Below are positions 1-39,431 of a stretch of 39,431 nucleotides of DNA, piece after piece. This DNA comes from Chloroflexota bacterium (GTDB lineage: Bacteria; Chloroflexota; Dehalococcoidia; Dehalococcoidales; UBA5760). Position numbers and translations under genes: made by a program. The first letter of the stretch is position 1, and every line of letters starts with the position of its first letter. The stretch covers positions 1 through 39,431 of the forward strand of contig JADFUW010000020.1 in the NCBI GenBank assembly GCA_015222205.1, read 5' to 3'. Under the pieces are notes generated by a model. It was not told where the DNA came from, made no database searches, and saw only the letters and a program-made list of their open reading frames with translations.

Positions 1-144
1 AAGGCAGTAGTAAAAAAGAAGAAGGTAGAGGCTGAGGCTCCTACCCCGGTAGAAGCTGAGGAGAAGCCCAAGAAGGCAGTAGGAAGAAAGAAGAAGGCTG
101 AGGCTGAGGCTCCTGCCCCGGTAGAAGCTGAGGGAAAAGATGCA
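1..144 (+). repeat. 72-base in-frame tandem repeat in the rpsC tail
   Basis: Unit 1 (1-72) and unit 2 (73-144) both encode a KAV, lysine run, AEAP, PVEAE pattern, and most codons match. The period is exactly 24 codons, so the frame is kept. More copies may lie to the left of the window. Confidence 0.8.
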
Positions 145-153
145 ACAACCTAA
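1..153 (+). CDS. rpsC: 30S ribosomal protein S3, C-terminal tail (partial)
   Basis: An open frame enters from the left edge and stops with TAA at 151-153, giving 50 residues of Lys/Ala/Glu/Pro-rich, low-complexity sequence. No S3 fold is visible because the body of the gene lies outside the window. Identity is inferred from position: rpsC directly precedes rplP in the bacterial S10 operon. The stretch is two copies of a 24-codon unit (lysine cluster followed by an AEAP-PVEAE segment), so it is an unstructured, charged tail appended to S3. The stop overlaps the rplP start by 14 bases, which suggests coupled translation. Confidence 0.75.
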
Positions 154-580
154 GAGAGTGAAGTACCGCAAGTCGCATAAAGGGCGTCGTAGGGGTAATG
201 CCCAGGCGGGGAATGCAGTGACGTTTGGTAATTTTGGACTGCAGGCGGCAGAGTGTGCCTGGCTTACGGCTCGTCAAATTGAAGCTGCCCGGCGGGCAAT
301 GACCCATTATGTTCGTCGTGGTGGTAAAATCTGGATACGTATTTTCCCAGACAAGCCGGTTACGGCAAAACCAGCGGAGACCCGCATGGGTTCCGGTAAG
401 GGTTCGCTGGACCATTGGGTAGCTGTGGTTAAGCCAGGAAGAATTCTATTTGAGATGGGGGGTGTTGATGAGGAAGTGGCTAAAGGAGCCATGCGGCTGG
501 CTTCGTATAAGTTGCCTATAGACACTAAATTTGTGGCAAAGGAATTGGGAGTGGGCGCTCCCGGTGGTTCTGCAAAATAA
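140..580 (+). CDS. rplP: 50S ribosomal protein L16
   Basis: The 146-residue protein opens with the L16-type [16 protein letters not shown] and continues with the [10 protein letters not shown] and [17 protein letters not shown] segments. L16 binds 23S rRNA near the A-site and peptidyl transferase centre. The length is normal for the family. The ATG at 140 is preceded by GAGGG at 130-134 and lies inside the end of rpsC, as in many S10 operons. The next gene, rpmC, starts 9 bases downstream. Confidence 0.97.
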
Positions 581-589
581 GAGGTTGGT

Positions 590-793
590 GTGATTTTGAA
601 GGTTAAGGAGATTAGGGCCCTCAGTAATGATGAATTAAAGGGGCAGTTGGAGACGGCTTATGAGGAGCTTTTTAATTGCCGTCTTCGTGTGGCCACCAAG
701 CAACTAACTAACCATCGTGAAATTCCTCAGACTAAAAAGAGGATTGCTCGCATAAAGACTATACTTAGAGAAAGAGAACTGGGCTTAAGGTAG
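590..793 (+). CDS. rpmC: 50S ribosomal protein L29
   Basis: This is a 67-residue, highly charged two-helix protein with the L29 pattern: an N-terminal [13 protein letters not shown] and the central [13 protein letters not shown] helix. L29 sits by the peptide exit tunnel and helps dock SRP and trigger factor. The GTG start at 590 follows AAGAGG; a TTG two codons later is possible. Its place between rplP and rpsQ fixes the identity. Confidence 0.95.
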
Positions 794-803
794 GTGCAGG
801 GCT

Positions 804-1085
804 ATGGAAGGTAGACACAAAACCAGATTTGGTCGTGTGGTAAGCAACCGGATGGATAAGACTGTGGTTGTGGCGGTAGAAACGCCTAAGCGCCACCCAC
901 TATACAAGAAGACCATCAAGAGGATGGTCAAGTATAAGGCTGACGATGAAGGTAATAAGTGTGGGTTGGGGGATTTAGTTAAGATCATAGAAACTCGTCC
1001 ACTTTCGCGGTTAAAGCGATGGCGAGTAGCTGAGATAATAACTAAGGCAGAGATAGTCGCGGTTCAACCTAAAGAGATAACCTAG
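804..1085 (+). CDS. rpsQ: 30S ribosomal protein S17
   Basis: The 93-residue OB-fold protein carries the S17 signatures [17 protein letters not shown] near the N-terminus and [18 protein letters not shown] further on. It is a primary 16S rRNA-binding protein. The ATG is 10 bases after the rpmC stop with GCAGGG upstream. The short C-terminal extension ([12 protein letters not shown]) is ordinary for the family. Confidence 0.96.
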
Positions 1086-1109
1086 GCTTAGTTTTTAGGG
1101 TGGGGTGAT

Positions 1110-1475
1110 ATGATTCAATCTTATACCAGACTTAAGGTAGCCGATAATACTGGTGCCCGGCAGTTAATGTGTATTAACGTACTGGGCAGCGGGAGAAAGT
1201 ATGCTCGGGTGGGTGATGTTATTGTTGCTTCGGTAAAACGGGCGATCCCGGCAGCAGCAGTGAAGAAAGGGGATGTGGTCAAAGCGGTTATTGTTCGCAG
1301 TGCTAGTCAATATCGGCGCCCCGATGGCTCTTATATTAGGTTTGATGAAAATGCGGCGGTGATTCTTACGGATAAAAATAATCCTAAGGGAACCCGAATA
1401 TTTGGGCCAGTAGCCAGGGAGTTGAGGGAGAAGAATTTTACTAAGATTATATCGTTAGCACCTGAAGTGTTGTGA
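1110..1475 (+). CDS. rplN: 50S ribosomal protein L14
   Basis: The 121-residue protein begins [16 protein letters not shown], the typical L14 opening, and contains [11 protein letters not shown] and the [13 protein letters not shown] segment. It binds 23S rRNA and forms an intersubunit bridge. It is full length. Its start follows a GGGGTG ribosome-binding site. Confidence 0.98.
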
Positions 1476-1494
1476 GGAGCTGTTTTAAGCAGTT

Positions 1495-1806
1495 ATGAAG
1501 ATTAGAAAGGATGATATCGTACTGGTTATTGCCGGTAAGGATAGGGGCAAAAAGGGCAAGGTGCGTTTTGCTCATCCCAAGGATAAACGACTAGTAGTCG
1601 AGGGCATTAACTTTATCAAAAAGCATGCTAGGGCTACTAGTGGGGCCAGGCAGGCCGGCATAATAGAGCAGGAGGCGGCAATCCCTGTATCAAATGTTAT
1701 GCTATTGTGTAGCCGGTGTAATCATCTCACCCGTATTGGCTTCAAGCGTTTAGAGGATGGCGGGAAGGTGCGTATCTGCCGCTCTTGTCACGAGGTGATT
1801 GATTAA
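1495..1806 (+). CDS. rplX: 50S ribosomal protein L24 (zinc-ribbon form)
   Basis: The 103-residue protein has an N-terminal KOW segment (VLVIAGKDRGKKGKV, residues 9-23) and a C-terminal zinc ribbon with Cys72, Cys75, Cys95 and Cys98. L24 is an assembly initiator that binds the 5' region of 23S rRNA. The stop codon is followed with no gap by the GTG start of rplE, so the two genes are probably coupled. Confidence 0.97.
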   Translation: MKIRKDDIVLVIAGKDRGKKGKVRFAHPKDKRLVVEGINFIKKHARATSGARQAGIIEQEAAIPVSNVMLLCSRCNHLTRIGFKRLEDGGKVRICRSCHEVID

Positions 1807-2349
1807 GTGTCACGACTTAAGGAGAGGTATAGAAAAGAGGTTATTCCTGACCTGATGAAGCTTTATGGTTACAAGAATATAATGGAGACACCACGTCTAG
1901 AGAAATTGGTGCTTAACATTGGCTTGGGAGAGGCAATTCAAAATGCCAAGGCACTGGAGGCAGCAGAGAGTGACTTGGTGGCTATTTCGGGGCAGCATCC
2001 GGTAATCACTCGCTCTAAGAAATCTATTGCTGCCTTTAAGTTGAGAACAGGTATGCCTATCGGGTTGAAGGTAACCCTCCGTGGGGAGCGTATGTATGAT
2101 TTCTTTGATAAGCTGATGAATGCTGTCTTACCCCGTATGCGAGAGTTTCAGGGGGTTCCCACGGGTGCTTTTGATGGACGAGGCAACTACACATTGGGGC
2201 TCAGGGAGCAAATTATTTTTCCCGAAGTGGATTACGATAAGATAGACAAAGTGCGAGGACTAGAAGTCTCAGTTATTACGACAGCTAAGACAGATGAGGA
2301 AGGCAGACACCTGCTAGAGTTATTAGGTATGCCATTGAGTAAGGATTAG
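1807..2349 (+). CDS. rplE: 50S ribosomal protein L5
   Basis: The 180-residue protein contains the L5 hallmarks [38 protein letters not shown] and the late FPEVDYDKI. It anchors 5S rRNA in the central protuberance. Translation starts at GTG directly after the rplX stop, with GAGGTGATT inside the end of rplX as the ribosome-binding site. Length is normal. Confidence 0.98.
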
Positions 2350-2361
2350 GTTTGGATATAT

Positions 2362-2547
2362 ATGGCTAAGAAATCAATGATAGTAAAGTCTGAGCAACCG
2401 CCTAAATACAAGGTACAACGGTATCATCGGTGTTACTTGTGTGGCCGGCCGCGTGCCTATATGCGTCGGTTTGGTTTATGCCGTATCTGTTTTCGTAAAC
2501 TAGCCTTGGCTGGTCAGATTCCCGGGGTAAGAAAATCAAGCTGGTAA
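2362..2547 (+). CDS. rpsZ: 30S ribosomal protein S14, zinc (type Z) form
   Basis: This short S14 of 61 residues carries four cysteines, Cys24, Cys27, Cys40 and Cys43, and the [14 protein letters not shown] core. The short, cysteine-bearing form is the zinc-dependent S14 (often named rpsZ or rpsN1), as opposed to the roughly 100-residue zinc-free form. It assembles into the 30S head near the decoding site. It starts 12 bases after the rplE stop. Confidence 0.96.
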
Positions 2548-2590
2548 CGAAAGCTGTTTACTAGAATAAGCATAGACTAAGGGGGTATAA

Positions 2591-2989
2591 GTGACTGTTT
2601 CTGACCCAATAGCAGATATGCTGACCCGAATACGTAATGCTATTATGGCGAGGCATGATTTTGTACCTATACCGGCTTCAAAGATGAAGCTGGCTATTAC
2701 TCGTATTCTTAAGGCCGAAGGTTTTATTAACGATTACGAGGTACTCAGGGGGAAACCTCACCGGGTGATTAAAATTCATCTTAAATATGATGATAGTAAT
2801 CGCTCGGTCCTTTCTGGGTTGGAGCGAGTAAGCAAGCCCGGGTTACGGGTTTATACTGGATGTAAAGAGGTCCCTCGTGTTTATGGTGGTTTGGGCATTG
2901 CTATTCTGTCTACACCTGGGGGCATCATGACGGGGCATCAGGCTTGGCGGAAGGAGGTGGGTGGTGAGCTGTTATGCTATGTTTGGTGA
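2591..2989 (+). CDS. rpsH: 30S ribosomal protein S8
   Basis: The 132-residue protein starts [17 protein letters not shown], a near-invariant S8 opening, and ends with the typical GGELLCYVW. The C-terminal [16 protein letters not shown] is the conserved S8 loop. It binds helix 21 of 16S rRNA and in many bacteria autoregulates the spc operon. The GTG start at 2591 is preceded by AAGGGGG. Confidence 0.97.
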
Positions 2990-3012
2990 TTTAGTGATTG
3001 AGGTTAATAGAG

Positions 3013-3558
3013 ATGTCTAGAGTAGGGCGGATGCCGATAATGGTACCACCGAGTGTGGTAGTAAATATTAAGGGCAGTGTGGTCACCGTAAAGGGGGGCA
3101 AAGGAGAGCTTTGTCGTAGTTTTAATCCTGACCTGGCTATTGCCTTAAGCGACAATAACCTGACAGTATCGCGACCCAGTGATAGCAAAGAGCATCGTTC
3201 CTTGCATGGGCTGACACGGAGTCTCCTGGCTAACATGATAGAGGGGGTTGCTAGTGGCTTTGAGAAGAATCTAGAAATAGTCGGTGTGGGCTATAAGGTA
3301 GAAAAAGCGGGGGATAATTTGATGTTCCGCATTGGCTTTTCTCACCCAGTAGAAGTGTCCCCTTTACCGGGGGTATTCTTGGCCACCGAAGGGGCGAATC
3401 GCATTAAAGTAAGCGGAATTGATAAAGAGGTAGTTGGTGAGATGGCGGCCAAGATTAGGGCTATTCGTCCACCTGATGCCTATAAAGGTAAGGGTATCAG
3501 GTATGTTGGTGAGCGAGTCCGCTTGAAACCAGGTAAGAGTAAGCAGAGCGGGAAGTAA
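3013..3558 (+). CDS. rplF: 50S ribosomal protein L6
   Basis: The 181-residue protein starts MSRVGRMPI, the expected L6 opening, and contains two L6 alpha-beta domains. The second holds the conserved [20 protein letters not shown] and YKGKGIRY segments. I chose the ATG at 3013, with GAGGTT at 3000-3005 as ribosome-binding site, over an in-frame TTG at 2998 that would add five unconserved residues. L6 binds 23S rRNA at the GTPase-associated region. Confidence 0.96.
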
Positions 3559-3563
3559 GGTGG

Positions 3564-3935
3564 ATGATGAGTAGAATTGAGCCAAGGGTAGCACGCCAGA
3601 GACGACATGTTCGAGTTAGAGCCAAGGTGAAAGGTACTACTGATAGGCCGCGTTTATGTGTCTTTCGTAGCCTGAATCACATCTATGCTCAGGTTATTGA
3701 TGACTCGCGGGGATATACTCTGGCTTGTGCCTCGACCCTTGATGGTGAAATGAATAGCGGAGCCGGGGATAAGATAACGAAGATAGGTAAAGCTGAGCTC
3801 GTTGGCTCTCTGCTGGCTAGGTGTGCCTTAGAAAAAGGAGTAACCCAGGTGGTCTTCGACCGTGGTGGATATAAATATCATGGCCGAGTCAAGGCTCTGG
3901 CTGAGGCAGCCCGACAGGGAGGGCTAAAATTTTAG
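3564..3935 (+). CDS. rplR: 50S ribosomal protein L18
   Basis: The 123-residue protein shows the L18 pattern: a basic N-terminus, then [20 protein letters not shown], and at the C-terminus [21 protein letters not shown]. It binds 5S rRNA together with L5. Two adjacent ATGs (3564, 3567) follow AAGG, and either may be used. Confidence 0.97.
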
Positions 3936-3950
3936 AAAGGTCGTTCGTTG

Positions 3951-4478
3951 ATGGTAGAGACATTGGCAGGTAACATGGATAGTGAAGAGCTGGCGCTGAA
4001 TGATAAGCTGGTCTACATTAATCGTGTGTCTAAGGTAATGAAGGGGGGTAAGCGTCTCAGTTTCAGTGCCTTAGTGGTAACCGGTGATGGTAACGGGCGT
4101 GTTGGCGTTGGTACGGGTAAGGCTAATGAAGTACCGGTGGCAATTAGTAAGGCGAGCGCTAATGCCAGAAGAGATTTGGTTAAATTACCGCTGGCGGGGT
4201 CTACTATTCCCCATGAAATAAGGGTAAAATTCGGTGCGGCTAATGTCTTACTAAAGCCGGCCTCACCCGGTACGGGTATTATCGCGGGTAGCAGTGCCCG
4301 AGCAGTGATAGAAGCATCTGGAATTAAGGATATTTTGACTAAATCGTTGGGCAGCTCTAATCGCATTAATGTCGCTAAGGCAACAATGTTGGCTCTCAAG
4401 CAGCTTAGAGACCCGAAGACAGAGCTAGCTAGGCGTAAGCCAGCGACTAAGGGCCAGGAGACGGTAGCTAATGACTAA
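3951..4478 (+). CDS. rpsE: 30S ribosomal protein S5
   Basis: The 175-residue protein has an N-terminal double-stranded-RNA-binding half ([19 protein letters not shown], then [18 protein letters not shown]) and a C-terminal half with [18 protein letters not shown]5 contributes to decoding fidelity. I start at ATG 3951, 10 bases after AAAGG, rather than at the TTG one codon earlier. Its stop overlaps the rpmD start by 8 bases. Confidence 0.97.
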
Positions 4479-4656
4479 TCTTTGTATCGTCTGGATTAAG
4501 AGTGGTATCGGCTATGATAAGACTCAGAAGAGGACGTTAAAAGCCCTTGGTTTGCATCGGTTAAATCAGAGTGTTGTCCATAGTGACTGTGGCTCAGTCC
4601 GAGGTATGATTAACAAGGTAAAACATCTAGTCAAGGTGGAGGTAGAAGGCTCGTGA
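4471..4656 (+). CDS. rpmD: 50S ribosomal protein L30
   Basis: The 61-residue protein matches L30: [28 protein letters not shown] and the closing [12 protein letters not shown] region. It starts inside the end of rpsE, and its TGA stop overlaps the GTG start of rplO (GTGA), so the three genes are tightly coupled. L30 is a small 23S rRNA-binding protein. Confidence 0.95.
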
Positions 4657-5117
4657 GGCAGAATGAACTCTCTCCAGCTCCAGGTTCGAGGCGAAAGCGG
4701 AAGCGGGTAGGTCGTGGCAATGGTAGTGGCCACGGCACCTATTCTGGTCGGGGCTGTAAGGGACAGAAATCTCGTTCTGGCTTTAGGATGAAGCCTGGCT
4801 TTGAGGGTGGGCAGTTGCCCCTGATTAGGCGTCTGCCACGGAAGCGTGGTTTTACCAATATTTTCAAGATAAATTATAGCCTGGTTAATATAGATAAGCT
4901 TAACCAGTTTGAGACGGGGAGCGAGGTGACACCAGAAGGGTTGGTGGCTGCTGGCGTGGTAAAGTCACTACGGCAACCGATTAAGATTCTAGCGGGGGGT
5001 GATATCACTCATCCTCTTTTGGTAAAGGCAAACAGGTTCTCTGCCGCTGCTAAAGCCAAGATTGAGGCAGCAGGGGGCACTGTGGAGGAGATTGGGCATG
5101 CGGCAGAGACAAACTAG
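4653..5117 (+). CDS. rplO: 50S ribosomal protein L15
   Basis: The 154-residue protein has the glycine- and arginine-rich L15 N-terminal arm ([20 protein letters not shown], then CKGQKSRSG) that threads into 23S rRNA, and the globular [12 protein letters not shown] core. The GTG start shares bases with the rpmD stop. The end overlaps secY by 20 bases. Confidence 0.97.
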
Positions 5118-6423
5118 TCGGCCGAGACTCCTCCAGGCAATGTTTGATGCCCTCCGGCTACCTGACCTAAGGCGTCGGATTCTCTTTACCATTGGCATGC
5201 TGGTGGTTTTTCGCTTTGTGGCTCATGTGCCTCTTCCCGGGGTGGATGCTGTTGCCCTAGGCGAGCTATTTGAGCGTAATGCCATGCTGGGCATGCTTGA
5301 TATGTTCAGCGGCGGTGCCATGAGGTACTTTAGTGTGGCGGCTATGGGGGTCTACCCCTACATTACCGCCTCGATTATAATGATGTTGCTGACGCCTGTT
5401 ATACCCCGGCTGACAGCCCTTTCTCAAGAAGGGGAGATAGGCCGGAATAAGATTAACCAGATTACTCACTGGCTCACGGTGCCTCTGGCTGGTCTTTCTG
5501 GTTACGGGCAGATAGTATTACTCCAGCGTGAAGGTGTGGTCAGTAGTACTACCACCCTGTCGATGGCAGCTATGGTTTTTGCGATGATAGCCGGCACTAT
5601 GTTTCTGGTCTGGCTAGGTGAGCTTATTACGGAATACGGTATTGGTAATGGAATATCTATCATAATCTTTGGTGGCATTGTGGCTGGCTACTCACGGCTA
5701 GCAGGACAGGTTATTTTGGCTTGGCGGGGTGGGCAAGAAATTGGTGTGGTTGGTTATGTTATCATAGGCTTAATCGCAGTTGCGATAATAGTCATTTTCA
5801 CTGAGGCACACCGGCGTATCCCGGTTCAATATGCGAAGAGTATCTTTAAGGGTGGTCGTATGTACCGACAGGCAGGTTCAACCCATATCCCACTGCGGGT
5901 AAACACCGCTGGCATGATACCCCTTATTTTTGCCATGTCAGTAGTGATGTTTCCCGGTATGATAGCCAACTATTTTGCCGCTCCAACCGGTGCTGAGCCT
6001 AACTTTGCCAACGCTATTCAGAACCTGTTTGACCCAAAAGCAGCCTTACCTATGGGTCTATTCTATTGGGGGCTCTACTTTGTGCTGACTATGGCCTTTG
6101 CCTTCTTTTATACAATGGTGATTTTTCAACAGCAGGATTTACCCAACGTCTTGCAGCGGCAAGGAGGATTTATCCCTGGCATCAGACCGGGTAAGCATAC
6201 CAAAGAGTATCTTGACACCGTTATTAAGCGTATTACCTGGGCTGGTGCCCTGTTTTTGGCATTTGTAGCAATTATACCTTTTATAGCTCGGCAGGCTACC
6301 GGTATTCAGGTGATACAGCTATCCAGTATGGGCCTGATTATCGTGGTCGGTGTTGTTTTGGATACGATGAAGCAGGTGGAAGCGCAGTTAACTATGCGGC
6401 GCTACGAAGGTTTTATAAAATAG
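5098..6423 (+). CDS. secY: Protein translocase channel subunit SecY
   Basis: The 441-residue protein, with about ten hydrophobic helices, is the SecYEG pore that exports unfolded proteins and inserts membrane proteins. Visible family segments are the plug region ([11 protein letters not shown] and [25 protein letters not shown]), GNGISIIIF, the RRIPVQYAK cytosolic loop, the [14 protein letters not shown] loop and a C-terminal MRRYEGFIK. The ATG at 5098 has GGAGGAG at 5084-5090 and lies in the end of rplO; an ATG at 5140 is an alternative. The placement after rplO and before adk is classical. Confidence 0.97.
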
Positions 6424-6470
6424 GCGCAAGTTAGGCTACGTTGAGAAGTCTTTATGAAAAAGGAAAGATA

Positions 6471-7130
6471 GTGTATATTATTCTTTTAGGTGCCCCTGGG
6501 GCCGGCAAGGGGACGCAGGCTGCTTATGTAGCTCAGAAGCTGAAGGTGGCTCATATTGCTACTGGCGATTTATTTCGGCAAGCAATAGAGCGGGGGACCG
6601 AGTTAGGCAGGCAGGCTAAGTATTATATGGAGAGGGGGATACTGAGCCCTGACGAGCTAACAATACAAATGGTGTTGGAGCGTTTGTCAGCTCCGGACTC
6701 AAAATCTGGGGTAGTTTTTGATGGCTTCCCCCGGAATTTGAAACAGGCTGAGGCATTAGACGGGGCCTTAGCCCAGCAGGCTAAGGCTATAGACAGGGTA
6801 GTATATATCAAGGTTTCTGAGGAGGAACTACTAAGGCGCTTGAGCGGGCGCTTAATTTGTCGTAATTGCCAGATGCCATATCATGCTACCGATTCCCCCC
6901 CCCAGGTTTGGGGTAAGTGTGATAAATGTGGCGGCGAACTGTATCAGCGCCCTGATGATAATGTTGAAACCGTTAAAAAGAGGTTGGATGTATACTTTGC
7001 TGAGACAGCTCCCCTTATTAGTTATTATGCTAAGTCGGAAAAGCTAATTGAGATAGACGGGGAGGGAAGTGTAGCCAAAGTGGGTGAGAAAGTTATCACT
7101 GCTCTGAAGAAAGAAGTTATAAACAAGTGA
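6471..7130 (+). CDS. adk: Adenylate kinase, zinc-LID form
   Basis: The enzyme interconverts ATP + AMP and 2 ADP. The 219-residue sequence has the P-loop GAPGAGKGT (residues 7-15), ATGDLFR for AMP binding, the GFPRN motif and a long LID with Cys130, Cys133, Cys150 and Cys153, a structural zinc site seen in many Gram-positive-type Adk proteins. I start at GTG 6471, seven bases after AGGA, because MYIILLGAPGAGKG is the family start; a TTG at 6441 would add ten atypical residues. The TGA stop overlaps the map GTG start. Confidence 0.97.
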   Translation: MYIILLGAPGAGKGTQAAYVAQKLKVAHIATGDLFRQAIERGTELGRQAKYYMERGILSPDELTIQMVLERLSAPDSKSGVVFDGFPRNLKQAEALDGALAQQAKAIDRVVYIKVSEEELLRRLSGRLICRNCQMPYHATDSPPQVWGKCDKCGGELYQRPDDNVETVKKRLDVYFAETAPLISYYAKSEKLIEIDGEGSVAKVGEKVITALKKEVINK

Positions 7131-7876
7131 GTATAATTATCAAGTCAGACCGGGAGATTAGAGCCATGCGAGAGGCCGGTAGAATTACTGCCGTCGTCTT
7201 GGGGATATTGAGTGAAAAATTGGGGTTAGGGATGAAAACTGAGGAGCTGGATGTTATCGCTGGCAGGGAGTTAGATAGACTGGGGGCTAAGCCCTCGTTT
7301 AAGGGATACCGTGGATTCCCGGCTAATCTCTGTGTATCAGTAAATGATGAGATAGTGCACGGTATTCCGGAAGCACGGGTTCTAAATGATGGTGATATCG
7401 TATCCCTTGACTTTGGGGTAATCTTTGATGGCTTTCAGGGTGATGCGGCGGTGACGGTAGGTGTCGGTGAGATTAGCCCTGAGGCTAAGCGACTTCTAGA
7501 AACTACTGAGGCGGCTTTAAGAGCTGGAATAGATAAGGCCTATGCCGGAGCCAGATTGGGGGATATTTCGGCGGCTATTCAGCATTATGCTGAGTCAAGG
7601 GGCTATTCGGTAATCCGTGAGTATACGGGGCATGGTATTGGTCGTGAGATGCACGAGGAGCCGCAAATACCTAACTTCGGGCAGCCAGGAACAGGGCCAA
7701 TATTGAAGAAGGGCATGACTCTGGCTATTGAGCCGATGGTAAGTATCGGTGATTGGCATACTCGGCTTGGTAGTAATCACTGGACAGTATTTACGGCTGA
7801 TGGGAGTCTTGCCGCCCACTTTGAACATACCATTGCCATTACCGATGGTGAGCCGGAGGTGCTTACTGTTGTATAG
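7127..7876 (+). CDS. map: Methionine aminopeptidase, type I
   Basis: It removes the initiator methionine from nascent proteins. The 249-residue pita-bread fold shows [12 protein letters not shown] (His78), the metal-binding Asp95 (VSLDFGV) and Asp106 (GDAAVTV), the [12 protein letters not shown] histidine, IEPM and FEHTIAI glutamates. There is no N-terminal SH3-like or zinc-finger extension, so it is the simple type Ia form. It starts at GTG overlapping the adk stop (GTGA). Confidence 0.97.
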
Positions 7877-7887
7877 AGGAAGAGCAT

Positions 7888-8109
7888 ATGCCTAAGAAGG
7901 AGGCTATTGAGGTTGAGGGGACGGTTGTGGAGCCATTGCCTAATGCTATGTTTCGTGTTGAATTGCCTAACGGGCATCATGTGCTAGCTCATATTTCAGG
8001 TAAGATAAGGATGCATTATATTAGGATATTACCGGGTGATAGGGTGCTGATAGAGCTTTCCCCCTATGACCTGAGCCGAGGCAGGATTACCTATCGCTTA
8101 AAGCAATAG
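7888..8109 (+). CDS. infA: Translation initiation factor IF-1
   Basis: This 73-residue OB-fold protein contains the IF-1 segments [36 protein letters not shown] and [20 protein letters not shown]-1 occupies the 30S A-site during initiation. It starts at ATG 7888 after GAGGAAGAG. It is placed between map and rpmJ as in many bacteria. Confidence 0.97.
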
Positions 8110-8162
8110 CTAAGGTTGGTTAAAACGACAACTTAGGGATTTAGTGTGAGAGAGAATTTATT

Positions 8163-8276
8163 ATGAAAGTTAGAGCTTCAGTTAAGGTCAGATGTGAGAA
8201 GTGTAGGGTGATTAAGCGGCGGGGGGTAGTCAGGGTCATTTGTCCTAACCCTCGGCATAAGCAGAGGCAGGGCTGA
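8163..8276 (+). CDS. rpmJ: 50S ribosomal protein L36 (zinc form)
   Basis: This 37-codon gene encodes [20 protein letters not shown] and a tail ending in HKQRQG. The zinc ligands Cys11, Cys14, Cys27 and His32 are all present, so it is the zinc-dependent L36. It sits in its usual place between infA and rpsM. The start follows a weak GAGAG. Confidence 0.96.
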
Positions 8277-8304
8277 ACATCTACTAGAGTAAGGAGGAGT
8301 CTTA

Positions 8305-8694
8305 ATGCCACGTATCGCCGGTGTTGATATACCCAGAAACAAGCAAATATGGGTGGCCTTGCAGTATATTTATGGTATTGGTCCTGCCTTGAGCCAGAGG
8401 ATTCTAGCTCAAGCGGGTATTAATGCTGATACTAAAGCCGACGGCCTTACTGAAGACGAGGTTAATCGTCTCCGAGAGGTTATTGACCGGGAGTACAAAG
8501 TTGAGGGTGACCTGAGAAAAGAGGTCAACCTTAATATCAAGCGACTCGTTGAGATTGGTAGCTATCGGGGTATCAGGCATCGTCATAGCTTGCCGGTTAG
8601 AGGGCAGCGAACACGAACCAACGCCCGTGCCCGGCGTGGTGTCAAGAAGACAGTGGCGGGTAGAGGCAAGAAGCGTGGTATGACCAAGAAATAA
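8305..8694 (+). CDS. rpsM: 30S ribosomal protein S13
   Basis: The 129-residue protein starts [14 protein letters not shown] and has the helix-hairpin-helix [14 protein letters not shown] and the basic C-terminal tail [18 protein letters not shown] that reaches the P-site tRNA. S13 forms bridges to the 50S subunit. A strong GGAGGAG ribosome-binding site precedes the ATG. Confidence 0.98.
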
Positions 8695-8735
8695 TAAGGT
8701 AGCTAGGTTTGTCACATAATTAAGTGGGAGGTAAA

Positions 8736-9128
8736 ATGGCAGAGAAGAAGCGAACTAAAGTAAAAAGGCGGGAACGAAAGTCCATTCCGGCAGGAAGAGG
8801 ATATATCCAGTCGACATTTAATAATACTGTTATTACCCTTACTGATCCACAGGGGAATGTTATTGCTTGGGCAAGTTCAGGTACCGCTGGGTTTAAGGGT
8901 TCGCGTAAAGGTACTCCCTATGCTGCACAACTTGCCGCTCGTGATGCAGCGCGGAGAGCCATGGAACATGGCTTGCGTCAGATAGATGTTTATGTTAAAG
9001 GGCCAGGTAGTGGTCGTGAAGCGGCTATTCGTTCTCTCCAGAGTTCAGGTCTTTATGTTGTTAGTATTAGGGATGTGACTCCCATTCCGCATAATGGTTG
9101 TCGCCCTCCAAAGAGAAGGCGGGTATAG
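8736..9128 (+). CDS. rpsK: 30S ribosomal protein S11
   Basis: The 130-residue protein contains [39 protein letters not shown] and the C-terminal [17 protein letters not shown], all S11 signatures. It lines the platform near the E-site. I use ATG 8736, just after GGGAGGT; an in-frame GTG at 8724 lies before this ribosome-binding site and is less likely. Confidence 0.97.
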
Positions 9129-9138
9129 AGGATAGGAA

Positions 9139-9768
9139 ATGGCAAGATATACAGGAGCAGTCTGTCGGTTATGCCGACGCAGTGGTGACAAATTAATGCT
9201 TAAGGGCAGCCGGTGCCTTGGCCCTAAGTGTGCGATGGAAAAACGGGCCAAGCCACCGGGACAACAGAGTATTGGTCGGCGGCGACGGGTTTCTGACCGT
9301 GGTTTCCAGCTAAGAGAGAAGCAAAAGGCCCGCTATACCTATGGAATTATGGAGCGGCAGTTCAGGCAGCTTTTTGCTCAAGCTGAGAAGCAGGCAGGCA
9401 TCACTGGAGGGAATCTTCTAGTGCTGCTGGAGAGACGGCTTGATAATGTAGTCTATCGTTTAGGTCTGGCTGATTCTCGCTCTCAAGCTCGCCAGATAGT
9501 TCTTCATGGGCATATTATGCTTAACGGGCGTAAGACTACTATCCCGTCCTGTTTGGTCAAGGAGGGCGATACTATTAGTTGGCGTGAGGGCAGCACTAAG
9601 ACTGAGTATTATCAGGAATTGATTAAGGGTATTGCGGCTAAGTCTCTTCCGAGTTGGCTGGGGCTGGATACGCAGAAACTAGTGGGTCAGGTTTTGTCAT
9701 TGCCTACCCCTGACGAAATTGAGGCCAAGTTTGAAGGGAAGACGATAGTTGAGTACTATTCACGATAA
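9139..9768 (+). CDS. rpsD: 30S ribosomal protein S4 (zinc form)
   Basis: The 209-residue protein has an N-terminal zinc site (Cys9, Cys12, Cys26, Cys31) and a central S4 RNA-binding domain (LLVLLERRLDNVVYRLGLA, SRSQARQIVLHGHIMLNG). S4 nucleates 30S assembly and, in many bacteria, represses the alpha operon. It ends with the family-typical IVEYYSR. Length is normal. Confidence 0.97.
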   Translation: MARYTGAVCRLCRRSGDKLMLKGSRCLGPKCAMEKRAKPPGQQSIGRRRRVSDRGFQLREKQKARYTYGIMERQFRQLFAQAEKQAGITGGNLLVLLERRLDNVVYRLGLADSRSQARQIVLHGHIMLNGRKTTIPSCLVKEGDTISWREGSTKTEYYQELIKGIAAKSLPSWLGLDTQKLVGQVLSLPTPDEIEAKFEGKTIVEYYSR

Positions 9769-9792
9769 GTTAGATAATAAGGAGGGAGCACT

Positions 9793-10773
9793 TTGTCTCG
9801 CCTAGTCATACCGAAGATTGAATGTGTCAAGAGTGGAGATAATTACGGCCGATTTTTGGCTGAGCCACTGGAAAAGGGGTTTGGCATTACTCTGGGGAAT
9901 TCTTTGCGGAGAGTGCTACTCAGCTATCTTCCTGGGGCAGCCGTCACTGGGATTAGAATTGAAGGAATTCAACACGAATTCTCGGCTATACCTCACGTAA
10001 GGGAAGACGTCGGGGACTTTATCCTTAACGTTAAGGAACTACGGTTAATCCCCCTTTCTGGCGAGCCAAGCAAGTTAATACTGGAGGTAGAAAGGGAGGG
10101 TGAAGTTTTAGCATCTGACATTGAGTCATCAACTGACCTGGAGATTGCTAATCCCGAACTTTATTTAGCCACTCTGGACTCGTCTGAAGCCAGACTTCAT
10201 GTAGAGTTTGATGTGGAACTGGGTGAAGGCTATAGGCTAGCTATATCTAGTGATAATCTGCTGGTAGGCACGATTCCGGTGGATGCTATCTTTACCCCGG
10301 TGCGAAAGGTCAATTTTACCACTGAGCCATCACATGTCGGTGAAGAGATTAACCGCGAGCGGTTGTGCTTAGAGGTTTGGACGGATGGCACTATATCGCC
10401 GGTGGATGCTGTTAGTCGCAGTGCGGTTATTCTTATGGAGCAATTGACCCCATTTGTCAATTATGCTCAAGTTTCTCAAGTGGAGGTGGAGGAGCGACGC
10501 CTTCGTTTGTCTATTCCTGAAGAGCTATACGATGAGCCAGTGGATAACCTGAATTTGTCGGTGCGTACTATGAATTGTCTCAGGCGTGGTGGCATTGAGA
10601 CCGTGGGGCAAATCATAAGTAAAGGGGAAAAAGGGTTAATGGCGCTGAGGAATTTTGGTCAGAGGTCTAAACAGGAAATAGAGGAGCGCCTTGCAGCACT
10701 AGGGTTGTCTCTTACACCTTCGGTAGAAGGTTTAGATACGCCCCTTGAGGAGGGGACGGCAGATGAGACATAG
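9793..10773 (+). CDS. rpoA: DNA-directed RNA polymerase subunit alpha
   Basis: The 326-residue protein has an N-terminal dimerisation and assembly domain ([20 protein letters not shown], residues 29-48) and, after a linker, a C-terminal domain ([20 protein letters not shown], then [16 protein letters not shown]) that contacts UP elements and activators. It starts at TTG 9793 behind a strong AAGGAGGGAG, so the weak start codon is offset by a good ribosome-binding site. The end overlaps rplQ by 11 bases. Confidence 0.98.
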
Positions 10774-11116
10774 AGTAGCGGGCAGAAAGTTAGGTAGACC
10801 CTCGGGACACAGAAGGGCGATGTACCGTAACTTAGTGACTGACCTCTTGGGCTATGAGAAGATTACGACTACTGAGGCTAAGGCCAAAGAGGTGCGTAGT
10901 TTAGCTGAGAGGATGATTACCCTGGGTAAAAAAGGGGGGCTTCAGGCTCGTCGTCAAGCATTGTTATTTGTCCTAGATGTAAAGATGGTTGAGAAGATAT
11001 TTTCTGACCTTGCCCCCAGATATACCGAACGTAATGGCGGCTATACCCGTATCACTAAATTAGGACCAAGGTTAGGCGATGGGGCAGCCATGGCTCGACT
11101 TGAGCTGGTAGAGTAA
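10763..11116 (+). CDS. rplQ: 50S ribosomal protein L17
   Basis: The 117-residue protein starts [20 protein letters not shown], the usual L17 opening, followed by [19 protein letters not shown] and a C-terminal [18 protein letters not shown] use ATG 10763, with GAGGAGGGG at 10746-10754 inside the end of rpoA, not the TTG at 10745. L17 lies next to the exit tunnel. Confidence 0.97.
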
Positions 11117-11144
11117 AGCTGGTAGGGTAAAGAAGGTTTTCTGA

Positions 11145-11927
11145 TTGGTAGCAGCTACCAAGGTTATATTAATAATTGAATACGACGGTACACGCTATCA
11201 TGGCTCTCAGTTACAGGCTAAGCTACCTACCATTCAGGGAGAGATAGAGCGAGCGCTGGATAGACTTACCGGAGAGGGACAGCGAATAGCAGTAGCTAGC
11301 CGGACTGATGCCGGGGTTCATGCTAAAGGGCAGGTGGTTAGTTTTAAGACCGGGTCGTCCCTTCTTTTGCTGACCTTTGTAAAAGGGCTAAACCACTATT
11401 TACCAAGGGATATTGCTGTCAAGGCGGCGTACAGGGTAGACGCCTCCTTTAATGTCCGGCGTGATGCCTTTAGTCGGGAATATAACTACTATGTGTTAAA
11501 CAGCCAGACCCGCTCTCCAGTAAGGGAAGGCTTTTCTTATCTTGTTAGCGGGTATCTGAATATTGAGGCGATGAATGAGGTTTGTGAGGCACTGGTTGGA
11601 GAGCATGATTTTGCCTCATTTGCCAGTAGTATAGAGGTGGGGAAAAAGAGTACGGTACGGAGGGTATATCAGGCTAGGGTGGAAAGGAAGGAAGAATTAG
11701 TCATCTTCAACATAGTGGCTAACTCCTTTCTACCCCATCAGGTGCGTAATACAGTCGGTGTATTAATAAGGGTAGGGTTAGGTAGGGTGAGTCCTGATGA
11801 AGTTTATAGTATAATTGAGGCAAGGAGGCCGGGTCAGGCTGGTCCCATGGCTCCAGCCTGTGGGCTGTGTCTTATGCGAGTAAACTATTCAGTTCCTTTT
11901 GAGGGAGAGAAGAGTGAAAACCTATAG
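11145..11927 (+). CDS. truA: tRNA pseudouridine(38-40) synthase TruA
   Basis: The enzyme isomerises uridines 38-40 in the anticodon stem-loop. The 260-residue protein has the catalytic [14 protein letters not shown] loop (Asp55), [11 protein letters not shown] at the N-terminus, the [19 protein letters not shown] strand and [15 protein letters not shown]. It starts at TTG 11145, 8 bases after AAGAAGG; no ATG is available nearby. The end overlaps rplM by 14 bases. The truA-rplM-rpsI arrangement following rplQ is common. Confidence 0.96.
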
Positions 11928-12357
11928 TGCCAAGGTGTCTGAGATTAAGCGAGAGTGGCATGTTATTGATGCTTCGGATAAAATTCTGGGCAAGCTGGCT
12001 ACCCAGGCGGCCAGATTGCTTATGGGCAAGCATAAGCCGATGTTTAGCCGTAATCTGGATGTCGGCGATTTTGTGGTGGTGATTAATGCGGAGAGGGTTC
12101 GAGTTACTGGTAATAAGGCTAAGCAGAAGGTCTATTACCGACATTCAGGATATGCCGGGGGGCTCAAGAGTGTCACCCTTGAAAAGTTAATGCAGACTAA
12201 CCCGACGCGGGTAATTGAACATGCGGTTAAGGGGATGGTGCCTCATACCCGATTGGGTGCTAATATGATGAAAAAGCTAAAGGTATATGTTGGTGATAAG
12301 CACCCTCACCTGGCTCAAACAGGGATTGCCTCAGTTGAGGTTATAGATAAAGGGTAA
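11914..12357 (+). CDS. rplM: 50S ribosomal protein L13
   Basis: The 147-residue protein contains [40 protein letters not shown] and [17 protein letters not shown], all L13 signatures. I start at GTG 11914 ([15 protein letters not shown]), with GAGGGAG at 11901-11907, rather than a codon five residues upstream. L13 is an early 50S assembly protein. Confidence 0.97.
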
Positions 12358-12380
12358 TAATTTCGAATCGGGAAAGAAAT

Positions 12381-12785
12381 ATGGTACAGATGAAAGAGAA
12401 GGCTTACTTTTATGGAACCGGCAGACGTAAGACGGCGGTAGCCCGGGTAAGGTTGGTGCCGGGGAATGGTTCTATCATTGTAAATAATGTGCCTTACGAA
12501 GAGCGTTTTCCCCGCCTTGAGCATCGCCGCACCATCCAGCAACCGCTATTCGTCACTGAGAGCATGGATAAGTATAATGTGGTGGTTAAGGTGGATGGGG
12601 GTGGCATATCAGGGCAGGCGGGAGCTATTTCTCATGGCATTGCCCGAGCCCTATTAAAAGCCGATGAAGGGCTTAAGACATTGCTGCGTCAGGATGGGCT
12701 GCTTACCCGGGACTCCCGGGTCAAGGAGCGCAAGAAGGTCGGGCTTAAGCGGGCGCGTAAAGCTCCTCAATACACCAAGCGGTAA
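12381..12785 (+). CDS. rpsI: 30S ribosomal protein S9
   Basis: The 134-residue protein shows [21 protein letters not shown], the central [20 protein letters not shown] and the basic [12 protein letters not shown] tail that contacts P-site tRNA. It follows rplM by 23 bases, the standard pair. Its stop is separated from the stop of the convergent downstream gene by only three bases, so there is no room for a stand-alone terminator between them. Confidence 0.97.
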
Positions 12786-12788
12786 GAA

Positions 12789-13184
12789 TCAGATAAGCCT
12801 CCACTCCTTGTATCCCTGCTGGATAATAGCTAGATACTCCGGGGAAGGCTTTGCTTCTTCGGCCTGCCCGCTTCTGATGTAGGTTACGGCTTCTACCGGC
12901 TCACCATCTTCGTTGTTGACGATAATATTCAGGCGGCGATAGTTGCTACCTTCATATCGATCCAGTCGTTTCAGGCATTCTTCGGAGACTTCATAGATAG
13001 CGCCCAGAACCCTCCCACCTCTAATAGGTCTGATACTGGCAATGCCACCCCGCCACTGCCTAGACCACCCAAGAAATACCAGCCTATAGTGATGCAGGGT
13101 GGCTGGAAACTTGGGCTGGCTCCCGGGGCAGCGTTCCTGCATCTGTTTACGGTTCAGATTAGAGGCATAGGCAAAATAATACAT
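12789..13184 (-). CDS. Gamma-glutamylcyclotransferase-like protein (AIG2/GGCT fold)
   Basis: The 131-residue protein has the cyclotransferase-fold opening YYFAYASNLNRKQM and a later GAIYEVSEECLKRLDRYEG, in which the glutamate of the DRYEG segment fits the general acid/base position of this fold. Family members cleave gamma-glutamyl peptides or gamma-glutamylamines to 5-oxoproline; the substrate here cannot be told from sequence. I start at the ATG at 13184, behind GGGGAGGGT; a TTG at 13199 would add five residues. It is the last gene of the leftward run. Confidence 0.8.
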   Translation of the reverse strand: MYYFAYASNLNRKQMQERCPGSQPKFPATLHHYRLVFLGWSRQWRGGIASIRPIRGGRVLGAIYEVSEECLKRLDRYEGSNYRRLNIIVNNEDGEPVEAVTYIRSGQAEEAKPSPEYLAIIQQGYKEWRLI

Positions 13185-13202
13185 TAATACCCTCCCCAAA
13201 CT

Positions 13203-14483
13203 TCATTGGTTGTTTGGAATATACGCCGGGCGTTTTGCGGGCTTCTTTAATGCCAGTGTTAGAAGAAATGACACAACAAGTGCTCCTAGACCAAATAAAA
13301 AGGCAGTGTTGAGTGTTCCGCTCATGTCGGCAAGATGCCCGCCTATAGCTGGGCCTACCGCCAGCCCGGCTCCAATGATGCCTGTTATGACACCGAAAAC
13401 AGTGCCAATAACTTTCGGCTCGTAATAATCGCCGATGGCCGAGGCCATTGTTACAAATATACCTATCATGGTGAATCCAATCATAGACGCTCCGGCATAA
13501 GGCGCTAACGGATTACTACCCAAAAAGACAAACATACCCATGGCTTGTATCGCCAGCATTATCATGAGGACATACTTCTTGGTTAGGCGGTCGGCGAGAA
13601 TACCCCATATTAGGGCACTGGGTATGCTTAAAGCTCCCCATATAGCAAACACCCTGGCTGCTTCCTTAGCTGTCCAGTCCATTTCCTGAAGATAGGCGAC
13701 GCCAAATGTGGCGAAAATCATATAACCAACACCCCAGGCGAAAAAGATTCCAGCCAGGTTCCAGGTTATCCTCCGTTTCATAATGTCTTTAATAGTTACC
13801 TTGGATTCTATTTGCCCAAGGCCCTCTTTGGCATTTTCTCTCGGTGACACTGAGAGATCTTCCTTATTGGTGCCTATGGGGGCCAGGCCCTTTTCCTCTG
13901 GATTATCGGCTAATAGATGCCAGCAAATAATGCTTATAATAGTAACAACTGCGGCAAAAATCCACCAACTCCACCTCCACGAGAGGTCGACTAGTATTAC
14001 TGGAACCACAAGCCCCATTACTAGTGTTACCACACCATTTGCCGACATAATAATACCATTAGCTCTACCTCTTCTTGATTCGACGAACCAGCGTGAGCTT
14101 AGAGCCACCGCGGCGATAACTTGTGCTGCCGCTCCAATACCACACAGGATGTAGAATAATAAGCTAGCTATGAATGATTGCGCGAAGCCCATACCACACA
14201 AGCCGGTAATAATAAGAGACTGCCCTATTAAGATACATCTTCGTGGCCCCATCCTATCGGCAAAGATACCCCAAATTGGGTTCATGATAGCAAAGGCAAT
14301 GAAGTAAGCGGCGGCAATGTTCCCCATTTGCCCGTATGATAGATTCAGCTCAGCTCCCATGGAGGGGAGAACATAGAGGTATAACCGCTCACAAATACCA
14401 TCACAGGCGAAGACTAAAAAGGCACCAATTAGAATAATCCAGCCATAATGAGGTTGCTTGATTACTCGCCATAGTCTCACCAT
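13203..14483 (-). CDS. Major facilitator superfamily transporter
   Basis: The 426-residue protein has about twelve hydrophobic helices in two halves, with the MFS loop 2-3 motif GIFADRMGPRR and the corresponding GILADRLTKKY in the second half. The N-terminal PHYGWIILIGAFLVFACDG and the overall layout resemble the oxalate/formate antiporter-monocarboxylate carrier (OFA) group, so an organic anion is a plausible substrate, but this is an inference. The start is uncertain: ATG 14483, or a TTG at 14519 inside the end of the upstream isomerase gene. The spacing to both neighbours is under 20 bases. Confidence 0.85.
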   Translation of the reverse strand: MVRLWRVIKQPHYGWIILIGAFLVFACDGICERLYLYVLPSMGAELNLSYGQMGNIAAAYFIAFAIMNPIWGIFADRMGPRRCILIGQSLIITGLCGMGFAQSFIASLLFYILCGIGAAAQVIAAVALSSRWFVESRRGRANGIIMSANGVVTLVMGLVVPVILVDLSWRWSWWIFAAVVTIISIICWHLLADNPEEKGLAPIGTNKEDLSVSPRENAKEGLGQIESKVTIKDIMKRRITWNLAGIFFAWGVGYMIFATFGVAYLQEMDWTAKEAARVFAIWGALSIPSALIWGILADRLTKKYVLMIMLAIQAMGMFVFLGSNPLAPYAGASMIGFTMIGIFVTMASAIGDYYEPKVIGTVFGVITGIIGAGLAVGPAIGGHLADMSGTLNTAFLFGLGALVVSFLLTLALKKPAKRPAYIPNNQ

Positions 14484-14496
14484 GATTTTAGGCTTT

Positions 14497-15573
14497 TCAT
14501 TCCCCTTTATTCTGCCCAAGCTGCTCTTTTAGAAAGTTAATAGCTTTTACCGGGGAGGGGTCAATCTGATACAGCATTGCCAGATAGTAGCTAACATAGT
14601 CGCCGAAGAGGATTAAACTCATTATCTGGCTTAGGGGGCTTACACCGTTCCCGTTCACAACTTGGTAGCTAACCCCGGCTTGTTCTAGGAGCTGGCCGGT
14701 CACCGGATAGCGAAGCTGGATTCGCTGGGGCAGCAGGGATGACTTGAGCAAAACAACCACTATTTTACCGGCTAGCTCTTTGGGAAACTGGTAGCCGACC
14801 ACAGCGTTGTGATTGAGTTCTGGGAAGACCTCATAGAATCCCCAGGCTTTACTGTTCTCGTTAAGCTGGGTCTTCCAGCGGTGGGCTACCTCAGAGACGA
14901 TACCGGCGCCATATATTACCGGCAGGTGGTTATAGAGCTTAGATGCCAGTTGCTTGGCTGGGTTTTGTGATAGGGGTATGTCTTCATTTATTCTCGGCGA
15001 TAATTGCTCCAACACCGACACGGTTTCGGTTAGGTCTTGGGATTTGTCACTTATAAAGCCCAGCCGTTGCAGGAAGCAGAGGATGGGCATAAGGCTAAAG
15101 GGCAGGGCAGCGCGGGGCTGAGCTTTGTACTCAAAGCTGAAAACGGGGATATTTCTTTTTTCAGCCACAGCTTTCAGTTTGCCGCCGGTGGTAATCACCA
15201 GTTTTTTTGCCCCCGTCTTCAGGGCTTGCTCAAAGGAGGACAGGGTTTCCTCGGTATTCCCTGAGTAGCTGGAGGCAATGACCAGGGTTTTAGCATTGGT
15301 AAAGGCAGGTAGTTCGTAGCCACGGCAGACAGTGATAGGTAGCTTAGCCTCGGGCACGACTAAGCTAGCAACTAAATCAGCACCGATAGCAGAACCGCCC
15401 ATGCCTAGGATGACCACTTTGTCAACCCTGGTGTAGTCTGAGGGCAGGTCAAAATTCATAGCCATCTGCCATGCCTGCTCGCAGAGACGAGGAAATTCAT
15501 GAATGCGATTTAGCATACCTTCAGGGTCATATTGCTTATATATCTCGGGGCTATCTAGGCGCAGGTTATTCAT
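14497..15573 (-). CDS. Bifunctional phosphoglucose/phosphomannose isomerase
   Basis: It interconverts glucose-6-P or mannose-6-P with fructose-6-P. The 358-residue protein has two SIS domains: the first with VVILGMGGSAIGADL and SSYSGNTEETLS (sugar-phosphate loop), the second with VIYGAGIVSEVAHRWKTQLNENSK. ELNHNAVVG carries the conserved glutamate and histidine typical of PGI/PMI-type enzymes, found mainly in archaea and some bacteria. I start at ATG 15573; a GTG three codons upstream is possible. The start codon sits in the loop of a small inverted repeat. It lies directly downstream of the phosphomannomutase gene, so the two act on adjacent hexose-phosphate steps. Confidence 0.92.
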   Translation of the reverse strand: MNNLRLDSPEIYKQYDPEGMLNRIHEFPRLCEQAWQMAMNFDLPSDYTRVDKVVILGMGGSAIGADLVASLVVPEAKLPITVCRGYELPAFTNAKTLVIASSYSGNTEETLSSFEQALKTGAKKLVITTGGKLKAVAEKRNIPVFSFEYKAQPRAALPFSLMPILCFLQRLGFISDKSQDLTETVSVLEQLSPRINEDIPLSQNPAKQLASKLYNHLPVIYGAGIVSEVAHRWKTQLNENSKAWGFYEVFPELNHNAVVGYQFPKELAGKIVVVLLKSSLLPQRIQLRYPVTGQLLEQAGVSYQVVNGNGVSPLSQIMSLILFGDYVSYYLAMLYQIDPSPVKAINFLKEQLGQNKGE

Positions 15574-15590
15574 TAACCTCACCCCCTTAG
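15563..15590 (-). promoter_or_regulatory. Ribosome-binding site and start-codon hairpin of the PGI/PMI gene
   Basis: On the minus strand AGGTTA-ATGAA-TAACCT forms a 6-base-pair inverted repeat whose loop holds the ATG and whose 5' arm is part of the ribosome-binding site (GGGGGTGAGGT). The same 28-base block, with three changes, lies at 17020-17047 before the phosphomannomutase gene. Confidence 0.5.
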
Positions 15591-15602
15591 TTTTTTAATT
15601 CT

Positions 15603-17030
15603 TTAAGCCCTGACTAGCGCTTGAGCCAGCTCAAGCAGCTTTTCTACGCGGTCTTGAGAATTACTTTCCGCATAGAGACGAAGCAGTGGCTCAGTGCTGG
15701 AAAATCTGATAAGTAGCCAGGAATTATCAGCCAGTATGAATCGGAAGCCATCTTTACTGTCCGAGCTTACTACCTTAATACCATCAAGGAAATCCGGGGA
15801 GTAATCCCGGGCACGGTTGCTAATGGCCTGGCGCTCACCCTCAGTGAACTTTATATCTACGCGCTTATAGTAGTGAGGGCCAACCTTGCTATGGAGATAG
15901 CTAGTAAGCTCGGATGGGCTCTTGCCCGTCTTAATCATCAGGTCAAGAAAGTAAAGACCAGCCAGAATACCATCTCGTTCTGGTATATGACCTCGAAAAC
16001 CATAGCCACCACTCTCCTCACCACCAATAAGTGCCTTCTTGGCTTGCATTACCGGTGCCACATACTTAAAGCCCACTGGCGTCTCATAGACGGGCACATT
16101 AAATAGTTCCCCCAGTCGGTACAGCATACTGGAAGCAGTTATTGTCTTGACTATGAGGCCTCGCTCCCCTCGTATCTCCAGCAGGTAAAGACATAGCAGG
16201 GCAAGGGTATGAAGGGTACTTATAAACACACCATTCTCATCTATGACTCCAAGGCGGTCAGCATCACCATCGGTAGCTAGACCGATACTGGCTTTTTGCT
16301 TCTTGACTGTTGCTGATAGTTTAGCCAGATTAGCGGCAATTGGCTCTGGTTGTCGTATCCCGGGGAATAGGGGATTTCGCTCACTGTTTATCCCTACAAG
16401 CTGGGTAGCTTCGCTGCCCAGTAATTTCTGAAAATAACCTATGCCCGCTCCATACATAGGGTCAACAACTACCTTTAATCCGGACTGGCGCAGTTCTTTT
16501 AGGTCGACAAGACTGGTTAGCTGCTTGAAGTATGCTGAGTCAAGGTCAAGATACTCTACCAAGTTTTGCTTTAGGGCTTGGGCTAATGGCATCTTGTTTA
16601 TCTTACCGGTGGCTAGGGTGTGGGCGATGCTGGCTTCTATTCTGGTGGTAACCTCAGGTGAGACACTGGAGCCGAATTCAGTTTTGAATTTAAAGCCGTT
16701 CCAGATAGCCGGGTTGTGGCTGGCAGTTATGATGATACCCCCACCCGCTTTCTGGTTAACAATACCAAAGCTTATAGCTGGTGTTGGGGTAGCCTTGGGA
16801 GAGAGGTAAACTTTAATCCCATTGCCAGCGGCTACCTCGGCAGTGGCGGCGGCAAAATCCTCGGAGGCAAAGCGGGTATCGTAGCCTATAACTAGCCCTT
16901 GTTGGGCCAGGCCAGTCTCTTTTAGATAGTCAGCGACTGCCTGAGCACATGCCCGTACATTATCAAAGGTAAAATCTTGGGCAATTATCCCTCGCCAGCC
17001 ATCAGTGCCAAATTTAATGAGGTTATTTAT
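15603..17030 (-). CDS. Phosphomannomutase/phosphoglucomutase with non-canonical start
   Basis: The 475-residue alpha-D-phosphohexomutase is complete if read from an ATA codon at 17028-17030. Visible parts are KFGTDGWRG at the N-terminus, the phosphoserine loop TASHNP (Ser104), the metal-binding DGDADR, the sugar-binding GGEESGG and the phosphate-binding RFSSTEPLLRLY. No stop or frameshift interrupts 17030 to 15603. The frame is closed by TAG just upstream of the ATA, and the first ATG in frame is at 16592, which would remove domain 1 and the catalytic serine. ATA (aligned with the ATG of the next gene) or ATT at 17016-17018 must therefore start translation, unless the base is an error or the gene is dying. 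Confidence 0.88.
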   Translation of the reverse strand: MNNLIKFGTDGWRGIIAQDFTFDNVRACAQAVADYLKETGLAQQGLVIGYDTRFASEDFAAATAEVAAGNGIKVYLSPKATPTPAISFGIVNQKAGGGIIITASHNPAIWNGFKFKTEFGSSVSPEVTTRIEASIAHTLATGKINKMPLAQALKQNLVEYLDLDSAYFKQLTSLVDLKELRQSGLKVVVDPMYGAGIGYFQKLLGSEATQLVGINSERNPLFPGIRQPEPIAANLAKLSATVKKQKASIGLATDGDADRLGVIDENGVFISTLHTLALLCLYLLEIRGERGLIVKTITASSMLYRLGELFNVPVYETPVGFKYVAPVMQAKKALIGGEESGGYGFRGHIPERDGILAGLYFLDLMIKTGKSPSELTSYLHSKVGPHYYKRVDIKFTEGERQAISNRARDYSPDFLDGIKVVSSDSKDGFRFILADNSWLLIRFSSTEPLLRLYAESNSQDRVEKLLELAQALVRA

Positions 17031-17047
17031 CTACCTCACCCCCTTAG
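17020..17047 (-). promoter_or_regulatory. Ribosome-binding region of phosphomannomutase gene, ATA in place of ATG
   Basis: This 28-base block matches 15563-15590 at 25 positions. The strong AAGGGGGTGAGGT is kept, but the ATG of the isomerase gene is ATA here and the left arm of the hairpin is broken. The two leaders look like a duplicated module. Confidence 0.6.
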
Positions 17048-17080
17048 AATTTCTATGTGGGTAACCCTGTCTGCTTTTAG

Positions 17081-17752
17081 TTATCTGGTTTTTGCTGGTA
17101 ATAAATCACAGAAATAAAACGAATCTCGTAACACCTGTTCTCCCAGGGTATAATTTATCCTCTCTTTGAATATTGGCCCATCAAAGACGAAGGAATGAAA
17201 CTCTCCATTCTCACCCGCCGGGTCAACATTAAGGGGAAGGTCGGTCAAAAAATGTTCATCCAGTATCCTGCCAACAAAGCCCTTATCTAGGACTTTTACA
17301 TCAACACAGGTGGTAATGGCTTGAAAGCCCAGGGCTATAAATAATCTGGTAATCTCGGCAGTATGCCAACCCCATAAAGGAAATAGCCCCGTCATGCCTA
17401 ATTTTAGCAAGTTATCCTCGCGGTATTTTCTTACATCTTCCAAGAAGACATCACCAAAAACTACCTGGGAAACACCTTTTTGTTTAAACCTGGTAAGGAT
17501 TGCCCGCATCTTAGACTCATATTCTTCATTAGAAGAATCTTTAGGGATAAATACCTCTTGAAGGGGTAATCCCAATGATTGTGCCTGCTGCTCAACCAAA
17601 ATTCTGGGCACACCGTGCATGCTAACCCGGTCATAGGTCTCAGTTATCGTGGTGAGCAAAGATACTATTTCATACCTCTTGGCTTTTTGGATTTCGTATA
17701 GAGCCATAGCGCTATCTTTGCCACCGCTCCAGCAAAAGAGCACCTTTTCCAT
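17081..17752 (-). CDS. PP-loop ATPase, Dph6/MJ0570-like
   Basis: The 223-residue protein opens MEKVLFCWSGGKDSAMALY, with the adenylating PP-loop SGGKDS at residues 9-14, and ends with GENGEFHSFVFDGPIF, the conserved C-terminal motif of the ATP_bind_4 family (archaeal and eukaryotic diphthine-ammonia ligase Dph6). Bacteria do not make diphthamide, so the bacterial substrate is unknown; an ATP-dependent amidation or ligation is the most that can be inferred. It starts 13 bases after the metK stop with only a weak AAGA ribosome-binding site, suggesting coupling to metK. Confidence 0.85.
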   Translation of the reverse strand: MEKVLFCWSGGKDSAMALYEIQKAKRYEIVSLLTTITETYDRVSMHGVPRILVEQQAQSLGLPLQEVFIPKDSSNEEYESKMRAILTRFKQKGVSQVVFGDVFLEDVRKYREDNLLKLGMTGLFPLWGWHTAEITRLFIALGFQAITTCVDVKVLDKGFVGRILDEHFLTDLPLNVDPAGENGEFHSFVFDGPIFKERINYTLGEQVLRDSFYFCDLLPAKTR

Positions 17753-17765
17753 TCTTAAGATTTGT

Positions 17766-18980
17766 TTATCCCTGACTAAATGCCTCTTTCCTCAGCATGT
17801 CGGCTTTGTCTGTTTTTTCCCAGGGGAGGTCGAGGTCCTCTCGGCCAAAGTGGCCGTAACATGCCGTCTGTCTGTAGATAGGGCGACGGAGATTGAGGTT
17901 CTGGATGATAGCGCCAGGCCTGAGGTCAAAGTGCTTATTAATTAACTTAGGTAGGACTGATTCATCAACCTTGGCGGTGCCGAAGGTCTCAATAGAGACA
18001 GATAGCGGATGGGCAACTCCAATGACATATGCAATCTGAACTTCCAGGCGTTCGGCAAGCCCGGCGGCTACGATATTCTTGGCTATGTAACGAGCAGCAT
18101 AAGCCGCCGAGCGGTCAACCTTGGTCGGGTCTTTGCCCGAGAAGGCACCGCCACCATGCCGGGCAAGGCCGCCGTAGGTATCAACCAGAATCTTGCGGCC
18201 GGTGAAACCGGTATCAGAAACTGGTCCACCGATTACAAATCGACCAGTAGCGTTGACATAATACTTGGTTTGGTCATCAATTAGTGAAGCCGGGACGACT
18301 GCCTTGATTACCTGCTCAGTAATGTCTTTCTCAATTTGCTCACGTTCGATATCACGGTTGTGCTGGGCACCTATCACTATGTTAGTCACCCTCCGGGGAA
18401 TGCCGTTACGGTATTCCACCGTTACCTGTGATTTCCCGTCGGGGCGGAGATAGGGGAGGGTGTGGTCTTTCCTGACCTGAGCCAGGCGCCGACATAGCTT
18501 ATGGGCTAAGGAAATAGGCAGGGGCATAAGCTCCGGTGTCTCGTTACAGGCAAAGCCAACCATCATCCCTTGGTCACCAGCACCAATGTCATCAAGACTA
18601 TCAGTAGTTGAGCCTGTCTTTGCCTCCAGTGACTTATCTACCCCCAGAGCAATATCGCTAGATTGCTCATTAATGGAAACCATTACCCCGCAGGAGCGGT
18701 AATCAAAGCCATACTCGGGGCGGGTATAGCCTATATCGTGAACCACTTTTCTTACTATCTTGGGAATCTCAACATAGCAACTGGTGGTAATCTCACCCAT
18801 GACAACTATGATGCCGTTGGTTACTGCTGTCTCGCAGGCTACCCTCCCGTAGGGGTCCTCTTCTAGAACGGCATCTAGAATAGCATCTGATATCTGGTCA
18901 CACATTTTATCAGGGTGTCCCTCAGCAACCGACTCTGAAGTGAGTAGATAAACAGGTGAGCTATTAAAGCTGTTGGTCAT
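17766..18980 (-). CDS. metK: S-adenosylmethionine synthetase
   Basis: It makes SAM from methionine and ATP. The 404-residue protein carries [20 protein letters not shown] near the N-terminus, the [15 protein letters not shown] motif and the [20 protein letters not shown]-loop. I use ATG 18980, directly behind GGAGG, rather than an upstream start that would run into ahcY. It sits 17 bases downstream of ahcY, so the maker of SAM and the remover of its by-product SAH are co-transcribed. Confidence 0.98.
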
Positions 18981-18997
18981 TTTAGCCTCCGTATATT

Positions 18998-20453
<1,456 letters not shown>

Positions 20454-21149
20454 CTAACCCTGGCGATTCTTTGATGCTCTAACCAGGGTTTTAATTTTAC
20501 CAGCGTGTTTTATTAATACTAGAATAGTTGGCCCTAGAGCTGGGAAGAGTAGTTGGGAATCAAAGAAATACACGGGTACTAAAGCAATACCTAGCCCGAT
20601 TAACCTTCCTGGCACCTGGTTTCCAATCACTGAAAGCACTTTGGGGAAACTCGTCAAGTTCCATTTCCTTACCTGTATGTATTCGGCCACAAAAATGAAA
20701 AGGAGCATGGCTCCACCCCAAATTGCCAGTGTAGGCACCTTTAAAGCCAGCAGCACACCCATAAATGAGGCTAGCCCCATGCCGCCTCTCTTGAATTTAA
20801 AGCAGAAAGGATAGTTATGCCCTAAAATCACGAAAAAACTGCCTATTATCAGGGCTACGACTGGGTTATATCCCAGGAAGCTCAGCCATCTAGCAATGTA
20901 GATAGCCAGTATTCCTTTGCCCATATCAGTAGCTACTATGATGACTAACCCCAGGGCGGCTAGCTTTCCTGACCCGTTACTTTTTATTAGGCCGTAGGCA
21001 TTCATGGCGCCTACATTGTGCGAACCTTCAAGCCTGATGTCTTTCCTACCCATTCTCTTGGTAACGAAATAGGCAGTGGGAAATGAGCCGACTATATAGG
21101 CAATAGCCGCAATCAAGGCTAGCCAGGTGCTGCTTTCCACAGGATTCAT
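20454..21149 (-). CDS. PlsY-like glycerol-3-phosphate acyltransferase, divergent motifs
   Basis: The 231-residue membrane protein has about five to six hydrophobic helices and the PlsY layout: AYIVGSFPTAYFV, then GSHNVGAMNAYGL, then GHNYPFCFKFKRGGMGLAS. PlsY transfers acyl groups from acyl-phosphate to glycerol-3-phosphate at the membrane. Normal family motifs are GSGNxGATN and GGKGVAT; here they read GSHNVGAMN and GGMGLAS, so the conserved lysine of the second motif is methionine. It may be an active variant, have another substrate, or be a degenerate paralogue. It precedes ahcY, with a leader of its own between them. Confidence 0.75.
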   Translation of the reverse strand: MNPVESSTWLALIAAIAYIVGSFPTAYFVTKRMGRKDIRLEGSHNVGAMNAYGLIKSNGSGKLAALGLVIIVATDMGKGILAIYIARWLSFLGYNPVVALIIGSFFVILGHNYPFCFKFKRGGMGLASFMGVLLALKVPTLAIWGGAMLLFIFVAEYIQVRKWNLTSFPKVLSVIGNQVPGRLIGLGIALVPVYFFDSQLLFPALGPTILVLIKHAGKIKTLVRASKNRQG

Positions 21150-21183
21150 CAGTATAATTAACGACCTCTAATTTGAATTTGAG

Positions 21184-21699
21184 TTAGCTTCTTAACCATA
21201 GTGATAGCGCTTCTAGTATCTGTTGATGGTTGGTTCTGGTTACTTCAATCAGATTTACCTGAGGCTGGCGCTTAATGGTGTCTGCCCACGGGTTAGCGCT
21301 TGACATAATAGTTCCCAGAACCTTTTTACCACTGTTAATTATCTTGAAAACATCCTCCCTGAAATTAGCTGAAAAGAGCTCCATCCTGCCTATTTCATCA
21401 ACAACAACTAACTGGCACTCCTTAGCTGCCTGATTGAGGGCGGAAACACCTACCCTTTCCAGGCTATTAATATCAACCCCATACTTACTTACTCGGTAGG
21501 GGCTTTTGATGTTGACATGAGCCAGTATAGCCTCCTGACCGTCCAGGGTAACCAGCCTGAAGCCCTGTCTTTCGCCGCCACTCCGTATTTCCTCGGTATA
21601 AAAGCCACCAGCCTTACCCGTCATCCCGACAACTAATTGTTTGATAAGGCTGGTCTTACCTGTTCCCGGTCTGCCGGTAAGCAGATAGACTTGCTTCAT
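21184..21699 (-). CDS. THEP1-type nucleoside-triphosphatase
   Basis: The 171-residue P-loop protein has Walker A GRPGTGKT (residues 9-16), the GGFYTEEIR segment and Walker B VVVDEIGRMEL (98-108), all typical of the THEP1 family of archaeal, bacterial and eukaryotic NTPases. Family members hydrolyse ATP and GTP in vitro, but their cellular role is unknown. It lies 34 bases upstream of the plsY-like gene. A short GGAGC-TT-GCTCC dyad (21733-21744) lies between it and the preceding gene. Confidence 0.88.
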   Translation of the reverse strand: MKQVYLLTGRPGTGKTSLIKQLVVGMTGKAGGFYTEEIRSGGERQGFRLVTLDGQEAILAHVNIKSPYRVSKYGVDINSLERVGVSALNQAAKECQLVVVDEIGRMELFSANFREDVFKIINSGKKVLGTIMSSANPWADTIKRQPQVNLIEVTRTNHQQILEALSLWLRS

Positions 21700-21760
21700 A
21701 GTCCTTCACTGTTATGAGATATTTATTAAGCTGGAGCTTGCTCCGGGTCTCTTTGCTAAG

Positions 21761-22810
21761 TTATATATAATGCTTTCTTATTTTGATAGATAGCTCAGCT
21801 AGTAGCTCCAGCACTTGAGCAGCCATCTCTTCAGTGGCAAGAGATACCAGACCACAGCTGGGGGTAAGCAGCCCCTGTTTTATTAACTGCTTAAAGGGTA
21901 TATCCCTTCGGGTAAAGGGAGCCATGGCTTCTTCCAAGCGGTCCTTGAGACTGGATACTGATTCCTTGGCGACTGAGTCTTCATCATTAGGAATAATCCC
22001 CCAGGCAATAGTGCCCCCTCTATCCAGGAATTTTTTTGTTTCGGCAGGGTAGAGGCTTAAAGACTGAGCGTAGTTATAGGCATCAAAGCTTAGTATATCA
22101 ACACTGGTGCTCAGCAAGATTGACCAGTCGGTATTACCGCAGCAGTGGACTCCCTTAAGCCCGCTAATCCCCGAAAAGACCTCTTCCAGCAGGCTAGTAA
22201 TCTTTTCCTTAGATAGTAAAAAACCAACTGAGCCGAAGGCAGACATATAAGGCTCATCAACAAAGATGATGGTATTTTTTGAGACTTGGCTTAATTTCTG
22301 TTCCTGCCAGCTTGCCTTGAGTCGCAGCAGCTTAGCCACAGCATCACCCAGGACTTCGTCATAGATTATAGCTCGGCGCTCCTCATCAGTAACGGTTAGT
22401 CCCCAGGTGACCGGGCCGGTTATCTGTCCCTTTACTGCCCGAGGTGATAGATTCTCTGGCTTGAGGAAGGTGTGAAGTCCGGCGGCATGGTCTGGGCTGA
22501 TGGGATATTTATTAACATCGTTCTCCAGATAGGCAGTATAAAACTCCTCCAGTGGCCCCGTTAAGTCCTGTGAACGGTCAACATAGATTTTATTAGCACT
22601 GGCTTCGTTTTTATTCTCTATAACTACCATCCCGGGAAAGCCCTCGCTTATCTGGACATACATATTCTCTAGAAATGAGCGGTTGGGCAGCTGAGGCCAG
22701 GTGGGGATGTCTTTGAGATAGTGGAAAATCTGGGAACAGGCTGCCTTTGGGTCGGTATGGGGCATACTGCCGATTATAGTGGGCAGGCACCCAAATTCTA
22801 TACTGGGCAT
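21761..22810 (-). CDS. Core methionine synthase (MetE C-terminal-like)
   Basis: The 349-residue protein is a single UROD/MetE-type barrel without the N-terminal folate half of full MetE. Zinc-site candidates are His222 and Cys224 (VHCCGNTDW), Asp243 (LSFDAYNY, where MetE has Glu) and Cys319 (LTPSCGL). GQITGPVTWGL and FVDEPYMSAFG are further barrel motifs. Stand-alone MetE cores in Dehalococcoides and in archaea are reported to take methyl from a corrinoid rather than from methyl-folate. Here it lies between mtnP and THEP1 and near ahcY and metK, which supports a role in methylating homocysteine. A methyltransferase of another pathway is the alternative. Confidence 0.75.
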   Translation of the reverse strand: MPSIEFGCLPTIIGSMPHTDPKAACSQIFHYLKDIPTWPQLPNRSFLENMYVQISEGFPGMVVIENKNEASANKIYVDRSQDLTGPLEEFYTAYLENDVNKYPISPDHAAGLHTFLKPENLSPRAVKGQITGPVTWGLTVTDEERRAIIYDEVLGDAVAKLLRLKASWQEQKLSQVSKNTIIFVDEPYMSAFGSVGFLLSKEKITSLLEEVFSGISGLKGVHCCGNTDWSILLSTSVDILSFDAYNYAQSLSLYPAETKKFLDRGGTIAWGIIPNDEDSVAKESVSSLKDRLEEAMAPFTRRDIPFKQLIKQGLLTPSCGLVSLATEEMAAQVLELLAELSIKIRKHYI

Positions 22811-22817
22811 ACTCTTA

Positions 22818-23693
22818 CTAGCTATCTCCTTTGGTTATATACTTACCTATCAGCAGATTAAGTCTTTTCTTCTGTTCTGCGGGTATAAACCTGGGGTCAG
22901 TAACAATGGCTGTCTTTAGAGCAGTAGCACAGCCACACCGGCGCTTATCGGGTATTCTGGTAATGGCTAATCTGATAATTTCCCTTATCTTATCGGTAGT
23001 CTGGCGTTGTGTCTCTAGGATAACATCTATGGGAGTTGGTTCGCTGCTTTCCTGCCAGCAATCATAGTCAGTAACACCAACGATGGTAGCGTAACATATT
23101 TCTGCCTCCCGTGCCAGTTTAGCTTCGGGAGAAAGTGTCATGCCGATAATGTCGGCTCCCCAGGAGCCGTAGAGCTGCGATTCCGCCCGGGTGGAGAAGG
23201 CTGGCCCCTCCATAACCAGATAGGTACCCCCCTGGTGAACGGTAACACTGGCATCCTTAGCTGCTTGGTATAAAATCTGGCTCAATACAGGGCAGAAGGG
23301 CTCGGCAAAGATGATGTGGGCAACAATACCCTCGTTAAAAAAGGAGCTTATCCGGTTTTGGGTGCGGTCAATGAGCTGGTCTGGTATAACCAGGTCGCCG
23401 GGCTTAATATCCGGTTTAAGGCTGCCGGAGGCATTTACGGCAATGAGCCACTCCACCCCCAGCGATTTCAGGGCATAGATATTAGCCCGCGATGGCACCT
23501 CAGCCGGGGAGAGGTGATGCTCCTTACCGTGCCGGGGCAGGAAGGCAATTCCCACCCCCCCCAACCTGCCGATGGTTATGCTGTCACTCGGCTTGCCGAA
23601 CGGGGTATCAATATCAACTTCTTGAATGTCAGTCAGCCCTTCAATACTGTAAAGCCCGCTCCCCCCAATCACCCCGATTTTAGCCTGTGGCAT
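22818..23693 (-). CDS. mtnP: S-methyl-5'-thioadenosine phosphorylase
   Basis: It splits methylthioadenosine with phosphate to adenine and methylthioribose-1-phosphate. The 291-residue protein opens IGVIGGSGLYSIEGL, has FLPRHGKEHHLSPAEVPSRAN and the substrate loop GMTLSPEAKLAREAEICYA followed by TDYDCW, whose aspartates favour a 6-aminopurine as in MTAP. A C-terminal extension of about 25 residues is present. The stop is 7 bases from the MetE-like start. Confidence 0.94.
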   Translation of the reverse strand: MPQAKIGVIGGSGLYSIEGLTDIQEVDIDTPFGKPSDSITIGRLGGVGIAFLPRHGKEHHLSPAEVPSRANIYALKSLGVEWLIAVNASGSLKPDIKPGDLVIPDQLIDRTQNRISSFFNEGIVAHIIFAEPFCPVLSQILYQAAKDASVTVHQGGTYLVMEGPAFSTRAESQLYGSWGADIIGMTLSPEAKLAREAEICYATIVGVTDYDCWQESSEPTPIDVILETQRQTTDKIREIIRLAITRIPDKRRCGCATALKTAIVTDPRFIPAEQKKRLNLLIGKYITKGDS

Positions 23694-23710
23694 TAAGAGA
23701 CCTCCTGATT

Positions 23711-24487
23711 TTAGAATACTGGTTTTTTGTTTAAGTCTGATCGACGTACTTTCTTCTTCAATCCATGTTTTGAAAGTAATGATTCAACTACTTTCTTTTG
23801 CCACTTACTACTCATGGGTGAGAGGTACACATTTTCAATAAGTAAATCAGGGTCTATTGTTACATCATAACCCTTATGCCCAGTAATGATTTTTGCACGA
23901 AAGTCACCAATTCTCTTTAGTTCTGGTAACTCTGCGACCGCTCTTACTTCATTCTCAAACTTAAAGCTTTTCCCTTTGTACAGAAAAGGTTTAAGAAAAA
24001 AATCTCCAGTCAATTCTGACGGTGGTTCTGAAGAATAGTCAATATATTCTACTTTACCGATGTAGATATCTCGTTTTTCGTCTTTCACGCTGTTCTTAAG
24101 CCTCTTTATAGTCGATTGTATTGCGATGCCGTTATCCACCGTGCAATACAGTTGCCAAAGAGCAGCCGATTTTTCTTCTTGCATATTCCAGCAGCTAATG
24201 GCAATGTATTTTCTCTTACTTCTACGGGCGCGTGCAAAACCTTTTGGAGCTTGTTCGCGATTAATTAGTTCCCAAGTCTCTTGTCTAAATATTTTATCTA
24301 GATTAGCATTAAAATAATCTATATATGCTTTCGGAAACGAGCCTTCAAACGGGTCCCCCAGTCTATCGGCTGTGGGGAAGTAAAGCCTTCTCCTGTCTAT
24401 AATATAGGCAAACTTGATAAAGTCCATATATCGCCATATTTTTCTGCCATCTTCTGGTGTATCAAATGCTTTGTGCTCTTTGTACAT
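23711..24487 (-). CDS. DUF2971 family protein
   Basis: The 258-residue protein of unknown function shows the DUF2971 pattern: WRYMDFIKFAYII, then RLGDPFEGSFP, AISCWNMQEEKSAALWQLY, and KFENEVRAVAEL. It splits mtnP from mtnA, which act in consecutive steps. Its DNA is clearly AT-richer than its neighbours (22 G/C of 60 at 24001-24060, against 39 of 60 at 24961-25020 in mtnA), which suggests later insertion by transfer. I use the ATG behind AAGGGG (24487); another ATG lies five codons upstream. There is no signal peptide or membrane segment. Confidence 0.8.
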   Translation of the reverse strand: MYKEHKAFDTPEDGRKIWRYMDFIKFAYIIDRRRLYFPTADRLGDPFEGSFPKAYIDYFNANLDKIFRQETWELINREQAPKGFARARRSKRKYIAISCWNMQEEKSAALWQLYCTVDNGIAIQSTIKRLKNSVKDEKRDIYIGKVEYIDYSSEPPSELTGDFFLKPFLYKGKSFKFENEVRAVAELPELKRIGDFRAKIITGHKGYDVTIDPDLLIENVYLSPMSSKWQKKVVESLLSKHGLKKKVRRSDLNKKPVF

Positions 24488-24527
24488 TATCCCCTTATAC
24501 ATATTCTAAATATTAGGTTTACCCTCA

Positions 24528-25559
24528 TCAAGCTATCTTCTTCAACCTCTCAATATACGGCTCTTTTATTATACCCTTTTCGGTGATGATGGCGCTGATG
24601 TAGTAGTGCGGGGTAACATCAAAGGCGGGGTTTAAGGCTTGAGTGCCCTCGGGGGCAATGCTTACCCCCTGAATATGGGTTACCTCTTGCGGGCTTCTCT
24701 CCTCAATGGGGATGTCATCACCGGAGGCTAGGGACAGGTCAATGGTGGTGGTGGGGGCGGCGACATAGAAGGGGATGCCATGCTCCATTGCCAGCACCGC
24801 CAGGGTATAAGAGCCAATCTTATTGGCGGTATCCCCGTTTGAGGTAATTCGGTCGGCGCCAATGATAACACAGCTAATCTTCCCCCGGCTGATAAAATAC
24901 CCCGCCATAGAGTCGGTGATGAGGGTAAACGGGATACTAGCTCTCTTTAGCTCCCAGGCGGTGAGGCGTGCCCCCTGGAGGCGGGGGCGGGTCTCGGTAG
25001 CGAAGACCCTGATATTTTTGCCCTGCTCCTTGGCCTGCTTGATTACGCCGAGGGCAGTGCCATAGCCAGCAGTGGCTAAGGCGCCGGTATTACAGTGGGT
25101 TAGAATGGTAAAACCATTCTGGATTAGCTCAGCACCAAACTGGGCTAACTTCTTGGTTGCCTCAGCCTCTTCTGAATGTATCTTGATTGCCTCGCTAACC
25201 AGTGCTTTTCTAATCTCATCTACATCTTCACCGGCTTCGGCTATCTGTTTCATGCGATTGATAACCCGAAAAAGGTTTTGGGCGGTGGGTCGGGTGGCAG
25301 CCATGGCTTGGGTAATGCCTTTGAGCTTTATCAGAAACTCGTCTTTAGATTTGGCGCTAGTTTTGAGAACGCCCAGAGCTATTCCATAGGCGGCAGCTAC
25401 TCCAATAGCCGGCGCCCCTCTAATCTTCATCTCTTTAATGGCTGAGGCTACATCGTGATAATCGGTAAGCTCCAGATAAACCTCTTCCTGAGGAAGTCTG
25501 GTCTGGTCAAGGAGTTTGACCTTATTGCCCAGCCACTCAATAGGCTGGCTATTCGCCAT
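24528..25559 (-). CDS. mtnA: S-methyl-5-thioribose-1-phosphate isomerase
   Basis: It converts methylthioribose-1-P to methylthioribulose-1-P. The 343-residue protein has the eIF2B-like fold with catalytic Cys156 ([13 protein letters not shown]) and Asp236 (IIGADRI), plus [10 protein letters not shown] near residues 44-53. It follows mtnP in the salvage route. No further mtn genes (mtnB, C, D, W) are in the window, so the fate of its product is unknown here; it may feed another branch. Confidence 0.95.
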
Positions 25560-25580
25560 TATTATCGCCTCCAGTGTGTA

Positions 25581-26120
25581 TTAGTCAGCATTATCCTTCT
25601 TTGACTGCTGCTTCTCCCACTGTTTACGGTGTATCTCCATAAGTGAGAAGTTATACCCATCCCTGTTTATATATCCATAGGAAGTAAAGCCACATTTTTC
25701 AAAGCACCTCTGCGCCCGGTGGTTTAAGTTTAGGGTCTTTAGGTAGATTCGTTTGAGGTCTGTTTCTTGGAAGATATAGTTAAGCAGTGTGATTACGGTA
25801 TCGGTACCATAGCCCTTATCCCAGTAGTCCTGGTCGCCAATCATAATTCCTAGCTCAGCCTCGCCTTTAGTTTTATTAATATTATAATACAAGCAGTTGC
25901 CAATGTGCTTACCGCCCGGTGTCTCTATAGCGAAGGCGTGTCTAGTTGAAGAAGAGTAGTGCATTTCACTTGCGTAGGCCGATAGATACTGATGAAAGGT
26001 GATAGTTAGTAATGGGGAGGCATCAAGGCAAACCAGCTCCGGGTCTGTTTGCCAGGTATAGTCGTCAGTAGCATCGGCTAATCTTTTCTTACGAAGCCTA
26101 ATCTTTTTGCCGGTAATCAT
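25581..26120 (-). CDS. GNAT family N-acetyltransferase
   Basis: The 179-residue protein resembles RimJ/RimL-type acetyltransferases: an N-terminal KIRLRKKRLADATDDYTW, the acetyl-CoA loop DYWDKGYGTDTVITLL and the C-terminal LNHRAQRCFEKCGF. The acceptor is unknown. I prefer the ATG at 26120, seven bases after GAGG and just past the preceding stop; an ATG at 26180 would overlap the HEAT-repeat gene by 44 bases. It is probably co-translated with the HEAT-repeat gene. Confidence 0.85.
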   Translation of the reverse strand: MITGKKIRLRKKRLADATDDYTWQTDPELVCLDASPLLTITFHQYLSAYASEMHYSSSTRHAFAIETPGGKHIGNCLYYNINKTKGEAELGIMIGDQDYWDKGYGTDTVITLLNYIFQETDLKRIYLKTLNLNHRAQRCFEKCGFTSYGYINRDGYNFSLMEIHRKQWEKQQSKKDNAD

Positions 26121-26136
26121 GCCAGCCTCAAGGGGT

Positions 26137-27087
26137 TCAGGGTGAGAAAGAGAGTGGCTCTTTCCCTCCCTGTAGCTCATACAGAGCCTGCTCTGCTGCC
26201 TGCTGGATTACTTCACTGGGGTCATCCAGGCATTGCTCTAAGTAGTTCTTGGCCTCAGTGCCACCTATCTGACCCAACGCCTGGATAGCAGCCGCTTGGA
26301 CCTCAATATCGGGGTCACCTGCCAGCTCTATTAGAGAGGGCACTGCTTCCTCCTCCCCTATTTCACCACAAGTCCTGGCGGCTTCATAGCGTATCTCAGC
26401 ATCAGGGCTACCCAGTTCTTTGAGCAATATAGGTAGCCAGGAAGGGTTGCAATTCTTCCCCATAGCATAGATAGAGCTGACTTTAAGTTTGGCATTACCA
26501 CTTTGATAGGCATCTCCGATGGTTTTCTCCACCTCAGGCGAGTCTAGTGGGGCTACTGCCTCCAGGGCACGGCATTTTACTTCTATAGGCTTGCTTTTAT
26601 CATTTATGGCAGCGAGTAAGGCCTGATATATCTTGGATGTGTAGTTGGAGCGTAGCCTTTGGTGCTCGGCAAGCATGACAAATTTGCCCAATGCTGTAGC
26701 TGCTGCTACCCAAACCTGTTCTGCGCTATCGTGCTCTAGCAGATTAATTAGGATGTTAATCAGAGATGGTTCTTCATTTTCCCACAGACCATCAATTGCC
26801 TTGCTTCGCACCTCAGCATCTGGGTCTGTTAAGCAATCTTTATAGATACTGTCAAAGTCAAGCTCAAAGTTATCTTCAGCAAGCTCAACCAGTTGAGATA
26901 CAATCTGCCGCCGTTGTTTGAGCTTAATTGTTAGCCATACCTGTTCAAAGTACTTCAGGTCTTCTGACTTCAGGTTTGAGAGGTCAGCTAACCTTGAACT
27001 CAGTAACGATTGGTCACTGTTACCTAGGTCAGCAATTATCTCCTCAATAGGTGGCGGCATTGCAGGTTGCTTATCTTCACTCCTCAT
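26137..27087 (-). CDS. HEAT-repeat protein
   Basis: The 316-residue helical-repeat protein contains about six HEAT or PBS-lyase-type repeats, most clearly DAEVRSKAIDGLWEN, DAEIRYEAARTCGEIGEEEA and DIEVQAAAIQALGQIGG followed by SEVIQQAAEQALYEL. Such scaffolds bind proteins; no catalytic residues are visible. The start lies inside the acidic 3' end of the PAC2 gene (GTG 27102, ATG 27093 and ATG 27087 are all possible; 27087 has the best spacing from GAGGAAG). This points to coupling with the PAC2 protein. Confidence 0.82.
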   Translation of the reverse strand: MRSEDKQPAMPPPIEEIIADLGNSDQSLLSSRLADLSNLKSEDLKYFEQVWLTIKLKQRRQIVSQLVELAEDNFELDFDSIYKDCLTDPDAEVRSKAIDGLWENEEPSLINILINLLEHDSAEQVWVAAATALGKFVMLAEHQRLRSNYTSKIYQALLAAINDKSKPIEVKCRALEAVAPLDSPEVEKTIGDAYQSGNAKLKVSSIYAMGKNCNPSWLPILLKELGSPDAEIRYEAARTCGEIGEEEAVPSLIELAGDPDIEVQAAAIQALGQIGGTEAKNYLEQCLDDPSEVIQQAAEQALYELQGGKEPLSFSP

Positions 27088-27865
27088 CTTCATCTTCCTC
27101 ACGTTCCCAGATAGGCTCGGTAAAGTGGTCTATGTATTCCCCCATAGCCTCAGCCGCTGCCTGCCTCATCCCTTCTTTTGTTTCCCTGGCTAGTTGTGCC
27201 AGTTCAGCCGTATCAATCTCAATACCCAGTATTTTAGTCAGCACCTTAAGTATTGCTAGGGCAGCCATTGGATTTTGTATTCTAGTGGCATACGCGGGTA
27301 CCTCACCCAGCAGACAAATCCCTTCAATATTTCTCTCTTTAGCTACACCCAGCATTAGTCCATTAAGCCCGGCAATTTGCAGGTTGCCCTTCTGTACCAA
27401 ATCATATCTTTTTAGGTCTTCAGTCGCATGCTGGCTGGTAGCTACTCCCCAGACTCGAGGTTGCTCAGTATGGTGAATGCGAGTCAAAGCGGCGGCACAG
27501 GTATAAACTCGCTTTGCCATAAACCTTACCCCAACATCAAGGACCGAGTTAGCTAACTCATATCCTTTAGTAGCTGGTTGGTCATCACCGATGAATATTA
27601 TTATATCACTTCCCCCCTCTTTGTTTCTCCAGTAGTAGAATTTACTCTGTGGGAACTGTGGTGCCTCGACCATATTGTCTCTAGCCACTATTCCAATGGG
27701 GTCAAAGAAGTAAGAAGCTTCAATCTCGCCCAGTTTCTTGAAAGCAAGCTTTCTTTCCAGATATGTAGCTACGATAATGGCGACATTACCAATACCCGGC
27801 CAGGCTGCCAGCAGAACTGGTGAGTTAAGTTTGGGGCGGGCATAAAGCTTAACCAATTTGTTCAT
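27077..27865 (-). CDS. PAC2 family protein (proteasome assembly chaperone-like)
   Basis: The 262-residue protein has the PAC2 features LLAAWPGIGNVAIIVATYL, FIGDDQPATKGYELA and GLNGLMLGVAKERNIEGICL with GEVPAYATRIQNPMAALAIL. The family is related to eukaryotic 20S proteasome assembly chaperones and is common in archaea and some bacteria. The molecular role in bacteria is unknown. The tail is strongly acidic (ten residues, mostly Glu and Asp), and its codons also hold the start of the HEAT-repeat gene. Confidence 0.85.
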   Translation of the reverse strand: MNKLVKLYARPKLNSPVLLAAWPGIGNVAIIVATYLERKLAFKKLGEIEASYFFDPIGIVARDNMVEAPQFPQSKFYYWRNKEGGSDIIIFIGDDQPATKGYELANSVLDVGVRFMAKRVYTCAAALTRIHHTEQPRVWGVATSQHATEDLKRYDLVQKGNLQIAGLNGLMLGVAKERNIEGICLLGEVPAYATRIQNPMAALAILKVLTKILGIEIDTAELAQLARETKEGMRQAAAEAMGEYIDHFTEPIWEREEDEDEE

Positions 27866-27906
27866 TTTAGATATGCCTCTTGTTATGGGTTATTTAGGTA
27901 ACCGAC

Positions 27907-29208
27907 TTATTTACTCGCCACTGACAGGCTGGGGCAGTAGATGGAGGGTGTGTTGACCGAGCCACCCACCCATTTAGCATCACTGCCAATAGCGGTAATC
28001 TGTTTAAGAGCCTGGTAGACATTTCCAGAGACCATAGTATTCTTAACCCTACCTACTATTTTACCACTTTCTATTTTATAACCAAGTAGCACGTTACCGC
28101 TAAAGTCACCACCTAAAATATTACCCTGTTCGGCTCCCATAAGTTGCTCGATAACCAGCCCTTCCTTGATGTCATTTACCATTTCATCAAAACTGGTGTT
28201 GCCGGGGGTGATGATAAAGGCGCTGGGGGTGGGGGTGGGTAACCCGCCGTTGTTTCTGCTGCCGTTACCGGTGCTCCGGGTGTGGGTGAGGGCGGCGGTT
28301 TGCAGGTCGTAGATGAAACTGGCTATCGCTCCCTGCTGGATGAGGGGAGTGCGCTGGCTGGGTGTGCCCTCATCATCGCTGGGGCGGCTTTCGGGGCAGT
28401 AGGCTATAGTTGAGTCATCACAAAGCGAGAGGTTTTCGTCAAAAACTAGCTCGCCAAGTCTATTACCTATGGGCGAAGCCCCCTGTAGAACCATCTTACC
28501 GTTGAAAGCGGCCATCAAGGGTGGGACTAGAGCACTGACTACCCCGTTGGGGGTAAAGATTACCGGTAACGGCTTGCTTGGCATTGAAGCTCGGTTCTTG
28601 GCTAGCTCAAGCTGCTGGAGCACTACCCTGGCTATATTCTCAGCCTTGATTGTGGGGTGACATGAGCTTTGGCTTTCACCAACGAAGAGCATATTGGTAT
28701 CGTGAATCAATTGGCCCCCAATACCAAGGGCAAAGATGCTTTGCCTATAGCTTACCTTGCCACCACGAGAATTTATAATCCGGGTAGATATGGTGCCTTT
28801 GGTCACCTCGGCCTCACATAAGATATCTTGAGTATGACCCTTAACCGTGTTGATAAGTTCCTCGCCGAGCTTAATCATTTCTTCTAAAGATACTGACTCT
28901 ATATCAGGGTCAAAGACTTTAATTCTGGGATATACGGTTAGCGAGGGAAACTCAAATTTAGCTATCGTGCCAAACTCGGCGGTTTCTATGGCGGCATCCA
29001 CCAGATTCTGCCTGTCTCCTAATTCAGTGGTGATGGCATAGCCTATTCTACCTTTTCTGATAATGCGCAAGGCTGCGTAGTTACTCTGCTTACTCTGAAT
29101 GTGCTTTAAGCAGTTAGCCTCAAATTGAACCGGGGTTTCCTCTGCAGAAACCATAAAGACCTCGGCTTCCTCAGCGACTTGTTTGGCTTGGGCGAGGATT
29201 TTTTCCAT
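27907..29208 (-). CDS. tldE: TldD/PmbA family protein, TldE-type subunit
   Basis: The 433-residue protein is the non-catalytic partner of the TldD/TldE metalloprotease. It lacks the HExxxH motif and has PmbA-type segments GIGGQLIHDTNMLFVGES and the C-terminal GGDFSGNVLLGYKIESGKI and NTMVSGNVYQALKQI. In known systems the TldD-TldE heterodimer trims unstructured peptides, including peptide antibiotic precursors and toxin-antitoxin partners. Its ATG directly follows the tldD stop, with GGGAGGC inside the end of tldD. Confidence 0.92.
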   Translation of the reverse strand: MEKILAQAKQVAEEAEVFMVSAEETPVQFEANCLKHIQSKQSNYAALRIIRKGRIGYAITTELGDRQNLVDAAIETAEFGTIAKFEFPSLTVYPRIKVFDPDIESVSLEEMIKLGEELINTVKGHTQDILCEAEVTKGTISTRIINSRGGKVSYRQSIFALGIGGQLIHDTNMLFVGESQSSCHPTIKAENIARVVLQQLELAKNRASMPSKPLPVIFTPNGVVSALVPPLMAAFNGKMVLQGASPIGNRLGELVFDENLSLCDDSTIAYCPESRPSDDEGTPSQRTPLIQQGAIASFIYDLQTAALTHTRSTGNGSRNNGGLPTPTPSAFIITPGNTSFDEMVNDIKEGLVIEQLMGAEQGNILGGDFSGNVLLGYKIESGKIVGRVKNTMVSGNVYQALKQITAIGSDAKWVGGSVNTPSIYCPSLSVASK

Positions 29209-30585
29209 CTATCTGCCTCCCACTAGGCAATGGCGAATCCTGATATGGGGACTCCCATTAGAAACGGGCAGGGGCACCTGCCCCCCCTTACCACAGCCGC
29301 CGCCCTGATTCATATCAAGGTCGTCGGCAATAGCATCTATATTCGCTAATGTGGTGAATACATTGCCGGTAAGCGTGACCGGTCTTACCGGCTCGGCAAG
29401 CTTGCCATCACGAATCATATAGGCTTCACCGGCCGAGAAGGTAAACATCTCCATACTGGTGGTGCCGCCATACCAGTTCTTGGCGTATATCCCTTCCTTG
29501 ATATCACCGATTAGGTCCTCAAAAGAGGCTGCGCGTGGTTCAATATAGGTGTTAGTCATGCGGACAATAGGCGGGTAGCGGTAGTTAATGGCTCTGGCAT
29601 TACCGGTAGGCATCTCGTTCATCCTGGCGGCAGTTTCCCGGGAATGGAGCCGGCCGACTAGCTTACCCTCCTTGACAAGATAGGTTTTAGCTGCTGGCAC
29701 TCCTTCATCGTCGTACTTATAGCTACCTCGCAATCCAGGTATAGTGGCATCGTCAACGATATTTAGCTCACTACTGCCGAATTTCCTGCCCAGGGTCATG
29801 ATGTCACGCAACTGCTCGTTTTCATAAACAAAATCGGACTCTGATAGGTGCCCGAAGGCTTCATGAACAAAGACCCCCGCCAGAACCGGGTCCAAAACTA
29901 CAGTATATTCTCCCCCTTTTACCTGTGGGGCGGATAGTAGTTCCACAGCGTGCTGAGCCATCTGCTCTACCTGGTGATGGAGGCTTGTTACTTTATCAAA
30001 ATCCCCCCGGCTGCCCAAGCTCAATCCTACCTGCTGCACCTCACTATCCTCGGTGGCTACTGCTGCCAGGCGCAGGGCAATATCTGACCGGTCCTGCTCA
30101 ATATAGCTGCCGAGAGAGCTTAAGAAGATAGTCTTCTTGAAGCTATCACCATAGGCAATGATGGAGGTCTGGATTTTTGGGGTTTTCCAGATAATATCAT
30201 TATATTGGTCCAGTAGCTGCTTCTTTTCGGCTAGAGGCATCGTCACCGGATTATTATTCGTGGTGGTTAGTATGGTATCGACCACTGGTGCTACCAGCGC
30301 TAGTTTGTTTTCTTTACTACCGGCCAAACGAGCCTGCTCCACGGCTAGTTCTACCCTGCGAGGGAGGTCACTAAAGCTGTTAAAGCTGGTAAAACCCCAG
30401 CCGCTGCTTACCAGGGCACGTACATTGCCGCCAACAGAGGTTGTCTTGCCGATAGACTCTAGCTCTCTTCCCCGGTAGGTAATATGGCTTGTTTGACTCT
30501 CTTCAATGTGAGCCTCTATATAGTCGGCATGGTATTTACTGAGTATCTCAGCTAATTGATGAGCGATAGTTTGAGTGTTAGCCAT
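29209..30585 (-). CDS. tldD: Metalloprotease TldD
   Basis: The 458-residue zinc peptidase has HEAFGH at residues 241-246 (HExxxH) and a C-terminal GGGCGKGGQ whose cysteine fits the third zinc ligand. Other family segments are KGGEYTVVLDPVLAGVFV and GNVFTTLANIDAIADD. With TldE it forms the peptide-degrading heterodimer; no peptide-antibiotic precursor gene is seen nearby. It is the first gene of the leftward run and has a plausible sigma-70 promoter just upstream. Confidence 0.94.
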   Translation of the reverse strand: MANTQTIAHQLAEILSKYHADYIEAHIEESQTSHITYRGRELESIGKTTSVGGNVRALVSSGWGFTSFNSFSDLPRRVELAVEQARLAGSKENKLALVAPVVDTILTTTNNNPVTMPLAEKKQLLDQYNDIIWKTPKIQTSIIAYGDSFKKTIFLSSLGSYIEQDRSDIALRLAAVATEDSEVQQVGLSLGSRGDFDKVTSLHHQVEQMAQHAVELLSAPQVKGGEYTVVLDPVLAGVFVHEAFGHLSESDFVYENEQLRDIMTLGRKFGSSELNIVDDATIPGLRGSYKYDDEGVPAAKTYLVKEGKLVGRLHSRETAARMNEMPTGNARAINYRYPPIVRMTNTYIEPRAASFEDLIGDIKEGIYAKNWYGGTTSMEMFTFSAGEAYMIRDGKLAEPVRPVTLTGNVFTTLANIDAIADDLDMNQGGGCGKGGQVPLPVSNGSPHIRIRHCLVGGR

Positions 30586-30621
30586 AGATATTTTCTCCGT
30601 GGTAAAATCGTCGCTAAAGCT

Positions 30622-30651
30622 AGTTTACTGAGACATAAAGGCGATTGTCAA
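30622..30651 (-). promoter_or_regulatory. Sigma-70-type promoter for tldD
   Basis: On the minus strand, a consensus TTGACA (30651-30646) is followed after 18 bases by TAAACT (30627-30622). The start of tldD is 36 bases further on. Confidence 0.5.
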
Positions 30652-30707
30652 TTTATATAACCTGTCTCTTTAAATTTGTGATAGTATTGACCTAGTTTTG
30701 ATGAATA

Positions 30708-30820
30708 CCCCGGTAAGCATAGCTATGGATGCTGGGGTTTGGTTTAGTGGAGGTGTTTACGAGTGGTGAGGTAGTTCGTTACCCAAGGAAGTTTAAGAGG
30801 GGATGGGGTTACATATAACC
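30708..30820 (+). promoter_or_regulatory. birA leader with two inverted repeats
   Basis: The 242-base gap between tldD and birA holds no gene. On the + strand it has a bulged hairpin, CCCC-GGTA-AGCAT / ATGCT-GGGG (30708-30737), and a small dyad GGTTA-CATA-TAACC (30807-30820) just before the birA ATG. Neither has a T run, so they are not simple terminators. I see no clear plus-strand promoter. Confidence 0.35.
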
Positions 30821-30827
30821 TACAAAC

Positions 30828-31604
30828 ATGGAGGGTAATTTATCACCAGACGCTATTACTAGCAATCTAGAGACTCGTTTTATCGGACAAAGGGTCATTT
30901 ACTATTCTAGGTTGACCTCAACAAATGAGGTGGCCAAGCAAGAGGCTCAGGCGGGAGCAGTAGAAGGAACGGTTGTCATTGCCGGGAAGCAAACGATGGG
31001 CAAGGGTCGCCGGAAGCGTGTTTGGCTATCACCTAAGGGTAATATTGCCCTGTCTGTTATTCTCTATCCGGACATAGCCAAACTGCCGTCTTTAATTATG
31101 CTTGCCTCTCTAGCCGTGGTTCGTAGCATTAAGGCAGTTACCGGACTGGTGGCACAGATTAAATGGCCTAACGATGTACTGATTAATGGCAAAAAGGTCT
31201 GTGGCATTCTAATCGAAAGTAATATGCTGGGAGACACTGTAGACTATGCTGTTATCGGCATCGGGGTAAATGTTAATCTCAGTCCTTCTGATTTCCCGGA
31301 AATCTCGTCCACGGCTACCAGTCTCTCCAATGAGTTGGGAGGAGAGGTATCGCTGTTAGGTCTAATACGAAGGTTATTAGTTGAAATAGAAAGGTTATAC
31401 CTAGCTTTGCTAGCCGGGGGGACTATTTACGAAGAGTGGCGGGATGGTTTAGTGACCTTGGGCAAGGAAGTTCGCGTAGCCTCAGGCAAAACTATATATG
31501 AGGGTATGGCTGAATCGGTAGCCAGAGATGGCAGCCTGCTGCTTCGTTGCTCAGACGGTAGCCTGAGTAAGATTGTGGCTGGTAATGTTATCACATACGA
31601 CTGA
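30828..31604 (+). CDS. birA: Biotin-[acetyl-CoA-carboxylase] ligase
   Basis: It attaches biotin to carboxyl-carrier proteins through biotinyl-AMP. The 258-residue protein has STNEVAKQ, the adenylate loop GKGRRKR (residues 58-64, family GRGRRGR), KWPNDVLINGKKVCGILIE (112-130) and a C-terminal SH3-like domain. It lacks the N-terminal helix-turn-helix, so it is a class I, non-repressor BirA. It is the only gene in its transcription unit and converges on the slipin gene. Confidence 0.94.
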   Translation: MEGNLSPDAITSNLETRFIGQRVIYYSRLTSTNEVAKQEAQAGAVEGTVVIAGKQTMGKGRRKRVWLSPKGNIALSVILYPDIAKLPSLIMLASLAVVRSIKAVTGLVAQIKWPNDVLINGKKVCGILIESNMLGDTVDYAVIGIGVNVNLSPSDFPEISSTATSLSNELGGEVSLLGLIRRLLVEIERLYLALLAGGTIYEEWRDGLVTLGKEVRVASGKTIYEGMAESVARDGSLLLRCSDGSLSKIVAGNVITYD

Positions 31605-31613
31605 ACATAAGAA

Positions 31614-31649
31614 TCCCTCCCCCCTCCCTTGGTAAGAAGAGGGGAGGGA
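31614..31649. terminator. Stem-loop between convergent birA and slipin genes
   Basis: TCCCTCCCC (31614-31622) can pair with GGGGAGGGA (31641-31649), nine perfect base pairs. It is ten bases past the birA stop and 50 from the slipin stop. Neither strand has a strong T run after it, so a bidirectional or Rho-assisted role is an inference. Confidence 0.5.
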
Positions 31650-31699
31650 CTTACCCTCTCAAGTTATGGTAGGTGAAGGGCTTTGATTTTACCCCCTGG

Positions 31700-32485
31700 C
31701 TAGTCCTTGGTTTCCTCTTCCTCTCCTGGACTTAAAGCCTTAGAAAAACGGGTGAAGGCTTCAAATAGGTTTATCGGTAAGGGGAAGATTATAGTGCTAT
31801 TCTTCTCCGCAGCTATATTAGTTAGTGTATCCAGGTAACGGAGTTGCAGAGTAGTCGGCTCCCTAGCGATGATACTCCCAGCTTGAGCCAGCTTATCTGC
31901 GGCCTGAAGCTCACCTTCAGCATGGATAATCTTAGCTCGCCTATCCCTCTCGGCTTCAGCCTGAGCCGCCATGGAACGCTTCATCGTTTCCGCAAGTTCA
32001 ACCTCTTTAATCTCCACCGTGGTAACCTTGACCCCCCAGGGGTCTGTTTGTTCATCAATTGACTTCTGCAGTATTTGATTAAGCTTTTCCCTCTTTGCCA
32101 GTAGTTCGTCAAGCTCTGATTGCCCCAGTACACTTCGCAGTGTCGTCTGGGATATCTGCGAGGTGGCTCTGATGAAATCTAAAATTTTAACTACTGAGGC
32201 CTCAGGGTCAACCACCCTGAAGTAAACTACGGCATTCACCCTGACAGTAACATTGTCCCGGGTAATTACCTCCTGGTACGGAACATCCATAGTTATCACG
32301 CGGAGGTCTACTTTCACCATCCGGTCAACGAAGGGAATGATAACAAATATACCTGGTCCCTTAGTGCCAACTAGTCGTCCCAGGCGGAAGATGACCCCGC
32401 GCTCGTATTCCCTAAGAATTTTAATTGCCGCCGGGAGAAATATGGCCAAAAGTACTATAACTAAAATAATCGCCCATACTTGCAT
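31700..32485 (-). CDS. Slipin (stomatin/prohibitin-like SPFH membrane protein)
   Basis: The 261-residue protein has one N-terminal membrane helix (residues 3-22), then the SPFH domain ([60 protein letters not shown]) and a helical segment with [20 protein letters not shown]. Such proteins form oligomers on the membrane and are substrates or partners of NfeD proteases. NfeD is encoded 19 bases upstream, the usual pairing. The stop codon faces birA. Confidence 0.93.
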
Positions 32486-32504
32486 TTGACTACCTCCTTT
32501 AGCT

Positions 32505-33830
32505 TTACTTTATATTTTGTTGCTTTTTGGTTACATATAGTTTCAGGCCCTCAGACTTAGTTATGGTCACCTCCTCTCCAAGCTTTGCCTGGCCCTTGTC
32601 TAATAGTGCTGTCCAGAGTTCACCCTTGTAGAGAACTGTTCCCTCGGGTTCAAGGGTCCTCTTGACTATGGCCGTCTTCCCGGGTAGTTCTTCCCTGCCT
32701 GTTTTTGCCTGCTGTCGGTGGATATGGACTACGCGATAAATTATGAAGGCGGCGATGCTACCAATTACGGCTGCTATCGTTGGGATTAACCATGGTTCTG
32801 GTTGAAACAATTCGGGCCTCCCACTAAATAAAATTAGGGAGCCAATAACCAACGAGGCTATGCCCCCTGTAATGAATATACCAAAGCTGGCAGTGTATAT
32901 CTCAGCTATAAATAGACCGCCAGCTAGACCTATAAGCGCCAGACCGGCGTAGTTTATGGGCAGGATACCTAGGGAGTAGAGGGCTAAAAAGAGGCTGACA
33001 CCACCGAACACACCTGGGAAGATAAGCCCGGGGCTGTATATTTCAATCGTTATACCGAGTATAGCCAAGCTCAGAAGAATAGTAGCAATATTGGGGTCAC
33101 TGATAGCATAGAGGAAACCCTCTACAGGGCTCATTGGGTTCTGGTTAGTCGTGGCTTCTTGAGTATTGAGGGTAATCACACTGTTATCAAGCATGGTTAC
33201 TTGCCGGCCGTCTAGTTGAGAGATTAAGCTGTCAAGGTCAGGGGCAACCATATCAATAATATTAAGCTCCAGGGCTTCTTGCTCAGTAGCAGAAACGCTC
33301 TCTCTAACCGCTTTTTCTGCCCATTCCATGTTACGTCCGTGGGCATCAGCGATGCTTCTAATATAGGCAGCAGCATCATTAACGACCTTCTCTTCCATCT
33401 CCTCTGACATCTGAGCTTCGCCCCCAGTGCCTATAGCTACCGGATGAGCAGCGCCAATGGCGGTATTTGGTGACATAGCGGCTATGTGAGCGGCCATGGT
33501 AATAAATACTCCAGCTGAGGCTGCTCGTGCCCCTGAAGGGGAGACATATACTACTACTGGCACCTGTGAATTGACAATGTCCTGAACCATGTCGCGCATA
33601 GAGGTGTCCAAGCCGCCGGGTGTGTCCATCTGGATGATACAGACTACGGCGTTATCTTCCTCAGCCTGGGTAATGCCGCGCTCAATGTAATTAGCTACGA
33701 CGGGGTTGATAACCCCGTCAATTTTGAGTACATCAATCCTAGAACTAGCTGCCTGAGCCCCAGTGGCTATAGAGATTGAGGCAGCAATTATTAGGCTCAG
33801 CAACAATATAAGGCGTATAGTTTTTAGCAT
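32505..33830 (-). CDS. Long-form NfeD membrane serine protease
   Basis: The 441-residue protein has a signal peptide (residues 1-28), a ClpP-like serine protease domain with [25 protein letters not shown] (Ser105 as likely nucleophile) and a later lysine (Lys148 by position), then four to five membrane helices and a C-terminal NfeD OB-fold domain ([20 protein letters not shown]). The archaeal homologue cleaves the C-terminus of stomatin. The operon with a slipin supports the same role. It has its own promoter in the gap shared with hisZ. Confidence 0.92.
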
Positions 33831-33870
33831 ATAAGTCCACGTTATTAGCTGTTTACTAGATTTATATAAG

Positions 33871-33900
33871 ATTATATATTGGATTATGCTACTATTGCAA
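33871..33900 (-). promoter_or_regulatory. Sigma-70-type promoter for nfeD-slipin
   Basis: On the minus strand TTGCAA (33900-33895) is followed after 18 bases by a perfect TATAAT (33876-33871), about 40 bases before the nfeD ATG. The surrounding 220-base divergent gap is AT-rich and holds no gene. Confidence 0.65.
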
Positions 33901-33990
33901 ATAAATTTAGATAATTATTCATCGTCCTTACCCTTTAGGCTTTACTTATGCAACATAAGAAATTATTTTCCTACCACTGACCACTGATAG

Positions 33991-34018
33991 TTGAATAGCT
34001 TAAGCGAATTAGTATAAA
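33991..34018 (+). promoter_or_regulatory. Sigma-70-type promoter for the his operon
   Basis: TTGAAT (33991-33996), a 16-base spacer and TATAAA (34013-34018) lie 35 bases before the hisZ ATG. No T-box, leader peptide with histidine codons or clear attenuator is visible in the short leader. Confidence 0.6.
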
Positions 34019-34052
34019 ATTTACAGACTATCTAAAGAGGGCGTGGCAACCG

Positions 34053-35309
34053 ATGGTTCAGAGATGCAAAGGGTTTCGAGATTTATCCCCTGAGGAAATG
34101 ATAAGGTTTCGCTTTATTGAACAGGTATCCAGGGACTGTTGTCTCAAGTGGGGCTGTCTGGAGGTTAAAACACCGACCCTTGAGTATCTACACCTGTTTA
34201 CTTCAACGGGAACACTTACGCCGGGTATGCTGGGTAAGGCGTATTCTTTCCTGGATTGGGATGGGTGGAGTGGACAGCGGGTAGTGCTAAGACCTGATGG
34301 TACTATCCCAGTAGCCAGATTTTATATTGATAACATGGTAGAGAAGGGGTTAGCCAAACTCTTTTATGTAACTAATATCTTTAGGTTTGAAGAGACAGGA
34401 AAGGAAGCGAGGGAAAGATGGCAGGGTGGGGTTGAGCTTATCGGGGTAAATTCCCCCCTCGCTGATGTAGAACTAATAATAATGGCACTAGGGGTTTTGA
34501 CTAGTATAGGGATTAAGGATGTAGAGTTGCGTTTGTCTCATGCTGGTCTAATAAGGGGTTTACTCTCGAAGCTTGGGCTAAGTCCTCAAGAGCAAGCCAG
34601 AATCTTTGACCAAATCCTGGACGGGGATACGGAAGCCCTGGCTAGGATAAAGTCCGAGAAACCCAAACTGGGTAAGGCTTTGACTTCCTTACTTGGCCTG
34701 AAGGGTAAATCATCTGGAATTCTAAAAAACCTAAAGGCTTTATTTAACCATAGTTTACCCGAACTTGAACCCCATATTGATAATTTCATAAACATCGTTG
34801 ACCTTCTTGAGACTGCGGGTTATCGCTACCAGATTGACATAACCTCAGGTAGGGGCTTTGAGTACTATACCGGAATAATTTCTCAGCTCTTTGTAGGTGC
34901 TGAAAAAGTAGGTGGTGGGGGGCGGTATGATGCCCTCATTCCGCTAATGGGTGGTGGGGACATTCCAGCTTCGGGTTTTGCCCTTTATTTTGACAGCCTG
35001 ATGGATTTAGTAAAGCCAGCTATGCTATCTAGACCCCTGACGCAAAGAATCTTGATTAAGGCTGAGCCGGAAGTAGTAAGACATGGTTTTGATATTGCTC
35101 GTCATCTCCACGAAGCGGGATATGTTGCCGAACTTCAGCTTGAAGGCCAGGAGCCAGCTGACCTGAGATGGATACTTGAGGTTCGAAGTAAAGCGCCGTT
35201 ATTCGTCTTGACCGACCGGCTCAAGCATAAAACATTTGGGATTAAGACTGCTAGTGAGGTTCTGAAGCTACTGGGGGAAGGGGATGCCGATAAAGATAGC
35301 ATTGCCTAA
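34053..35309 (+). CDS. hisZ: ATP phosphoribosyltransferase regulatory subunit HisZ
   Basis: The 418-residue protein is a class II HisRS paralogue: LRPDGTIPVAR, motif 2 FRFEETGKEARERWQGGVEL (residues 110-129), GRGFEYYTG (266-274) and GGGGRYDAL (287-295). It departs from true HisRS in motif 2 and directly precedes hisG, so HisZ is the better call than histidyl-tRNA synthetase. HisZ binds short-form HisG and is needed for activity and histidine feedback. The 3' end overlaps hisG by 26 bases. A weak anticodon-binding-like C-terminal region remains (about residues 328-405). Confidence 0.83.
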   Translation: MVQRCKGFRDLSPEEMIRFRFIEQVSRDCCLKWGCLEVKTPTLEYLHLFTSTGTLTPGMLGKAYSFLDWDGWSGQRVVLRPDGTIPVARFYIDNMVEKGLAKLFYVTNIFRFEETGKEARERWQGGVELIGVNSPLADVELIIMALGVLTSIGIKDVELRLSHAGLIRGLLSKLGLSPQEQARIFDQILDGDTEALARIKSEKPKLGKALTSLLGLKGKSSGILKNLKALFNHSLPELEPHIDNFINIVDLLETAGYRYQIDITSGRGFEYYTGIISQLFVGAEKVGGGGRYDALIPLMGGGDIPASGFALYFDSLMDLVKPAMLSRPLTQRILIKAEPEVVRHGFDIARHLHEAGYVAELQLEGQEPADLRWILEVRSKAPLFVLTDRLKHKTFGIKTASEVLKLLGEGDADKDSIA

Positions 35310-36705
35310 AGGTCGCCTTTTGGCTGAGACAGCCACTTTGCTCCGGAGGGCTGACTGGGGACTGGGTAGCTACCATGAGGCGGCCCGCCTCTATCGCCTT
35401 AAATCGGCAAGGTTTCCCCAGCTCTCTGCCAAGGTGTTCCATGAGAGGGATATTCCTATTCAGGTGGCTATAGGAAACTATGATTTAGGGATTTGCGGGC
35501 TGGATTGGGTGGAGGAGCTTTTAGCTAAGTATCCTAGCAGCGCCCTGGTTAAAGTGAAAAACCTGGGCTATGGAGGCGGTGTTTTATATCTCGTTGGCAG
35601 TAAGTCTGAGGGGGCATCTTCGGTAGAGAAAATAAGGGCAAGACCGGGAGTGATATGTATTGCCAGCGAGTACCCTAATCTGGCTGAATCCTTGGCTCTA
35701 TACCTTCGGCTCAAGCAGTTCAGCATCTTCCCTCTGTGGGGGGGTGCTGATGTCTATCCCCCCGAAAGTGCTGATTTAGCCTTAATCACGGGAAAGACAG
35801 GGCAGAAGTCTTTTGATTATGACCTTGTATCTGTAAGCAATGTCCGAAGTTATAGTACTTTTCTTATAGCTAATAAGGGTAGCTGGGAAACAAAAGACCT
35901 AAGTGAATTACTAGGTTCTATTGAGGACGGACTGCCTCTTAGTGAAAAACATCCCCCTTCATCTGAGGTAGCTAGAGTGCCAGTAGCGGCTAGGCACCCC
36001 TTTTCTAACCAGGCGGTTGAGGATACAGTCCGACTAGCCTTACCCGATGGTCATCAACAGGAACCTACCGTTAGTCTACTTAATGGAGCTGGTATTTGGG
36101 TTGAGGATTATCCATCACCTACGGGCAATCGCCGACCAGCGGTTAATTTAGATGGGGTGGTGGTTAAGGTGATTAGGCCTCAGGATATGCCGCTGCAGGT
36201 GGCTAACGGAAATTTCGATTTGGCGATTACCGGTAAGGATTGGGTTAGGGAGCATCTTTATCAGTTTCCCTCCAGCCCGGTGGTAGAGCTTCTCAACCTC
36301 AAGTTTGGTCGGGTGAAGATAGTGGCCGTAGTAAGCCAGGATTTACCAGTTTCTGATATCTATAGCTTAAGGCAGTTTAGTAGCGAGCAACTCAGGCCGC
36401 TTAGGGTAGCTTCAGAGTATGTAAATATCGCTGATAAATTTGCCAGAGATAATCACCTGGGAATGTATCGGATAATCCCCACCTGGGGTGCCAGTGAGGC
36501 TTTCTTACCTGAGGATGCCGACTTGCTTATTGAGAATACACAGACGGGGCGAACCATAGCCAAACATAACCTCAAGATTATTGATACCATTGGGCAGTCG
36601 TCAGCCTGTCTCATTGGTAATATCAGTGTTGCATGTAGTTCTCGTAAAAAGGCAAGAATAGACTCTATTATCAAGGCCCTGCGAGTTACTGTCGGGGATA
36701 GTTAA
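35284..36705 (+). CDS. hisG: Tandem-domain ATP phosphoribosyltransferase (HisG-HisG fusion)
   Basis: HisG joins ATP and PRPP to phosphoribosyl-ATP, the first step of histidine synthesis. Normal short-form HisG is about 210 residues; this single reading frame of 473 holds two copies. Copy 1 (about 1-201) has IALPKGRLLAE, QVAIGNYDLGICGLDWV, IASEYPNLAE and a weak PRPP loop GKTGQKSFDYDL. Copy 2 (about 229-473) has LALPDGHQQEP, QVANGNFDLAITGKDWV, VASEYVNIAD and a normal PRPP loop NTQTGRTIAKHNL. In a 35-residue block (60-94 and 305-339) 20 residues are identical. No ACT-like C-terminal regulatory domain is present. The fusion probably acts as a covalent dimer with HisZ. The ATG follows GGGGGAAGGGG inside hisZ. 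Confidence 0.9.
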   Translation: MPIKIALPKGRLLAETATLLRRADWGLGSYHEAARLYRLKSARFPQLSAKVFHERDIPIQVAIGNYDLGICGLDWVEELLAKYPSSALVKVKNLGYGGGVLYLVGSKSEGASSVEKIRARPGVICIASEYPNLAESLALYLRLKQFSIFPLWGGADVYPPESADLALITGKTGQKSFDYDLVSVSNVRSYSTFLIANKGSWETKDLSELLGSIEDGLPLSEKHPPSSEVARVPVAARHPFSNQAVEDTVRLALPDGHQQEPTVSLLNGAGIWVEDYPSPTGNRRPAVNLDGVVVKVIRPQDMPLQVANGNFDLAITGKDWVREHLYQFPSSPVVELLNLKFGRVKIVAVVSQDLPVSDIYSLRQFSSEQLRPLRVASEYVNIADKFARDNHLGMYRIIPTWGASEAFLPEDADLLIENTQTGRTIAKHNLKIIDTIGQSSACLIGNISVACSSRKKARIDSIIKALRVTVGDS

Positions 36706-36745
36706 AACGAATCCCATGTCTACAAATATTAGCGGAGAATGTCTG

Positions 36746-38071
36746 ATGGAAATCATTGAAGGTTTTAGGTTAGCTAAAGTAGTGTTATCGCGACAGACCT
36801 CAGCCGATTTTTATTCTGTTTCAGCAACTCTTAGGCAAAGGCTTAACAAGATGTTTGGCACTGAAGACCCAGAGCAGGCCGTCAGGCAGATTATCAATGA
36901 GGTACGCGACAGAGGGGATGAAGCCCTTTTTGCTCTTACTCTAAAGATTGACGGGGTAAAGCCTACTTCGCTGGAAGTAAGCAGAGAAGAGATAACCAAT
37001 GCCTATCATGAAGTGGATTCTGAACTGGTATCAGCACTTAAGCTAGCTGCTGAGCGGATACGAGCCTTTCATGTTGAGCAGAGGGATAGTGTTGGCAAGG
37101 GATTTGCCACGCAGGGCTTAAGTCAGATGATACGCCCACTGGGGCGCATTGGGGTATATGCCCCCGGGGGCAGTGCCTCTTATCCCTCAACAGCCTTGAT
37201 GACAGCAATACCAGCTAAGGTCGCTGGGGTCAAGGAGATTATCTTGGCTTCGTCGCCTGGAGCCAGAGGTGTAATTCCTTCAACTACGTTGGTAGCTGCT
37301 GATATTGCCGGGGTGGATCGGATTTTTTGTGTTGGGGGTGCTCAAGCAATTGCTGCCCTAGCCTTCGGTACTGAGTCTATTCCTAAGGTAGATAAGATTT
37401 GTGGGCCAGGTAACATCTTTGTCGTTCTCGCTAAAAAATTAGTCTACGGGGTAGTTGATATTGATGGGCTTCAGGGGCCAAGTGAGGTACTCATTATAGC
37501 TGATGAGACCGCTAATCCGGGATACTGCGCCGCTGACCTTCTAGCTCAGGCGGAGCATGACCCGTTAGCCTCGGCTATTCTAATAACTACCTCGCGGCAC
37601 TTAGCCAATGAGGTTAACCGGAAGGTTGAGCGACAACTGGAGACTCTATCTCGTAAAGATGTGGCCGCTGAATCTTTGAAAGATAGAGGGAAGATAGTAA
37701 TCGTGGCTAGTATAGGCGAGGCTATAGAACTGGCTAATCTTTATGCCCCAGAACACCTTTGCCTGGCAGTAGACAAAGCCACTACTTATATTGACCGGAT
37801 TTCTAATGCCGGGTGCATATTTGTCGGTGGCAAATCAACCGTGGTTCTGGGTGATTATATCGCTGGGCCAAGCCATGTCTTACCTACTGGTGGTACTGCT
37901 CGATTTAGCTCACCGCTCAATGTAACTGACTTTATTAAGTTTATAAATCTGGTTAATCTGGATGAGGCTACGGTGAAAAAGCTGGGACCAGCGGCGATAG
38001 CTATAGCCCGCGCCGAGGGGTTTGAGGCTCATGCCCGGGCGGTGGAAAAGCGGTTGGAGGATAACCTCTAA
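36746..38071 (+). CDS. hisD: Histidinol dehydrogenase
   Basis: It oxidises L-histidinol to histidine in two NAD-dependent steps. The 441-residue protein shows RPLGRIGVYAPGGSASYPS, VGGAQAIAALAFGTESIPKV, LLAQAEHDP (zinc ligands Gln and His), YAPEHLCL (catalytic Glu-His), GDYIAGPSHVLPTGGTARF and a late EGFEAHARAV (zinc His). I use the ATG at 36746 behind CGGAGAA; an ATG at 36716 would add ten residues with no ribosome-binding site. It follows hisG by 40 bases. Confidence 0.97.
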   Translation: MEIIEGFRLAKVVLSRQTSADFYSVSATLRQRLNKMFGTEDPEQAVRQIINEVRDRGDEALFALTLKIDGVKPTSLEVSREEITNAYHEVDSELVSALKLAAERIRAFHVEQRDSVGKGFATQGLSQMIRPLGRIGVYAPGGSASYPSTALMTAIPAKVAGVKEIILASSPGARGVIPSTTLVAADIAGVDRIFCVGGAQAIAALAFGTESIPKVDKICGPGNIFVVLAKKLVYGVVDIDGLQGPSEVLIIADETANPGYCAADLLAQAEHDPLASAILITTSRHLANEVNRKVERQLETLSRKDVAAESLKDRGKIVIVASIGEAIELANLYAPEHLCLAVDKATTYIDRISNAGCIFVGGKSTVVLGDYIAGPSHVLPTGGTARFSSPLNVTDFIKFINLVNLDEATVKKLGPAAIAIARAEGFEAHARAVEKRLEDNL

Positions 38072-38074
38072 CCG
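38051..38074 (+). promoter_or_regulatory. Hairpin over the hisD stop codon
   Basis: CGGTTGGAGG-ATAA-CCTCTAACCG gives a ten-base-pair stem (one G-U) with a four-base loop; the TAA stop of hisD is in the 3' arm. There is no T run, so it is not a standard terminator; it could be an attenuator or an mRNA-end stabiliser between hisD and hisC. Confidence 0.5.
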
Positions 38075-38160
38075 AGCAAGTTGGCCTGTGGGATAACCCA
38101 TTAATTCGTGCTAAAATACATAGCAGTCTAACTGATTTTGGCAAGGAAGGTAGAAAGGGA

Positions 38161-39258
38161 ATGTCAGAGGGTACCGGGATAGAGGGATTAATACGCTCTA
38201 ATTTGGTTAATCTTAATGGCTATAGTGCCCGAAAGTCCCCGGAAACACTGAAAGGGGAGCTTGAGGTCCCCGTAGAAGGTATTATCAAGCTGGATGCCAA
38301 TGAAAACCCCTATGGCTGCTCGCCGAAGGTAAACCAGGCTCTAGCCTCCTGTCCCGACCTTAATATCTATCCTGATGCCGGACAAGCCGAGTTCAGGGAA
38401 CTATTAGCTGGATACACTGGCATTGGCGCCGAACATATCGTGGCGGGTAGTGGTAGTGGTGACCTGATAGACCTTATCTTGCGTTTGTTTGTTGAGCCGG
38501 GAGACGAAGTAATAATTTGCGCTCCGGCCTTTAGTATGTTTCGTTTTAGCACTGAGATGTATGGCGGCAGGCTGATTGAGGTGCCCAGGGATAAGGACTT
38601 TGCTATTGATGTCAGCATGGTGAGGGCGGCAATAAGCAAAAGAACCAAGATAATACTGATGGATAATCCTAATAACCCTGCTGGAAATATAACACCCCAA
38701 AAGGATATACAGGCAATAGTAGATACGGGACTACCAGTGGTGGTTGATGAGGCCTATGTCGAGTTTGCTGGAAGAACTATGGTGCCAATGGTTAGTCAGT
38801 ATAAAAACTTGATGGTGCTGCGGACATTTAGTAAGTGGGCGGGGCTGGCTGGTCTGAGGGTTGGTTACGGCATTTTCCCGCCCAAAATAGCCGACTACCT
38901 GGTAAGGATTAAGCTTCCGTATAATGTAAATGTGGCGGCACTCGTGGCGGTTCGGGAATCACTAAAGGATTTGGATTACTTGATGGGTAATGTAAAGGCT
39001 ATAATTGCTGAGAGAGATAGGCTGTTTGGTGAGTTAGAAAAAATAAGGTTTTTGACGCCCTTCCCTTCGCAAGCCAACTTTATTCTCTGCTCAGTTGCAG
39101 GCGGCTCAGCCAGCGAGCTTTACCAGAGGTTACGAAGAAAGGGCATACTGGTTCGTTACTTTGACACCCCGCTTTTGCGGGATTATATTCGTATTAGCGT
39201 GGGCAAACCGGAGCATACCGATGCCTTAATCGCAGCACTCCGAGAAATAGAAAAATGA
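38161..39258 (+). CDS. hisC: Histidinol-phosphate aminotransferase
   Basis: This PLP enzyme makes histidinol phosphate from imidazole acetol phosphate and glutamate. The 365-residue fold-type I protein has LDANENPYG, DNPNNPAGN (170-176 area), VVDEAYVEF (Asp196, Tyr199) and the PLP lysine Lys225 in RTFSKWAGLAGLRVGYG. The ATG at 38161 follows AGAAAGGGA. An 89-base gap with no gene separates it from hisD, larger than the other gaps in this operon. Confidence 0.96.
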   Translation: MSEGTGIEGLIRSNLVNLNGYSARKSPETLKGELEVPVEGIIKLDANENPYGCSPKVNQALASCPDLNIYPDAGQAEFRELLAGYTGIGAEHIVAGSGSGDLIDLILRLFVEPGDEVIICAPAFSMFRFSTEMYGGRLIEVPRDKDFAIDVSMVRAAISKRTKIILMDNPNNPAGNITPQKDIQAIVDTGLPVVVDEAYVEFAGRTMVPMVSQYKNLMVLRTFSKWAGLAGLRVGYGIFPPKIADYLVRIKLPYNVNVAALVAVRESLKDLDYLMGNVKAIIAERDRLFGELEKIRFLTPFPSQANFILCSVAGGSASELYQRLRRKGILVRYFDTPLLRDYIRISVGKPEHTDALIAALREIEK

Positions 39259-39304
39259 TTCAACTACAGAGTTTTATTATGATGCTCTCTCCATAAAGAT
39301 AAAA

Positions 39305-39429
39305 TGTTATACTACTTAACAATAATGACATGAAGGGTATTGACAAACTAGGAAAACACTGTTATAATACTTAACATTACTAATAGTAATTACTATAGCT
39401 AATCTTGGGTAAATGTTATACTACTTAAC
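39305..39429 (+). repeat. Three direct copies of a 16-base operator-like sequence
   Basis: TGTTATACTACTTAAC occurs at 39305-39320 and 39414-39429, and TGTTATAATACTTAAC at 39360-39375 (one change). Starts are 55 and 54 bases apart, about five helical turns. Each copy has a GTTA-N7-TAAC partial dyad. The middle copy covers the -10 box of a consensus promoter. Confidence 0.75.
39340..39368 (+). promoter_or_regulatory. Consensus sigma-70 promoter for a gene beyond the right edge
   Basis: A perfect TTGACA (39340-39345), a 17-base spacer and a perfect TATAAT (39363-39368). The -10 box lies within the middle copy of the 16-base repeat, a layout expected for a repressor operator. No start codon with a plausible gene follows before the window ends. 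Confidence 0.75.
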
Positions 39430-39431
39430 GG

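Follow-up and report, generated by a model that had tools for sequence, protein, structure and literature searches.

A tandem double-domain HisG with unequal halves, encoded next to a hisZ-like gene in Dehalococcoidia

ATP phosphoribosyltransferase (ATP-PRT) is a textbook allosteric enzyme, and two architectures of it are known. We analyzed a window of 39,431 nucleotides from a Dehalococcoidales genome (positions 1 to 39,431 of contig JADFUW010000020.1, assembly GCA_015222205.1), in which one hisG frame encodes two HisG domains. Are both domains enzymes, where did the second one come from, and how would such a protein work? A sequence-only reading of this window had described two HisG catalytic domains in tandem, for which it suggested duplication within one lineage.

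The double hisG gene and its operon

The genes and domains that we discuss are all on the forward strand:

34053..35309, + strand: hisZ-like regulatory subunit gene, 418 aa (PF13393, E 6e-52; TIGR00443, 202.6 bits, below the cut-off)
35284..36705, + strand: double-domain hisG, 473 aa, with an ATG start and no internal stop; matches HisG profiles
35284..35931, + strand: N-terminal HisG domain, residues 1–216, putative non-catalytic half (TIGR00070, 98.4 bits alone; PRPP loop degenerate)
35932..36018, + strand: linker, residues 217–245 (disorder predicted at 220–243, pLDDT <50)
36019..36693, + strand: C-terminal HisG domain, residues 246–470, putative catalytic half (TIGR00070, 124.5 bits alone; PRPP loop intact)
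36716..38071, + strand: hisD, histidinol dehydrogenase (TIGR00069, 517 bits)
38161..39258, + strand: hisC-like aminotransferase, named by eye from the sequence

Profile matches to the whole 473-residue protein are to HisG only. Scanned alone, residues 1–219 match Pfam HisG with E 1e-17 and TIGR00070 with 98 bits, and residues 220–473 match with E 5e-34 and 125 bits. Each half alone, as well as the entire protein, exceeds the curated TIGR00070 cut-off of 75.75 bits. The proposed pair of HisG-fold domains is therefore real, and neither half lacks a HisG match when searched separately, an outcome that the sequence-only reading had named as fatal to it. The two halves are 32% identical over 201 aligned columns (E 8e-31). 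Our hand count of the QVAIGNYDLG... / QVANGNFDLA... stretch gave 20 identities in 35 residues, the same as the original count.

In an AlphaFold2 model built on 50 homologs (mean pLDDT 83.7, pTM 0.75), strands and helices follow one another in the same order in the N and C halves. The exception is a helix over the PRPP loop of the C half (423–427), which is absent at the corresponding position in the N half. The best Foldseek match is to HisG from the HisZG complex of Psychrobacter arcticus (TM 0.89 by target length). A pTM of this size would fit halves that have a defined arrangement, and from this value alone we infer that they may pack within one chain as a HisG-like pseudo-dimer.

The gene fits neither of the usual forms. 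Short-form HisG is a single catalytic domain of ~200–230 aa, not two domains in 473 aa. The long form has a HisG_C tail, and our profile search did not find PF08029 (HisG_C) anywhere in the source genome. The double HisG is also the only HisG that we found in this genome (89.8% complete).

The protein does share the adjacent HisRS-like gene of the short form. The hisZ-like gene overlaps hisG by 26 bases, and in all loci with enough flanking sequence, the double hisG has a HisZ-like gene upstream of it. The two are usually no more than 150 bases apart; in a few loci the gap is wider and reaches about 1 kb. The hisZ-like product falls short of the curated cut-offs for HisS and for HisZ. Complete or near-complete relatives with the double HisG have a second PF13393 (HisRS-like) gene elsewhere, which is presumably HisRS; this makes HisZ the best reading of the copy linked to hisG. 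In the source genome, we did not find a housekeeping HisRS, and the product of 34053–35309 is the only PF13393 protein that we found there; HisRS is probably missing because the assembly is incomplete.

Frames of 680–897 aa at three loci (L139, L141, and L165) looked like HisZ-HisG-HisG triple fusions. We rejected these: HisZ lies in a different frame from the double HisG, and the upstream part is an unrelated out-of-frame translation.

Some lineages have a frame of ~250 aa between the double hisG and hisD (L098:5451-6212), and similar gaps are present at L095, L097, L099, L101, L102, and L109.

The single HisGs of the class are varied. Among those checked with profiles, some have the HisG_C tail (L122, L126) and others do not; L153, L128, and L155 were judged by eye to be long form. 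At L222:1324-3757 (genome G234, family f20), a single HisG whose HisG_C tail scores above the TIGR03455 cut-off overlaps an upstream HisZ-like gene. This is a long-form HisG paired with HisZ, which is an unusual mixture. G098 (family f11) is similar, with a weaker match to the tail.

Distribution and a single old duplication

We examined 101 Dehalococcoidales genomes, of which 90 contained HisG. Two or more HisG matches were present in 86 of these 90 (counted from the table), and both matches share one frame of ~460–530 aa wherever the contigs allow. Across the class, we sampled 294 Dehalococcoidia genomes with completeness of at least 90%. In this sample, two or more matches were found in 56/59 of the HisG-bearing Dehalococcoidales and in about 104/221 of the other Dehalococcoidia.

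In Chloroflexota outside of Dehalococcoidia, none of the candidates that we examined was a double HisG. Seven sampled genomes had two matches, and the six that we examined (all but G294) were pieces on separate contigs or fragments. The named matches are metagenome assemblies of Dehalococcoidia, Dehalococcoidales, Dehalococcoides, or Chloroflexi, and tblastn relatives in other phyla align to essentially the C half only, which is a weak test outside of Chloroflexota.

The sequence-only reading would also have fallen to an assembly duplication, which we can rule out because the double frame recurs across many independent genomes, including the single-contig G007, G020, and G030. G007 is a complete genome with identical gene order, and it encodes a 471-aa double HisG after hisZ. 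We also considered a natural split of the protein into separate halves in G404, G447, and G421, but these are contig ends.

Two kinds of exceptional genomes deserve mention. G471 and G479, from one genus of Dehalococcoidales, have the order hisZ-hisG-hisD with an ordinary single HisG, and their HisZ is distant (L033, L034). This HisG groups with that of P. arcticus in the tree, and the operon looks as if it was replaced by transfer. In two genomes of family f14, a separate single HisG accompanies the double one: G537 (L224, L230) and G611 (L225, L231).

In a tree of 73 rows, the N halves (100/99), the C halves (99/96), and the single HisGs (100/99) each lie on one side of a branch. The separation was retained (100/100, 100/99, and 100/97) when HisGs from Alphaproteobacteria, Clostridia, and Actinomycetota were added. 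The N and C halves together are separated from all single HisGs with support of 100/99 and 100/97 in the two trees, and because the outgroup HisGs all fall among the singles, the N and C halves are sisters. Judged by sequence phylogeny, this shows one old duplication, before the divergence of these families, and it agrees with the proposal of duplication within one lineage. A fusion of two distant HisGs can be ruled out, as the N and C halves adjoin in the trees. In the 73-row tree, the stem of the N halves is longer than that of the C halves (1.06 vs. 0.41).

Active-site residues and conservation in the two halves

We aligned 85 distinct double-domain frames and compared their active-site residues with those of P. 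arcticus HisG, whose numbering we use for equivalent positions. (The aligned PDB chain is the R56A mutant, 7z6r.) The relevant positions in the window, with counts across the 85 proteins, are:

35308..35316, + strand: KGR, residues 9–11, N half, which holds the Arg32 equivalent (R in 70/85 N halves)
35386..35388, + strand: Arg35, N half, the Arg56 equivalent (R in 71/85 N halves)
35440..35442, + strand: His53, N half, at the position of the ATP γ-phosphate residue Arg73, which is lost (R in only 8/85 N halves)
35785..35811, + strand: degenerate PRPP loop of the N half, ITGKTGQKS (mean entropy 2.81 bits vs. 1.67 elsewhere in the half)
36046..36054, + strand: DGH, residues 255–257, C half, at the KGR position (H in 84/85 C halves)
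36130..36135, + strand: Arg283-Arg284, C half, which may correspond to Arg56/Lys57 (the register of the alignment is uncertain)
36175..36177, + strand: Arg298, C half, the Arg73 equivalent, which is kept (R in 85/85 C halves)
36532..36558, + strand: intact PRPP loop of the C half, ENTQTGRTI (T in 84, G in 85, and T in 80 of 85; entropy 0.86)

The PRPP loop (positions 176–187) reads E/D-N-T-E/Q-T-G-x-T in the C halves and is scrambled in the N halves. The consensus (D/E)xxx(T/S)GxT(L/I) fits the C half and not the N half. Arg73 of P. arcticus HisG binds the γ-phosphate of ATP (PMC10795190), and most N halves have H or Q at this position.

Could both halves nevertheless be active? Each passes the HisG equivalog cut-off, and the equivalents of E163, D76, and D87 are kept by both halves in most or all members. 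However, the TGxT phosphate loop, its acidic residues, and Arg73 are missing from the N half in nearly all 85 proteins, and we consider two active halves to be very improbable. With neither a PRPP-binding loop nor an equivalent of Arg73, the N half is probably non-catalytic, and the residues kept in the C half indicate that it alone still works as the catalyst. Of the original description as two catalytic domains, the two HisG domains stand and catalysis by the N half is not supported; the tandem arrangement was recognized correctly, and the inequivalence of the halves and the lineage-wide, HisZ-linked nature of the protein were missed.

The C half does have unusual features, which count against its being the catalyst: it has a histidine at the position of Arg32, whose change to alanine in P. 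arcticus HisG reduces activity about 25-fold without HisZ, and a valine instead of Cys115. Also, KGR is kept in most N halves, with TGD instead in one sub-lineage. Given that studied enzymes have other residues in place of DGH and Val115, the double protein might no longer be an ATP-PRT at all. We find this hard to believe, as the protein is the sole HisG found in the source genome and in most of its relatives, the order hisZ-hisG-hisD is kept along with the PRPP loop and Arg73, and genus g273 has an ordinary single HisG at the same place in the operon.

Loss of the PRPP loop does not mean that the N half is decaying. Its dN/dS is mostly 0.1–0.25, with similar values for the C half; purifying selection acts on both halves. 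Variation in the N half is instead concentrated in the loop. The mean entropy of the PRPP loop is 2.81 bits in N halves, 0.86 in C halves, and 1.25 in single HisGs, and that of the remaining columns is 1.67, 1.29, and 2.29 bits, respectively. Similarly, the mean pairwise identity of the loop is 28% (N) vs. 71% (C), and that of the whole half is 53% (N) vs. 61% (C).

What is the N half conserved for? The altered pocket might be a regulatory site that binds a ligand (such as a nucleotide, pyrophosphate, or the product), and the N half would then be more than a structural partner. Eukaryotic phosphofructokinase gives a precedent for a lost catalytic half that became a regulatory ligand site. Outside of the loop, conservation is strong over most of the N half and extends to KGR (in most members), E129-Y130, a GxxE/D motif, and D56-P58. 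Arginines 283–284 of the C half could point into the N pocket. On the other hand, variability within the N half is highest in the PRPP loop, which gives no hint of a specific phosphate site, and the TGD sub-lineage lacks KGR as well. We consider a regulatory pocket unlikely, if less so than the other alternatives.

A proposed mechanism and known systems

We think it probable that the double HisG is a covalent pseudo-dimer of short-form ATP-PRT, with one active site per chain (in the C half), the N half as its partner, and regulation by HisZ. An ancestral HisG gene would have undergone tandem duplication and fusion, which joined what are normally two subunits of a HisG dimer into a single chain. 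As its residues suggest, the C half would retain PRPP and ATP binding and do the chemistry, and the N half, minus its PRPP loop, would persist as an obligatory dimer partner that probably aids HisZ docking. By analogy to P. arcticus, HisZ would do what it does in other short-form enzymes: activate catalysis and transmit the feedback inhibition by histidine.

The N half would probably also contribute residues to the C-half site from the other side of the interface, with Arg35 as the candidate. In P. arcticus, Arg56 extends from one subunit of the dimer into the site of the other (PMC9734150). Arginine at the equivalent position is about as frequent in N halves as in single HisGs (43/53). Two observations count against this role for Arg35: the equivalence is not strict (71 R, 4 K, 4 G, and 3 H among 85 N halves), and the C half may hold an Arg56 equivalent too, in Arg283/Arg284, for which MAFFT and phmmer give different registers.

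We are evenly divided about a broader proposal: that the enzyme is asymmetric by construction throughout the lineage, with a conserved pseudo-HisG half that completes the single site and relays control by HisZ. If so, the catalytic partner and the regulator would both be degenerate enzymes (a pseudo-HisG and a pseudo-HisRS).

Double HisG would be a third architecture for ATP-PRT, with the two positions of the dimer covalently linked and separately evolved. Mutagenesis could then separate the cis, trans, and HisZ-signaling roles of the dimer, which is not possible with a homodimer. Our results also correct how hisG is annotated in organohalide-respiring bacteria and in many uncultured Chloroflexota.

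The sequence-only reading knew of no double-domain HisG, and our searches of the open-licence literature (for HisG tandem duplication, for the short form in Chloroflexi, and for Dehalococcoides HisG or ATP-PRT) found no description of one either. A 2007 survey of fusions, which covered two Dehalococcoidetes, names hisG only in describing the operon. The products of hisA/hisF gene elongation resemble the double HisG in being internal tandem duplications of a his gene, and the review of gene elongation names hisG only as a member of the operon (PMC7284861).

The short-form ATP-PRT (HisG_S with HisZ, such as 5m8h from Psychrobacter arcticus) is similar in the HisG fold of both halves, in the absence of a HisG_C tail, and in having the HisZ gene directly upstream. 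It differs in having one subunit of ~210 aa instead of two fused domains with one degenerate pocket, and in having KGR instead of the DGH of the C half. The long-form ATP-PRT (HisG_L, with an ACT-like HisG_C) shares the fold of the catalytic domain, and several single HisGs of Dehalococcoidia are of this form; in contrast, the extra length here is a second HisG domain and not HisG_C. The short form assembles as a HisG4-HisZ4 hetero-octamer. Eukaryotic phosphofructokinase and mammalian hexokinase are tandem-duplicated enzymes in which one half is non-catalytic, although their folds and pathway are unrelated to those of HisG.
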